This document shows positions 1 through 57,311 of a stretch of DNA of 57,311 nt, one piece after another. A program made the translations under genes and the position numbers. Below the pieces are notes generated by a model that saw nothing but the letters and a program-made list of their open reading frames with translations, was not told the DNA's origin and ran no database searches. Position 1 is the stretch's first letter. Each line of letters starts with the position of its first letter. The DNA lies in contig NZ_JAVIFX010000040.1 of the NCBI RefSeq assembly GCF_031157255.1, positions 1 to 57,311 of the forward strand. The letters are read 5' to 3'. The DNA comes from Bradyrhizobium sp. LHD-71. Its GTDB lineage: Bacteria > Pseudomonadota > Alphaproteobacteria > Rhizobiales > Xanthobacteraceae.

Positions 1-43
1 TGCGAATTTCTGATCCATAAACGACACTAGAATCATAAACTTG

Positions 44-119
44 CTAGTGTCCTGATCGAATCCGAAGTTCGCTCTGAGCTCGCTGCAAAGTATAGCGAAC
101 TTCGGATTCGGGACACTAG
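44..119 (+). repeat. Palindromic element copy 1 (bulged hairpin family)
   Basis: Outer arms CTAGTGTCC (44-52) and GGACACTAG (111-119) pair perfectly, as do inner arms of 17 nt (57-73 and 94-110) that contain GAAGTTCG. The left side carries four extra bases, TGAT (53-56), between outer and inner arm. The 20-nt loop (74-93) contains GAGCTCGCTGC. A further GACACTAG lies at 23-30, inverted relative to 44-51. The right outer arm contains the TAG stop of the minus-strand acyltransferase gene. Three more copies with the same plan lie at 29689, 45066 and 45156. Bases 1-43 hold nothing else recognisable. Confidence 0.85.
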
Positions 120-1072
120 GCCGCGTGCCGTGTGGCATCGGCACCGAAATGCTCGATGTAGCGGGCGCTGATTGCCGACACAGGCATGATCATCAGCACG
201 TCGGTCGTGCCGAACTGATAATCGATCACCGCGCCGTCGCCGACGAACGCGCCGAGCCGCAGGTAGCCCTTGATTAGCGGCGGCAATTCGCGCAGCGCCG
301 TGCGCGGGTTGATCGCCTCTTTCGGCAGGCGGTTCATATCGATGTGACGATGCGGCAGCGCCGTCGTACGCCAGTCCTCGGGCGCGCTGGCGAAGTGGTG
401 CAGGAACGAAAGCGGCAGCCGTAAGCGATCCGGATCGGTGCCTTCGAGGCTCGCGCAGCCGATCATCACATCGAACCTGTTTTGCCGAACATAACTCCAA
501 ACGCCATGCCACAGGAGCTCGACGGTCCGCTTGTTGCGATATTTCGGCAGGACGCAGGAGCGGCCGAGCTCGAGAAAGCGCAACGCGGAGTGCCGCTCCA
601 TCAGGCTGGCGATATCGAATTCGTTCTCGGTGTAAAAGCCGCCATGGCGCGCTGCGACCTCCTGAGACAGCAGCCGGTAGGTGCCGACGACGGGAGGCTT
701 GCGCCGCAGCCGCGCCTTCATCGGGTGTGCAGCAGCATGGTCGATCACCAACACATGGTCGCAGATCCGGTCGAACGCATCCTTGTCGCGTCGCGCCAGC
801 AGTGTCGCTGCGTCGGCAATGGCTGAACCATCGCGATAGAATATCTTGTAGCGCAATTTTTGCGCGCGCCGGATGTCTTTGCGCGTTGCGGCCAGCCGGA
901 CCTCCAGCGGGCCGATGCGGCCAAGCACGGATGCAGGCCGCGGCTGCGGCAGAAGGATGCTGCTTGCGGCCTGCCACGTCGGCTTGAGCCAGGCTGCTGG
1001 TTCGATCACGGCGAATGGCTTCAGCCGTTCCATCAAGCGGAGCGGTGCGCCGACCGGATCGAGATTTTGCAT
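116..1072 (-). CDS. olsB: GNAT-family N-acyltransferase, OlsB-like (ornithine lipid synthesis)
   Basis: Predicted cytoplasmic or membrane-associated acyltransferase moving a 3-hydroxyacyl group from acyl-ACP to the alpha-amino group of ornithine, the first step to phosphorus-free ornithine lipids. The protein (318 aa) has the hemolysin-like acyltransferase domain: an AQKLRYKIFY segment, then GTYRLL, then FLELGRSCVLPKYRN, then an IGCASLEGTDP segment. These match the Acetyltransf_5/OlsB family. The frame is open to 1147, but the ATG at 1072 is preceded by AGGGGA, while the upstream ATG has no visible ribosome site, so 1072 is chosen. OlsA is not next door, as is usual in some rhizobia. The stop codon sits inside palindromic element 1. 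Substrate is inferred from family; related GNATs of unknown role exist. Confidence 0.75.
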   Translation of the reverse strand: MQNLDPVGAPLRLMERLKPFAVIEPAAWLKPTWQAASSILLPQPRPASVLGRIGPLEVRLAATRKDIRRAQKLRYKIFYRDGSAIADAATLLARRDKDAFDRICDHVLVIDHAAAHPMKARLRRKPPVVGTYRLLSQEVAARHGGFYTENEFDIASLMERHSALRFLELGRSCVLPKYRNKRTVELLWHGVWSYVRQNRFDVMIGCASLEGTDPDRLRLPLSFLHHFASAPEDWRTTALPHRHIDMNRLPKEAINPRTALRELPPLIKGYLRLGAFVGDGAVIDYQFGTTDVLMIMPVSAISARYIEHFGADATRHAA

Positions 1073-1203
1073 GGAATCCCCTGTAGCGGTCACCGCCGCC
1101 GTGCCTACGGCACTGGCAAATCGGTTCCGCAACGAGCGAATAAGCATGGACTATCTACGAAATTGTGACAGGACGTGCAGGGATCGATGACAGCCTTAAA
1201 CCA

Positions 1204-3435
1204 TCAGGCCGCGACGTGGGTCGCCGGCGCGATGCCGGCGAGGGCGTCCGCAAGCTGGTCGCGGTCGAGCGGCTTGATGAGGTAACCGTCCATGCCTGCC
1301 TCGAAACAGGCATCGCGGTCGTCGAAGACGGTGTTTGCGGTCAAAGCCAGCACGGGTGTACGCCGGCCGTGGCGCTCCGCTTCGCGCAACCGGATGCGTC
1401 TGGTCGCCTCCAGACCGTCCAGCTCCGGCATCTGCAGGTCCATCAGGATCGCATCGTAAGGGGTGCCCGCAGTTTCCGCGGCGATCCATGATTCCACCGC
1501 CATTGCGCCGTCGGTCGCGACGACGGCGCGGTGACCAAGGCGGGCGAGCAGAGATCGTGTCAGCAGTGCGTTGATCTCGTTGTCTTCAGCGATCAGCACG
1601 GACAGCGACCTGTCGGGTTTGCGTTCTGCCGGTCCGGTCGGAACAGTGGCCACGGCGTCAGACACGATCGAGAGAGAGGAATGCTCCGCGCCCAAACGGG
1701 CCGCGAGTGATGCCGGGCGCAAGGGCTTGACCAGGTAATCGCCATAGCCGAGCGGCTTCAAAGCTTCCAGCTCATGGCGATCCGCAGGCGCGATCATGAT
1801 GATGATGCGGCTCGCATGCTGTTGCGCCGTGCTGCCGATCTGCCGCACATCCCCCACCGCCAGCGCATGGTCGACGAGCACGGCATCCCACATCCGCTCG
1901 GGAAGCAGTGCGAGCGCGGCGTCCACATCCGTCAGCACGCAGGTTTGCGCCCCCCATTCGCCGAGGCGGCGGGCGATCAGCGATGCCTCGATCGCCTGCG
2001 ACGACACCAGCATGATCGACCGTCCGCGCAGGTCGGGCACAGCGAGGGCTGCAGATGCGCTCGCGACCGTGGCGAGCGGCAACGATACGGTAAAGGTTGC
2101 GCCAGCGTTCGGCGCGCTCTCGAGTGCGATCCGGCCGCCCATGCGGCGGACGATGCGCTCGCTGATGCTCAAGCCGAGCCCGGTGCCGCCGAAGGTCCGT
2201 CCTGTCCGGTCGTCCGCCTGCTCAAACTCGCCAAAGATGCGCTCCTGTGCATCGTGTGCGATGCCGATACCGGTGTCGCGGATCAGGAACTCAATCTCGT
2301 CGGGCCACGTGCCCGGCTGCACGATCAGCGCTGCGCCGCCCTCGGAGGTGAACTTGATGGCGTTGCCCACGAGGTTGAGCAGCACCTGTCGAACTCGCGC
2401 CACATCACCATTGACGATTGTCGGCAACTGGTCGTCGACATAGGCGGCGAGCTCGAGCTGCTTGGCCTGTGCCCGTGGCGCGAGAAGTTCGACGATTTCT
2501 TCGATCAGCGGCCGTAGCGGGAAGGGCCGGCTCTCGAGATCGAGACGACCTGCTTCGATCTTTGAGAAATCGAGGATCTCTTCGATCAGGGCGAGCAGCG
2601 CATCACCGGACGTCTTGATGGCCCGCGCATAGGTGGCTTGCTCCGGCGGAAGAGGCGAATCGAGGAGAAGGCCGCTCATGCCGATGATGCCATTCAATGG
2701 CGTGCGGATTTCGTGTGAGGCCATCGCAAGGAAGCGCGACTTGGCGTGATTTGCGGCGTTGGCCTGGTCGCGCGCGTGCGCCAGCGCGCGCTCGGTCTCG
2801 GCGCGGTCGGTCACGTCGCGACCGACGCATTGCAGCTCCGCCGGTGAATTGGCGTCGAGACGAACGAGCGTCTCGCGCCAGGCGATCCAGCGGCAGCCGA
2901 GCTGGCTGTCGACCTTCTGGTCGTACACGCGCGTGCCGTTTGCTTCTTTTGCGGCAGGGGCTTGCTCTATGGCAGCAATCTGGAATTCGCTGCCGATCAG
3001 CAGCCCGCGCGGAACGCCGACGAGCTGACAGAAGGCGTCGTTCACAAACGTGATCCGGCCCTGATCGTCTCTTCGAACGACGAAATCGCCTTGCACTTCG
3101 AACAGGTGCCTCGCGCGCTCCTCAGCCTCCTGTAACTCCCAGTTCCGATCGGCCAGCGCCTCGCTGTGCGCCTTGATGTTGCGCGCCTGCCGGCGCACCC
3201 AGCGTAAACGCATGTTCTGGATCGCGAGCGCAGCGCAGGCGACGGCGAACAGGAAGCTCATGCCAACCGCGAAGGCCTGCGGGTCGTAATCCTGCGCGCG
3301 GGCGCCGGCGATGAATCCGAATGCGGCGCCGAAAGCGATGGAAAAATAGAAGGCGGCGCGGATGGCCGAATTCAGGCGCGGATATCTGCGGGCGAAGCGG
3401 CGCAGCAGCAACCTCACGCGAAGGCCCGGCGTCAT
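1204..3435 (-). CDS. Hybrid sensor histidine kinase with PAS and two receiver domains
   Basis: Membrane-bound sensor kinase of 743 aa. Two hydrophobic segments lie near residues 27-45 and 56-75, followed by a coiled linker and a PAS domain (about 105-210). The dimerisation/phosphoacceptor helix has SHEIRTPLNG (His near 241), the ATPase domain has NLVGNAIKFT, DTGIGIA and GTGLGLSI, then two receivers. Receiver 2 (about 611-733) has the acidic pair ED, the acceptor Asp in LMDLQMPELDG and the KPL lysine. Receiver 1 (about 474-580) keeps KPL but lacks the acidic pair (SSQ in its place), so it is probably not phosphorylated normally. The frame is open to 3531, but the ATG at 3435 with AGGATG upstream fits better. 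No separate response regulator or output gene is adjacent. Signal unknown. Confidence 0.88.
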   Translation of the reverse strand: MTPGLRVRLLLRRFARRYPRLNSAIRAAFYFSIAFGAAFGFIAGARAQDYDPQAFAVGMSFLFAVACAALAIQNMRLRWVRRQARNIKAHSEALADRNWELQEAEERARHLFEVQGDFVVRRDDQGRITFVNDAFCQLVGVPRGLLIGSEFQIAAIEQAPAAKEANGTRVYDQKVDSQLGCRWIAWRETLVRLDANSPAELQCVGRDVTDRAETERALAHARDQANAANHAKSRFLAMASHEIRTPLNGIIGMSGLLLDSPLPPEQATYARAIKTSGDALLALIEEILDFSKIEAGRLDLESRPFPLRPLIEEIVELLAPRAQAKQLELAAYVDDQLPTIVNGDVARVRQVLLNLVGNAIKFTSEGGAALIVQPGTWPDEIEFLIRDTGIGIAHDAQERIFGEFEQADDRTGRTFGGTGLGLSISERIVRRMGGRIALESAPNAGATFTVSLPLATVASASAALAVPDLRGRSIMLVSSQAIEASLIARRLGEWGAQTCVLTDVDAALALLPERMWDAVLVDHALAVGDVRQIGSTAQQHASRIIIMIAPADRHELEALKPLGYGDYLVKPLRPASLAARLGAEHSSLSIVSDAVATVPTGPAERKPDRSLSVLIAEDNEINALLTRSLLARLGHRAVVATDGAMAVESWIAAETAGTPYDAILMDLQMPELDGLEATRRIRLREAERHGRRTPVLALTANTVFDDRDACFEAGMDGYLIKPLDRDQLADALAGIAPATHVAA

Positions 3436-3569
3436 GCGCTTGCATCCTGGGGAGAGAAAAACCTGGCCAACATCATGCAGGCCTATTGCGAAGTGTTTGA
3501 GGAGGAACTGGCGGAAACCGATCCGTTGCAAACAAGGTTGAGGAAATCTTAACGCGCAGCTGTGTTCGG

Positions 3570-4016
3570 TCAGAACGTCGCTGCCGCGAACCGCGCATGC
3601 CCGCCGTGCGCGCTGACGACCAAGGCCGCCGCCTGCCGCAGCGTAATCTTCGTCGAATCGACGTAGATTCGATAATCGGCCGCACCGTCGCGCGACAGGT
3701 GAATGATCGGCTCGCCGGGAAGCGGATGCGAGCCGATCGTGACATGCCGGGCGAGGTCGCTGATGCCGCAGCCCTCGGCCTCCGCCGTATCGACATCGTC
3801 GGCGATCGCCAAATCCGCCAGGTCCGCCCCATCGATGACCTGCACCTTCACGGTGGCAAGTGACGGGTCGGTGGTGAAGGTGACGGGGCGAATGGATGCT
3901 GCGCTGATTCCCGCGGCCGTGCAGGATTGGGTCGCGACCGCAGTCCAGTCATGGACGATGCCACCGCCAGCGAGAATGAGCGGGACAACGGACGACAAAA
4001 TCCCGAAACGCAACAT
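3570..4016 (-). CDS. Small exported protein of unknown function
   Basis: A 148-residue protein whose N-terminus (MLRFGILSSVVPLILAGGG) looks like a signal peptide or membrane anchor, so it probably acts in the periplasm. I recognise no family. The C-terminal half has the character of a short secreted domain, with motifs SHPLPGEPIIHLSRD and YRIYVDSTKITL. The frame continues upstream to 4073, but the ATG at 4016 puts the hydrophobic segment at the N-terminus and is preferred. It lies upstream of the hybrid kinase on the same strand, 134 bp away. A link between them is possible but unproven. Confidence 0.6.
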   Translation of the reverse strand: MLRFGILSSVVPLILAGGGIVHDWTAVATQSCTAAGISAASIRPVTFTTDPSLATVKVQVIDGADLADLAIADDVDTAEAEGCGISDLARHVTIGSHPLPGEPIIHLSRDGAADYRIYVDSTKITLRQAAALVVSAHGGHARFAAATF

Positions 4017-4189
4017 GGTACGCACCACATGACTCGGATCGGGCCCACAGCGACCCGCACTTATGGTTCGCAAAGCGTAAAGGAAAGTCGTTACCGGATG
4101 CTTTATGGAGCGAATGGCTTTTAAGAGGGTTGTCGCCTTACGCCGGCCGCGAGCCTCGGCGGCCGTTCCGTTCTACTGCCCGCTGCGCG

Positions 4190-4687
4190 TCAGAGGACGA
4201 GTCTTTCAAGGCGTACGATGAGAAAGCCGCCGATCTGAATGGCCCCTTCGTCGACTACGGCAAAACCGCACTCGGTATAGAGGCGCAGGAGCGGAGGCCG
4301 CGGCGCACAATCGAGCCGCACTGCCTGCAAACGTGCTGCTTTGGCGGCCGCACTCGCCCAGTCTAACATCGCTCGGGACCAATTTTGGCCCGCTGATGAT
4401 CGCAGTACAGCAAGCTTGTGCACGTAGAGCGCAATGCCAGCCGGCGTTTCCGGCCAAATTTCTGGATCGACATCTGCCGTCATCATGCAGGCGACGACGT
4501 GGTCCTCCGAGAGTCCAACAACGAGTCTGCCGGAATCTAGAATCGCCTGCACGGCGCCATCGGCGAACTGTTCCGGGCGCCAGAGCGGTTGGCCAATCGA
4601 CTCTAGCCAGGCGCATGACTCGCGCCAGATGCTGCAAGCAGCTTCGGAGTCGTGATCCGTTCCCCAGCGTATCTGTGTCCGATCCAT
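4190..4687 (-). CDS. GNAT-family N-acetyltransferase
   Basis: A 165-residue protein with the GNAT fold: N-terminal helices with Trp-rich WRESCAWLESIG, a central strand VVACMMTADVDPEIWP, the segment ALYVHKLAVLRSSAG near the acetyl-CoA pyrophosphate site, and the C-terminal LRLYTECGF typical of the last helix and strand. The canonical Q/RxxGxG loop is only loosely kept (SSAGQNWSRAML). It starts 4 nt after the stop codon of the CofE-like gene upstream, so the two are almost certainly co-transcribed and may act on the same small molecule. Substrate unknown. Confidence 0.8.
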   Translation of the reverse strand: MDRTQIRWGTDHDSEAACSIWRESCAWLESIGQPLWRPEQFADGAVQAILDSGRLVVGLSEDHVVACMMTADVDPEIWPETPAGIALYVHKLAVLRSSAGQNWSRAMLDWASAAAKAARLQAVRLDCAPRPPLLRLYTECGFAVVDEGAIQIGGFLIVRLERLVL

Positions 4688-4691
4688 TCCA

Positions 4692-5450
4692 CTATTCCCC
4701 TCGCATCGAGGCGAGGGCTGGTGCCCCGAAGGCTTTCAATAGCGGAGCGAAGATATCCTCCTCGGGCGGAATGATGAGGTCTTCGCGGTGGTCGGCGTCG
4801 GAGAATACAAGGCCGGGCCAGTTCCGCAGCACCACGACGGGGAGGCACTCCGCGCCCTCACCCATTAGTCCCACGGCGGCCGCAGCCATTGCGTCTGCTA
4901 GATTGGAAACAGTCACCTCAAGCGGGCGACCGAATATGTCGGGTGAGCCGCGATAGTCGCGGAGCGGCTCAAAGCCATAGCTGCCGATCGAGATTCCAAC
5001 TGTCCCACGGCGGAGCGGGATGCAGTGACTGTCGGTCAGAATCACTCCCAAGCGAGCGACTCCACTACTGGCCGTCAGGCGTTCGCCGATTTCGCGTGCG
5101 GCTGCCCAAGGGGCCTTGGGCCAAAGCACGTAGTGTTCCTTTGCATTGCTGGCGTCGATCCCTGCGCTCGCGACCAATGTGCCGCCCTTGATGGCGAGCG
5201 TAATGCCGTATTTTGACGAGGCCCTGGAAATCCAGGCATCCGCCTCGGCTTCAACCAATTGCTCCTTGTCGAGAACCGCCTCCACAGGGATACAACGGCC
5301 CTGTGCGATGGCGACGATCTTTGAGGTGATCGCCACGACATCTCCCTCCTGGAGAACCGGCAATGCCGGAGTGAGTGCCTCCCAGAGGTCGTCCCTTGGC
5401 GGGAGCAACGGCCGTGTACGAATCGGAATAAGTGTCGTTCCGGCTGGCAT
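4692..5450 (-). CDS. CofE-family gamma-glutamyl ligase (F420-0:L-glutamate ligase-like)
   Basis: A 252-residue protein matching the single-domain CofE family, which adds glutamate to coenzyme F420-0 with GTP. Visible signatures are GDVVAITSKIVA (37-48), the metal/nucleotide segment VILTDSHCIPLRRG (136-149), then DYRGSPDIFGRPL (165-177), LADAMAAAA (184-192) and MGEGAECLPVVVLR (196-209). The start ATG has a near-ideal ribosome site, AAGGAGG, 8 nt upstream. It forms a two-gene unit with the GNAT gene downstream. None of the other F420 genes (cofC, cofD, fbiC) is in this window, so the true substrate may not be F420. Codon and base use in this unit appears somewhat less GC-biased than its neighbours by eye, which could mean transfer. 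Confidence 0.85.
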   Translation of the reverse strand: MPAGTTLIPIRTRPLLPPRDDLWEALTPALPVLQEGDVVAITSKIVAIAQGRCIPVEAVLDKEQLVEAEADAWISRASSKYGITLAIKGGTLVASAGIDASNAKEHYVLWPKAPWAAAREIGERLTASSGVARLGVILTDSHCIPLRRGTVGISIGSYGFEPLRDYRGSPDIFGRPLEVTVSNLADAMAAAAVGLMGEGAECLPVVVLRNWPGLVFSDADHREDLIIPPEEDIFAPLLKAFGAPALASMRGE

Positions 5451-5655
5451 GATGGCATCCTCCTTGTTTGAGAATGCCCAGGCGAGCGGCGGTCCAAGGC
5501 CGCGCTTCCCGGTGGTGGTCCACCTTTATCGCCAGTTACGCAGCTACTGAACTTCGACACATTGTCAGGTTGTTGGCAACAGAAATAGGTCGAGGACGAG
5601 AAAGGCCCTGGCCTTCAGTGCAGCACGCAAAATCCCTCAGCGCGCGTCACAATTT

Positions 5656-7194
5656 TCACGCGGCCTGCAAGCCGCCGTCGGCCAGTGCGCGATACGAGAG
5701 CGCTTCGGCAAGATGCAGTCGTCCGACCCGATCCGCTTTGTCGAGGTCGGCGAGCGTTCGCGCCACACGCAGCACGCGATGATAGCCGCGGGCCGACAGC
5801 CGCATCGTTTCGGCGGCGTCGCGGAGAAGCTTGAGGCCGGCAGTGTCCGGCTTCGCCACCTCCTCCAGCAACGCCGCGGGCGCCTCGGAATTGGTGCGGA
5901 TCTGCGGCATGCCGAGCTGGGCGTAGCGCCGCGTCTGAACGGCACGCGCCGCTGCCACGCGGGCTGCGACCTCGGCCGAGCCTTCAGTTGGTGGCGGCAG
6001 AATCAGATCGGCTGCGGTGACTGCGGCGACCTCGATGCGCAGGTCGATACGATCGATCAGCGGACCGGAGATGCGCGCCTGATAATCGGCGATGCAGCGA
6101 TCATTGCGCGCGCGCTTGCAGAGATATCCCGGATCGCTGGCATGACCGCAGCGGCACGGATTCATCGCCGCCACCAGCATGAAGCGCGCCGGGTAGGTGA
6201 CGCGGTGATTGGCGCGCGAGACCGAGACCTCACCGTTTTCCAGCGGCTGGCGCAGCGCGTCGATCACCCGCGGCTCGAACTCCGGCAGTTCGTCGAGAAA
6301 CAGCACGCCGTTATGAGCGAGCGAGATTTCGCCGGGCTTTGCGCGAATTCCCCCACCGGTGAGTGCAGCCATGCTTGCTGAATGATGCGGACTGCGGAAC
6401 GGGCGCCGGTTGGTCAGCGCGCCACCGTCAAGTTCGCCGGCGACTGAGGCGATCATCGAGATTTCGAGCAGTTCGGCAGGCGACAACGGCGGCAGGATCG
6501 ATGGTAGCCGCGCAGCCAGCATCGACTTGCCGGCGCCTGGCGCGCCAACCATCATCAGGTGGTGGCCGCCGGCGGCGGCGATCTCCAGCGCGCGTTTGGC
6601 GCTTTCCTGACCCTTGATGTCCCGCAGGTCGAGCGAGCTCGCTTCGATCTCGCGGATCTCGGGCTTCGGCCGCGACAGCACCTGCGTGCCCTTGAAATGA
6701 TTCGCGAGCTGGATCAGCGAGGCGGCGGCGATGACCGGAATGTCCGGGCTTGCCCAGGCGGCCTCGGAGCCGCAGGCGGCAGGACAGATCAGTCCCTCGT
6801 CGCGGCCGTTGGCGGCAATCGCGGCCGGCAACACCCCCGCCACCCGGGCGATCGACCCGTCGAGGCCAAGCTCGCCCAGGACGGTGAAGCCGTTGAGTGC
6901 ATCGGGCGGGATCGCGCCGATCGCAGCCATCAGGCCGAGCGCGATTGGCAAGTCGTAGTGGCTGCCTTCCTTCGGCAGGTCCGCCGGCGCAAGATTGACG
7001 GTGATGCGGCGCGCGGGAAGGGCGAGCCCGGAGGTGACTAGCGCCGAGCGCACCCGCTCGCGCGCTTCGGAGACGGCCTTATCGGGCAGCCCCACAATGT
7101 TGAAGCGTGGCAAACCAGGAGCGACCTGGACCTGGACGTCGACAGCGCGCGCCTCGATGCCTTCGAACGCAACCGTGGAGACGCGCTGTACCAT
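5656..7194 (-). CDS. comM: ComM/YifB-family AAA+ ATPase (Mg-chelatase-like)
   Basis: A 512-residue protein. The N-terminal ribosomal-S5-like/Lon-protease-like domain (about 1-165) contains GLPRFNIVGLPDKAVSE and the ITVNLAPADLPKEG segment. The AAA+ domain has Walker A GAPGAGKS, Walker B LFLDELPEF, the segment PFRSPHHSAS and a cysteine cluster MNPCRCGHAS, then the Mg_chelatase_C region with YHRVLRVARTLADL. ComM helicases drive branch migration during integration of transforming DNA in naturally competent bacteria. Length is normal for the family. An SOS-type box lies 51-65 bp upstream of the start, so DNA-damage induction is likely. Confidence 0.93.
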   Translation of the reverse strand: MVQRVSTVAFEGIEARAVDVQVQVAPGLPRFNIVGLPDKAVSEARERVRSALVTSGLALPARRITVNLAPADLPKEGSHYDLPIALGLMAAIGAIPPDALNGFTVLGELGLDGSIARVAGVLPAAIAANGRDEGLICPAACGSEAAWASPDIPVIAAASLIQLANHFKGTQVLSRPKPEIREIEASSLDLRDIKGQESAKRALEIAAAGGHHLMMVGAPGAGKSMLAARLPSILPPLSPAELLEISMIASVAGELDGGALTNRRPFRSPHHSASMAALTGGGIRAKPGEISLAHNGVLFLDELPEFEPRVIDALRQPLENGEVSVSRANHRVTYPARFMLVAAMNPCRCGHASDPGYLCKRARNDRCIADYQARISGPLIDRIDLRIEVAAVTAADLILPPPTEGSAEVAARVAAARAVQTRRYAQLGMPQIRTNSEAPAALLEEVAKPDTAGLKLLRDAAETMRLSARGYHRVLRVARTLADLDKADRVGRLHLAEALSYRALADGGLQAA

Positions 7195-7244
7195 CCCGCC
7201 CTCATTCCAGGCAGAATGCTAGCGCGGAAAAGTTCCCGAGACAA

Positions 7245-7259
7245 GAACATTAAGAGAAC
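7245..7259 (-). promoter_or_regulatory. LexA/SOS box of alphaproteobacterial type upstream of comM
   Basis: The plus strand reads GAAC-ATTAAGA-GAAC, which on the coding strand of comM is GTTC-N7-GTTC, exactly the direct repeat recognised by alphaproteobacterial LexA. It sits 51 bp upstream of the comM ATG, inside the short gap to the PAS gene, at a position where a repressor would cover the promoter. ComM is a known member of alphaproteobacterial SOS regulons, which supports the call. Both half-sites and the spacing are perfect. Confidence 0.75.
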
Positions 7260-7262
7260 AGA

Positions 7263-8141
7263 TCAGCCGGCCGGCGCCGGAATGAGCGGCGGCGCCGTCT
7301 CGAGAACCTCAGGCGCCGAGCGGGCGCCGGCGACCCGCCCGGCCAGCCGCAGCGCGAAGACCTGCGCAAAGCGAATGATTTGGGCGCTGCAGTCCTCGGC
7401 GTGGGCCGTGCCCACCGTTCCGGCAACGACCGGTGGATGCAGCCGGAAACACAGCTCCAACCCGCGGAGCTTCGGCAGGTTCTTCAATCTGAGATTGCCG
7501 ATGCTGTCGCGAAAATCCAAAAAATCACGGGCCGCATCGTTCATCATGACGACCCAGCCGTCCGTCACCTCGCCCATCTCGTCGGTGATCGGCGATGCAA
7601 TCAGCATTGCCTCGGGCGACACCTGGAAGAGGTGCTCGCACACTTCCGACTGTCGGTTGATCAACTCCGAATAGCAGACGAGAAGCACCGTGCCGGGCGC
7701 CAGCTTGATGGGCAGCACGAGCCCCTGCCAGACCTGCTGGCCGTTGCGCGAACTGCTGAACCGCACAAACGACGGCGCCAGCATTTTCGCAGCGTGGCGG
7801 TAGGCCGCGAGAAGATCGCGGGCAACTGCATTGTCCGACGTCGACAGCAGCCGGCCGGTGAGATCGATGCCGACCGCGGCCCGCACGGCGTCGCCCATAT
7901 ACATGTAGACGAAATCGTCGCCGGCCGAGAGCATGTAGGTCGAATGGCCGCGCAGCGGATGGCTCGATTCTTCGGTGAGGCGCTGCAACGAAAGGCTGTT
8001 GGTGGCGTTCAGCGCCTTCCATTTCGCCCACAGGAATTCCATTGCCCCACTCGAAAGCTCGCGGGGAATCGATCCGCCCTGGAAAACTTCGATCGCCATT
8101 GCTTTGGCCTGGCCGAATTCTTCTTCAGGCCAAATGGCCAT
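7263..8141 (-). CDS. PAS-domain protein of unknown function
   Basis: A 292-residue soluble protein. The N-terminal half (about 25-150) resembles the PAS_5 type: FLWAKWKALN, then DDFVYMYMGDAVRAAVGIDLTGRLLS, then VWQGLVLPIKLAPGTVLLVCYSELI. A second PAS-like segment follows (about 165-225, SPEAMLIASPI...WVVMMNDAARDFLDF). There is no kinase, cyclase or DNA-binding domain, so it is a stand-alone sensory module that would need a partner. It ends just before the SOS box of comM, on the same strand. No signal peptide. Confidence 0.6.
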   Translation of the reverse strand: MAIWPEEEFGQAKAMAIEVFQGGSIPRELSSGAMEFLWAKWKALNATNSLSLQRLTEESSHPLRGHSTYMLSAGDDFVYMYMGDAVRAAVGIDLTGRLLSTSDNAVARDLLAAYRHAAKMLAPSFVRFSSSRNGQQVWQGLVLPIKLAPGTVLLVCYSELINRQSEVCEHLFQVSPEAMLIASPITDEMGEVTDGWVVMMNDAARDFLDFRDSIGNLRLKNLPKLRGLELCFRLHPPVVAGTVGTAHAEDCSAQIIRFAQVFALRLAGRVAGARSAPEVLETAPPLIPAPAG

Positions 8142-8216
8142 GACACCGGTCCGATCTGCCGGTCAAAACACAGTATCGGCCTGTAGTAACCGCAGCGTTA
8201 ATCGGCAAAAGCCTTT

Positions 8217-9158
8217 TCAGCGCCGCTTGGCCTCGATGCAATCCCAGACCTTGGCGGCGATATCGGGACCGCCGAGCCGTGCGATCGCGCGAATTCCGGT
8301 TGGCGATGTGACGTTGATTTCGGTGAGATTGCCGTCGATGACGTCGATGCCGACCAGCAGCAGGCCGCGCTGGCGCAGCGTCGGCCCGATCCGTTCGCAG
8401 ATTTCCCGCTCGCGCGGCGTCAGATCGGTGGATTGCGCCGCGCCGCCGCGCACCATGTTGGAGCGCAGATCATCCGAGGCCGGCACGCGGTTGACAGCGC
8501 CGGCAAACTCGCCGTCCACCAGCATGATGCGTTTGTCGCCGTGCTTCACAGCCGGAAGGAAGCGCTGGGTGACCCACGGCTCGCGGAAGGTGACGGAGAA
8601 CATGTCATAGAGCGAGCCGAAATTGAGATCGTCAGCGGTGATGCGGAACACGGCGCCGCCGCCGTGGCCGTAGAGCGGCTTCATCACGACATCGCCGTGC
8701 TCGGCGCGAAAGGCCTTGATCTCGTCGAGGTCGCGCGAGATCAGGGTCGGCGGCATCAGGTCGGAAAACTCCATCACCAGCACCTTTTCGGGCGCGTTGC
8801 GCACATGCGCCGGATCGTTGACGACGAGCGTCTTCGGATGGATTCGCTCGAGCATGTGCGTGGTTGTGATGTAGGCCATGTCGAACGGCGGATCCTGCCG
8901 CAGCAGGATCACGTCAAACGCCGCGAGGTTCTCACGTTTCGCATCACCCAGCGTGAAATGATCGCCGTCGGTGTCACGTACGCTGAGCGGCTGCACGGTG
9001 GCGAAGACCTCGCGGCCGCGCTGCGCCAGACGGTCCGGCGTGTAGTAGCTGACGGCATGGCCACGCTTCTGCGCCTCCAGCAGCATCGCAAAGGTGGAAT
9101 CGCCGCGGATGTTGATGCGGGCGATCGGATCCATCTGGACGGCGACTTTCAGGCTCAT
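8217..9158 (-). CDS. gshB: Glutathione synthetase
   Basis: Cytoplasmic ATP-grasp ligase joining gamma-glutamylcysteine and glycine to glutathione. The 313 aa length is standard. The N-terminal substrate domain starts [26 protein letters not shown]. The ATP-grasp part has [34 protein letters not shown] (glycine-rich loop), [10 protein letters not shown] and the C-terminal [23 protein letters not shown], where Glu and Asn bind metal. It lies downstream of yraN on the same strand, an arrangement common in alphaproteobacteria, with a 92-bp gap that shows no clear terminator. Confidence 0.97.
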
Positions 9159-9250
9159 CGGATTTCCACGCTAGGACATGAAGGTGCGGAGGCAATCTGG
9201 GCGATCTGTCGCCATCTTTCCAGCCGTAATTGCGGTGGGCAGCATCTCGG

Positions 9251-9670
9251 TCACGGTTTCGTCGCATCGAATGCCGCAACCAGATGGCGCGGCAGGCGAC
9301 CCGGAACGACCAGCATGGCGTCGAAACGCAGCTCGTGCTTGTCGTATTGCGGACGGGTGGCGAGCCAGGCTTCCGCGGTGGCGATGATTCGTTGCTGCTG
9401 GTACGGCGTGATGGCGTAGGCTGCGTCGTCCAGGGTTGCACGCGCCTTGACCTCGATGAATGCGATGATCCCGCGCCGGCGTGCGATGATGTCGATCTCG
9501 CCCGTGCGCGAGCGAAACCGTCGGGCCACGATCCGATAGCCCTTGGCGATCAGCCACGCGGCGCAGCGGCTCTCGGCCGACAGGCCGCTCTGAAAAGCCG
9601 CTATCCGTTCGGGTGCGGCCTCGCGCGCCGCATCAGGTTTCAGGGGCTGCGGGACGTCAGCTTTCTTCAT
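9251..9670 (-). CDS. YraN family protein (UPF0102, putative endonuclease-like)
   Basis: A 139-residue member of UPF0102. The nuclease-like core is visible: [51 protein letters not shown], with Glu and Asp of GEIDII and EVKAR matching the PD-(D/E)xK pattern. The frame is open to 9748, but the ATG at 9670 gives the usual length and overlaps the rsmI end by 14 nt, the normal coupled arrangement. Function is unsettled in the family; a role in DNA repair or recombination is only suggested by the fold. Confidence 0.9.
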
Positions 9671-10604
9671 CGTCTGAGCTTCGCTTCGCAAGATCCAGCG
9701 CACGCGCATACACCTCGCGCCTGGGCCGGCCCGACAGTTCGACAGCATGCGCGACCGCGTCCTTGACGCTCCGGCTCTTCATCGCTTCCTTCAGAATGTC
9801 GTCGATCTCGTCCGTGCTCAGCCGCTGCGAGTCTGCATCCGGCGGACCGACGACGATGACGAATTCACCGCGTGTTTCGTGGTGATCGGCTTCGGCTGCG
9901 AGCGCGCTGAGCGGCGCGCGGCGAACGTCCTCATGAAGTTTCGTCAGCTCGCGGCAGACCGCAGCCTGGCGCTCGCTCATGACATCAGCGAGATCGCGCA
10001 GCGTGTCGGCGATACGCGAGCCGCCTTCGAACAGGACGAGGGTGGCATCGATCGTCGCCAGGTCCTTGATCCGAGCGCGGCGCGCCCCTTCCTTTGGCGG
10101 CAGAAATCCTTCGAAGTAAAAGCGATCGGTCGGCAGGCCGGCGACGGTGAGCGCTGCCAGCAACGCGGAAGCGCCGGGAATCGGCGTGACCGCGTGACCA
10201 GCAGCCGCGGCATCGCGGACCAGCTTGAAGCCGGGATCGGAAATCAGCGGCGTACCTGCATCCGATACAAGAGCGACCGTCGCGCCTTGCGCCAGCCGTT
10301 CCAGCAGTTTCGGCCTTGCGGTTGGCGCATTGTGCTCGTGATATGGCACAAGCGGCGTTGCGATCAGAAACCTGTCGAGCAGGCGACGTGTGACGCGGGA
10401 GTCCTCGCAGGCGATCACGTCGGCCCCGGCGAGGGTTTCGAGAGCGCGCAGAGTGATGTCGCCGAGGTTCCCGATCGGCGTCGCGACAAGGTAAAGGCCC
10501 GGCGAGGGGCGGGAAGCCGGCACGGTCGTCCCCGCAATGGTGAACGTCCGCAACCGTTCATTCGGGGGGAGGGAGGCAGGCTGTGAGGTCGGCTTGGCGC
10601 GCAT
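9657..10604 (-). CDS. rsmI: 16S rRNA (cytidine1402-2'-O)-methyltransferase
   Basis: SAM-dependent tetrapyrrole-methylase-fold enzyme that methylates the ribose of C1402 in the ribosomal decoding centre. The 315-residue protein has [36 protein letters not shown], the PYHEHN motif, and [20 protein letters not shown], all diagnostic. The frame is open far upstream (to 11267), opposite the divergent lipoprotein gene, but family alignment and an ATG at 10604 set the start. The roughly 30-residue basic/polar N-terminus before the domain is usual in rhizobia. It is divergent from the LpoA-like gene, as in many alphaproteobacteria. Confidence 0.95.
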
Positions 10605-10812
10605 GCGGTCCAATCTAGCGGGCACGGCGGCGAACGTCATGGCGCCACGACGCGAATTCCGGTCCAAACTGTTCCGATACGGGACGTCTGCCACAATGCT
10701 TGCGGCCTGGTTAATCATTGGACGACAATATGCCTGAATTGGTATCCAGATGGTCCTGCTCAACCACGACCGGAAACCGGGCAGGCAAGTCCGGTCCAGC
10801 GAAAGAGCCGCG

Positions 10813-12024
10813 ATGGCAAATCCGTTAATGTTGCTGCCCCAGCGTGTAGGGGCCACTCGCCGCGCAGCCCTCGGGTTGATCCTCGCGGCACCTGCGGCCG
10901 GCTGTGCTGGTGTGCAGTCGGCGATTTCAAATTTCACCAGCTCGGGCCAGCCGCCGGCCCCCGCCGGCCCGCCGCAGCAGCCAACCGCGGTCGGCACAGG
11001 CTCGATCCGCGTTGGCCTGATCCTGCCATTGTCGGGTGGCGGCAACGCCGGCGTGGCGGCGCAGTCGATGCGCAATGCCGCCGAACTGGCGCTCATCGAA
11101 TTCCAGAACCCGAATGTGCAGCTCCTGGTGAAGGACGATGCGAGCAGTCCACAAGGCGCGCAGCAAGCTGCCCAGCAGGCGATCGACGAAGGTGCGGAGA
11201 TCATCCTTGGGCCGCTGTTCGGTGTGGCCGTGCCCGGCGCGGCGCAGGCTGCCCGCAGCCGCAACATTTCGGTGATTGCGTTCTCTACGGACTCGAGCGT
11301 CGCGGGCCGCGGCGTCTATCTCCTGAGCTTCCTGCCGGAGACCGATGTCGACCGCATCGTCGCTTACGCAGCGAGCACAGGTAAGCGATCGTTCGCCGCG
11401 ATGCTTCCCGAGAACGCTTACGGCAATGTCGTGGAGGCGGCGTTCAAGCAGGCCGCGCCGCGCCGTGGAGCGCGCATCGTCGCCTTCGAGCGCTACGGTG
11501 CCGACCGCGCGCAGATGCAGAACTCGGCGCGCAACATCGCGCAGGCCCTGCCGCAAGCTGATGCGCTGCTGTTGGCCGACGATGGCGATGCGCTCGCGGG
11601 CCTGACAGATTCGCTCACGGGCGCCGGCGCAAACCTGCGCAATGTTCAGCTCTACGGCACGGGACTCTGGGACAATCCGCGCGTGTTCTCCAATCCTGCC
11701 TTGCAAGGCGGTCTCTATGCCGCGCCTGATCCCGCCGGCTTCCGCGCATTTGCGGGACGCTATCGGGCGAAATATGGCCAGGACCCGGTGCGCACTGCGA
11801 CCCTTGCCTACGACTCGGTCGCACTCGTTGCAGCGCTTGCGAAGACACAAGGGCCTCAGCGCTTCTCGGCGGAGGTGCTGCAAAACCCGTCGGGGTTCGC
11901 TGGCATCGACGGACTGTTCCGCTTCAAGGCCGACGGCACCAACGAGCGCGGACTCGCCATCATGCGTGTGGGAACGAGTGGCGCGCAGGTCGCCGCCGCG
12001 GCGCCGCGGAGCTTCGGCGTCTAG
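10813..12024 (+). CDS. LpoA-like penicillin-binding protein activator (lipoprotein)
   Basis: A 403-residue protein with the periplasmic-binding-protein type I fold seen in branched-chain amino acid receptors and in the LpoA C-domain. The N-terminus has Arg residues, a hydrophobic stretch and a plausible lipobox ending PAAGC, so it is probably an outer-membrane lipoprotein. Motifs include IRVGLILPLSGG, GAEIILGPLFGVAVPGAAQAA and TATLAYDSVALVAAL. In E. coli, LpoA activates PBP1A; the same role here is inference from family. The ATG at 10813 is chosen over an upstream ATG at 10750, because it places the signal peptide correctly. Divergent from rsmI across 208 bp. Confidence 0.82.
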   Translation: MANPLMLLPQRVGATRRAALGLILAAPAAGCAGVQSAISNFTSSGQPPAPAGPPQQPTAVGTGSIRVGLILPLSGGGNAGVAAQSMRNAAELALIEFQNPNVQLLVKDDASSPQGAQQAAQQAIDEGAEIILGPLFGVAVPGAAQAARSRNISVIAFSTDSSVAGRGVYLLSFLPETDVDRIVAYAASTGKRSFAAMLPENAYGNVVEAAFKQAAPRRGARIVAFERYGADRAQMQNSARNIAQALPQADALLLADDGDALAGLTDSLTGAGANLRNVQLYGTGLWDNPRVFSNPALQGGLYAAPDPAGFRAFAGRYRAKYGQDPVRTATLAYDSVALVAALAKTQGPQRFSAEVLQNPSGFAGIDGLFRFKADGTNERGLAIMRVGTSGAQVAAAAPRSFGV

Positions 12025-12057
12025 GCGGACCTTCGTTTACGAAAGAAAGCTGGTGAT

Positions 12058-13215
12058 CTACGCCGCCAGATCGGCGACGACAGCGTCGAGTACCGGAAAT
12101 CCCTCTTGCGTGACGCGCAGCCGGCCGTCACCGTCCACGGTGATGGCGCCTTCATTGCGCAGCAACTCGATCCGGTCCTGATCCAGCGCGCGTCCGGCAA
12201 GCGTGCGATAGCGCTCGGGGTCGATCCCTTCGCGCAACCGCAAGCCCATCAGCAGGTATTCGTCAGCCCGCTCTTCGTGCGTCAGCGCATCATCGATAAC
12301 CACGCCATGCCCGAGCTGCTCCACGCGCATCAACCAGGTCTCGGGCCTTTTTTCAGTCGCGGTCGCCCGGCGCGTCCCGCCGACGTCGATGCGGCCATGC
12401 GCACCGGGACCGACGCCCGCATACTCGTCGCCGCGCCAATAGACGAGATTATGTCGGCATTCCGCGCCCGGGCGCGCGTGATTGGATATTTCGTAGGCGG
12501 GAAGTCCCGCCGTCGCGCAGATCTCCTGCGTCACGTCGTAGAGTGCGCGTGCGTTCGTGTCGTCGGGAATCACCAGCTTGCCGGCGGCATGCAGGCCGGC
12601 GAACGGCGTCTCCGGCTCGATGGTGAGCTGATAAAGCGAAAGATGCTCGGCCGCCTCGGCGATCGCGCGCCGCAGTTCTCGGGTCCAGCCGTCCACGGTC
12701 TGGCCCGGCCGGGCGTAGATCAGGTCGAACGAGTAACGATCGAAAGCGCTGCGCGCGATCGCGACCGCGTCAAGCGCTTCGCGCGCGCTGTGCATGCGGC
12801 CGAGCGCTTTCAGCGACACATCATCGAGCGCCTGCACGCCGAGCGACACGCGATTGACTCCGGCTGCGCGGTAGCCGTGGAAGCGTGTGGCCTCGACGCT
12901 GGTGGGATTGGCTTCCAGCGTCACCTCGACGTCGCGGGCGACACGCCAGTTCCTGCCGATTGCGTCGAGCACGGCACCCACGGTCTGTGGCTGCATCAGC
13001 GAGGGCGTTCCGCCGCCGAGAAAGATCGAGGAGACGGTGCGGCCGGGGGTCCGCTCTGCCGTCGTCGCTATCTCGCGGGCAAAGGCGCGGGCGAAACGCT
13101 CCTCGTCGATTGCCGCGTGCCGCACATGGCTGTTGAAATCGCAGTACGGGCACTTCGACAGGCAGAAGGGCCAGTGCACGTAAACACCGAAGGCGCTCGC
13201 GTCAGCTGCGGACAA
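12058..13215 (-). CDS. hemW: HemW-type radical SAM protein (heme chaperone)
   Basis: A 385-residue radical SAM protein. The cluster motif is [10 protein letters not shown], that is C-x3-C-x2-C-x-F. The final Phe, rather than Cys, separates HemW from the coproporphyrinogen dehydrogenase HemN. Downstream are [27 protein letters not shown] and the C-terminal HemN_C domain with [14 protein letters not shown]. HemW binds heme and delivers it to apo-proteins. It overlaps rdgB by 14 nt, so the two are translationally coupled in the rph-rdgB-hemW operon. Confidence 0.95.
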
Positions 13216-13843
13216 GGCATCTCTCCGCCAGCTTCACGAATGCGCGGGCGCGGTGCGACAGCCCCATACCCAGCGGCGGCAGCCCATGCTTTTCGTCGGC
13301 GGTCATCTCGCCGAACGTTCGCGCGTGACCGTTCGGCAGAAAGGCCGGGTCGTAACCGAAACCGGCCGTCCCGCGTGGCGGCCAGACCCATGTGCCGTCA
13401 GCCCGCGCCTCGACCTCCTCGCAATGTCCGTCCGGCCAGGCGACACATAGCGCGGATACGAAATGTGCACCCCGCCGTGCCGGCTCGGTTGCACCGCGCT
13501 CCTGTAGCAGGCGCTCGATGCGGGCCATCGCCGCATTGAAGTCCTTCGCAGGGCCTGCCCAGCGCGCGGAATGGATGCCCGGCTGCCCGCCCAGGGCATC
13601 AATTGCGAGGCCCGAATCATCGGCGAACGCCGGAAGCTTTGCAGCTTGGGCGGCGGCCTCGGCCTTGATCCGCGCATTGGCTTGAAACGTCGTGCCGGTC
13701 TCGTCCGGCTCGCCCAGCCCGAGCTCGCCTGCCGAAATCGCTTCGATGCCGTACGGCGCGAGCAGGTCGCGCATTTCCGTCAGCTTGCCGGGGTTGTGGG
13801 TCGCGATCACGAGCCGGCCCTCGATTCGGCGGTGCGAATTCAT
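13202..13843 (-). CDS. rdgB: XTP/dITP diphosphatase
   Basis: House-cleaning Ham1/RdgB pyrophosphatase that removes dITP and XTP from the nucleotide pool. The 213-residue protein has the N-terminal [14 protein letters not shown] substrate loop, [25 protein letters not shown] with the catalytic Asp pair, and the C-terminal [12 protein letters not shown] and SHRARAF segments. It lies 25 bp downstream of rph and overlaps hemW, in the conserved alphaproteobacterial order. Confidence 0.97.
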
Positions 13844-13868
13844 TTGGGCTTTCTATCAGATTCGGACG

Positions 13869-14582
13869 TCAAGCAACGGCCATCTTCTGCAGGTCGCAGA
13901 GCCGGCCGATGCCCTTTTTCGCCAGCGCCATCAGTGCGAGGAACTCGTCCGACGAGAACGGCGTCCGCTCGGCGGTGCCCTGCACCTCGATAATCCGGCC
14001 GTCGCCGGTCATGACGAAGTTTGCGTCGGTCTCGGCCTCCGAGTCTTCGGCATAGTCGAGATCCAGCACCGGCGTACCGTTGTAGATTCCGCAGGAGACC
14101 GCAGCGACATGGTCGCGCAGCACGGTTCCTTTCACCATGTTGCGTGCCTTCATCCAGTTCAGGCAGTCGGCCAACGCGACCCAAGCGCCGGTGATCGACG
14201 CGGTGCGCGTTCCGCCATCCGCCTGCAGCACGTCGCAATCGACGGTGATCTGCCGCTCGCCGAGGGCCACCAGATCGACCGTCGTGCGCAGCGCCCGGCC
14301 GATCAGCCGCTGGATCTCCACCGTGCGGCCGCTCTGCTTGCCGGCCGAGGCCTCGCGCCGCGTCCGCTCGAGCGTTGCACGCGGGAGCATGCCGTATTCG
14401 GCGGTGACCCAGCCGCGTCCCTGGCCTTTCAGCCATGGCGGCAGCCGATCCTCCAGCGTCGCCGTCACCAGCACGTGGGTGTCGCCGAATTTCACGAGGC
14501 AGGAGCCTTCGGCATATTTGACGACGCCGCGCTCGAGCGTGACGGCGCGCAATTCGTCGGGTGCACGGCGGCTTGGCCGCAT
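13869..14582 (-). CDS. rph: Ribonuclease PH
   Basis: Phosphorolytic 3'-5' exoribonuclease that trims tRNA precursors. 237 residues, standard. Motifs: [14 protein letters not shown] at the start, [62 protein letters not shown] with the phosphate-binding Arg, and [16 protein letters not shown]. The frame runs upstream to 14789, but the family N-terminus fixes the ATG at 14582. Divergent from hrcA across about 110 bp. Confidence 0.97.
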
Positions 14583-14694
14583 AGGCTGGTCTCCGCAATC
14601 GATGATTGTTGCCGGTGCTTTTAGGCGCGCCCTACCGGCGCGGCAAGGGCTTGGAACCGCTTGCGGGGCAACCTGCTTGAAACTACCCCCCAAG

Positions 14695-15819
14695 ATGGAC
14701 AATTCTGGCGTCGGAATGGAGGTCAACTTGGCTGGAAGCGATCCGAACGCCCACCTGAGCACGTTGCACGCAGGGTTAGCCGAACTCAACGAGCGCTCGC
14801 GGGATATTTTCCGGCAGATCGTCGAGAGCTACCTCGCGACCGGCGAGCCGGTCGGCTCACGCAATGTTTCGCGCCTGATCACGCTGCCGCTGTCGCCCGC
14901 GTCGGTGCGCAACGTCATGTCGGATCTCGAACAGCTCGGGCTGATCTATGCGCCGCACACGTCGGCGGGCCGCCTGCCGACCGAGCTTGGCTTGCGTTTC
15001 TTTGTCGATGCGCTGATGCAGGTCGGCGACCTGACGGAGGACGAACGGCAATCGATCCAGACGCAGCTCGCGTCGGTCGGCCGTGCGCAATCGGTCGAGG
15101 CTGCGCTCAGCGAGGCCATGACGCGACTGTCGGGCCTCACGCGCGCGGCGGCCGTCGTGCTGACAGCGAAGTCGAACGTGCGGTTGAAGCACATCGAGTT
15201 TGTGCGGCTTGAGCCGGAACGTGCATTGGCGGTTCTGGTGGCTGAAGACGGCCAGATCGAGAACCGCGTCTTGCCGTTGCCGCCCGGTGTGCCGATGTCG
15301 GCGCTCACCGAAGCCTCGAACTTCCTCAACGCACGGATCAGAGGTCGCACACTCGCCGAAGCGCGCGCGGAACTCGAGCAGGCGATGGCTGCGAGCCGTC
15401 ACGAACTCGACCAGCTCACGCAGAAGGTGATCTCGGCGGGGCTGGCAAGCTGGTCCGGTGGCGAGAGCGACGACCGACAGCTGATCGTGCGCGGGCATGC
15501 GAACCTGCTCGATGATCTGCACGCCATGGAAGACCTTGAGCGGGTGCGGTTGTTGTTCGACGATCTGGAGGCCAAGCGCGGCGTCATCGACCTTCTGGGT
15601 CGCGCCGAGCGCGCCGAAGGCGTACGCATCTTCATCGGTTCGGAGAACAAGCTGTTCTCGCTGTCGGGGTCCTCGACCATCGTCGCGCCCTATCGCGACA
15701 ACGCCGGTCACATCGTCGGCGTGCTCGGCGTCATCGGTCCGACCCGGCTGAATTATGCACGGGTGATCCCGACGGTGGACTATGCCGCGCGCATCGTCAG
15801 CCAGATGCTCGGCGGGTAA
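14695..15819 (+). CDS. hrcA: Heat-inducible transcription repressor HrcA
   Basis: Repressor that binds CIRCE elements, usually in front of groESL. 374 residues. The winged-helix N-terminus includes [31 protein letters not shown] and [32 protein letters not shown]. The GAF-like centre and the C-terminal [18 protein letters not shown] follow. The frame is open upstream to 14137 only as a shadow of rph. The start may be ATG 14695 or ATG 14716; 14695 is given. No CIRCE repeat (TTAGCACTC-N9-GAGTGCTAA) is visible anywhere near here, so its targets are elsewhere. CTTGAAA at 14676 resembles a sigma-32 -35 box but has no convincing -10. Confidence 0.95.
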
Positions 15820-15833
15820 CCAAATCAAAATGC

Positions 15834-15862
15834 CTTGATTTTCCGGGACAAAGCACCGATAT
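15834..15862 (+). promoter_or_regulatory. Probable sigma-32 (RpoH) promoter for grpE
   Basis: CTTGATT at 15834-15840 and CCGATAT at 15856-15862 are 15 nt apart, close to the RpoH pattern CTTGAAA, then about 13-15 nt, then CCCATAT. It begins 15 bp after the hrcA stop codon and 50 bp before the grpE ATG. This would let grpE respond to heat independently of hrcA. One or two bases differ from consensus in each box. Confidence 0.45.
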
Positions 15863-15911
15863 GCCGCCTGACACAATTTGCGGCACACGTTTGCAGCATA
15901 AGGTTTGCGGA

Positions 15912-16559
15912 ATGAGCGATAGCAACGGGCAGAAGCCAAAAGAGGGCCGGGAGACCGCGGCGCAGGACAACGAGCCGAAGGTGTCCAAGCCCTATATCAT
16001 GCCTGATGAACCGGAAGAGGGCTCGGCGGAAGCGGTCGCCAAGGAACTTCTTAACAAGGAACTCGGCGAAACCCGTGACCGGATGCTGCGCACGCTCGCC
16101 GAGATGGAGAACCTTCGCAAGCGGACGTCGCGTGAGATATCGGATGCGCGCGCCTACGGTATCACGGCGTTCGCGCGTGACGTGCTCGATATCGCCGACA
16201 ATTTGCAGCGAGCCCTCGATGCCGTTCCCGCTGAAGCGAAGGCTGCGGCCGACCCGGGCCTGAAGGCCCTGATCGAAGGCGTCGAGCTCACCGAACGCTC
16301 GCTGCTCAACACGCTGGAGAAGAACGGCGTAAAGAAGTTCGATCCCACGGGCGAACGGTTCGATCCGAATTTTCAGCAGGCGATGTACGAAGTCCCCGAT
16401 CCATCGGTGCCTGCCGGCACGGTGGTGCAGGTGGTGCAGGCCGGTTACCTCATCGGCGAGCGCGTGTTGCGCCCAGCGCTTGTGGGCGTGTCGAAGGGCG
16501 GCGCAAAGCCGGCGCCAGCGCCGCAGCCGGCTTCGCCTGATTCGGATAACGCGGCCTGA
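15912..16559 (+). CDS. grpE: Nucleotide exchange factor GrpE
   Basis: Cytoplasmic co-chaperone that releases ADP from DnaK. 215 residues. After a polar N-terminus comes the long coiled-coil (about 45-100) with [24 protein letters not shown]. The C-terminal beta-wing has [24 protein letters not shown] and [21 protein letters not shown], the family signature. The ATG at 15912 fits the family N-terminus; the frame is open a little further upstream. It follows hrcA by 92 bp and converges with the exported-protein gene. Confidence 0.97.
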
Positions 16560-16585
16560 CGTTCTGAATTTTTCAGGATGCCGCG

Positions 16586-17539
16586 TTAGCGGCGGTCGAT
16601 GCCGTCGCGCACCGCACGGAAGCGCGTGAACATCTGCGGCCACTCCTTGCGCGCCGAGGCGGCGATGATACGCAACGTGGCGCCGCCGCCGAAGCGCAGC
16701 CATTGCACGACGGTCACCGGTTTGTCGTCCTTGATGCTGGTTCCCTCGACGCGTATTTCGTGGCCGGCGGCCCCGCCGATGCGCATCGGTTCGGAATTCG
16801 TGATCCGCCCCTCGCGGAGCCCCGGGATCGTTGTCGCAAGCTGCCGCGCAAGCCGCTCGCGTCCATCCGGCTGGTCGGCCGACACGCGTGCAACCGAAAT
16901 CAACACGTAAGGCGCCCCCGACAGCGCGCCCTCCTCGTCGCCGTCGAGCAGCATGACGGCCTGTCCCGGCACCAGGGTGCGCACATTCTTGAACCCCGAA
17001 AGGTCGGAAACCTTAAACGGCAGCAGCTCGAGTTGCTCTTCGGCGGGGACCTCCGCGCGCAGCATCGTCGATGCCAGCATCCGCCGAATTGCATGATCGG
17101 GATAAGCTTTGGCCGCGGCCTCCGGCACGTCCACGGAGATGTATCCGGCGATTCGTCCATCGGAAACGATGATCGCCACCCGGCCGTTGTTCGGTCCGCT
17201 GTTCGGCCCGCCGGCGCGGCTGAGATAGGCCCTGCCTGCGGCCGTCTCGAAGGCCTGCGCGTCCTCCATGGCCGTCGGCAGGGGCTTGCGCTCCCTCATC
17301 GCCGTGTCGATCGCGTCGAAGGCCGAAGGCGGCATTTCACGCAAAGTGACGCTCAGATTGTTGTCGGGGTTTTCAAAGCCGGCGCCGTTCTTCAGCGGAA
17401 CGATGCCGTCCAGCGGCACAAGGCCGATCCGTGAGCCCGGCGGATAAACGACGTCGCTGGCGAAGGCGCTTCCTGCAAGGATCAGAAGAGCCAGCGGTGC
17501 GGCCAGAATGGATCGCAAGGCAGTCGGTCCGATGCGCAT
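16586..17539 (-). CDS. Exported protein of unknown function between grpE and dnaK
   Basis: A 317-residue protein. The N-terminus MRIGPTALRSILAAPLALLILAG with a cleavage site near SAFAS is a clear signal peptide, so the mature protein is periplasmic. I recognise no named family. Visible segments are YPPGSRIGLVPLDGIVP, GRVAIIVSDGRIAGYISVDVPEAAA and a C-terminal VVQWLRFGGGATLRIIAASARKEWP. It resembles proteins that protect or monitor the envelope only in general character. The frame is open much further upstream (to 19486), but that part is the reverse shadow of dnaK; the ATG at 17539 restores the signal peptide. Divergent from dnaK and convergent with grpE. Confidence 0.75.
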   Translation of the reverse strand: MRIGPTALRSILAAPLALLILAGSAFASDVVYPPGSRIGLVPLDGIVPLKNGAGFENPDNNLSVTLREMPPSAFDAIDTAMRERKPLPTAMEDAQAFETAAGRAYLSRAGGPNSGPNNGRVAIIVSDGRIAGYISVDVPEAAAKAYPDHAIRRMLASTMLRAEVPAEEQLELLPFKVSDLSGFKNVRTLVPGQAVMLLDGDEEGALSGAPYVLISVARVSADQPDGRERLARQLATTIPGLREGRITNSEPMRIGGAAGHEIRVEGTSIKDDKPVTVVQWLRFGGGATLRIIAASARKEWPQMFTRFRAVRDGIDRR

Positions 17540-17842
17540 GGGAGGTCTTCTGGGTCCGCTTTTGGGCCGTTTGATGTTGTGACGTTGTCGCTGGCGAGGG
17601 AGGCGGGAAGCCTCCTTCCCCTTACCCGGCCTGGCAGAATCATGAAAGCGTGGTCGCGGATTCGTGACCAAATCTCTTGCGGCCCGGTGCGGCTCTCTTA
17701 TATCTCCGGCGAACGTCCCAAGAGATTGGGGCGCAATGCATTTGGGAGCCGGATTGGGTCGAATTGGGCACATGGCCCGCGACCCTGCTCGGGTGCCGGT
17801 CTGGGCCCGGCTGGCTCGCCGCAGAGAAAGGGTTAGAAGACC
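17540..17842. other. Divergent regulatory region between the exported-protein gene and dnaK
   Basis: A 303-bp region without a gene. It contains a hairpin GGAGGC-GGGAA-GCCTCC (17599-17615), an inverted repeat TGGTCGCG-GATT-CGTGACCA with one mismatch (17651-17670), the sigma-32-type dnaK promoter (17676-17704), and a perfect 9-bp inverted repeat AATCTCTTG/CAAGAGATT at 17671-17679 and 17719-17727. The dnaK leader transcript would be about 130 nt. No ROSE-type RNA thermometer and no CIRCE repeat are visible. Confidence 0.6.
17676..17704 (+). promoter_or_regulatory. Sigma-32 (RpoH) type promoter of dnaK
   Basis: CTTGCGG at 17676-17682 and CTTATATC at 17697-17704 are 14 nt apart and match the alphaproteobacterial RpoH pattern (CTTG at -35, a TATAT-like -10). 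The dnaKJ operon of related Bradyrhizobium is known to be sigma-32 dependent. Transcription would start near 17711, leaving a leader of about 130 nt before the ATG at 17843. Confidence 0.6.
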
Positions 17843-19756
<1,914 letters not shown>

Positions 19757-19769
19757 GTTTAAGGAGACG

Positions 19770-19805
19770 ATGACCCCTCATCCTTGAGATGGGACGAGGG
19801 GTCAT
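19770..19805 (+). terminator. Strong hairpin between dnaK and dnaJ (attenuator or processing site)
   Basis: ATGACCCCTCATCC (19770-19783) pairs with GGGACGAGGGGTCAT (19791-19805) with one A-C mismatch, around a 7-nt loop. It is followed by TCTTAAG rather than a long U run. A second weaker hairpin, TCTTGA/TCAAGA, lies at 19825-19848. The first begins 13 nt after the dnaK stop. It probably lowers read-through to dnaJ or protects the 3' end of a dnaK-only transcript. Confidence 0.65.
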
Positions 19806-19891
19806 TCTTAAGCTGAGGACTGCATCTTGAGCACGCGTTCGTTCAAGAAATGCCCCTTGGGATGCAGATGAGGACCGGGCGGGTTTGACGG

Positions 19892-21016
19892 ATGTCCACC
19901 AAGCGCTGCTACTACGAGACGCTGGAAGTTGAGCGTTCTGCGGACGATTCAGTCCTGAAGACCGCTTTCCGCAAGCTTGCGATGAAATGGCACCCGGACA
20001 AGAATCCGGGCGACCAGACCAGTGAAATCCGCTTCAAGGAAATCAACGAGGCCTATGAGGTCCTGAAGGACCCGCACAAGCGCGCGGCCTATGACCGCTT
20101 CGGTCATGCAGCCTTCGAGCAGGGCATGGGCGGCGGTGCGCATGGCTTCGGCAACGATTTCGGCTCGGCGTTCAGCGATATCTTCGAAGGCATCTTCGGG
20201 ATGGCGAGCGGCCGGCGTTCCGGCGGGCGCGAGCGCGGTGCGGACCTCCGCTACAATATGGAGATCACGCTCGAGGAGGCATTCTCGGGCAAGACCGCGC
20301 AAGTGCACATTCCGACATCGGTCACGTGCGAGGCGTGCTCGGGCACAGGCGCGAAAGCTGGCTCGAAACCGAAGGCCTGCGCGATGTGCGGCGGTGTCGG
20401 CCGGATCCGTCAGGCACAAGGCTTCTTCCAGGTCGAACGCACCTGCCCGGGCTGCCACGGCCGCGGCCAGACGATCGAAGATCCGTGCACCGCGTGCTCG
20501 GGCTCTGGGCGGGTCCTGCGCGAGCGCTCGCTATCAGTGAACATTCCTGCCGGCGTCGAGGACGGCACGCGCATCCGGCTTGCCGGCGAAGGCGAGGCAG
20601 GCGTGCGCGGCGGGCCGCCGGGCGATCTGTATATCTTCCTGTCGCTCTCGCCGCATGATTTCTTCCAGCGCGACGGTGCCGATCTGCATTGCCGTGTGCC
20701 GGTCTCGATGGTGACCGCGGCGCTCGGTGGTGAGTTCGACGTGCCGACGATCGAGCGCACCAAGAGCAAAGTGAAGGTGCCGGCAGGAACGCAGTCCGGT
20801 CGCCGATTCCGCATTGCGTCAAAGGGCATGCCAGTGCTGCGCTCGCGCCAGGTCGGCGATATGTACGTCCAGGTTGTAGTCGAAACCCCACAGAACTTGA
20901 CGAAAAAACAGAAGGAGTTGCTGGCGGAATTCGAGAAGCTTTCGTCCGACGAGACTCAGCCGGAAGCCGAAGGTTTCTTCGCCCGCGTCAAGGACTTCTT
21001 CGGCGCGCGCGCTTGA
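19892..21016 (+). CDS. dnaJ: Molecular chaperone DnaJ (Hsp40)
   Basis: Co-chaperone that delivers clients to DnaK and stimulates its ATPase. 374 residues. J-domain at 1-70 with the HPD triad at 34-36, a Gly/Phe-rich linker ([17 protein letters not shown]), four zinc-finger repeats [24 protein letters not shown] and CTACSGSG, then the C-terminal substrate domain. All eight zinc Cys are present. It follows dnaK by 135 bp, with the hairpin between. Confidence 0.98.
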
Positions 21017-21109
21017 GACGTGCCGTTCCAGCGCCGACTCATTTGCTTGACCGGTTTCCTATTGCTCTATACGTCTATGACGGGTCCGTGACACCCGTTC
21101 GGTAGCGAA

Positions 21110-21712
21110 ATGCCTTTGCAGTCCTCCCTGCGCGTCCAAAAGAAGCCTCCGCGTCTTGACGACGAGGTCCGCTTTCTCCGCTCGTGGATTGAAAAGCCGC
21201 TGCATGTGGGGGCTGTCATGCCCTCCAGCAAAGTGCTCGCCCGCACCATGGCGCAGTTCGTCAACCCGAACGCACCCGGTCCCATCGTCGAGCTCGGCCC
21301 CGGCACCGGCGCCATCACCAATGCGCTGATCGAACGTGGCGTCGATCCATCCCAGCTCGTGCTGGTTGAATACAACCCCGGATTCTGCGCGCTTCTGCGT
21401 GACCGTTTCCCCACGGCCACAATTGTCCAGGGCGACGCCTATTCGCTGCGCGAATCGCTGTGGCAGACACTGGCCATTCCGGCCTCGGCCGTCGTCTCCG
21501 GCCTGCCGCTCGTGACCAAACCGATGCGCCAGCGCGTGAAGCTCCTGCGCGAGGCGCTGGCGCTTTCCCATCCGGGTGCCCCGTTCATCCAGTTCACCTA
21601 CTCCGTCGCTCCGCCGATCCCGAAATCCCTTCCGGGAGTCTCGACGCGCGCGTCGGAGCGGATCTGGTTGAATATTCCGCCTGCGCGGGTCTGGGTCTAT
21701 CGCAAGGGATAG
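21110..21712 (+). CDS. pmtA: Phospholipid N-methyltransferase (PmtA)
   Basis: SAM-dependent methyltransferase that converts phosphatidylethanolamine to phosphatidylcholine in rhizobial membranes. 200 residues. The SAM motif is VELGPGTGA (60-68). Before it is FLRSWIEKPLHVGAVMPSSK, typical of the PmtA family; after it is VVSGLPLVTKPMRQRV. Located 94 bp downstream of dnaJ, an order shared with Bradyrhizobium. TTGACC (21047) and TATACG (21068) with a 15-nt spacer could be its own promoter, and an ACGGGT/ACCCGT hairpin (21080-21098) lies in the leader. Confidence 0.93.
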   Translation: MPLQSSLRVQKKPPRLDDEVRFLRSWIEKPLHVGAVMPSSKVLARTMAQFVNPNAPGPIVELGPGTGAITNALIERGVDPSQLVLVEYNPGFCALLRDRFPTATIVQGDAYSLRESLWQTLAIPASAVVSGLPLVTKPMRQRVKLLREALALSHPGAPFIQFTYSVAPPIPKSLPGVSTRASERIWLNIPPARVWVYRKG

Positions 21713-21776
21713 CCGAGTTGTGCGATAGAGGCGCGGTCGGTTGATTCAAGTCCGCGGCAACTCTTTCGACGAGCTG

Positions 21777-22364
21777 ATGGCCACAGTCAAAATCCTGATC
21801 ATTCCCGGTTCACTCCGGACCGGCTCGCTCAACGCGCGGCTCGCGGCGGTGATCGCCAAGGAATTTGCAGTCGCCAATGTCGACGTGACGCGGTTGTCGC
21901 TCGCGGACTATTCACTGCCGATCTATGACGGCGATCTGGAGGTGAAGTCGGGCGTGCCGAAGAGCGCCGTCAACCTCGAACGCATGATGAGCGCGCATCA
22001 TGGCATCGTGTTCGTCACGCCCGAATACAACTCCTCACTGCCGCCGCTCGTGAAGAATGCCATCGACTGGGTTACCCGGGTCGAGGATCGCGGACGGACG
22101 CAGGGACAGGTGTTTCGCGAGCGTGCATTCGCAATCGCCTCGGCATCAGAAGGACGGCTCGGTGGTTCGCGCTGTCTGGCCGCGCTGCGGCTGATCCTCT
22201 CCGGCTGCCGTGCCACCGTCATTCCCAATCAGCTGGCGCTGTCGTTCGCCGACCACGCCTATGACGATGCGGAGCGGCTGAAGCACAAGGCAGACGCCGA
22301 TACATTGCGGGCGATGGTGATGCAGCTGATCGACGTGGCGCAGCAGATGACGAGGGGGATATGA
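21777..22364 (+). CDS. NADPH-dependent FMN reductase family protein
   Basis: Flavodoxin-like oxidoreductase, 195 residues. The FMN phosphate loop is [15 protein letters not shown] and the second signature is [22 protein letters not shown], as in chromate or azo-dye reductases and SsuE-type proteins. Physiological substrate unknown; quinone or xenobiotic reduction is common. The frame opens at a TTG (21741), but the ATG at 21777 gives a family-like N-terminus. It is 44 bp upstream of pyrF on the same strand. Confidence 0.9.
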
Positions 22365-22408
22365 TTGCATCGAACCAGGCGCGCGCGCGCACGCAACAGA
22401 GAGGCGGG

Positions 22409-23137
22409 ATGAGCGAAGACATCAGCCCGCGCGACTGCCTGATAGTCGCGCTCGATCTGCCCTCGCTTGCCGAGGCCGAAGCTATCGTCGCGCGGCTTGG
22501 CGACAGTGTGTCGTTCTATAAGATCGGCATGGAACTGACGTATGCCGGCGGCCTCACGCTGGTCGAGCGGCTTGTGGGGGACGGCAAGAAGGTCTTCATC
22601 GATCTGAAGCTGCACGACATTCCGAACACGGTGGAACGCGCCACCCGGCAGATTGCCAAACTCGGTGCGAGCTTCCTGACGGTGCATGCCTATCCGCAGA
22701 GCATGACAGCCGCACTGGCAGGCGTTGCCGGGTCGGAATTGAAGCTGCTCGCTGTGACGGTCATGACGTCCTACGACGACGCCGACCTTGCCGCCGCCGG
22801 ATACGCGTTCAGCGTGAAGGACCTGGTCGCCCGCCGGGCGGTGCAGGCGAAGGAGGCAGGCATTCACGGGCTCGTCCTGTCGCCCGAAGAAGTGGTGAAT
22901 GTTCGCGCGCTTGTCGGCCCGCAGATGAGCCTGGTCACGCCCGGCATTCGACCGGCAGGCGCCGCGGTCGGAGACCAGAAGCGGATCATGACGCCCGCTT
23001 TGGCAATTGCCGCCGGCGCCGATCATCTCGTGGTCGGTCGACCGGTCACCGGTGCGGCCGATCCGGTCGCGGTCGCCGAGCAGATCGTGGCCGACATCGC
23101 TTCAGCGCGCCAATCGAGCAAAACGGAGCGCAAGTAG
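22409..23137 (+). CDS. pyrF: Orotidine-5'-phosphate decarboxylase
   Basis: Last step of UMP synthesis. 242 residues, TIM barrel. Motifs: [30 protein letters not shown], the catalytic [17 protein letters not shown] (Asp-x-Lys-x-x-Asp), [11 protein letters not shown] and [15 protein letters not shown]. The ATG at 22409 has GAGGCGGG just upstream and is preferred to the ATG at 22361 that overlaps the reductase gene. Probably in one unit with the FMN reductase and the DUF1330 gene. Confidence 0.97.
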
Positions 23138-23163
23138 CGGGTCGACCTTCAACGGAGGGCAAG

Positions 23164-23466
23164 ATGGCGAAGGGCTATTGGATCGGACGCGTCGACATCC
23201 ACAACATGGATGGCTACAGGGGCTATGTCGAGGCGAACGGCGAAGTGTTCCGGAAGTATGGCGCCCGCTTCCTTGTCCGCGGCGGACAGTTTGAGACGCG
23301 GGAGGGCACATCACGTTCGCGAAACGTCGTGCTCGAGTTCAAGGACTACGCCACTGCGCTCGCCTGCTACAACTCGCCGGAATACCAGAAGCTGGTCGCG
23401 ATCCGCGCACCGCATTCAACCGCCGACATCGTCGTCATCGAAGGCTATGATGGGCCGCAGCCTTAA
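23164..23466 (+). CDS. DUF1330 family protein
   Basis: A 100-residue protein matching the DUF1330 alpha/beta-barrel-like family: YWIGRVDIHNMDGYRGYVEAN, ARFLVRGGQFETREG, RNVVLEFKDYATALACYNSPEYQKL. Members form small dimers with a ferredoxin-like fold; the function is unknown. It follows pyrF by 26 bp with AACGGAGG upstream as a ribosome site. Confidence 0.92.
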   Translation: MAKGYWIGRVDIHNMDGYRGYVEANGEVFRKYGARFLVRGGQFETREGTSRSRNVVLEFKDYATALACYNSPEYQKLVAIRAPHSTADIVVIEGYDGPQP

Positions 23467-23499
23467 GGTGCCCGGCCCTGAAAGGGCGAGGGGCGACAA

Positions 23500-24498
23500 C
23501 TACCGTCCGAGATTCTCCGGCACGATCAGCGGCACGTAGCCGAACACGCCGGGCGAATCCGGGTCGACGATGATGCGAACGGCGTGGATGTCGTCTTCGC
23601 CGTACACCATCAGCTTCATCACGTTCGGAATTGGCTTGCCGCGACTGTTGCGCATCGGTTTGAGCTCGATGAAGTGCTCGTCGCCGTTGATCACCAGCAC
23701 TGGCTTGCCGAAGGCGCGCGCGCCCCGGTCGATCGCGTCGAGGATCCTGGCGAAGCCGGATTGGCGCGGCATCGCGCCGTTCGGAAAGCGCGCCTGGTCG
23801 AACTCCGCCTGCATGAAGATGACTATCGCCTTTGCGTTGGTCTCTTGCGCCTGCCTGAAGCCGTCATCGATCCACACGACATTGGCGGCATCGCGCGCGA
23901 AGAACTCAGTCGCTGCGGCCGGGTCCTGCGCTTCGAAGCCGTTGTTCGAACCGACGGCATGCACACTGATGAAATGCACGTCGTTCTTGCTGAAGCGCGC
24001 ATTTTCCACATGGCTTGCGTAAGTCGTCATGATCTGCGCCTGGCTTTCGACCGTCATCGGCGCCTTGCCGAGCGATCGTCCGGGCTCCGGAAAGAACATC
24101 GTGCGCAGCTTTGCCAGTCGCTCGCGCGGATCGAACGCGCCAGCCTCTGGCCGATGGCAATCGGTCCACTCGTTGTCGCCGGGCGTGTAGATGAGTGGCC
24201 CCTCGAAGGTCTGGATCTGGTCGAGCGCGCGCTGCAACTCCGCATCCGTGCAGGGCGTGCCGCCGGCTTTGATGTCGCCGACATGGATCGTGAATGCGGG
24301 CTTGAGGCTGTTGACTGCGGCGATCAGCCTGTCGAACTTCGAAATATCACCGGGGAGCTTATAGGGCATGTCGCCCAGCGCGACGAAAGAGAACGCTCTG
24401 TCTCCACCGACGGTTTCCGCGGCCCATGCTTCCGTGGTCAAGGCCGGCGCCGCCATCAGTGCGATCGCAAGCGTGGCCAGGCGACAGAGCATCGGCAA
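23500..24498 (-). CDS. Secreted calcineurin-like metallophosphoesterase
   Basis: A 332-residue protein with a signal peptide (MPMLCRLATLAIALMAAPALTTEAWA). The metallophosphoesterase pattern is partly visible: FVALGDMPY, HVGDIKAG, TPGDNEWTDC (the GDN-E motif) and VINGDEHFIEL near the end. It probably acts in the periplasm on a phosphate ester; substrate unknown. The family is widespread in Rhizobiales. Divergent from dapB with 118 bp between starts. Confidence 0.8.
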   Translation of the reverse strand: MPMLCRLATLAIALMAAPALTTEAWAAETVGGDRAFSFVALGDMPYKLPGDISKFDRLIAAVNSLKPAFTIHVGDIKAGGTPCTDAELQRALDQIQTFEGPLIYTPGDNEWTDCHRPEAGAFDPRERLAKLRTMFFPEPGRSLGKAPMTVESQAQIMTTYASHVENARFSKNDVHFISVHAVGSNNGFEAQDPAAATEFFARDAANVVWIDDGFRQAQETNAKAIVIFMQAEFDQARFPNGAMPRQSGFARILDAIDRGARAFGKPVLVINGDEHFIELKPMRNSRGKPIPNVMKLMVYGEDDIHAVRIIVDPDSPGVFGYVPLIVPENLGR

Positions 24499-24616
24499 CC
24501 TCCGAAATAATTAAAATGGCAGGGAATCGTGACCGTCGCTTGACGTTCCGCGGCACGGTGAGTTGCCGCGCGCGACAAGCGCAGCTATACCGCACGGATT
24601 GCGGAGGACGGAAGAC

Positions 24617-25432
24617 ATGTCCGACATGCGCTTGATCGTGGCCGGTGCCGGCGGCCGTATGGGCCGTACGCTGGTGAAGACTATTTCGCAGACGAAGGGC
24701 GCGGTGCTCACCGGCGCGCTGGAGGCGCCGGGTTCGGCTTTGCTCGGACAGGATGCTGGCGTGCTCGCCGGGCTCCCGGCCAACGGTATCGCATTGTCCG
24801 CAGATCTTTGGGAACTTTCAAAAGACGCTGACGGCGTGATCGATTTCACCGTGCCGGCGGCGTCCATCGCCAACGTCGCCATCGCGGCGCAGCGCGGGAT
24901 CGTGCATGTGATCGGCACGACCGGGTTGTCGGAATCCGACGAAGCGGTGATCCGCTCGGTCACCTCCCGCGCCATCGTCGTGAAATCCGGCAACATGAGC
25001 CTCGGCGTCAACCTGCTCGCGGCGCTGGTCAAGCGCGTGGCGAAGTCACTGGACGAGGATTTCGATATCGAGGTGCTGGAAATGCACCACAAGATGAAGA
25101 TCGATGCGCCGTCCGGCACGGCGCTTATGCTCGGCGAAGCGGCGGCGAAGGGGCGCGGCGTGCGCTTGAGCGAGCGTTCGGTGCGGGTGCGTGACGGGTA
25201 TACGGGCGAGCGACGACCGGGCGACATCGGTTTCGCCACGCTGCGCGGCGGCACGGTGGTCGGCGATCACACGGTGATCTTCGCCGGCGCCGACGAGCGG
25301 ATTGAGCTCAGCCACAAGGCCGGTGACCGCGCGCTGTTCGCTACCGGTGCGGTGAAGGCCGCACTGTGGGCGCGCAACCAGAAGCCCGGCTTCTACACCA
25401 TGGCCGACGTGCTCGGCCTCGGCGACTTCTAA
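24617..25432 (+). CDS. dapB: 4-hydroxy-tetrahydrodipicolinate reductase
   Basis: NAD(P)H-dependent enzyme of lysine and meso-diaminopimelate synthesis. 271 residues. The Rossmann motif is [13 protein letters not shown]. The catalytic segment is [16 protein letters not shown], with the His and Lys of the family. The C-terminus is [13 protein letters not shown]. The ATG at 24617 is preferred; the frame is open to 24563. Followed by gpmA after 30 bp, an order common in this group. Confidence 0.97.
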
Positions 25433-25462
25433 AGGTCGCATCTTGAATCGGAGTGAGTAGGA

Positions 25463-26086
25463 ATGAGTGAGCGTCTTCTCGTCCTGGTGCGTCACGGACA
25501 AAGCGAATGGAATCTGAAGAATCTCTTCACCGGATGGCGTGACGTCGACCTGACTGAGCTCGGTGTGAAAGAGGCGCGCGAAGCGGGCCGCAAGCTCAAG
25601 GCGCAGGGAGTGGGATTCGACGTCGCCTACACGTCGGCCTTGAAGCGCGCTCAGCGAACGCTCTCGCTCGTACTGGAGGAGATGGGCACGACCGGACTGC
25701 CGATCTCGAAAGACCAGGCGCTGAACGAGCGCGACTACGGCGACCTGGCAGGATTGAACAAAGACGATGCGCGCAAGAAGTGGGGCGAGGAGCAGGTGCA
25801 CATATGGCGCCGCTCCTACGACATCGCGCCCCCCGGTGGTGAAAGCCTGAAGGATACGCTTGCCCGCACCCTGCCCTATTACGTGCAGGAGATCCTGCCG
25901 AGCGTGCTGCGCGGTCAGCGCACCGTTGTCGCCGCGCACGGCAACTCGCTGCGCGCGCTGGTGATGGTGCTCGAGCGGCTGTCACCGGAGGGCATCCTCG
26001 CGCGCGAAATCGCGACCGGCGTGCCGATCATCTATCGTCTTAATGCGGACTCGACGGTGGCATCCAAGCTCGATCTCGCGGCCTAG
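25463..26086 (+). CDS. gpmA: 2,3-bisphosphoglycerate-dependent phosphoglycerate mutase
   Basis: Glycolytic enzyme interconverting 3- and 2-phosphoglycerate. 207 residues, the short alphaproteobacterial form compared with about 250 in E. coli. Motifs: [20 protein letters not shown] (phospho-His), [41 protein letters not shown] and [12 protein letters not shown] (second His). GGAGTGAG precedes the ATG. Co-directional with dapB. Confidence 0.95.
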
Positions 26087-26096
26087 ATTTTTCGGT

Positions 26097-26639
26097 TCAG
26101 GCCGCCTGTGGCGTTATACGCGCGCCGCCGCCCCTTGCCGTGTAAGGCTGCACGAACAGAGTAACGAAGCTCGCCGTGAACGCCGCCAGGGCCAGTATCG
26201 ACATCAACGTGCGCAGCCCGTTCCAAAGCGTCCAGGGTTCGAGATAGTCACGCCAGATTCTCGGCGCGTCCTGCGGTGTCGGCGTGACGGTCGCCAGAGC
26301 CTCGTTCAGCGGCACACTGCAAAGCATCGTCACCATGAACGCGCCAACGCCGTAGATCGCGGTACCGCTCAGCGCGAACGCCAGCGGCCAGCCGCCGGCG
26401 CCGATGAGAAGAACAATCGCGACAGCGCCGAACGCCAGCGTGCCGAAGAATGAGAAAGCGAAGGTCGCGTTACGCACGACGGCGTTGATGCCCTGCATGG
26501 CTTTGATCGCCGACTCCGGATCAGTCGCCGCAAGTCCTGGCATGACCGAGCAGTAATAGGCGTAGAAGAATCCCGAAATCAGGGCCGAGGTGAAAATACA
26601 GAGTGCGAGAATAGACAGGCGTACCGAGCGCGTAGTCAT
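26097..26639 (-). CDS. DUF1772-like membrane protein
   Basis: A 180-residue protein with four predicted membrane segments (about 8-28, 55-75, 80-100 and 145-165), including ISGFFYAYYCSVMPGL and a conserved NAVVRNATF loop with a following small-residue helix. This matches the DUF1772/anthrone-oxygenase-like family. Function unknown. The ATG at 26639 has GGGGGC upstream and is preferred to the ATG at 26651. It converges with gpmA, only 10 bp apart. Confidence 0.78.
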   Translation of the reverse strand: MTTRSVRLSILALCIFTSALISGFFYAYYCSVMPGLAATDPESAIKAMQGINAVVRNATFAFSFFGTLAFGAVAIVLLIGAGGWPLAFALSGTAIYGVGAFMVTMLCSVPLNEALATVTPTPQDAPRIWRDYLEPWTLWNGLRTLMSILALAAFTASFVTLFVQPYTARGGGARITPQAA

Positions 26640-26666
26640 CAATGCCCCCATCCGAACCGCTAGATC

Positions 26667-26772
26667 TGATCCAGATTTACTGGATCACATCGTTGCTTCT
26701 CTATTCGAGAGGCATGATCAGTCCGAAACATGATCCAGTCCGAAAACCGGTATCCATTTGTCGGGATCATGC
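26667..26772. repeat. Rhizobial intergenic palindromic repeat (GATCC-rich, RIME-like)
   Basis: TGATCCAG-ATTTA-CTGGATCA (26667-26687, counting the central C) is a perfect small hairpin. It is followed by a block bounded by GCATGATC (26712) and GATCATGC (26765-26772) that contains two CCGAAA motifs and AAAACCGGTATCC. This is the familiar Rhizobiales dispersed palindrome with a core like ACCGGTTTCC. It is distinct from the four bulged palindromes elsewhere in the window. It fills most of the gap between the DUF1772 gene and the AraC-MGMT gene. Confidence 0.7.
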
Positions 26773-26815
26773 CCTGCCGTTCAAGCAACGACGATAAGAG
26801 TCCGGATGGCAACGG

Positions 26816-27754
26816 TCATGTTACATTTTGGACATGTCCGGCTTCCCAGCCGAGCATCGCCTGTTTGCGTGTGACGCCCCAATGATAGCCGGTGAGCGCG
26901 CCGCTTTTGCCGAGCACGCGATGGCAGGGCACCACGAAGGAAATCGGATTTTTGCCGACCGCGGCGCCTACTGCACGCGACGCTTTGGGACTGTCGATGC
27001 GGCATGCGACGTCCGAGTAAGTGGTCGCGCGGCCCATTGGAATCTTCAACAGCGTCTCCCAGACACGGACTTCGAAGTCAGTGCCGATCAGCACGACGCG
27101 CAGCGGCTGGTCTTCTCGCCACAGCGTGGGGTCGAAGATACGCCGGGCGAGACTCGCGGTGCCGGGGTGATCTTCGAGATACGTGGCTCGCGGCCAGCGT
27201 CGTTGCATGTCGGCCAGCGCGGCATGCTCCTCGCCCGCGTCGGCGAAGGCGAGACCGGCGAGGCCGCGTCCGCTGGCGATCACGATGGCAGTGCCGAACG
27301 GCGAGGAATGAAAACCATAACGAAGCGTCATGCCGGCGCCGCCCGCCTTCCATTCGCCGGGCGACATGGCCTCGTGGGTGACGAACAGGTCGTGCAGCCG
27401 GCCGGGTCCGGAAAGGCCGCTCTCGAGCGCCGCGTCGAGCACGCTCGCCGAATCGCGCAGCAGGTTCTTTGCGTGATCCAGTGTCAGCGCTTGCATGAAC
27501 GCTTTTGGCGTCAGTCCCGCCCAGCGGCGGAACAGGTGGTGCAGCTCGTCCGGCGTGACCGACGCGGCGTCGGCGATCGCTTCGATCTCAGGCTGGTCGC
27601 GCCAGTTCTCCGAGATGAAGGCGATGGCGCGGCGCACTGAATCATAGTCACGCAGCGCTGCGTTGTACGGGCCCGGCTTGGCCGGGCGGTGATTGGTCAT
27701 GGTGAGGTTCATCATCATGGGAGTGATGTAGGCCTTGGCAGCCATGCGAACCAC
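26816..27754 (-). CDS. AraC-MGMT fusion, Ada-like without the N-terminal zinc domain
   Basis: A 312-residue protein. An AraC-type helix-turn-helix pair (about 35-130) includes IEAIADAASVTPDELHHLFRRWAGLTPKAFMQ and ends SPGEWKAGG. A methylguanine-DNA methyltransferase domain follows (about 140-305) with the acceptor site VVPCHRVLGKSGALTGYHWG. It repairs O6-alkylguanine by transfer to Cys. The zinc domain with the phosphotriester-accepting Cys of E. coli Ada is absent, so the classical methylation switch cannot operate. Start uncertain: ATGs at 27754, 27745, 27718 and 27697 are possible. Confidence 0.88.
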   Translation of the reverse strand: MVRMAAKAYITPMMMNLTMTNHRPAKPGPYNAALRDYDSVRRAIAFISENWRDQPEIEAIADAASVTPDELHHLFRRWAGLTPKAFMQALTLDHAKNLLRDSASVLDAALESGLSGPGRLHDLFVTHEAMSPGEWKAGGAGMTLRYGFHSSPFGTAIVIASGRGLAGLAFADAGEEHAALADMQRRWPRATYLEDHPGTASLARRIFDPTLWREDQPLRVVLIGTDFEVRVWETLLKIPMGRATTYSDVACRIDSPKASRAVGAAVGKNPISFVVPCHRVLGKSGALTGYHWGVTRKQAMLGWEAGHVQNVT

Positions 27755-27772
27755 CCGATTTCCGACCCCGGG

Positions 27773-28285
27773 CTAGTTCACCGGATTATGGTCGATCCCG
27801 CGTTTCGCCGCGCCTAACGCGGCCGTTAAGGCCTTGGCAAAGCTGTCTTTTTCCTCAGGGCCGAGGAAGCTCGCGATGCTGAGGCTCCGCCCGCGGGAGA
27901 CCAGCGCGAGCCGCTCGACGCCGAATTCCTCGTCGGCCTCGACATCCAGTCGCACCCAGAGCGGATTGAAGGTCCATTCGGACACGGCGCCGAGATGGCT
28001 AACGCGCCGCACATGCAAGGCCGAGGGGGTCACCGAGATTTCCTCATAGGCGGCGGCGCGATGGAAGTTCACCTTGAACGCCCAGTAGATCGCCAGTGCA
28101 TCCAGACCGAAGAATCCGAGTACCGGCCATGCGCCCATCGAGAGAAAGACAAAGCCGGCAATGAAACTGACGACGCAGACAAACCCCATCAGCAACAGAA
28201 AACCGGTCCGGTTGAGCGACCGGTGCGGTGTGAGCAACGCGGAAAACAGCGTCGGCTCGTCGTCAAATGAATTGCCTGCGCTCAT
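27773..28285 (-). CDS. DUF2244 family membrane protein
   Basis: A 170-residue protein with two close membrane segments near residues 28-70 (FLLLMGFVCVVSFIAGFVFLS and WPVLGFFGLDALAIYW), then a soluble part with LHVRRVSHLG and WVRLDVEADEEFGVERLALVSRGRSLSIASFLGPEEK. This is the DUF2244 layout. These genes often lie next to nth in alphaproteobacteria, as here (divergent, 21 bp apart). Function unknown. Confidence 0.9.
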   Translation of the reverse strand: MSAGNSFDDEPTLFSALLTPHRSLNRTGFLLLMGFVCVVSFIAGFVFLSMGAWPVLGFFGLDALAIYWAFKVNFHRAAAYEEISVTPSALHVRRVSHLGAVSEWTFNPLWVRLDVEADEEFGVERLALVSRGRSLSIASFLGPEEKDSFAKALTAALGAAKRGIDHNPVN

Positions 28286-28306
28286 CGTCGTTCACTATAC
28301 CGGGCC

Positions 28307-29077
28307 ATGGCCAAAAAGACGATCTCAGCGGCGAAAAAGACGAGGGGCGGCCCTGCAAAATTGCCGCGCAAACCTGCCGCAAAGTCGCCAAAGCCAATCA
28401 AAAAAACTGCAAAGGCCCTCAAGCCTTCACCTAAGCCCTGGAGTCCCGAGGAGGTCAGGGAAGCGTTCCTGCGCTTTCAGAGGGCCAATCCCGATCCGCG
28501 TGGCGAGCTTGAGCACCTCAATCCGTTCACGCTCGTGGTGGCGGTCGCGCTGTCGGCGCAGGCGACCGATGCAGGCGTCAACAAGGCGACCCGCGAGCTG
28601 TTTCCCGTCGCCGACACCCCGCAGAAGATGCTGGCACTCGGCGAGGAGCGGCTGCGGGACTACATCAGGACCATCGGCCTCTACCGCAACAAGGCAAAGA
28701 ATGTCATTGCGCTGTCGCAGAAGCTGATCGACGAGTTCGGCGGTGAAGTCCCGCGTTCACGCGAGGCACTTCAATCGCTCCCCGGCGTCGGGCGCAAGAC
28801 CGCCAATGTCGTGCTGAACATGGCGTTCGGTGAGCCGACGATGGCTGTCGATACGCATGTCTTCCGCGTCGGCAACCGCACCGGCCTCGCGCCTGGAAAG
28901 ACCCCGCTCGACGTGGAACTCGCGCTCGAGCGGGTGATCCCAAAGGAGTTCATGCTGCACGCGCATCACTGGCTGATTCTGCATGGGCGCTACACATGCG
29001 TCGCGCGCAAGCCGCGCTGTGGCGTGTGCATCATTGCCGACCTCTGCCGCTGGCCCGAGAAGACTGCGCAGGACTAG
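28307..29077 (+). CDS. nth: Endonuclease III
   Basis: DNA glycosylase/AP lyase for oxidised pyrimidines. 256 residues, including a basic Lys/Pro-rich N-terminal extension of about 45 residues. The helix-hairpin-helix is LPGVGRKTANVVLN with the catalytic Lys, followed by the catalytic Asp in MAVDTHVFRVGNR. The 4Fe-4S ligands are C-x6-C-x2-C-x5-C in CVARKPRCGVCIIADLC. Divergent from the DUF2244 gene. The basic tail probably adds DNA affinity. Confidence 0.96.
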   Translation: MAKKTISAAKKTRGGPAKLPRKPAAKSPKPIKKTAKALKPSPKPWSPEEVREAFLRFQRANPDPRGELEHLNPFTLVVAVALSAQATDAGVNKATRELFPVADTPQKMLALGEERLRDYIRTIGLYRNKAKNVIALSQKLIDEFGGEVPRSREALQSLPGVGRKTANVVLNMAFGEPTMAVDTHVFRVGNRTGLAPGKTPLDVELALERVIPKEFMLHAHHWLILHGRYTCVARKPRCGVCIIADLCRWPEKTAQD

Positions 29078-29126
29078 AACAGCGACTGCTGGCCGTGCGA
29101 CCAAGATCATGGTCGCTGGGCTCGTC

Positions 29127-29573
29127 TCAATCTTCAGCGTCCATCTGGTGGAGTTTTGCGACGCGGCGGCGGAATTCCTCGTCGGTCGAGAATTCGGCGG
29201 AGAGATAGGACGAGATCAGATCACTGGCGAGCCATGGGCCGACGATCTTCGCGCCGATGCACATGACATTGACGTCGTCGTGCTCGACGCTCTGATGTGC
29301 GGAGTGGATGTCGTGGCAGACCGCAGCGCGGATGCCCTTCATCTTGTTGGCTGCGATCGAGGCTCCGACGCCGGTGCCGCAGACCATGATGCCCCGCTCG
29401 ACCTCACCCGAGGTGATTTTCCGGGCGACCTCGCGGGCGATGTCGGGAAAGTCGACCGGCTTGTCGTCGTGGGAGCCGACATCGACGACCTCATGGCCGA
29501 GCGATTTGATGTGGTCGATGACGTGCTGTTTGAGCGACCAACCGGCATGGTCTGAACCGATCACGAGGCGCAT
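29127..29573 (-). CDS. rpiB: Ribose-5-phosphate isomerase B
   Basis: Pentose phosphate isomerase (ribose-5-P to ribulose-5-P) of the RpiB/LacAB family. 148 residues. Motifs: LVIGSDHAGWSLKQHV, GTGVGASIAANKMKGIRAAVCHD with the active-site Cys in GIMVCGTG, SAHQSVEHDDVNVMCIGAKIVG. It converges with nth. An rpiB here, rather than RpiA, may also act on allose or other sugar phosphates, but nothing nearby says so. Confidence 0.95.
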   Translation of the reverse strand: MRLVIGSDHAGWSLKQHVIDHIKSLGHEVVDVGSHDDKPVDFPDIAREVARKITSGEVERGIMVCGTGVGASIAANKMKGIRAAVCHDIHSAHQSVEHDDVNVMCIGAKIVGPWLASDLISSYLSAEFSTDEEFRRRVAKLHQMDAED

Positions 29574-29688
29574 GGGGACTTCCTGTTTCAGTTTGGAGAT
29601 GAGGCCCGGCGCCCGACGGGGACGCCAGCATATGGTGTGAGCAGCGCTTTTTGGATCAGACGTTCGTACGCAGATCCAGTGCGCCGGT

Positions 29689-29758
29689 GCGGTGTCCCTG
29701 ACGTTCCGATCAGCCTTACCGCAATCTCAGCCATCGGAACGTCAGAACGGGACATTAG
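29689..29758 (-). repeat. Palindromic element copy 2 (bulged hairpin family)
   Basis: Read on the minus strand: outer arm CTAATGTCCC, four unpaired bases GTTC, inner arm TGACGTTCCGAT, a 22-nt loop containing GAGATTGCGGT, then the matching arms ATCGGAACGTCA and GGGACACCGC. On the plus strand the inner arms are 29699-29710 and 29733-29744 and the bulge is GAAC at 29745-29748. The outer arm supplies the TAA stop of the solute-binding-protein gene. It fills the last third of the rpiB-ABC gap. Confidence 0.82.
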
Positions 29759-30540
29759 CCGCGCATGTTCTCGGGCAGCTCGGTGCCGTGGAACTTCTTG
29801 TAGATTACGTTGAGCTTCCCGTTCTTGAGGTTCTGCTCGACCCAGGCATTGAGCTTCTCGAGCAGCTTCGGCTCACCTTTCTTCAGGCCGATGGCGAGGT
29901 CGAAATTGGTGATCGAGACCTTTGGCTCGAACGGACGCGAGGGCGCCTTGACGCCGATCTGGGAAACGATCGTCGCCGAGGTCGCCACGCAGTCAGCCTG
30001 GCCGGAGACTGCGGCCGTCACCATCGTTGCATCGTCCTCGTAGCGGGCGAGCTTGAGGTCGCGGTCCTTCATGTTGGTCAGCGTCGTGTCCTGGGTGGTG
30101 CCGCGCGAGACCGCGATGGTCTTGCCCTTCAGATCGTCCCAGCTCTTCGCCTCGACCGATTTCAGGCAGCCGACGACGGACTGCAGAGCGGCATAGGGCT
30201 TGGAGAAGTCGATGACCTTTGCGCGCTCGGGGGTGACGGACAGCGTCGAAATGATGATATCGGCCTTGTTCGTTTGCACATTGGGAATTCGTGTCGCGCC
30301 CGTGGTCTGAACGAATTCGAGCTGCAAGCCCCAGTCCTTGGCGAGCAGTTCGGCAGTCTCGACATCCGAGCCCGTCGGCTTCATGGCGCTGTCGATCATT
30401 CCCGAGGGCGGAATTGCGAGGTCTGTGGCAACGCGGATCTTGCCGGTCTTGGTGATGTCGTCGAGCAGGTCCGCTTGGGCGGCGTGGACGGTGCAAGCCA
30501 GCGCAACTGACACTGTGGCGATTGTGAGAGTTCGTTTCAT
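29755..30540 (-). CDS. ABC transporter solute-binding protein, polar amino acid type
   Basis: Periplasmic receptor of 261 residues with signal peptide MKRTLTIATVSVALACTVHAAQA. It belongs to SBP family 3 (glutamine/lysine/cystine type): GKIRVATDLAIPPSGM, LEFVQTTGATRIPNVQTNKADIIISTLSVTPERAKVIDFSKPY, GKTIAVSRGTTQDT and GEPKLLEKLNAWVEQNLKNG. The TxER-like segment TPERAKVIDFSKPY is the classical motif. It is the last gene of the GntR-dehydrogenase-permease-ATPase operon. Ligand unknown. Confidence 0.93.
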   Translation of the reverse strand: MKRTLTIATVSVALACTVHAAQADLLDDITKTGKIRVATDLAIPPSGMIDSAMKPTGSDVETAELLAKDWGLQLEFVQTTGATRIPNVQTNKADIIISTLSVTPERAKVIDFSKPYAALQSVVGCLKSVEAKSWDDLKGKTIAVSRGTTQDTTLTNMKDRDLKLARYEDDATMVTAAVSGQADCVATSATIVSQIGVKAPSRPFEPKVSITNFDLAIGLKKGEPKLLEKLNAWVEQNLKNGKLNVIYKKFHGTELPENMRG

Positions 30541-30564
30541 CCTTGGTCTCCTTTCCCTTGCTTG

Positions 30565-31302
30565 TCAGAGCCCGGTTCCGACGAACTGGGCGAGTTCCGG
30601 CGTGGCCGGTGTCGTGAGGATCGAGGCAGTTCCGGCTTCGTGGACCTTGCCCTCGTGCATGAACACCACGTGGCGGGCGATGCCCCGTGCGAACCCCATC
30701 TCATGCGTAACGATGACCATGGTCATGCCGTCAGCGGCGAGCGCTTCGATGACCTTCAGCACTTCGCCGGTCAGTTGCGGATCGAGCGCGGACGTCACCT
30801 CGTCGAACAGCATCACTTTGGGCTGCATGGCGAGTGAGCGGGCGATCGCCGCACGCTGTTGCTGACCGCCGGAAAGCTGCTCGGGATAGGCATCGAGCTT
30901 CTCGGAGAGACCAACCTTCGCGAGCATGGTGGCGGCGAGCTCGCGGGCCGCCGCCTTGTGCATGCCCTTCACCGAGACCGGTGCGAGCATGATGTTCTGC
31001 GCGATGGTCAGGTGTGGAAACAGGTTGTAGCTCTGGAAGACGATTCCGACGTCCTGCCGCAGCGCGCGCAGGTCGATATCGGGCGCGTCGACGCGGCGGC
31101 CGCAGACGTGGATCTCGCCGGAATCGATCTTCTCGAATCGGTCGATACAGCGCAGCGCCGTGCTCTTGCCGGAGCCCGAGCGGCCGATCAGCACCAGAAC
31201 GTCGCCGCGGCCCACTGAGAAACTGACGCCGTCCAGCACTTTGAGCGCGCCGAAGCTTTTGTAGACACGATCGAGAACGACGAGTGGGCTTTCCTGCATC
31301 AT
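30565..31302 (-). CDS. ABC transporter ATP-binding protein, polar amino acid type
   Basis: A 245-residue GlnQ/HisP-like ATPase. Walker A is GRSGSGKST, Q-loop FQSYNLFPHLTIAQN, signature LSGGQQQRAAIARSLA, Walker B VMLFDEVTSALDP and switch His in VIVTHEMGFA. It powers the two permeases encoded upstream. Gaps are 14 bp to the permease and 24 bp to the receptor gene. Confidence 0.95.
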   Translation of the reverse strand: MMQESPLVVLDRVYKSFGALKVLDGVSFSVGRGDVLVLIGRSGSGKSTALRCIDRFEKIDSGEIHVCGRRVDAPDIDLRALRQDVGIVFQSYNLFPHLTIAQNIMLAPVSVKGMHKAAARELAATMLAKVGLSEKLDAYPEQLSGGQQQRAAIARSLAMQPKVMLFDEVTSALDPQLTGEVLKVIEALAADGMTMVIVTHEMGFARGIARHVVFMHEGKVHEAGTASILTTPATPELAQFVGTGL

Positions 31303-31316
31303 GTTCTTCTGCCTTG

Positions 31317-31985
31317 TCAGGTCGGCATCAGCTTCGCACGACCCACGCCCATCCGACGCTCGAGGCGGCGGCTGAGGAGCGAGATCGGGAAGCAGAGGGC
31401 GAAATAGATCACAGCGACGATCGCGTAGATCAGGAAGGGTTCGAACAGCGAGTTGTTGATGATCTGCCCGGACCGGGCGAGTTCGACGAAGCCGACGACC
31501 GAGGCCAGCGAGGTATTTTTGATGATCTGGACCATGAAGCCGACGGTCGGCGGCGTGGCGATGCGGACGGCCTGCGGCAGAATGACCTTGAGCATTCGCT
31601 GCGTGCGGCTCAGGCCGAGCCCCTCAGCGGCCTCCCATTGCGGTCGCGGCACAGACTGAATGCAGCCGCGCCAGATCTCGCCGAAATAGGCGCCGACATA
31701 AATAGTCAGCGATGCGCCCGCAGCAGCGAGCGGCGTCATCGGAAAGCCGAGCGCAGCCAGGCCGAAGAAGCCGAGGAACATGATCACCAGCAGCGGCGTG
31801 CCTTGGACGAGTTGCACGTAGGCGCCGCTGGTCAGCCGCACCAGCTTGTTTGGAGAAACGCGCGCGAGCGCGATCAGGAAGCCGACGAGCCCGCCACCGA
31901 TGAGTGCGATGGCCGAGAGCCCGATCGTCCAGAGCGCGCCCTGGCCGAGGAAAAGAAGATGGTTTGCGTTGAGTGACCCGCCCAT
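31317..31985 (-). CDS. ABC transporter permease, polar amino acid type (second)
   Basis: A 222-residue inner-membrane permease with about five membrane segments. The HisM/GlnP-type coupling motif is visible: GRPQWEAAEGLGLSRTQRMLKVILPQAVRIATPP, with the EAA loop contacting the ATPase. N-terminus MGGSLNANHLLFLGQGALWTIGLSAIALIGGG. It pairs with the other permease as a heterodimer. 9 bp from the upstream permease gene. Confidence 0.93.
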   Translation of the reverse strand: MGGSLNANHLLFLGQGALWTIGLSAIALIGGGLVGFLIALARVSPNKLVRLTSGAYVQLVQGTPLLVIMFLGFFGLAALGFPMTPLAAAGASLTIYVGAYFGEIWRGCIQSVPRPQWEAAEGLGLSRTQRMLKVILPQAVRIATPPTVGFMVQIIKNTSLASVVGFVELARSGQIINNSLFEPFLIYAIVAVIYFALCFPISLLSRRLERRMGVGRAKLMPT

Positions 31986-31994
31986 GACCGACCT

Positions 31995-32678
31995 CTAAAG
32001 CGAGGTGCCCAGACGCCGGCGGCGCGGGAAGAGGATGAGCCCGAGCGCCCAGAAGGCAGCGCGCAGGACGAGCGACAGCACGACGTAACACAGCGCTACG
32101 AGGATATAGGTCTCGAAGGCGCGATAGGTGTCGGACTGCACGTAGTTGGCAACCGCCGTCAGCTCCTCGGCGGAGATTTGCGACGTGACTGACGAAGCCA
32201 GCATCAGCAGCACGAACTGGCTGGTCAGCGAGGGATAGACTTTTTCGATCGCCGGCAACAGGATGACATGCCAGTAGACCTGGACGCGTGAGAGGGCGAG
32301 CCCCTCCGCGGCCTCGATCTGGCCGGTCGGAATCGATTCGAAACCGGCACGCATGATCTCGGCTGTATAGGCGCCGACATTGATGGCGAGCGCGACGGCT
32401 GCCACCGAGAACGCCGAAAACTTGAAGCCGATGCTCGCAAGGCCGAAATAGACCAGAAAGATTTGCACGAGCAGCGGCGTGTTGCGGATCGCCTCGACAT
32501 ATCCGGCGCAGAGCGCGGCGATGAAACGGTTGCTGCTGCCGCGGCCGACCGCACAGAGCGTACCAACAGCACCGCCGATCAGAATCGCCATGAAGGCGAG
32601 CTCCAGCGTCATCACCGCGCCGTCGAGAAAGAGCGGCCAGCGCTCCAAAACGACGGAGAAGTCGAGGTTCAGGCCCAT
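31995..32678 (-). CDS. ABC transporter permease, polar amino acid type (first)
   Basis: A 227-residue inner-membrane permease. It has FLDGAVMTLELAFMAILIGGAVGTL, EAIRNTPLLVQIFLVYFGL and the coupling loop IPTGQIEAAEGLALSRVQVYWHVILLPAIEKVYP. Transcribed 8 bp after the dehydrogenase gene, which argues for one transcript joining uptake and catabolism. Confidence 0.93.
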   Translation of the reverse strand: MGLNLDFSVVLERWPLFLDGAVMTLELAFMAILIGGAVGTLCAVGRGSSNRFIAALCAGYVEAIRNTPLLVQIFLVYFGLASIGFKFSAFSVAAVALAINVGAYTAEIMRAGFESIPTGQIEAAEGLALSRVQVYWHVILLPAIEKVYPSLTSQFVLLMLASSVTSQISAEELTAVANYVQSDTYRAFETYILVALCYVVLSLVLRAAFWALGLILFPRRRRLGTSL

Positions 32679-32686
32679 CGCCGCGG

Positions 32687-33580
32687 TCAGGCCCGGTTGG
32701 TCATGCGGTCGTAGACGCGGAACAGCGCCTGGTTGCCGTTGCTGCCTTCACAATGAGCGCGCGCCTCGACGTACTGACTCGTGACCAGCGCGGTGGCCGG
32801 CAGCGGCACCGAGAGCGCCTGCGCCTGCTCCTGCACGAGACGCAGATCCTTCAGCATCAGGTCGATGCGGAAACCTGCGCCGGCGTCACCGGCGATCATT
32901 GCGGGCCCGAGCTTGTCGAGCATCCAGGAGGCGGCGGAGCCACCGAGCAGGACCGTGCGCATCTGTTCGAGGTCGACGCCGCAGGCGCGACCGAGTGCGA
33001 TCGCTTCGCAAACCGCCTGGATGTTGATCCCGCAGATCAGCTGGTTGCAGAGCTTGACCGCCTGGCCGGCCCCGGACGCTCCGACATGCGTGATCGTCGT
33101 CCCGATGCCGCGAAAGAAGGGCTCGGCCCTGGCGAAAGCCTCGCTTTCACCGCCGGCCATGATCGTCAGCGCTGCATTCTTGGCGCCGATCGGTCCACCG
33201 GAAACCGGCGCGTCGATGAAGTCGGTGCCCGCAGCCTTGAGGTCGGCGTGCATCCGGCGCACGGCAGCCGGAGAGATCGTGCTCATGTCAACGATAAGGC
33301 GGCCGGCAGGAGGCGATGCCAGCAAGCCGCCTTCGCCGTAAATGACCTCTTCGACTTGAGGCGTGTCAGGCAACATGGTGATGGCGACGTCAGCGCCGGC
33401 TGCGGCCTCGGCCGGGCTCTTCGCAGGCTTTGCGCCTTCGGCGACGAGTGCGTCGACGGCGCTGCCGAGGATGTCAAAGGCTGTGACCTGATGGCCGGCT
33501 TTCATCAGGTTGCGCGCCATTTCGTGACCCATTGTGCCGAGCCCGATGAAGCCGACGCTGCCTTTGTCACTCCGTCCCAT
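32687..33580 (-). CDS. NAD(P)-dependent 3-hydroxyisobutyrate dehydrogenase-family protein
   Basis: Beta-hydroxyacid dehydrogenase, 297 residues. Rossmann motif VGFIGLGTMGHEMARNL, substrate loop DAPVSGGPIGAKN, catalytic Lys in GAGQAVKLCNQLI. Members include 3-hydroxyisobutyrate, tartronate-semialdehyde and related reductases; substrate cannot be fixed from sequence alone. The frame is open to 33691, but the ATG at 33580 matches the family start. It sits first after the regulator, so it probably oxidises or reduces an intermediate of the imported compound. Confidence 0.9.
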   Translation of the reverse strand: MGRSDKGSVGFIGLGTMGHEMARNLMKAGHQVTAFDILGSAVDALVAEGAKPAKSPAEAAAGADVAITMLPDTPQVEEVIYGEGGLLASPPAGRLIVDMSTISPAAVRRMHADLKAAGTDFIDAPVSGGPIGAKNAALTIMAGGESEAFARAEPFFRGIGTTITHVGASGAGQAVKLCNQLICGINIQAVCEAIALGRACGVDLEQMRTVLLGGSAASWMLDKLGPAMIAGDAGAGFRIDLMLKDLRLVQEQAQALSVPLPATALVTSQYVEARAHCEGSNGNQALFRVYDRMTNRA

Positions 33581-33608
33581 GTCCTGTCTCCGTCTTCGCT
33601 TACGTGCT

Positions 33609-34358
33609 TCACTCGCTTTGCGCGGTGCGTGCGTCCGCCCGGTCGCCTTCTCCAATGACGGCCCGGCGCCGGTATTCGTCGCCAATGGCAAAATGGCGCC
33701 GCAGCGTCACCTCGGCGCGGTCGGGATCGCGTTTGACGATAGCGTCGAAGACGCGCTTGTGATCGTCGACGAGATAACTCTTCATCGAATCGAAGCGCTG
33801 CACGAGCAGGCGCCGGTTACGGTGTGAAATCGCAAGCAGTGTCGCCATGGATTCGTGCAGCATGGCGAGTGTCGGCGAGCGCGCGGCAAGCACGATGGCG
33901 CGATGGAAGTCGAAATCGGCCGCACTGCCCGTATCGGCGTCGTCGATCGTCTCGCCAATCCGGATGAGCGCGCGCTGAAGCTTCTCAAAATCGGCGATCG
34001 TGGCACGCTCGCAGGCCAGTCTGACGGCCTGACACTCGATGGCGATACGCGCCTCCATGACATCGTCAATGAGGTCCGCCTGCTGGGCCAGCGCGAGGGT
34101 GAAAAAATCCTTCAGCGCCGAAGCGTCTGGTCGCTTCACGACAGTACCGATGCGGTCGCGGATTTCGACGATGCCGAGCATATGCAGCGCACGCAGCGCT
34201 TCGCGCACGATCGGCCGGCTGACGCCGAGCTGCCTGACGAGCTCGCGCTCGGCCATCAGGCGTTCGCCCGGTTTCAGCGTGCCGTCGAGCAGCCGCTCCC
34301 GCAGGTAGGCCAAGACCCGTTCGAATCCTGATGCGCTGTCTGCGCCTGAGCTTTCCAT
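33609..34358 (-). CDS. GntR-family regulator, FadR/FCD subfamily
   Basis: A 249-residue transcription factor. The winged helix (about 10-80) has ERLMAERELVRQLGVSRPIVREALRALHMLGIVEIRDRIGTVV. The all-helical FCD effector domain has AQQADLIDDVMEARIAIECQAVRLAC, then DFDFHRAIVLAA and a His/Asp set typical of metal-assisted carboxylate binding (HRAI, and the DDHKRVFDAIVKRD region). The effector is therefore probably an organic acid. It starts the operon and has a FadR-type operator just upstream. Confidence 0.93.
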   Translation of the reverse strand: MESSGADSASGFERVLAYLRERLLDGTLKPGERLMAERELVRQLGVSRPIVREALRALHMLGIVEIRDRIGTVVKRPDASALKDFFTLALAQQADLIDDVMEARIAIECQAVRLACERATIADFEKLQRALIRIGETIDDADTGSAADFDFHRAIVLAARSPTLAMLHESMATLLAISHRNRRLLVQRFDSMKSYLVDDHKRVFDAIVKRDPDRAEVTLRRHFAIGDEYRRRAVIGEGDRADARTAQSE

Positions 34359-34371
34359 CCCTGAAACCCAA

Positions 34372-34406
34372 GGTCATCTTGTTCTGGTAAGACCAGTACG
34401 ATGACC
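34372..34406 (-). promoter_or_regulatory. Operator of the GntR regulator (FadR-type palindrome)
   Basis: CTGGT-AAG-ACCAG (34384-34396) matches the FadR-type half-sites TGGT/ACCA with the right spacing. It is nested in a wider inverted repeat, GGTCATC (34372-34378) and GATGACC (34400-34406). The centre is about 32 bp upstream of the regulator start codon, so binding would cover the promoter of the whole operon. Confidence 0.7.
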
Positions 34407-34623
34407 AAGCGCCCGCGGTCAAGAGGTCCAGATTGTCGGCATCCTGAGGATGTGAGCTCGCGACCGCTGCTTGGCAGATCTGAAACTCTCGGCCGCGTCA
34501 CCACCTGTGCAAATGCCGGATGTGAAGATCAGCACGCTCAACGTGTGCGAGTGTCCGTTCGGCGCTCGATCGCAGCCGGGAGCCGAGAGGTGATACGACC
34601 GTCAGAGCCGCGACGCCGGCGCG

Positions 34624-35373
34624 CTAAGCCGCTGTCGGCGGGGTATCGACCGGCTCGAGCAGCTCGGGCCGGGGGCCTGACAGGCGCTTGTACATGTGCA
34701 CCATGAAGGCTGTGCCGAACAACGGCGTTGCCAGGTTGACGATGGGGATCGAGACAAACGCGGCAATGAAGCAGCCGGCCGCAAACACGGTTCCCGCGTG
34801 CTGTTTGCGGAACGCCTTTGCCTCTCCGATCGGACGGAAGCGCATGGCCGCGAGCAGAAAATACTCGCGGCCGAGCAGATAGGCGGCGACCAGAAAGAAC
34901 ACGATTACGCCCAGGCCCGCGAAGAAGAAGAACGGCAGCGCCAAGAGATACAGCAGGACCGCGAGCAGCGCGGTCTTCAGGCTCTCGACGAGCGCGCGCG
35001 AAAGGGGCAGCGCAACGCCCGGACGTTCAGCCGGATAGTGCACGCGTTCGACCTCCTCGGCGACATCGTCGACGAAGATGCTGGCGATCAGCGCTGTGAC
35101 CGCGGGCATCAGGAATACGGCGCCGATGACGATGCCGAGGGCGGCTGCGATCGAAAGGATCCAGGCGAGAATGTTCAGCGGTGTATCGAAGCCTGGGCCG
35201 AGCAAGGTCTCCGCCCACAGTTCGCCGGATGTGGCGAACCAGCTCAACAGACGCTGCAAAGCGATCGCCACGACGGCAATCACTGCGAGCGCCAGCCCGA
35301 CCGATCGCCATAGGATTCGGCGCATTGGCGGCGACAGGATTTGCGACAGCGCCTTTGCGGCTGCGTCGAGCAT
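34624..35373 (-). CDS. CysZ-like EI24 domain membrane protein
   Basis: A 249-residue protein with about six hydrophobic segments, starting ALSQILSPPMRRILWRSVGLALAVIA. The EI24/CysZ pattern is visible in LPFFFFAGLGVIVFFLVAAYLLGREYFLLAAMRF and in AFVSIPIVNLATPLFGTAFMVHMYKRL. CysZ transports sulfate in enteric bacteria, but many members of this family lack that context, and no sulfate genes lie here. The upstream gap of 280 bp shows nothing clear beyond a short GCCGGCATCGCCGGC hairpin near 35530. Confidence 0.85.
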   Translation of the reverse strand: MLDAAAKALSQILSPPMRRILWRSVGLALAVIAVVAIALQRLLSWFATSGELWAETLLGPGFDTPLNILAWILSIAAALGIVIGAVFLMPAVTALIASIFVDDVAEEVERVHYPAERPGVALPLSRALVESLKTALLAVLLYLLALPFFFFAGLGVIVFFLVAAYLLGREYFLLAAMRFRPIGEAKAFRKQHAGTVFAAGCFIAAFVSIPIVNLATPLFGTAFMVHMYKRLSGPRPELLEPVDTPPTAA

Positions 35374-35653
35374 GGCGGGGCCTCCGGCAAAACCTGCGCA
35401 GAAGTAGCCACGCTGTGGGGCGGCCGCAAGGGAAAGATCAGCGAAGCACGAGCACGCAGCTGGCTCACCTGCGCCGCAGGCCGACGGGCGAACCCGGACG
35501 TGCGGCTATAGAGGAGATGGCGTCGGGCCGGCATCGCCGGCCTTCTCGCTCCTCGATGAGCTCCGTTTCAGAAGTTCGGATCACCTTGCAGCACGCACCA
35601 GCTGCGATCGTCGGACGAAATTCGTGCGCCGCGACGTTGGCGGGAATTCCAAT

Positions 35654-36541
35654 TCAACGCTTCAGGGAGCCGACGGCTGTCACTTCTTCAAAAGCAGACG
35701 TTTGCGCCGCTTCGTCAAGCGCCTGAGGAGCCAGCGACGGCGCTTTGCGTGGACGTGGAAACGGGTCGAAAGCACCCGCCACCTCCTCAAGCGGCTTCGG
35801 TTTGTCTGCCCAGTGCAGGGCGGTGTAATCGAATCCTTCCTCGATGGTCGGCTTGACAACCGCGAAGTAGGGCGAGATGTCGAAGTCGCGCGGCATGTAG
35901 AGCGACGAATCGCGAATGTGCAGGATGGCGCGGCGCGCCTTGCGGCTGCCGGCCTGGGTGACCTTCGGCAGAATGGGATAGCGCACCGCTTCGAAAGCCT
36001 GCGCAATCAGCGCCGAGCAGATGATCCGGGTCGGGTCGCCGGACCCCATGGCGATCATCCGCCGCCGCCACTTCTGCGGGATCGGCAGCGGAATGAGATA
36101 TCGCATCAGGTCAACGATGTTCTTGGTGTCGTAACCGAAGCCGACGCGGTTGATGGCATAGCGACACACCGTCTCCCGATCTTCGTACGACAATCCGACC
36201 GGACGGCAGAGGCGCGTGTGATAGGCGAAGTATTTCGACAGCGGTGCGGTGACGACCCCTTCGCCGATATTGGCCTCGATCATTACATGCTGCTCGCCGT
36301 TCGGCTCGGAGGCGCCGTCGATCGGCCCAACGAACAGCGCAGCGTGCGACCACGTCGATTGGGTCAGATACTTGATGACGCCCGAGATGCGATTGTTGCC
36401 TTCAACCAGGAGCACGTCGCCCGGCTGGATGACATTCCGCAGATGCTCCGGGTCGCTCGGCGTAAACGGTTCGAACCCGATCGCTTCGTGCTGAAGGTAG
36501 CGGGCGATCCACTTTCCGATCGTGTCGAGCATGATGCCCAT
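35654..36541 (-). CDS. YiiX-like permuted papain-fold amidase/hydrolase
   Basis: A 295-residue protein resembling YiiX/YebB (permuted NlpC/P60-like). The motifs are IQPGDVLLVEGNNRISGVIKYLTQSTWSHAALFVGP, with the active His in SHAALF, and IICSALIAQAFEAV with the probable catalytic Cys. The order His then Cys is the permuted one. No signal peptide is visible, unlike many relatives. Substrate may be a peptide or an acyl-amide. Divergent from the amine oxidase gene. A second ATG lies at 36532. Confidence 0.8.
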   Translation of the reverse strand: MGIMLDTIGKWIARYLQHEAIGFEPFTPSDPEHLRNVIQPGDVLLVEGNNRISGVIKYLTQSTWSHAALFVGPIDGASEPNGEQHVMIEANIGEGVVTAPLSKYFAYHTRLCRPVGLSYEDRETVCRYAINRVGFGYDTKNIVDLMRYLIPLPIPQKWRRRMIAMGSGDPTRIICSALIAQAFEAVRYPILPKVTQAGSRKARRAILHIRDSSLYMPRDFDISPYFAVVKPTIEEGFDYTALHWADKPKPLEEVAGAFDPFPRPRKAPSLAPQALDEAAQTSAFEEVTAVGSLKR

Positions 36542-36740
36542 GATCGTTTCCCAAAAGCGGTTCGTTCTGCCCGCTCTGCCCCGAAATGTTCGTCAAAAGA
36601 TTTTCAATTTAGTTCATGCTATGGCTGATCGAAATAATCAAACGTTTACCATGAGGCGTTGCCGCAGCGTCCGCGATCGGGCAAGTTCGCGCGATGTTCC
36701 CGTTCTCTGACAGGTCGCGCTGACTTCCGGAAGCTATGAC

Positions 36741-38135
36741 ATGACATTTTCGCGCCGCGATTTCTTGGCCGCGTCGGTCGCCGCCATGGCACTTCCAAAA
36801 CTGGCGCTTCCGGGCTCCGCCCGCGCCGCGACCGTTCCGCTGCCGCGGGATATCGAGATCGTCGTCGTCGGTGCGGGCGCAGCAGGCATCGCGGCAGCGC
36901 GGCGGGTGATGGCGGCAAACCGCAAGGTTGTGGTTGTCGAGGCGTCCAACCGGATCGGCGGCCGGTGCTGGACCGACACCGAAACATTCGGTGTGCCGTT
37001 CGACCGCGGCGCCCGCTGGATCTATTCGCAGAGCACCAGTCCGCTCGCGCGACAGGCTCGTTCGGTCGGAATGGATGTCTATGCGGCCCCGCAAGCTCAG
37101 AAGATCAGGATCGGGCGGCGCAATGCCCGCGCCGGCGAGACGGAGGATTTCCTCGCCACCCTCGTTCGCACCAACCGGGCGATCGCCGACGCCAACCGCA
37201 AGGCGGATATTTCGGCGCTGGAAGCAATGCCGCGAGATCTCGGCGAATGGGCGAAGATGCTCGAGTTCACACTTGGGCCGGCAACGGCGTCGAAGGACCT
37301 GAAAGAGGTTTCGGCGTTGGATCTGGCCCGCCTCGAACCGCGCGACGCTGGCGCGTTCTGCCGTCAGGGTCTCGGCGCCTTGGTGGCGAAGCTTGCCGAG
37401 CCTGTGCCGATCGCGATCGGGCAACCCGTCACGCGCATCATTTGGGGCGGACGGGATCTCGCAGTCGAGACGGCCTCGGGGCGCGTCACGACCCGCGCCG
37501 TCATCGTCACGGCATCGACGAACGTCCTTCTGTCGGGAAAGCTGAAGTTCGCGCCTGACCTGCCAAGCCGGCATCTCGACGCCGCCGCAAAGCTTGCCCT
37601 CGGCAGCTACGACCATATCGCGCTGGAGCTTCCAGACAATCCGCTCGGCCTGCAGCGTGACGACTGCTTCGTCGAAAAGAGCGACAGCAACAAGACCGGG
37701 TTGCTGCTCGCAAACATCGCCGGCACGTCGCTCTGCACCGTCGACGTCGGCGGCAGTTTCGGCCGCGACCTCAGCGCCCAGGGCGAGGCGGCGATGGTGG
37801 CGTTTGCACTCGAATGGCTGGAGAAGCTCTACGGCAGCGAGGTCAAGGCGGCGGTCAAGCGCTCGGCCGTGACGCGCTGGAATGCGTCGCCGTTTGTCCT
37901 TGGTGCGATTTCGGCCGCGGCGCCCGGCGCGCAAGGCTCGCGCAGGATTCTGATGGAGCCGCTCGGCAGCTTGATGTTTGCGGGCGAGGCGGCGCATGAA
38001 ACGCTATGGGGCACAGTGAGCGGCGCCTGGGAGTCCGGCGAACGCGCCGCCGAAGCGGCCCTGCGCCGCATCGGCGCGCTGAAACCTGATCCTGCCGAGC
38101 AGCCGCGCCGCAAATCGAGACGTAGAGCGCGTTAG
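36741..38135 (+). CDS. Tat-exported flavin monoamine oxidase family protein
   Basis: A 464-residue FAD-dependent oxidoreductase. The N-terminus SRRDFLAASVAAMALPKLALPGSARA is a Tat signal, so the folded enzyme is exported to the periplasm. FAD sites: IVVVGAGAAGIAAAR, VVVEASNRIGGRCWTD and the C-terminal GSLMFAGEAAHETLWGTVSGAWESGERAA. Substrate would be a primary or secondary amine, unproven. A short palindrome CTTCCGGAAG (36724-36733) lies just upstream of the ATG. Followed 33 bp later by the Dph6-like gene. Confidence 0.9.
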   Translation: MTFSRRDFLAASVAAMALPKLALPGSARAATVPLPRDIEIVVVGAGAAGIAAARRVMAANRKVVVVEASNRIGGRCWTDTETFGVPFDRGARWIYSQSTSPLARQARSVGMDVYAAPQAQKIRIGRRNARAGETEDFLATLVRTNRAIADANRKADISALEAMPRDLGEWAKMLEFTLGPATASKDLKEVSALDLARLEPRDAGAFCRQGLGALVAKLAEPVPIAIGQPVTRIIWGGRDLAVETASGRVTTRAVIVTASTNVLLSGKLKFAPDLPSRHLDAAAKLALGSYDHIALELPDNPLGLQRDDCFVEKSDSNKTGLLLANIAGTSLCTVDVGGSFGRDLSAQGEAAMVAFALEWLEKLYGSEVKAAVKRSAVTRWNASPFVLGAISAAAPGAQGSRRILMEPLGSLMFAGEAAHETLWGTVSGAWESGERAAEAALRRIGALKPDPAEQPRRKSRRRAR

Positions 38136-38167
38136 TCGTTCGAAGAACGGCGTCGCGTTGCTTGCCT

Positions 38168-38869
38168 ATGACAGTCCGTCCCAAAGCAATGATTTCCTGG
38201 TCCAGCGGTAAGGACAGCGCGTTCTCGCTTCACGAGGTTCGCCGCGCGGGCGAGATCGACGTTGTCGGCGCGCTGACGACGGTGACGGAGAATTTCGGCC
38301 GGGTCTCGATCCACGGTGTACGGGAGGAGATCTTGCGCGCGCAGCTTGACGCCGCAGGGCTGCCGGCAACGGTTGTGCCGATCCCTTACTCTTGCCCGAA
38401 TGAAGTCTATGAAGCGCGGATGGGTGAAGCGATCGCGCAGGCCAAAGCCCAAGGCATCACTCATATGATCTTCGGCGACCTGTTTCTCGAAGACATCCGC
38501 AAGTATCGCGAGGAAACGTTGCGCGGTACGGGCGTCACGCCGGTGTTTCCGCTCTGGCTCCGCCCGACGCCGCAGCTCGCGCGCGACATGATCGCCAACG
38601 GTCTTGAGACATACATCGCTACCGTCGACCTGAAGAAGATGCCGGCAGCATTCGCCGGCCGGTGCTTTGATCAGCGGCTGCTGGACGAGCTTCCCGCGAG
38701 CGTCGATCCGTGTGGCGAGAACGGTGAGTTTCACACCTGTGTGGTTGGTGGTCCGATGTTCTCGAAATCGCTACCGGTCGTGCCTGGCGAACGGGTCCAG
38801 CGCGATGGATACGCGTATTGCGATCTCTTGCTTACCGCCCCAGCAGCGGGTCGAGCGCGGGCAGACTGA
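38168..38869 (+). CDS. Dph6-family ATP pyrophosphatase
   Basis: A 233-residue protein of the diphthine-ammonia ligase (Dph6, PF01902) family. The PP-loop is SWSSGKDSAFSLHEV. The second motif is HMIFGDLFLEDIRKYREETL, and the C-terminus has GENGEFHTCVVGGPMF, the family signature. Bacteria have no diphthamide, so this member must act on another substrate in an ATP-driven amidation or similar step. The ATG at 38168 is preferred to a TTG at 38162. Its 3' end overlaps the end of the convergent TauE gene by 38 bp. Confidence 0.9.
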   Translation: MTVRPKAMISWSSGKDSAFSLHEVRRAGEIDVVGALTTVTENFGRVSIHGVREEILRAQLDAAGLPATVVPIPYSCPNEVYEARMGEAIAQAKAQGITHMIFGDLFLEDIRKYREETLRGTGVTPVFPLWLRPTPQLARDMIANGLETYIATVDLKKMPAAFAGRCFDQRLLDELPASVDPCGENGEFHTCVVGGPMFSKSLPVVPGERVQRDGYAYCDLLLTAPAAGRARAD

Positions 38870-39599
38870 CGACGGCGGCGAGCGCGATCAGCGTATAGCA
38901 GACGCGACGAAACAGCGTGTCACTGGCGACACCGAACAGCCGCGCGCCGATGAAAAGGCCAAGCCCGTAGACAGGTCCGACGAGCAGCGCGAGCTTGACG
39001 ACGTCGGTCGTCAGAATGCCGCCCACAAGATAGCTTGCGAACGCAATGACGTCGGACATGGCGAAATACAGGATGATGTTGGCGCGCGCGAGCGCGCCGG
39101 GAAGTGGCTGGCCGAGCCAGTAGGCCACAACCGGCGGCCCGCCGGTCTGCGCCAGGCCGCTGCAAAATCCCGCGACCCCACCGACACCAATCGTCGCGGC
39201 GGGATGCGCCTTTCCGTGATAGCGCCAGCCTGAGATCAGGAGCACCAGCAGCGCGGCGACGAAGGCTGCGATGATCCATCGGGTGGTGACTGAATCGAAC
39301 TGCGTCAACGCGTAGGTGCCGAGCGGTATGGTCAGCAAGCCGCCAAGCACCATCAAGACGACCGCCTTGCGGTCCGCCTGCTTCCAGGCATTCGGGGCGA
39401 AGGGTGCGGCCGCAACGAGATCGATGACCAGCAGCAATGCTGCGACCGTGCGCGGCGCCGCTACCGTGCTTGCCAGCGGCATGAAGATCAATGCCGCGCC
39501 GAAACCGGAGAAACCGCGTGCGATGCTTGCGATCAGCGCTACCGCCATCAGCGCGACCAGCGCAAAAACGCTGACGTCGGATGGCAGCAGAGCGCTCAT
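38832..39599 (-). CDS. TauE/SafE-family permease (sulfite/organic anion exporter-like)
   Basis: A 255-residue inner-membrane protein with about eight membrane segments. The family signatures are [19 protein letters not shown] and the repeat-like [26 protein letters not shown]. These carriers move sulfite, sulfoacetate or similar anions, but the ion is not predictable here. Its ATG overlaps the pheT stop by 4 nt (ATGA), so it is translationally coupled to pheT, an odd pairing. Confidence 0.92.
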
Positions 39600-42001
39600 C
39601 CCCGCAGGCTCCCGCCCGTCTTCTTCGTGACCTCAGCGACGACCTTTGCCGCTACGGCATCGATCTCCTGATCGGTCAGCGTCTTCTCACGCGGTTGCAG
39701 CGTAACGGCGATGGCGATGGATTTCTTGTCCGGCTCGATACCCTTGCCCTCGTACACGTCGAACACCGTCACGCCGGTGATCAGCTTGCGATCCGCAGCC
39801 TGCGCCGCGCGGACGATGTCGCCCGCCTTCGCGCTCCGATCGACGATGAAGGCGAAATCGCGCGATACGGGCTGGAACGGAGAGAGTTCGAGCAGCGGCT
39901 TGGCCCGGGTCGGCCTGGCCTTCGCGTCGGGAATGCGGTCGAGGATAACCTCGAAGGCAACGATCGGTCCCTCGGCGCCGAGCGCTTCGAGCGCGCGGGG
40001 ATGCAGCTCGCCAAAGCTGCCGAGAATATTCTGCGGTCCCATCTGAATGGTGCCTGACCGCCCGGGATGCAACCACGGGGCGCCCCCTGCGACGACCTGC
40101 AGCGCCTGGATCGGGGCGCCCGCGGCAGCCAGAACCGCCATTGCGTCCGCCTTTGCATCCAGCGCGGTGGCTGCGGCCGAGCCGGACCAATGCCGCCCGA
40201 GCCCGGCCGACGTCGCAAGGCCGCGCCGCACACCGCTCGCCGCCATCAATTGATCTTCCGGCTGGTCGCCCTTGAAGATCTGGCCGACCTCGAACAGCGC
40301 CGCATCGGCGAAGCCGCGGTCCGCATTTCGCTGACTGGCCGCTACCAGCCCCGGAACAAGGCTCGGGCGCATATCCGACAGATCGGAAGCAATCGGATTG
40401 GCGAGGGCAAGCTCCGACTGACCGCCGCCGAACAGTTCGGCCTGGGGCCTTGCAACGAATGACCACGTCACCGCCTCGACCAGACCCCGCGCAGCGAGTG
40501 CGCGCTTGGCGCGGCGCGTGCGCAGCTGGATTTGGGTCAGGATCGGCTTGCGTGGGGTCTCGCCGCGCTCGAACGGGACGAGCGGCACGCGATCGACGCC
40601 AACGATGCGAACGATTTCTTCGACGATGTCCGCCTTGCCGAGTACGTCCGCGCGCCACGACGGCACTGCGATTTTCACGACCGGCCCGCTGCCCGCGACC
40701 GTGAAGCCCAGATGGCCGAGAATGCGGCGCATCTCGACCAAGGAGACTTCGATGCCGGCGAGGCGCTTCACCTCGTCTAGCGGAAAATCGATGATACGAT
40801 CGTCACCGAATGATTGCCCGACGACAACAGTCTCGGAAGGCGTGCCGCCGCACAAGTCCATCACCAGCTTCGTTGCGAGCTCAAGACCAGGAACCATGAA
40901 TGCCGGATCGACACCGCGCTCGAACCGGTAGCGCGCATCGGAATTGACGCCGAGCTTGCGTCCGGTGTGCGCGATGTTGATGTCGTTCCAGAGTGCCGAT
41001 TCGATCAGCACGTCAGTCGTCGTTTCCGAACAGCCGGATGGTTCGCCGCCCATGATGCCGGCGAGCGACAGGACGCCGGAAGCGTCGGCGATGACGCACA
41101 TCGAATCGTCGAGCGTATAGGTCTTGCCGTCGAGCGCGAGCAGGCTCTCTCCAGGCTTGGCGCGGCGCACCACGAGGTCGCCTTTCACCTTCGCCGCATC
41201 GAACACATGCAGCGGCCGGCCACGGTCATAGGCCATGTAGTTCGTGATATCGACCAGCGTGTTGATCGGCCGCAGGCCGATCGCAGTGAGCCGCTTCTGC
41301 AACCACTCCGGCGAAGGCCCGTTCTTGACGCCGCGGATGAGACGCAAGGCAAAGCCCGGACACAGCGTCGTATCGTCCACCGTCACCTTCACCGGCGACG
41401 GAAATTCGCCCTTGATCGGCTTTATCGCGGGCTCTTTCAGCGTGCCCATGTCGGCTGCCGACAGGTCGCGGGCGATGCCATGGATCGCCGTGCAATCCGC
41501 GCGGTTGGGCGTCAGGTTGATCTCGATCACCGGATCGCCGAGCTTCGCCCATTCGGTGTATTGCACGCCGACCGGCGCATCCTCAGGCAGATCGATGATG
41601 CCGTCGTGATCGTTGGAGAGTTCGAGTTCCGCCGCGGAGCAGAGCATGCCGCGGCTTTCGACGCCGCGGATGGTGCCGACGCCAAGCGTGATGTTCTTGC
41701 CCGGAATGAAGGTGCCCGGCGGCGAGAACACGCTCTTCATGCCGGCGCGCGCGTTTGGCGCGCCGCAGACCACCTGCACCGGCGCGCCGGACCCCGTATC
41801 GACCATGCAGACCCGCAGCCGGTCAGCATTTGGATGTTGCTCGGCTGAAATCACCTTGGCGATGGTAAAGGCTGAGAGCGCCTTCGCTTTGTCGTCGATG
41901 TGCTCGACCTCGAGCCCGATCATCGTCAGCTTGCCCGCAAGCTTCTCGAGCGGCTCGTCGGTGTCCAGATGATCCTTCAGCCAGGACAGGGTGAATTTCA
42001 T
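39596..42001 (-). CDS. pheT: Phenylalanyl-tRNA synthetase beta subunit
   Basis: Large subunit of the tetrameric synthetase, 801 residues. Order: N-terminal [33 protein letters not shown], a tRNA-binding OB-like domain (40-150) with [12 protein letters not shown], the B3/4 editing region with [17 protein letters not shown], the B5 domain, catalytic-like core, and the C-terminal FDX-ACB domain, [29 protein letters not shown]. The 801-residue length is standard. A gap of 110 bp separates it from pheS. Confidence 0.98.
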
Positions 42002-42111
42002 GACTTACGCTTTCGTCCGATTGTCGCCAGCGAGTGCACGTGCAGGCTCGATCGCTTCTTTGGCAAGAGGTCGTGCCGGGAACTGAGCGTCTTGCTCAAT
42101 CGCAGCGTCGC

Positions 42112-43194
42112 TCACGTCGACAACCCTCCGGCCAATGTCGGGACCTCGAGCGGCTTGAAGCCGTAGTGATTGAGCCAGCGCACGTCGCCTTCGAACATCT
42201 GTCGCAGATCGGCGATGCCGTATTTCAGCATCGCGATGCGGTCGATGCCCATGCCCCACGCAAAGCCCTGGTAGACATCCGGATCGATGCCGCAGTTGCG
42301 CAGCACGTTCGGATGCACCATTCCGCAGCCGAGGATTTCGAGCCAGTCTTCGCCTTCGCCAAACCGGATCTCGCCCTTGTCGCGGCGGCACTGGATATCG
42401 ACCTCGAGCGACGGCTCGGTGAAGGGGAAGAACGAGGGACGAAAACGCATGTTGACGTTGTCGACCTCGAAGAACGCCTTGCAGAATTCCGCGAGTATCC
42501 ATTTCAGGTGGCCGAGGTGGGAGCCCTTGTCGATCACCAATCCTTCGACCTGATGGAACTGCGGCGTGTGGGTCGCATCCGAATCGATGCGGTAGGTGCG
42601 GCCGGGGGCGATGATGCGGATCGGCGGCTTCTGCGCCAGCATCGCCCGCACCTGCACCGGCGACGTGTGCGTGCGCAACAGCAGCCGCGAGCCGTCCGGC
42701 TTCGGATTGAAGAAGAACGTGTCGTGCATGTCACGCGCCGGATGGCCTTCCGGAAAATTCAGCTTGGTGAAGTTGTAGTCGTCGGTCTCGATGTCCGGAC
42801 CTTCGGCGATCGCAAATCCCATGTCGGCGAAGATGGCAGTCAGCTCGTCCATCACCTGGCTCAGAGGATGGATGCGTCCCTGTTCGGCCGCGCTCTCGCG
42901 AACGGGAAGCGTGACATCGACCGTCTCCGACGCAAGGCGGGCATCGAGCGCCGCCGACTTCAGAACGTCGCGTCGTGCCGTCAACGCCTCGGTCACCTTG
43001 TCCTTGACTGCGTTGATTGCCGCCCCTTGCGTCTTGCGTTCGTCCGGTGCCATCTTGCCGAGCGTCGCGAGCAGTGCAGAGATCGAGCCCTTCTTGCCGA
43101 GTGCACCGATGCGGACGTTTTCGAGCGCGGCCTCGTCTGCGGACGCGGCGATGGCGGCCAAAATTTCGGTTTCGAGTTTGCCGAGGTCGGACAC
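42112..43194 (-). CDS. pheS: Phenylalanyl-tRNA synthetase alpha subunit
   Basis: Catalytic subunit, 360 residues from the chosen start. Coiled-coil N-terminus, then motif 2 [16 protein letters not shown] and motif 3 [25 protein letters not shown], and the [10 protein letters not shown] and [12 protein letters not shown] signatures. The frame extends to a TTG at 43215, but a GTG at 43194 is preceded by AAGGA about 8 nt upstream and restores the family N-terminus, so GTG is chosen. Confidence 0.97.
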
Positions 43195-43351
43195 GAGAAA
43201 ATCCTTAAATTTCAAGGCTGCCGGTTGTCACCGGAGCGATGGGGCAGGTCAAGTGGGATAAGTGCTTTCGAAAAGCCGTGAAGCAGCAACGTCTGCCGCC
43301 AGAGCCAAGTCTGACCAGCCGAATCTGATCCAACCCTGGGAGCCGCCCGCC

Positions 43352-43762
43352 ATGCACCGCCCACTCGTTGCCGCGTCGCTTCTTGTGCTTTCGTTCGCGC
43401 CAGCCGTCGCCGAAGACTGCCCGGTCAAATCCATGGCCCCGGCTGAGGTCGAAAAGCTCATCCTGGCGGCGCCGTCCTGCGAACAGGGTCTGAAGATCTT
43501 TCAGAGCTGCGGTATGGGCGGCACCAGCGATGTCATCGTCGGCGCAGTCGTCGTCGTAAAGTGTGAAGCCGTCTTCGAGGGCAAGCTTTCTGCGCGTCAG
43601 CAGCGCGCCTACGATCGCGCGCAGGCGGCATGCGACAAGAAGTACGCGAGTGAGTCCGGCTCGATGTACCGCTCTCTCACGGCCTTCTGTTCCGCCGAGG
43701 CAGCCGCACGCATGGCGAAGCAGGTTTCGAAAACCGTTCCTGCAACGCCCGCGAAGAAGTAG
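43352..43762 (+). CDS. Small secreted protein of unknown function, cysteine-containing
   Basis: A 136-residue protein with a signal peptide (MHRPLVAASLLVLSFAPAVA) followed by ECPVKS-like start of the mature part. Five or six Cys residues (DCPV, PSCEQG, QSCGMGG, KCEAV, ACDKK, FCSAEA) suggest disulfide bonds in the periplasm. No family recognised. The frame opens upstream at 43262, but the ATG at 43352 gives the signal peptide. It is the only plus-strand gene within the translation block and converges with rplT. Confidence 0.65.
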   Translation: MHRPLVAASLLVLSFAPAVAEDCPVKSMAPAEVEKLILAAPSCEQGLKIFQSCGMGGTSDVIVGAVVVVKCEAVFEGKLSARQQRAYDRAQAACDKKYASESGSMYRSLTAFCSAEAAARMAKQVSKTVPATPAKK

Positions 43763-43764
43763 CC

Positions 43765-43776
43765 CGGCTTAAGCCG
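43765..43776. terminator. Bidirectional terminator-like palindrome
   Basis: CGGCTTAAGCCG is a perfect 12-bp palindrome, followed on the plus strand by CCTTTT. It lies in the 22-bp gap between the convergent secreted-protein gene and rplT, where a two-way terminator is expected. No long U run on the minus side. Confidence 0.45.
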
Positions 43777-43784
43777 CCTTTTGA

Positions 43785-44150
43785 TCAGGCAGCCTTGGGC
43801 AGCGCAGCCTTGGCCTTCTCGACGATCGCCTGAAACGCCGCCGGCTCGTGGATCGCCAGGTCCGACAGCACCTTGCGGTCCACCACAACACCGGACTTCG
43901 CAAGGCCGTCGATAAATCGGCTGTAGGTGAGGTCGAATGGGCGTACTGCCGCGTTGAGGCGCTGGATCCAGAGGGCACGGAAGGTCCGCTTCTTGCGCTT
44001 GCGATCGCGGAAGGCGTACTGGCCGGCCTTCTCCACCGCCTGCTTGGCGACACGGATGGTGTTCTTGCGGCGGCCGTAATAGCCCTTGGCGGCCTTGAGG
44101 ACTTTCTTGTGCTTGGCGTGTGAGGTCACACCGCGTTTGACGCGAGCCAT
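43785..44150 (-). CDS. rplT: 50S ribosomal protein L20
   Basis: Large-subunit assembly protein, 121 residues, all conserved: [28 protein letters not shown] at the N-terminus, [45 protein letters not shown] in the C-domain. It binds 23S rRNA and in enterics also represses its own operon. Downstream of rpmI by 71 bp. Confidence 0.99.
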
Positions 44151-44221
44151 GACTGATCTCCTTCAAATCGAATGCAATGAGGTTGGAATGCGCCGTCGTG
44201 GACAGCGCGGCTCTCGCTCGA

Positions 44222-44422
44222 TCAGTCGTTCGGCAAGAAATACTTCTTGATGTTATCGCCGTCGGTCTTGAACAGCACGTTGGTGCCGCGGAGCTGGCGA
44301 ATCTGCTTCGGCGTCCGCTTGATCATGCCGTGGCGTTTGCCGCGCTGGGCGTATTTGACCTTGCCTGAGGCGGTGACTTTGAAGCGCTTTTTGGCGCCCG
44401 ATTTGGTCTTCAACTTGGGCAT
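44222..44422 (-). CDS. rpmI: 50S ribosomal protein L35
   Basis: 66-residue basic protein: [33 protein letters not shown], the L35 signature. Upstream on the same strand is a strong hairpin at 44453-44466. Unusually, infC is not directly upstream: a DoxX gene and two palindromic elements lie between (about 900 bp). Confidence 0.98.
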
Positions 44423-44452
44423 TTGGCTCTCCTAATGCCGGCATACAGACAG

Positions 44453-44466
44453 GCCCGCAAGCGGGC
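44453..44466 (-). promoter_or_regulatory. Hairpin in the rpmI leader
   Basis: GCCCGC-AA-GCGGGC is a perfect 6-bp stem with a 2-nt core (4-nt loop if the last pair opens), 31 nt upstream of the rpmI start. It could be a leader structure for feedback by L20, or the end of the DoxX transcript. No U run is seen. Confidence 0.35.
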
Positions 44467-44619
44467 GTCCGGCCGGAAATGCTCGTTAGAGCGTTGAAAT
44501 TGCTCGACTATTTCGAAACGAAACTGTCGGCACGGCCGCCGCCACGGCAGCCCTTATTCAGCCGGGCGGCGAAGGCCGGCCTTATGACAGACGAATGGCC
44601 GAATGGCAACGGTTGTGTC

Positions 44620-44639
44620 GGACAGGACAGGTCAGGTCA
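44620..44639 (+). repeat. Short tandem pentamers (GGACA x2, GGTCA x2)
   Basis: Four abutting 5-nt units, GGACA GGACA GGTCA GGTCA. The last one contains the stop codon of the minus-strand DoxX gene. Too short to be a satellite; slipped-strand duplication of the gene end is likely. Confidence 0.5.
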
Positions 44640-45050
44640 GGCGCCCCCTCGCAGGGTTTGGCGCGAGAGGATCGACACCAGCATCAGCCCGCCGATGAGC
44701 CCGATGTGTTCGACAACGAAGAACAGTTCGGTTTGCGCCTGTTCGCCGGTTACGGTCCAGAATGCGTGCGCAATGGGAATCGTGAGCGCCGTAAAGGCAG
44801 CAAGGGCGCCGGCGCCGAGCCACGTGTAGCGATTGAGGATCACGAGCAGTGAGCCGCCGAGCTGACAGATGATCGTCGCAATGTTGTAGGCCGTCGGCGG
44901 GTGCAGGCCAAAATGCGCCATCTCCGCCACGCCACCCTCGAAATCGATCGATTTTGCCAGGCCGCTCGCCCAGAACGGAAATGTCAGGATGATCCGCGCG
45001 AGCAGGGCGAATCCTTTCGAATCAAGCAGGCGCCCGATGATGGTCGGCAT
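44637..45050 (-). CDS. DoxX-family membrane protein
   Basis: A 137-residue protein with four predicted membrane segments. The DoxX signatures are LLARIILTFPFWASGLAKSIDFEGGVAEM and AYNIATIICQLGGSLLVIL, followed by LGAGALAAFTALTIPIAHAFW. DoxX-type proteins act in respiratory or oxidative-stress membrane complexes; role here unknown. It lies between infC and rpmI, breaking the usual order. Two palindromic elements are just upstream. Confidence 0.88.
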   Translation of the reverse strand: MPTIIGRLLDSKGFALLARIILTFPFWASGLAKSIDFEGGVAEMAHFGLHPPTAYNIATIICQLGGSLLVILNRYTWLGAGALAAFTALTIPIAHAFWTVTGEQAQTELFFVVEHIGLIGGLMLVSILSRQTLRGGA

Positions 45051-45065
45051 GTCGCCCCTCTTGCG

Positions 45066-45142
45066 TTAGTGCCCGGTTTTCGAAGTTCGTGATACATCGC
45101 GGCACCCTCCGACACGAACTTCGAGAGCTAAGAGGGCACCAG
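45066..45142 (-). repeat. Palindromic element copy 3 (bulged hairpin family)
   Basis: Outer arms TTAGTGCCC (45066-45074) and GGGCACCAG (45134-45142); inner arms CGAAGTTCGTG (45081-45091) and CACGAACTTCG (45113-45123). The joints differ by four bases (6 nt left, 10 nt right). The loop, read on the minus strand, contains GAGGGTGCCGC. This orientation places the longer joint on the 5' side, as in the other copies. It starts 15 nt beyond the DoxX start codon. Confidence 0.8.
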
Positions 45143-45155
45143 GAAAGATGCGATT

Positions 45156-45234
45156 CTAGTGCCGCTTTTCGATTTGAAATTCCTGGCACGAGCTTGCCGC
45201 AGGTGGTGCAGGAATTTCAAATCGGCGGCACTAG
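45156..45234 (+). repeat. Palindromic element copy 4 (bulged hairpin family)
   Basis: Outer arms CTAGTGCCGC (45156-45165) and GCGGCACTAG (45225-45234); inner arms CGATTTGAAATTCCTG (45170-45185) and its exact complement (45209-45224). Four unpaired bases TTTT (45166-45169) lie on the left only. The 23-nt loop contains GAGCTTGCCGC. This is the most perfect copy and sits only 13 nt from copy 3, in opposite orientation. Confidence 0.87.
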
Positions 45235-45289
45235 CTTCCGGCCTGGTACATCGGTGGCACGCGGCCTGCCGGCGCGCCAAACCTATCGC

Positions 45290-45306
45290 GAACAACAGCT
45301 TTGTTC
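45290..45306 (-). terminator. Possible terminator after infC
   Basis: GAACAA-CAGCT-TTGTTC is a perfect 6-bp stem with a 5-nt loop, 19 nt past the infC stop on the minus strand. A second stem CCGAAG/CTTCGG (45318-45333) surrounds the stop codon itself. No clear U run. Together they may end infC transcription before the repeats. Confidence 0.4.
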
Positions 45307-45324
45307 AGGGCTTGCGACCGAAGA

Positions 45325-45864
45325 TTACTTCGGCGCCAGCACCATCACGACCTGACGACCTTCGAAGCGTGCGTCCTGTTCGACCTTTGCGAGCGAGGCG
45401 ACGTCGGCCTTGACGCGATCGAGCAGGCGGGTGCCGATCTCCTGGTGCGCCATTTCGCGTCCGCGATAGCGCAGGGTGATCTTCACCTTGTCGCCCTCTT
45501 CGAAGAAACGCTGCATGGCCTTCATCTTCACGTCATAGTCGTGATCGTCGATCATCGGACGGAGCTTGATCTCCTTGATCTCGACGATCTTCTGGCGCTT
45601 GCGCGCCTCGGCGGCTTTCTTCTGCGCGGAATATTTGAACTTCCCGTAATCGAGAAATTTACAAACCGGCGGATTGGTGTTCGGGGAAATTTCGACGAGA
45701 TCAAAACCGGCGTCAGCGGCCATCCTGATGGCGTCCTGGGTCTTCACGACTCCAAGGTTCGCTCCGGTTTGATCGATCAATTGAATTTCGAGGTTGCGGA
45801 TTTCCTCGTTGACGCGGGGTCCGTCTTTCTGGACGGGGGCTGGCGCTCTGGAAGGACGACGAAT
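45325..45864 (-). CDS. infC: Translation initiation factor IF-3 with ATT start
   Basis: 179 residues. N-domain with [22 protein letters not shown], linker [19 protein letters not shown]-domain with [40 protein letters not shown]. It blocks subunit joining and checks the initiator tRNA. No ATG, GTG or TTG is at the family N-terminus. An ATT codon at 45864 begins [11 protein letters not shown] and has CGGAG about 9 nt upstream, matching the rare AUU start by which IF-3 limits its own synthesis. The frame is open to 45933. Confidence 0.95.
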
Positions 45865-46072
45865 GGGTGCGGTCTCCGTGCTGTTAACGATGATGCAGTT
45901 TGAAGGATTTGCCTTACAACGGCAAGCGCGCAAATCGGTTCGATCGAGACCCGCAAATACGCGCTAGCTTTGGCGGGCGGCGTGCTCCGCTCAGATAAAG
46001 CCAGAACAGCGGTTCCGCAAGCCGGCAGCGCAGCAAACAGGACATAGACAGGCCAAGAGAGGTGACGGGACC

Positions 46073-46849
46073 ATGAATGCGTATGCCGAGTCGGATGTCG
46101 TTTTTACCGAAGTGGGACAGGCGGATGCGCCGCGGCGCATTGCGGTTCGCGCCCGTGCGGGCTCCGGTCCCGGTTTATTCTGGCTATCCGGGTTCAATTC
46201 CGACATGCGCGGCACCAAGGCGCAGGCGCTCGACGCCTGGGCGGCCGAAAGGGGTCGCGCCTGCGTGCGGTTCGACTATTCGGGCCACGGCGAATCCGGC
46301 GGCGCCTTTGTGGACGGCACCATCGGCTGCTGGTTGGAAGAGAGCCTCGCCGTGTTCGATCACTTCTGTAAGGGGCCGCAAATCGTGGTCGGCTCGTCGA
46401 TGGGAGGGTGGCTGGCGCTGTTGCTGGCGCGTGAGGTTGCCAAGCGTCAAGTCGGCCCATCTCTCGCGGGGCTCGTGTTGATTGCGCCGGCGCCGGATTT
46501 TACCGAAGAGCTGATGTGGAAGGGGTTTCCCGCAAAAGTGCGTGAGGAGATCCAGACCAAGGGTCAGTGGCTGCGTCCGTCGGCATACGGCGAACCCATG
46601 CCGATCACGCGCGCCTTGATCGAGGATGGCCGCAAGCATCTTCTGCTCGGCAGTTCGATTCACGTCGGCTGTCCCGTTCGCATCCTGCAAGGTGCGCAGG
46701 ATCCGGATGTTCCCTGGCGGCACGCCTTCGCGCTCACCTCGCAGCTACCCAGCGACGACGTGGTCTTGACGCTCATTCAGGATGGCGACCACCGTCTGTC
46801 GCGTCCGCAGGACATCGCCCGCCTGATTGCTGCGATCGAGGAGCTTTGA
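46073..46849 (+). CDS. Alpha/beta hydrolase
   Basis: A 258-residue soluble hydrolase. The nucleophile elbow is VVGSSMGGWLAL (Ser in GSSMG), the acid is probably Asp in LQGAQDPDVPW, and the His is in DGDHRLSRPQD. Upstream FWLSGFNSDMRGTKAQAL and FDYSGHGESGG are typical of the YqiA/BEM46-like group. Substrate unknown. GAGAGGTGA precedes the ATG. Confidence 0.88.
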   Translation: MNAYAESDVVFTEVGQADAPRRIAVRARAGSGPGLFWLSGFNSDMRGTKAQALDAWAAERGRACVRFDYSGHGESGGAFVDGTIGCWLEESLAVFDHFCKGPQIVVGSSMGGWLALLLAREVAKRQVGPSLAGLVLIAPAPDFTEELMWKGFPAKVREEIQTKGQWLRPSAYGEPMPITRALIEDGRKHLLLGSSIHVGCPVRILQGAQDPDVPWRHAFALTSQLPSDDVVLTLIQDGDHRLSRPQDIARLIAAIEEL

Positions 46850-46903
46850 GCGCTGCATGCGCCGGCGCCGGGAACCGGATTGCGGCGCGTGGAGATCACG
46901 CAT

Positions 46904-47731
46904 TCATTTCGACATGGCCATATTTTCGGCCGGTGCCTTCGGCGGCGGTACGACCGAAGTCGATACGCGCTGCGCCAGCGCAGTGACGCTCGAGGTTCCG
47001 ATGTGTCCTTGTTCGTCATAGAGCCGGCATTCGCCGATGGCGACGCCGTCGGTCGCGCCGTGATCGGTCACTTCGTAGCCGATCCACTCGGTCACCGGCT
47101 GACGGTGCAGGTAGATGGTTACGTCGCTATTGATGTAGCGAAGACCCGCGTCGCCGGCGTTCGCGAACGGGCTTGCGAAATCCGCCGACGCCGCAACGCG
47201 CGAGAACGGCGTCAGCGGCACGCCACCGACGATTTCGCGCACCTCACTGATCCAGATCTTTCGCGGGCCAAGCGTGCCCATCGCGCCCTCGATCGGCCGC
47301 ACCGCCCACATTCCGTTCATGCCGGCCTGCGGATGGTCCGGTTTGGAGACATCGGCGGGCCGCGGCGCCGCCCAGTCCGGAGGCGTCCAGACTTTTCCAG
47401 GTGGATTCTCGGTGCGAAGCAGCAATTGCGATGTTGCGCGCGCCATGCTGACGCCATTGGAAAAGAACTCCGCGTCAATCACCTTGATGCGCTTGCCGTC
47501 ACGGACGATGCGCGTCGTGACCTCCACCGGTGAGAAGTCCGGCAGACGATACATGTCGACCGTCAGTCGTGACGGCATGTAGTCGGGGCCGCCGTGCCGA
47601 CGTTCAATCTCCTGACCCAGAAGGCCGATCACGATCCGGCCGTGCATGAACTTCGGGTCCCAGGGACTGCGGCCGGCAGAGGTGGGCAGGAAGCGATCGC
47701 CGTCAGCGGTAAAGAAGGGTTCGTTTTTCAT
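46904..47731 (-). CDS. Thioesterase family protein (double hotdog)
   Basis: A 275-residue protein with the two-hotdog arrangement of TesB/4HBT_3-type acyl-CoA thioesterases: N-part FLPTSAGRSPWDPKFMHGRIVIGLLGQEIER and C-part RVAASADFASPFANAG with LRYINSDVTIYLHRQPVTEWIGYEV. Substrate likely an acyl-CoA, chain length unknown. It converges with the hydrolase gene and lies downstream of queG. Confidence 0.8.
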   Translation of the reverse strand: MKNEPFFTADGDRFLPTSAGRSPWDPKFMHGRIVIGLLGQEIERRHGGPDYMPSRLTVDMYRLPDFSPVEVTTRIVRDGKRIKVIDAEFFSNGVSMARATSQLLLRTENPPGKVWTPPDWAAPRPADVSKPDHPQAGMNGMWAVRPIEGAMGTLGPRKIWISEVREIVGGVPLTPFSRVAASADFASPFANAGDAGLRYINSDVTIYLHRQPVTEWIGYEVTDHGATDGVAIGECRLYDEQGHIGTSSVTALAQRVSTSVVPPPKAPAENMAMSK

Positions 47732-47818
47732 GGCGGCGGACCATGCTGGAACCGCGGCCGGAAATCCAGTGGTCGCGCACCATGCACGTATGCATGCGAG
47801 GCATGAAAACGCTCGCGA

Positions 47819-48991
47819 CTATGTCGCCGGCGCGAATTCGGCGCGGACGACCGGGTCGGCTTCGCTTGTGAGCCGCGACCGACGAACCTCGGCAAACGCG
47901 TCTTTCGGCAGCAGTTGCGATAGTGCCCAGGCGGCTGCGCCGCGCACCAGCGCGCTGTGGTCGCCGACCAGGCGCTCTGCTTCAGGCGCGAGGCTGGGAT
48001 CGCCGCTGTTGCCAATGGCGATCAGCACATTGCGGACGAAGCGGTCCCGGCCGATGCGCTTCACCGGCGACTTGGAAAACAGTGCACGAAAGGCGGGGTC
48101 GTCGAGCCGGGCCAAATCGGCGAGCGATGGGGCGCGCAATTCCTCGCGCGCCTTGAGCTTCATTTCACGCCCTTCCTGCGCGAACTTGTTCCATGGACAG
48201 ACGGCCAGACAATCGTCGCAGCCGTAAATGCGGTTGCCGATCGCCTTGCGAAACTCGCGCGGGATCGGCCCCTTGTTTTCGATGGTCAGGTACGAAATGC
48301 AGCGCCTTGCATCGAGCCTATATGGTTGCGGAAACGCGTCGGTCGGGCACGCATCGAGACAGGCGCGGCATGAGCCGCAGCGGCTTTCATCCCGCGTGTC
48401 TCTTGGCAGCTCCAACGTGGTGAAGATCGAGCCCAGGAACAGCCATGAGCCGAACTCGCGCGAGACGAGGTTGGTGTGTTTGCCTTGCCAGCCCAGGCCT
48501 GCGGCTTCCGACAGCGGTTTTTCCATGACGGCTGCGGTGTCGACGAAAACCTTCACGTCGCCGCCGGCATGCGCCACCATCCATCGCGCCAGCGCCTTCA
48601 GCCGACTCTTGATGAGTTCATGATAGTCGTCGCCGCGCGCATAGGTCGAAATCGCTCCACGGTCGCGGTGCGAGAGAATTTGCAGCGGGTCGTCGCTGGA
48701 GCCGTAGTTGACGCCGAGCATGATGATCGAGCGGACGTCCGCCCACAGGGTGCGCGGATCGGCGCGACGCTGCGGGTTGGCGGCGAGCCACTCCATGTCG
48801 CCGTGTGCGCCGTCGTCCAGAAATTCCTGCAGCCGCGGCAGGGCATCCGGAATGGCGTCGGGCGCAACAATACCGAATGCATCAAAGCCCAGCTTGGTTG
48901 CTTCGCGTGCGATGGCGTTGCGCAGGTGCGGCGCTTCGCTCAGAAGTCGAGATCCACGTAGTTCGGCGCGGCCGGAACGCCGGCCAGCCAT
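47819..48991 (-). CDS. queG: tRNA epoxyqueuosine reductase
   Basis: Cobalamin- and Fe-S-dependent enzyme for the last step of queuosine synthesis in tRNA. Core motifs: [41 protein letters not shown], two 4Fe-4S motifs [16 protein letters not shown] and [15 protein letters not shown], and a C-terminal HEAT-like part. 390 residues from the ATG at 48991, which overlaps the GST gene by 52 bp. A family-length start would lie nearer [13 protein letters not shown], where no ATG, GTG or TTG exists (only a CTG at the GST stop), so the true start is uncertain. Confidence 0.93.
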
Positions 48992-49632
48992 TCCGCCAGC
49001 AACGGACGGAACGACGGGCGGGACTTGATCCGCGCGTACCACGCCTTTGCTGTCTCGTCTTCGCTCCATGGCACGTCGCCTAGATAATCTATGGCGGACA
49101 GGTGCGCCGCCGCGGCAAGGTCGGCATAGGTCAATCGTTCGCCGGCAAGGAAGTTTCGTGTGCCGACCAGCCAGCCGATATATTGCAGATGATAGCGGAC
49201 ATTGGCCTTCGCGGCACGGATCAACTCCATGTTTGGCGAACCTCCGCCGTCGTTGGACGACATGAAGCGCTTGTAGATGCGTTCCGTGACGAGGGGGCTG
49301 GAAACTTCCTCGAAGAACTTGTCGTTGAACCAGGCAAGCAGCCGTCGCACCTCGATGCGATGGTTAACGTCCTGTGCGAGCAGGCGGCGCTCGCGCATTT
49401 CGGGACCCAGAGTCTCGTCAAGGAACTCGCAGATGACCGACGCGCCGGGAATGGCTGGTGCGCCGTCGGTGACCAGCACGGGCGTCGTCGCCGCCGGATT
49501 CATCACTAGGAATTCCTCCCGCCGCGCCCACGGCCGTTCTTCCACGAGCCGCAGTTCGACGCCGTGCTCAGCAACCGCGAGGCGGATGAATCGGGAGTGT
49601 GGACAGAAGGGATGATGAAACAGGGTGAGCAT
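48940..49632 (-). CDS. Glutathione S-transferase family protein
   Basis: A 230-residue protein. The thioredoxin-like N-domain starts [22 protein letters not shown] with a CPHS-type active-site segment, and has [29 protein letters not shown] with the cis-Pro. The helical C-domain contains [28 protein letters not shown]. The glutathione-binding residues look present; physiological substrate unknown. The ATG at 49632 is chosen over one at 49659. It overlaps queG. Confidence 0.92.
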
Positions 49633-49791
49633 GAGCACCTGATGCGACGGCGAATCCAAAGCTCGTCGCTACGCGACAAACTACTCAGAAGTAAGGCAGA
49701 GGCAACGGCCGTGTGCAGGTTTTTCCCGTTGCGGCACGCTGGCGAATAGGTCACAACGGCCCGCCAATCCAACCGCCGCGGACCGCATAAC

Positions 49792-50604
49792 ATGTCCTTC
49801 GATCTCCTCAAGGCTGTCGTTCTTGGCGTCGTCGAAGGCCTGACCGAATTCATTCCCGTCTCCTCGACCGGACATCTGCTGTTGATCGAGCACTTCTTCG
49901 GCTTCGATGACGAGGCGTTCGGCAAGACCTTTGTCGTGCTGATCCAGCTCGGCGCTATCCTGGCAATCCTGTCGGTCTATTTCGCGCGGCTGTGGCGCAT
50001 CGCGCTCGGCATGTTTTCAGATGCCATGGCGCGCCGCTTTGTCATCGGTGTGCTGGTGGCCTTCCTGCCCGCTGCACTGATCGGCGCAGCGGCCGGAGAT
50101 TTCATCAAGGGGACGCTGTTCAACCCGTGGGTGGTCTGCTTCACGCTGATCGTCGGCGGCGCGATTTTGCTCTGGGTCGACCAGCTCGACCTGCAGCCGC
50201 GCTATTACGATGCGATGAAGTTCCCGTTGCCCATGTATCTCGGCATCGGCGTCATGCAATGCCTGGCGATGATTCCCGGCGTTTCGCGCTCGGGCGCGAC
50301 GATCGTCTCGGCGATGTTGTTTGGCTCCGACAAGAGGTCGGCGGCTGAGTTCTCGTTCTTTCTGGCGATGCCGACCATGGCGGGCGCATTCGCCTACGAC
50401 CTTTTCAAGAACTACAAGCTGATGACGGCCGATCATCTGACCGTGGTCGCCGTCGGCTTCGTCACGGCGTTCGTTGCGGCGCTGATCGTAGTGCGAACGC
50501 TGCTCGATTACGTGTCGAGCCGCGGCTTCACGCTGTTCGCGTGGTGGCGCGTCATCGTCGGCAGCCTTGGCCTGATCGGTTTGGCGCTTGGACTTGGTGG
50601 TTGA
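49792..50604 (+). CDS. uppP: Undecaprenyl-diphosphate phosphatase (UppP/BacA)
   Basis: Integral membrane phosphatase recycling the lipid carrier for peptidoglycan, 270 residues. Signatures: [25 protein letters not shown] and [19 protein letters not shown], holding the catalytic Glu, Ser, His and Arg residues. About eight membrane segments. It also gives bacitracin resistance. The 3' gap to the next gene has a GCCGCC/GGGCGGC hairpin near 50622. Confidence 0.96.
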
Positions 50605-50634
50605 GACTTTGGTGGCTGAACGCCGCCGGGCGGC

Positions 50635-51603
50635 TTACGTCAGCTTGGTGCGAAACTGACCGGTACGACGGAAGCGCCAGAGATAGGACGGCGCAATCTG
50701 CTCGAGCGACATCGGCGTGATGCCAAGTCCCTGCAGCGTCAGTTCGCTGTCGTTCGCGGCCTGCGATACGACGTTGTCGCTGCGCAGCAGCTCGACCTGG
50801 TCCGGCGTCAGCTTCAATGGTCCGGGCGCGAACTGCAGGAACGTCGCCTTGAGCTTCGCCAGTGAGAAGGACAGCGGCACCAGCAGCCGCCTGCGTTCGA
50901 TCGTCTTGAGCACGTACTCCTGCACTTGCCGCAAGCTCAATACCTCCGGCCCGCCCAGCTCGTAAGTCGAGCCTGTGCGGGTTGCGCCTTCGACGGCGTC
51001 GGCGATCGCCGTCGCCACGTCACCTACGAAGACAGGTTGAAGCCTTGTCTCGCCGCCGCCGATCAGTGGCAGCACCGGCAGCGCGCGCGCGAGCGTTGCG
51101 AAGCGGTTGGTGAACTGGTCATCGGGACCGAACACCAGCGACGGGCGAAGCACCGTGGCCGAGGGGACTGTGGCAAGCACCGCCTTTTCGCCTGCGGCCT
51201 TGCTGCGCGCGTAGCCGGACTCGGAGTTTGCATCCGCGCCGATCGCCGAAATATGCACGAGGCGCGCGCCTTCTGCCGCTGCGGCGCTCGCAACCGTTGC
51301 CGCGCCTTCCGCCTGCACTGCGTTGAACGTCTGCGCGCCGCTTTCGGCGACAATCCCGACCAGGTTGACGACAACATGCGCGCCGCGGACGGCGGCGTTC
51401 ACCGAGTCGGCGTAACGCAGGTTGGCCTGCACCGGCATGATCTGGCCCACCCGGCCGAGCGGCTGCAAGTGACCGGCGAGGTCGGGTCGCCGCACCCCGA
51501 CGCGGATGCGGAAATCGCGCTTCGCCAGCGCCCGAATCGCCTGCCGCCCGATAAAGCCGGACCCGCCGAAGACCGTGACGAGGGTGTCGATATTGGACGG
51601 CAT
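50635..51603 (-). CDS. NDUFA9-like NAD(P)-binding protein (complex I-associated family)
   Basis: A 322-residue short-chain-dehydrogenase-like protein. The Rossmann motif is LVTVFGGSGFIGRQAIRALA, then VGVRRPDLAG, VNLVGIVAESGAQTFNAVQAEGA and RLVHISAIGADANSESGYARSKAAGEKAV, then the C-part VFVGDVATAIADAVEGATRTGSTYELGGPEVLSL. This is the bacterial relative of complex I subunit NDUFA9. Its role is unproven. The ATG at 51603 is supported by the family; the frame opens at 52041. Two palindromes lie upstream. Confidence 0.88.
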   Translation of the reverse strand: MPSNIDTLVTVFGGSGFIGRQAIRALAKRDFRIRVGVRRPDLAGHLQPLGRVGQIMPVQANLRYADSVNAAVRGAHVVVNLVGIVAESGAQTFNAVQAEGAATVASAAAAEGARLVHISAIGADANSESGYARSKAAGEKAVLATVPSATVLRPSLVFGPDDQFTNRFATLARALPVLPLIGGGETRLQPVFVGDVATAIADAVEGATRTGSTYELGGPEVLSLRQVQEYVLKTIERRRLLVPLSFSLAKLKATFLQFAPGPLKLTPDQVELLRSDNVVSQAANDSELTLQGLGITPMSLEQIAPSYLWRFRRTGQFRTKLT

Positions 51604-51638
51604 TTCGCTTCGAAGCTCCGGAAACCAGCTGCGGTGGC

Positions 51639-51653
51639 TTGGCGATACGCCAA
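51639..51653 (-). promoter_or_regulatory. Operator-like inverted repeat upstream of the NDUFA9-like gene
   Basis: TTGGCG-ATA-CGCCAA is a perfect 6-bp inverted repeat with a 3-nt spacer, centred about 43 bp upstream of the start codon. Size and position fit a dimeric repressor or activator site. No assigned regulator. Confidence 0.45.
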
Positions 51654-51678
51654 AGGGGGTTTTCTGTACAGCAGATTT

Positions 51679-51698
51679 CGCCGGACCGCGGTCCGGCG
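51679..51698. repeat. Perfect 20-bp self-complementary palindrome
   Basis: The 20 bases centred between 51688 and 51689 read the same on both strands, with core GGACCGCGGTCC. There is no loop, so it is better read as a protein-binding or cruciform site than an RNA hairpin. It is 76 bp upstream of the NDUFA9-like start. Confidence 0.55.
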
Positions 51699-51871
51699 CG
51701 TGCGTTGGCATTTTGCCCAGGCCTTTGATAAGCAAGCGCAAATCGGGCTGATGCCAACGCTGCCGCGATCGAGAAGCTCTATGGCGTGCCCGCTCGGCGA
51801 TCTGTAGACTGCGCCTCGACCGCGGGGGCGGGCCAGAATTCATTCGTATTGGGTCGAGGGCAGCGGGGGAC

Positions 51872-52849
51872 ATGAGAATCCGGTCGCGACGAGAGGCCAT
51901 TCTTGCGGGCATAGGCCTGCTTGCGGCGCCGGCCGTGTCGAGGGCCGAGCCGACGCGGCTGCGCATCGGCCACGGCTTGCCCGCCAGCCATCCGGTACAC
52001 CCGTCGATGCAACATTTCGCCGACCTCGTGCGTGAGCGCACCGGCGGCGAACTCGAGATCGAGATTTTTCCGGATGGGCAGATCGGCCAGGAAGCGAACC
52101 TGCTCGCGCAGGTCCAGGCCGGAAAGCTGGATTTCCTGAAGGTGAGCGCCAGCGCGCTGGAGCGAACCGCCTCCGCCTATCGGGTCTTCAGCCTGCCCTT
52201 CGTGTTTCGTGATCGCGATCACTGGCAGCGCGTGATGACCAATTCAGTGGGCGAAAGCATTCTCGCCTCCGCCGCCTCGATCGGACTTGTTGGATTGACG
52301 TATTATGATGCCGGCGCACGCAGCTTCTACGGCCGCAAGGCGATCAACCATCCGGACGATCTCAAAGGCCTGAAGATCCGCATCCAACCGTCGCCGACCA
52401 TGGCGCGGCTGATGCGGCTGTTCGGTGCGCAGGGCGTCGAAATGGCATGGGACCAGGTTTACACGGCCTTGCGGCTCAACCTCGTCGATGGCGCCGAGAA
52501 CAATATCGCGGCGCTCGTGGTCGGCCGGCACGCCGAGGTGATCTCGCACTATTCGCTGAACGAGCACACCATGGTGCCGGACGTGTTTCTCGTCAGCGCG
52601 CAGCGCTGGCAATCGCTCACGCCGGCGCAGCGTGTGATCATGCAGGAGGCTGCGCTTGCCTCTTATCAGCGGATGAACGAATTGTGGGGCGCCTTCGAGG
52701 CCGGCGCGCGCAAGGCGGCCGAACAGCTGGGCGTCGTCTTTACGACGCCGGACAAGGCGGCGTTCATCGAGCGCGCCGCGGCCTTTGCGGCCGATGTCGG
52801 CAACGATCGGCCGCTCGAGGATCTGATGCGCAGGGTCGCTGCCTCTTGA
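51872..52849 (+). CDS. TRAP transporter solute-binding protein (DctP family)
   Basis: A 325-residue periplasmic receptor with an export signal (MRIRSRREAILAGIGLLAAPAVSRA; a weak Tat-like SRREA motif). Family signs: LRIGHGLPASHPVHPSMQHFADLV, IEIFPDGQIGQEANLLAQVQAGKLDF, DDLKGLKIRIQPSPTMARLMRLFGAQ and GAENNIAALVVGRHAEVISHYSLNEHT. It probably binds a carboxylate through the conserved Arg in KIRIQ. The membrane partners DctQ and DctM are not adjacent, so it is an orphan here. Confidence 0.93.
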   Translation: MRIRSRREAILAGIGLLAAPAVSRAEPTRLRIGHGLPASHPVHPSMQHFADLVRERTGGELEIEIFPDGQIGQEANLLAQVQAGKLDFLKVSASALERTASAYRVFSLPFVFRDRDHWQRVMTNSVGESILASAASIGLVGLTYYDAGARSFYGRKAINHPDDLKGLKIRIQPSPTMARLMRLFGAQGVEMAWDQVYTALRLNLVDGAENNIAALVVGRHAEVISHYSLNEHTMVPDVFLVSAQRWQSLTPAQRVIMQEAALASYQRMNELWGAFEAGARKAAEQLGVVFTTPDKAAFIERAAAFAADVGNDRPLEDLMRRVAAS

Positions 52850-52871
52850 CCGGAAGCGGGCTTTCCAGCGG

Positions 52872-52901
52872 TTGACAAGGCGAAAGCCGACCCTCTATGT
52901 G
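52872..52901 (+). promoter_or_regulatory. Sigma-70 promoter of tRNA-Leu
   Basis: TTGACA at 52872-52877 and TATGTG at 52896-52901 with an 18-nt spacer. The -10 ends 9 nt before the first base of the tRNA, so transcription would start almost at the mature end. A perfect -35 box suits a stable RNA gene. Confidence 0.75.
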
Positions 52902-52910
52902 TCGCCCGTT

Positions 52911-52995
52911 GCCCAGGTGGCGGAATTGGTAGACGCGCTGGTTTCAGGTACCAGTGGTGCAAGCCGTGAAGGTTCGAGTCCTTTCCTGGGCACCA
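52911..52995 (+). tRNA. tRNA-Leu (anticodon CAG)
   Basis: An 85-nt tRNA gene with encoded CCA. Acceptor stem GCCCAGG pairs with CCTGGGC, then A and CCA at the end. The anticodon arm is CTGGT-TTCAGGT-ACCAG, giving anticodon CAG, which reads CUG. A long class II variable arm follows, then the T-arm with GGTTCGAGTCC. No integrase or attachment repeat is seen beside it. Confidence 0.97.
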
Positions 52996-53173
52996 CGCTT
53001 CGCCTTCGGCTCGCGTGGCGCCGCCACACAGGAGCCGAAAACGAAGCGTGCTCGGCGACACCCGAAGGTAAAGGCGGGCTAACCTCATCGAGGAACTCGC
53101 GTCCCGTTAATCTTTCAACGATATTTTCCGCCCGATTTGGAAATTCCGTTGCTTTCAGGGTATTTCGGACCCC

Positions 53174-53788
53174 ATGACCATTCGCCTGCATCGCGGTGAC
53201 CTGCCCGACCTCTCACGCTTCAAGGGTTCGGTCGCCATCGACACCGAAACCATGGGCCTCAATCCGCACCGCGACCGGCTCTGCGTGGTGCAGCTCTCCT
53301 CCGGCGACGGCACGGCCGATGTCGTACAGATCCCCCCGGGTCCGGTTCACGCCCCGAACCTGACGAGGCTCATGGGCGACACGAGTGTCACCAAGCTATT
53401 CCACTTTGCCCGCTTCGATCTCGCCGTGCTGTACCACACGCTCGGCGTGATGCCGCAGCCGGTCTACTGCACCAAGATCGCCTCGCGGCTGGCGCGCACC
53501 TACACCGATCGCCACGGCCTGAAGGATCTCGTCGCCGAGCTGCTCAACGTCAACCTGTCGAAGCAGCAGCAGTCGAGCGACTGGGGCGCGGATCCTTTGA
53601 GCGAAGCGCAGGTGGCTTATGCCGCGTCTGACGTGCTGCATCTGCATGCGTTGCGCGATCATCTGGACGCCATGCTGGTGCGCGACGGTCGAGCCGACCT
53701 CGCAGCCGCCTGCTTCGCCTTTTTGCCGACCCGCGCAAGGCTTGATCTGCTCGGTTGGAGCGAGGAGGATATCTTTGCGCATTCTTGA
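53174..53788 (+). CDS. rnd: Ribonuclease D, short form
   Basis: DEDDy 3'-5' exoribonuclease, 204 residues, lacking the C-terminal HRDC domains of the E. coli enzyme (about 375 aa). Catalytic sites: AIDTETMGL (Asp, Glu), HFARFDLAVL (Asp), and YAASDVLHLHALRD (Tyr, Asp). Trims tRNA 3' ends in E. coli. It begins 178 bp after tRNA-Leu on the same strand. Confidence 0.93.
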   Translation: MTIRLHRGDLPDLSRFKGSVAIDTETMGLNPHRDRLCVVQLSSGDGTADVVQIPPGPVHAPNLTRLMGDTSVTKLFHFARFDLAVLYHTLGVMPQPVYCTKIASRLARTYTDRHGLKDLVAELLNVNLSKQQQSSDWGADPLSEAQVAYAASDVLHLHALRDHLDAMLVRDGRADLAAACFAFLPTRARLDLLGWSEEDIFAHS

Positions 53789-53977
53789 CGGGTCATGGCG
53801 GCCAAAGCCTTCGCTGTATCTGCCCTGTTTCGGTCACACTGATTGTTGCTTTCGACGCCGGAGCAATGCGTATCGTGGGCGCCTTCGGGCCTTGGGACGG
53901 CCTGATTCGGGCGTAAAATGCCAAATCATCTCGATCTAAGTTTTCTCGGTCTTCACGTAGATCTTTCGGAGTAGCGG

Positions 53978-54658
53978 GTGCACTCGGTTCGCGACCCCGT
54001 CTATCTTGCGGCGCTGGAGCAGCGCTTCGCCTCCGCCGCGCGGCACTCGAAGCTCGTGCGCATTCTGCGCAAGGCGGTGCCCGCGGCCATCGTCGTGTCG
54101 ATGCTGATGATTGTCGGTGTTTCGGTTTTCAATCCGTTCCGGATGCTCGTAAACCTGCCGATCGACATCGGCAATGTCGTCGTGTCGGGGACGAAGATCA
54201 CGATGCAGTCGCCGCACCTGGCGGGGTTCACGCCGGATCGCCGGCCCTATGAGGTGACGGCGAACACGGCGATGCAGGACATCAACAATCCGAACTTCAT
54301 CGAACTCGAGACGCTGAAGGCGAAGATCGAGATGGAGGACAAGTCGACAGTGCTGATGGATGCGCGCAGGGGCTACCTCAAAAATCGCGAGCAGCTGCTC
54401 GACCTGCACGACGATGTCGTCTTGAAGTCGACCAGCTATGAAGCGCGTCTCATCGAGGCGACGATCGACATCGGCAAGGGCACAGTGGTGTCGGACAAGC
54501 CGGTCAATGTGAAGATGCTGGAAGGTACGCTCGATGCGCAACGCCTGGAAATCACCGGCCGCGGCGAGGTCATGACCTTCCATGGCGGCGTGACCATGCA
54601 CCTGAAGCCGATCGACAGGTCTGCGCAAAGCGAAGCGCAAGCTGCCGCCCGACAATGA
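53978..54658 (+). CDS. lptC: LPS export protein LptC
   Basis: Bitopic inner-membrane protein of the Lpt bridge, 226 residues, with one membrane segment near 32-52 (AVPAAIVVSMLMIVGVSVF) followed by the periplasmic beta-jellyroll. Segments PHLAGFTPDRRPYEVTANTAMQD and a C-terminal GEVMTFHGGVTMHLKP fit the family. GTG start at 53978 with GGAG upstream. The lptA gene follows after 10 bp. Confidence 0.9.
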   Translation: MHSVRDPVYLAALEQRFASAARHSKLVRILRKAVPAAIVVSMLMIVGVSVFNPFRMLVNLPIDIGNVVVSGTKITMQSPHLAGFTPDRRPYEVTANTAMQDINNPNFIELETLKAKIEMEDKSTVLMDARRGYLKNREQLLDLHDDVVLKSTSYEARLIEATIDIGKGTVVSDKPVNVKMLEGTLDAQRLEITGRGEVMTFHGGVTMHLKPIDRSAQSEAQAAARQ

Positions 54659-54668
54659 CGGCTTGCCG

Positions 54669-55361
54669 ATGATTGGTCCTTTGCATTTCGCTGTTGCGAT
54701 CGCGGTTGCGATCGGATGTCACGCGGTCGCGCATGCGCAAGCGTCGCCGAAGGCCGGCGCTTCGCAGTCGACGGGTACTGCCGTGACGGGCCCGCCGAAC
54801 GCGCTGCAAGGGTTTTCGCAGAATCGCGACAAGCCGATCCAGATCGATGCCGCGCGGCTCGAGGTGCGCGACAAGGACAAGGTGGCGACCTTCTTTGGCG
54901 ACGCCAAGGCTGACGTTAAGGTCGTGCAGGGCGACGTCACCATGCGCTCGAAGATTCTCGTCGTGTTCTACGATCAGGACGACGCGGCCAAATCCGGCGC
55001 GGGCAAAACCGCGAAGGCCGCAGCGCCCGGCCCGGGCGGCAGTTCGCAGATCAGGCGGCTGGAAGCGAAGGGCAACGTGATCGTCACCCAGAAGGACCAG
55101 ACGGTCACCGGGGAGAGCGGGGTCTTCGACATGAAGACCAACACTGTCACCATGTTCGGCGGCGTGGTGTTGACCCAGAGCGACAACGTTTTGCGCGGGG
55201 ACAGGCTGGTGGTTGACATGACCACGGGTGTGTCCCGCGTCGAGGGCGGTCGCGTGCAGGGACTTTTCAAGTCGTCGTCGCCCCCCGGCGGCTCGGGAAA
55301 CCCCTCTCCACAGGGAACCAAGCCCGGCGGGCCGCTGCCGCTCAGTGGCGGTCGGCAGTGA
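54669..55361 (+). CDS. lptA: LPS transport periplasmic protein LptA (OstA-like)
   Basis: Periplasmic bridge protein of LPS export, 230 residues, with signal peptide MIGPLHFAVAIAVAIGCHAVAHA. The OstA-type fold appears as KPIQIDAARLEVRDKDKVATFFGDAKADVKVVQGDV and IRRLEAKGNVIVTQKDQTVTGESGVFDMKTNTVTMFGGVVLTQ. A Gly/Pro-rich tail ends the protein. The ATG at 54669 is chosen over a TTG at 54663. Confidence 0.93.
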   Translation: MIGPLHFAVAIAVAIGCHAVAHAQASPKAGASQSTGTAVTGPPNALQGFSQNRDKPIQIDAARLEVRDKDKVATFFGDAKADVKVVQGDVTMRSKILVVFYDQDDAAKSGAGKTAKAAAPGPGGSSQIRRLEAKGNVIVTQKDQTVTGESGVFDMKTNTVTMFGGVVLTQSDNVLRGDRLVVDMTTGVSRVEGGRVQGLFKSSSPPGGSGNPSPQGTKPGGPLPLSGGRQ

Positions 55362-55531
55362 CCGCGTTTTTGATCTGAAATTCAAATCTGCGACATCGGG
55401 GCCAAATCCGCCCTTTTCACCTTCCAAGGGCGGTTGTGCTAAGTAGCGGACGGGCGGCGGGGTTTTGACGAATCGTTGAAGGACGGGGCAGGCGGTCCGC
55501 TTGGCCGCCAAAGGGATTGTTCGACGCGGGT

Positions 55532-56527
55532 ATGGTGGATTTCCTGGGTATGTTTCGGCGGCGACCCGCGGCCCTCCGGCGCCGCGGCTTCGCGCGCGAA
55601 CCGATGGACATGGACTCGCTCGGCGGCCGCATCGGCAACCTTCTTAAGCTGCCGTTGCGGGACAAGCCGCCTGTCGCGCCTGCCGTGGCCGCCGCTGATC
55701 GGATCGATGCGCCGCCCTTGGCGCCACCGCCCTTTGCTCCCGCCTCGCTCGGCGCCGCGCCCCGTCAGGCTGCGGCCCGACCGGTCAGGCCGGCGTCCTC
55801 GCGGGCGGGGTTTCTTGCCGCCCATGCGGTGGAAAAAAGCTTCGGCTCGCGCAAGGTCGTGCGGGGTGTCAGCATCTATGTCCGCAGGGGCGAAGCGGTC
55901 GGCCTGCTCGGTCCCAATGGTGCGGGCAAGACGACGGTCTTTTACATGATCACCGGGCTCATCAAGGCCGACAGCGGCCGGATCGAGCTCGACGGCCACG
56001 ACGTCACGCAGTTGCCGATGTATCAGCGCGCGCGGCTTGGCATCGGCTATCTGCCGCAAGAGGCCTCGATCTTTCGCGGCCTGACTGTCGAGCAGAATAT
56101 TCGCGCGGTGCTGGAGGTGATCGAGCCCAGCCGCAAGAAGCGCGAGGCCGAGCTCGATGCGCTGCTCGACGAGTTCAACATCACGCGCTTGCGCAAATCT
56201 CCGTCGATCGCCCTGTCAGGCGGCGAGCGTCGCCGCGTCGAAATCGCCCGCGCGCTGGCGACGCGCCCGAACTACATGCTGCTCGACGAGCCATTTGCCG
56301 GCATTGATCCGATCGCCGTGGGCGACATCCAGGAACTGGTGCGCCACCTGACCAACCGCGGTATCGGCGTGCTGATTACCGATCACAACGTACGCGAAAC
56401 GCTTGGTCTCACCGACCGGGCCTACATCGTCTATGCGGGAGAGGTTCTGACCGAGGGCCACCCGGACGATATCGTCAACGACCCGGATGTCCGCCGTCTT
56501 TACCTTGGTGAGGAATTCCGCCTGTAA
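55532..56527 (+). CDS. lptB: LPS export ABC transporter ATP-binding protein LptB, with N-terminal extension
   Basis: ATPase that drives LPS extraction with LptFG. 331 residues; the ABC domain (from about residue 90) has Walker A GPNGAGKTT, signature LSGGERRRVEIARAL, Walker B YMLLDEPFAGIDP and switch His in LITDHNVRE, plus the C-terminal LptB tail VRRLYLGEEFRL. The first ~90 residues are an extra Pro/Ala/Arg-rich segment (PAVAAADRIDAPPLAPPPFAPASL) absent in E. coli LptB (241 aa). A TTG at 55517 is an alternative start. Confidence 0.94.
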   Translation: MVDFLGMFRRRPAALRRRGFAREPMDMDSLGGRIGNLLKLPLRDKPPVAPAVAAADRIDAPPLAPPPFAPASLGAAPRQAAARPVRPASSRAGFLAAHAVEKSFGSRKVVRGVSIYVRRGEAVGLLGPNGAGKTTVFYMITGLIKADSGRIELDGHDVTQLPMYQRARLGIGYLPQEASIFRGLTVEQNIRAVLEVIEPSRKKREAELDALLDEFNITRLRKSPSIALSGGERRRVEIARALATRPNYMLLDEPFAGIDPIAVGDIQELVRHLTNRGIGVLITDHNVRETLGLTDRAYIVYAGEVLTEGHPDDIVNDPDVRRLYLGEEFRL

Positions 56528-56628
56528 ACGCTGCCTGCAACTTGTGCACTGCACAAGTCAAGCCTGTACAAGTGGTGTGGACGTGATAAGCAAGAATCGG
56601 ACCAAAAAATGGGATCGGTTCTCGCCCT

Positions 56629-57311
56629 ATGGCGCTGACTCAACGCCTCGAGTTTCGGCAGACGCAGTCGCTGGTGATGACGCCGCAGCTGATGCAGGCG
56701 ATCAAGCTGCTGCAGCTGTCCAATCTTGACCTCGTCGCGTTCGTCGAGGACGAACTCGAGCGCAACCCGCTGCTCGAGCGGGCAGGCGAAGACGGGGAGT
56801 CGGCGGACCGACCCGAGCGCACGGATGGCGCCGACGCTGGCGACGAGGGCTATGCCGATGATACCGGGGCCGGCGCTCAGGACGGCCTCGACGGTGGCGG
56901 CGACGTCGATGCGGCGGCGGAGCAGTGGATGGATCGCGATCTCGGCAGCCGTGCCGAGATGGAGCAAACCTTCGATACCGGTCTCGAAAACGTCTTCTCC
57001 GAAGAGCCGGCGGAAGCCGCCTCGCGTGCCGCGCAGGATACCGCACCCGCCTCGTACACCGAGTGGGGCGGCGGTGCCTCGGACGACGGAGACTACAATC
57101 TCGAATCGTTTGTGGCGGCGGAAACGACGCTCAGCAGTCACCTTGCTGAGCAGCTTGCGCTCGCGATCGTCGATCCGGCGCAGCGCCTGATCGGACAGTA
57201 CCTCATCGATCTGGTCGACGAGGCGGGATACGTGCCGGCAGATCTCAGCCATGTCGCCGATCAGCTCGGCGCGTCGCCAGCCGATGTCGAGAGCGTTCTC
57301 ACGACCATCCA
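56629..57311 (+). CDS. rpoN: RNA polymerase sigma-54 factor, N-terminal part (cut by window end)
   Basis: The ATG at 56629 opens a frame that runs off the window. Its first 50 residues are sigma-54 region I: LEFRQTQSLVMTPQLMQAIKLLQLSNLDL, then VEDELERNPLLE. An acidic, Asp/Gly-rich region II follows, and the core-binding start ETTLSSHLAEQLALAI. It lies 101 bp after lptB, the conserved position in alphaproteobacteria. At least 227 residues are visible; the rest is outside. Confidence 0.96.
   Translation, partial: MALTQRLEFRQTQSLVMTPQLMQAIKLLQLSNLDLVAFVEDELERNPLLERAGEDGESADRPERTDGADAGDEGYADDTGAGAQDGLDGGGDVDAAAEQWMDRDLGSRAEMEQTFDTGLENVFSEEPAEAASRAAQDTAPASYTEWGGGASDDGDYNLESFVAAETTLSSHLAEQLALAIVDPAQRLIGQYLIDLVDEAGYVPADLSHVADQLGASPADVESVLTTI

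Follow-up and report, generated by a model that had tools for sequence, protein, structure and literature searches.

Small IS630-type repeats are already known in bacteria. Elements of the IS630/Tc1-mariner group insert at TA and duplicate it, as shown for ISY100 (PMC2170065), and IS630 itself is cited there as preferring CTAG. The RUP element of pneumococcus, described together with IS630-Spn1, is 107 bp long and occurs in 108 copies (PMC2229807). The Correia or NEMIS elements of Neisseria have TA ends, give rise to stem-loop transcripts and contain an internal IHF site in their 155-bp form (PMC2229807, PMC2649163). A different kind of repeat is represented by REP dimers, BIMEs and REPINs, which are intergenic pairs of palindromes of 20–40 bp, some with conserved spacers, carrying a GTAG or CGTC tag and linked, for the GTAG types, to Y1 transposases (PMC3733652).

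The family that we describe here comes from Bradyrhizobium sp. LHD-71 (genome G000, a 7.48-Mb draft). The window, by which we mean the whole stretch of DNA that was analysed, is its contig C40, 57,311 nucleotides long. In the same order, RIME1 and RIME2 of rhizobia and Bru-RS of Brucella are intergenic repeats of about 100 bp with large palindromes, and RIME1/RIME2 may overlap with the family in G000, a likeness judged from their description. Like RUP, the G000 family is a small intergenic non-coding repeat with IS630-like terminal repeats and probably a TA target, but the account of RUP on which we draw (PMC2229807) says nothing of hairpins folded back in pairs, of a displacement by 4 nt or of any motif in the loop. 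Correia and NEMIS elements are likewise MITEs with TA ends, a similarity by description rather than by comparison of the ends. The G000 family has palindrome pairs and an intergenic location in common with REP dimers, BIMEs and REPINs, but neither their tags, nor their palindrome size, nor their link to Y1. No description of it was found in the open-access literature that we searched, including the available text of PMC3733652, PMC5082802 and PMC10969869. Because RUP and Correia are precedents and no such description was found, we regard the IS630-type kind as known and this version as unusual, the unusual features being foldback ends, a 4-nt displacement and an oriented loop motif.

An earlier sequence-only reading of the window had described a four-member family of bulged palindromes, and four palindromes are indeed present, at 44–119 (copy 1), 29689–29758 (copy 2), 45066–45142 (copy 3) and 45156–45234 (copy 4). 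How they are joined had been overlooked. Copies 3 and 4 are the halves of a single 169-bp unit (45066–45234), made up of hairpin A on the minus strand with its outer end to the left, a 13-nt spacer (45143–45155) and hairpin B on the plus strand with its outer end to the right. This unit lies between a doxX-like gene (44637–45050, minus strand) and infC (45325–45780, minus strand), and has a 94% identical counterpart at G000:C22:47359–47527. Copy 1, a plus-strand hairpin A of subfamily A1, was also not recognized as half a unit. Its 13-nt spacer (31–43, minus strand) reads AATCATAAACTTG on the plus strand and CAAGTTTATGATT in the A-to-B orientation, and beyond it lies a truncated hairpin B (1–30, minus strand) that is severed by the contig start. 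The truncated arm gives a weak covariance-model match (15.6 bits, E 0.16), and its sequence agrees with the B1 arm seen complete elsewhere. Copy 2 (minus strand), identified by its fold and by the covariance model (45 bits), is a decayed single hairpin whose partner was not seen.

Copies 1 and 2 are both placed at stop codons of predicted genes. The outer CTAG foot of copy 1 contains the TAG stop (116–118, minus strand) of a predicted GNAT-domain gene (116–1072, minus strand; gene prediction and Pfam), and the CTAA foot on the longer-joint side of copy 2 holds the TAA stop (29755–29757) of a predicted gene at 29755–30540 (minus strand). As plus-strand RNA, each of the four copies folds better than 200 of 200 shuffles, with z of −7.7, −4.1, −4.8 and −8.7 for copies 1–4; on the minus strand the values are −8.1, −4.8, −2.7 and −8.3, and copy 3 is equalled by 4 of 200 shuffles. 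None of the five adjoining genes in the window is a transposase by Pfam, in agreement with the sequence-only reading, which had seen no such gene. The window also contains a ZMP/ZTP riboswitch at 5469–5549 (minus strand, 62.4 bits) and a tRNA at 52911–52992 (plus strand), both above the Rfam gathering score.

The number of members given for the family was an undercount. A strict pattern for the whole hairpin matched G000 79 times in the forward and 80 times in the reverse direction, and the reversed control gave 0 matches. A covariance model (R1) was built on 12 chosen copies, a search that the sequence-only reading had proposed. Among 150 candidates scored, it finds at least 149 hairpins in G000 (copy 2 is not among these), including many further copies with the 4-nt asymmetry and the loop motif. 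Rfam has no family at the copies at gathering score; around copies 3 and 4, with matches up to E 5, it gives one family only, which overlaps none of the hairpins.

Nearly all hairpins are halves of a unit of about 168 bp in which hairpin A, a 13-nt spacer and hairpin B are arranged divergently. A partner is present for 140 of 151 oriented hairpins and absent by the script's rule for 9, with 2 at contig ends; among the nine, several have a visibly decayed partner and one is not an element. By script we collected 82 distinct units, 65 from G000 and 17 from other sources, with the unit at 45066–45234 excluded by the score rule. Unit length is 162–178 bp, with palindromes of about 75–80 bp each and about 160 bp between the two CTAG feet. 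The outer foot is CTAG at 67 of 82 A ends and 58 of 82 B ends, although the unit-finding scripts demand hairpins and CTAG-like feet, so that conservation of both is partly built in. The spacer is 13 nt long in 74 of the 82 units, is exactly CAAGTTTATGATT in 22, and is similar in most of the remainder. Within the pairs, the side that is longer by 4 nt points toward the spacer.

The unit is short, non-coding and multi-copy, as is an IS630-type MITE. Arrays repeating every 164 bp were also found, in which adjacent units have one CTAG in common, and units of different subfamilies abut in the same way. All three whole-unit junctions between different subfamilies (L010 1665, L057 15949 and L095 2665) join B end to B end, a number too small to judge. 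At least 22 contig starts or ends in G000 lie within 150 bp of a copy, and the element is a frequent cause of breaks in this assembly.

To describe its distribution, the element was sought in two samples of genomes. In the first sample, 14 of the 25 genomes from the family to which the window belongs carry it, counting G000, as do 0 of 16 from other families; in the second, it is present in 48 of 347 genomes (16 families of the order). Hairpin counts per genome are lower bounds, as no more than 116 candidates per genome were scored in the first sample and no more than 13 in the second. The named matches come from Hyphomicrobium, a Hyphomicrobiaceae MAG, a Xanthobacteraceae MAG and two other MAGs, and the gap is 13 nt in 6 of 6 pairs with two full-length matches at the named loci. 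BLAST of plasmid records returned one Aminobacter unit, and BLAST of phage records gave no match. The Aminobacter unit, on plasmid pSR3 (L151 4930–5100), lies between ehuC and a substrate-binding protein gene and is followed immediately by sequence starting CTAGAGCGG.

The sequence-only reading had reported a joint exactly 4 nt longer on one side of each hairpin. Our script measured joints of 4/0, 5/9 and 5/1 for copies 1, 3 and 4, and in copy 2, which the joint script did not pick up, a 4-nt one-sided bulge is seen in the fold. Over the 164 hairpins of the 82 units, the difference is 4 nt in 120, 3 nt in 25, 0 in 9 and another value in 10. A second claim, that the loop motif has the same orientation in every copy, stood for only part of the motif. 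G(A/G)(A/G)-N2-YGC-N-GY is found the proposed way round in 120 of 164 hairpins and the opposite way in none, whereas YGC-N-GY alone occurs 136 times in each direction; the orientation therefore rests on the GAG part. Of the 82 hairpins of each kind, 60 A and 60 B carry the relaxed motif, and 52 A and 9 B the strict GAG form.

Complementarity is retained as the arms diverge. In 12 chosen copies, changes on both sides affect 12 of 24 pairs (shuffle mean 6.4) and 34 cells, values reached by 0 of 500 shuffles in either case, and sliding the partners abolishes the covariation. Covariation by further pair types in these 12 copies was not above shuffles (225 of 500). This had been read as selection on structure rather than recent copying, yet the main subfamily has been amplified recently, with 54 A1 copies lying within 10 substitutions. 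Arm changes are mostly uncompensated, with 21 single and 2 double changes in the 54 A1 copies and 21 and 1 in 31 B1 copies. Changes per site in the arms compared with loop and joints are 0.009 versus 0.061 for A1 and 0.014 versus 0.028 for B1. At the feet of the 164 hairpins, changes form matching pairs in 15, affect the outside only in 21 and the inside only in 9, and are of another kind in 3. The covariation and decay data point to either a need for structure in spreading lineages or hairpin-templated correction, and fit both alike. The probable reason why complementarity is kept is that folding is required of the lineages that spread, or that hairpins serve as templates for their own repair, with decay of the individual copy once it has landed.

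We also compared the A and B halves of units. Core columns 18–20 are concordant between the halves (0.81 versus 0.66 under shuffled pairing; 22 of 20000 shuffles), as are columns 17–25 (38 of 20000), with the reservation that representative sets, such as the 21 units tested, are of common ancestry, so that shuffles overstate the significance. Columns 5–10 and 11–16 showed no such concordance in these units (5326 and 13783 of 20000 shuffles). Judged from the sequences, the concordance of the core would be in line with one binding protein per unit.

We searched 23 chosen genomes for the PF13358 transposase domain and obtained matches in 9. Six of these belong to the 14 genomes in the set that bear the element and three to the remaining 9; thus, presence of the domain does not track the element. 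A PF13358 transposase was not found in G000, though its copies look recent, nor in G011, G169, G196, G254, G095, G113 or G065. An IS630-type MITE usually has a driver transposase in its own genome but does not require one. G017, which has at least 109 hairpin matches, carries an intact IS630-family IS (L260:1306–2518) encoding a 372-aa transposase (PF13358 E 1.8e-21), with CTAG on both sides and the ends CTAGTGTCCTGAACCAGAAGTTCGC and CTAGTGTCCCGAGTCACAAGTTCGC. Relatives of this transposase are present in 696 plasmid records (E up to 1e-30), nine of them at 90–95% identity, all nine from Bradyrhizobium. Paired ends were recovered by script in 8 of 10 IS630 copies, namely L260 and seven of nine named relatives (not L292 or L293). 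Five copies have ends of the GTGTCC type and three of the GTCACC type, and 16 of 16 ends read CTA·G, of which the script required TA and neither C nor G. The IS630-family IS on plasmids (Bradyrhizobium, Sinorhizobium, Rhizobium, Sphingobium, Rhodovastum and Acidovorax) have a CTAG target, as the MITE probably does, and their 25-bp ends of the GTGTCC/GTCACC type carry the same core in the same register. They encode a transposase, whereas the MITE does not; the finding that IS ends do not fold comes from the G017 copy.

When the MITE outer ends are aligned in register with the 25-bp IS630 ends, A1 agrees at 22 of 25 positions (copy 1, outer end at 119) and B1 at 21. Units of genus g114 agree at 23 of 25 at the A end (GTCACC type) and 20 of 25 at the B end. 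At each of its ends, the unit at 45066–45234, from a diverged subfamily, agrees at 17 of 25 positions. The ends of copy 2 agree at 13 and 11 of 25, which is background: of the window's 42 25-mers anchored at CTAG, none located outside element arms exceeds 13 of 25. The inside arm of copy 1, read in the same register, agrees at 16 of 25 and is out of register by 4 nt. The G017 IS ends do not fold (z −0.36 and 0.11). Thus, it appears that only the miniature element has foldback hairpins, and the parent accounts for neither the hairpins nor the loop motif nor the spacer. Nine MITE units sampled from 400 kb of G017 differ from the G017 IS in end subtype, and for this reason we consider that IS a relative of the driver and not a proven parent. 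Examination of 8 of 13 other PF13358 loci left L260 as the only one with ends of this type, the left end of L257 lying outside the tested range.

A second repeat, whose first bases are CTAGAGC, is often found directly against the B end, with one CTAG common to both (flanks of L080, L089, L092 and L094; L257 around 181). The junction of this kind at L257 has a PF13358 gene after it, and at L258 (G014), positions 972–2023, a PF13358 gene lies between ends CTAGAGCA... and CTAGAGCA... (15/20). The CTAGAGC repeat may be another IS630-type family with the same target.

Insertion sites were analysed in genus g114 (G169, G196, G218 and G337), which has many units; 21 were listed and 11 were queried as joined flanks. 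For 10 of the 11, empty sites were found in g114 relatives, related species differing in whether the unit occupies the corresponding site. The eleventh, L171, adjoins another repeat: its right flank (CTAGGTCGTGGACTCATAATTG...) is a separate repeat of at least 170 bp that begins at the shared CTAG and has more than 20 matches in G169. An exact single CTAG is the empty site of L181 and L176 (two of two relatives each) and of L175 (one relative; a poorer second match has TTAG). L190 is CTAT in three of three relatives and CTAG..CTAT when filled. Taken unaltered, this agrees with a duplicated TA and an element whose first base is G and whose last is C; a 4-bp duplication needs a further change. 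L170 (empty TTAG, TTAG and TTAA; filled CTAG..CTAG) requires one change under TA duplication and two under 4-bp duplication. Three insertions have empty sites one base off NTAN: L177 (TTGG in two of two relatives; filled TTAG..CTAG), which fits TA duplication if the donor site was TTAG, L179 (CGAG in one relative) and L167 (CTGG in one of three relatives, CCTG in the other two). L187 (TTGA, TTGA and CTGA) and L193 (AAG, GAAG and GAAG; feet CCAG..CTGG) fit no simple model. NTAN therefore occurs in some relative's empty site for 5 of 10 insertions, and the other five have different tetranucleotides only. TA duplication at NTAN explains the empty sites best, though not all of them. No target consensus was found beyond the feet, and in the same-genus genome G001 the matching region is too diverged to show an empty site.

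With genes predicted by a home-made script, none of the 65 G000 units lies inside a gene; 36 are between tandem, 14 between convergent and 14 between divergent genes, and 1 is at an edge. A neighbour's TAG stop falls inside the outer CTAG foot of 17 of the 65 units, nine of these feet being A ends and eight B ends, and three genes read on into the element. At L094, the best solved relative of a D-lactate-dehydrogenase-like gene stops three residues before the TAG of that gene, and from this alignment the stop at the element foot looks natural. The units that begin at stop codons, the strong RNA folds and the conserved, oriented loop motif all speak for a structured RNA or 3'-end element that serves the host (as terminator, mRNA stabiliser or RNase III site) and is under selection at each locus. 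We nevertheless consider such a role unlikely. CTAG sites outside element feet at the same loci match the stop placement (25 at stops, 80 intergenic and 48 coding), and the gene contexts of the units resemble those of the gaps around them (278 tandem, 86 convergent and 105 divergent). Moreover, recent copies mutate mostly without compensation, and presence varies between close species. The placement is therefore consistent with insertion at CTAG and later loss of gene-breaking insertions. The element is mostly a passenger in intergenic DNA and often leaves the stop of a neighbouring gene intact. Among 114 flanking genes (110 of 208 listed plus 4 from the window), no transposase family is found in the 25 commonest of 159 Pfam families. 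An all-versus-all comparison of ORFs near copies gave clusters of 19, 8, 8, 6, 6 and 5 loci, and we rejected a neighbourhood gene common to the copies; the members listed for the largest cluster run across the element itself.

The layout of the hairpins had reminded the sequence-only reading of those recognized by Y1/REP transposases. A REPIN- or BIME-like element moved by a Y1 enzyme (RAYT, IS200/IS605) recognizing a bulged hairpin in single-stranded DNA would account for two inverted palindromes, a conserved spacer, an asymmetric bulge, high copy number and complementary arms, and for the matching-pair foot changes in 15 of 164 hairpins. A Y1 match is also found in 6 of 14 element-bearing family genomes and in 1 of 11 without the element. 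However, 0 of 16 Y1_Tnp loci have a hairpin within 1.5 kb on each side (one 12.6-bit match, E 0.72), and G001, G011 and G020, with at least 43, 58 and 33 hairpin matches, have no Y1 match. The sole Y1 match in G000 has an in-frame stop, the foot is CTAG and not GTAG, the palindromes are about 75–80 and not 20–40 bp long, and the main-subfamily ends match IS630 ends. The Y1/REP reading is thus very unlikely, and Y1/RAYT is rejected as the driver. The Y1 remnant of G000 sits among a different repeat: at L035 (G000:C19:150776–151111) a Y1_Tnp-like gene with an in-frame stop lies amid stretches translating to HERSDMR, surroundings that are probably a separate REP family. We give the least credence of all to the idea that the MITE derives from an IS5-family element and duplicates the 4 bp of CTAG. 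CTAG does stand on both sides of most units, and IS5-family elements likewise use CTAG; one MITE assigned to that family, MITEPsy1, makes duplications of CTAG or YTAA (PMC3189936). Against this, L190 as it stands, and L177 given a TTAG donor, fit TA, and the terminal repeats match IS630 elements in a comparison that covered IS630 ends. The right flank of L196 has an ORF starting beside the CTAA foot of the unit, which we take to resemble an IS5-family transposase.

The spacer was compared with the IHF core consensus, WATCAANNNNTTR, which has nine fixed positions. The consensus spacer agrees at eight of these, and the remaining position is conserved as a different base. Among 19 representative spacers, 4 reach eight positions and 8 reach seven, most fitting at seven or fewer; 0.5% of shuffled spacers reach eight or more. 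RIB of E. coli is an IHF-site element. For Correia elements, IHF binding was demonstrated by gel shift, whereas the G000 family shows a resemblance in sequence only. The spacer may serve as an IHF-bound hinge, which we offer as a lead only.

From these results we conclude that the palindromes are very probably halves of a non-autonomous MITE of the IS630/Tc1-mariner type and not REP/Y1 elements. For this MITE, a transposase supplied in trans would bind the core (GAAGTTC and variants, 17–25 nt in from the foot) and cut beside TA, and the unit would be inserted at NTAN, preferably CTAG, with duplication of TA. In each hairpin, a transposon end would be folded against its own duplicate, in which the core is displaced by 4 nt; TA and core would lie at their natural distance in the outer copy and 4 nt too far apart in the inner one. 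Thrown out of phase in this way, the inside ends would be inert and the unit would move as a whole, with the IHF-like spacer perhaps acting as a hinge. It is possible, though doubtful, that these features form a locked double foldback, in which the ends are duplicated head-on, the inside copy is held exactly 4 nt out of phase and so escapes cutting, the spacer is an IHF-like hinge and the loop is a second recognition site (for protein or RNA) needed for spread.

If such a locked double foldback is true, the architecture of the MITE would itself be functional, and the element would be more than an IS with its interior deleted. Whether hairpin structure aids a DDE transposase in mobilising a MITE can be asked directly through the conserved loop and the inner end that is displaced by 4 nt. 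For the Rhizobiales, the MITE reading names a likely source for widespread palindromic repeats and links them to a testable enzyme family.
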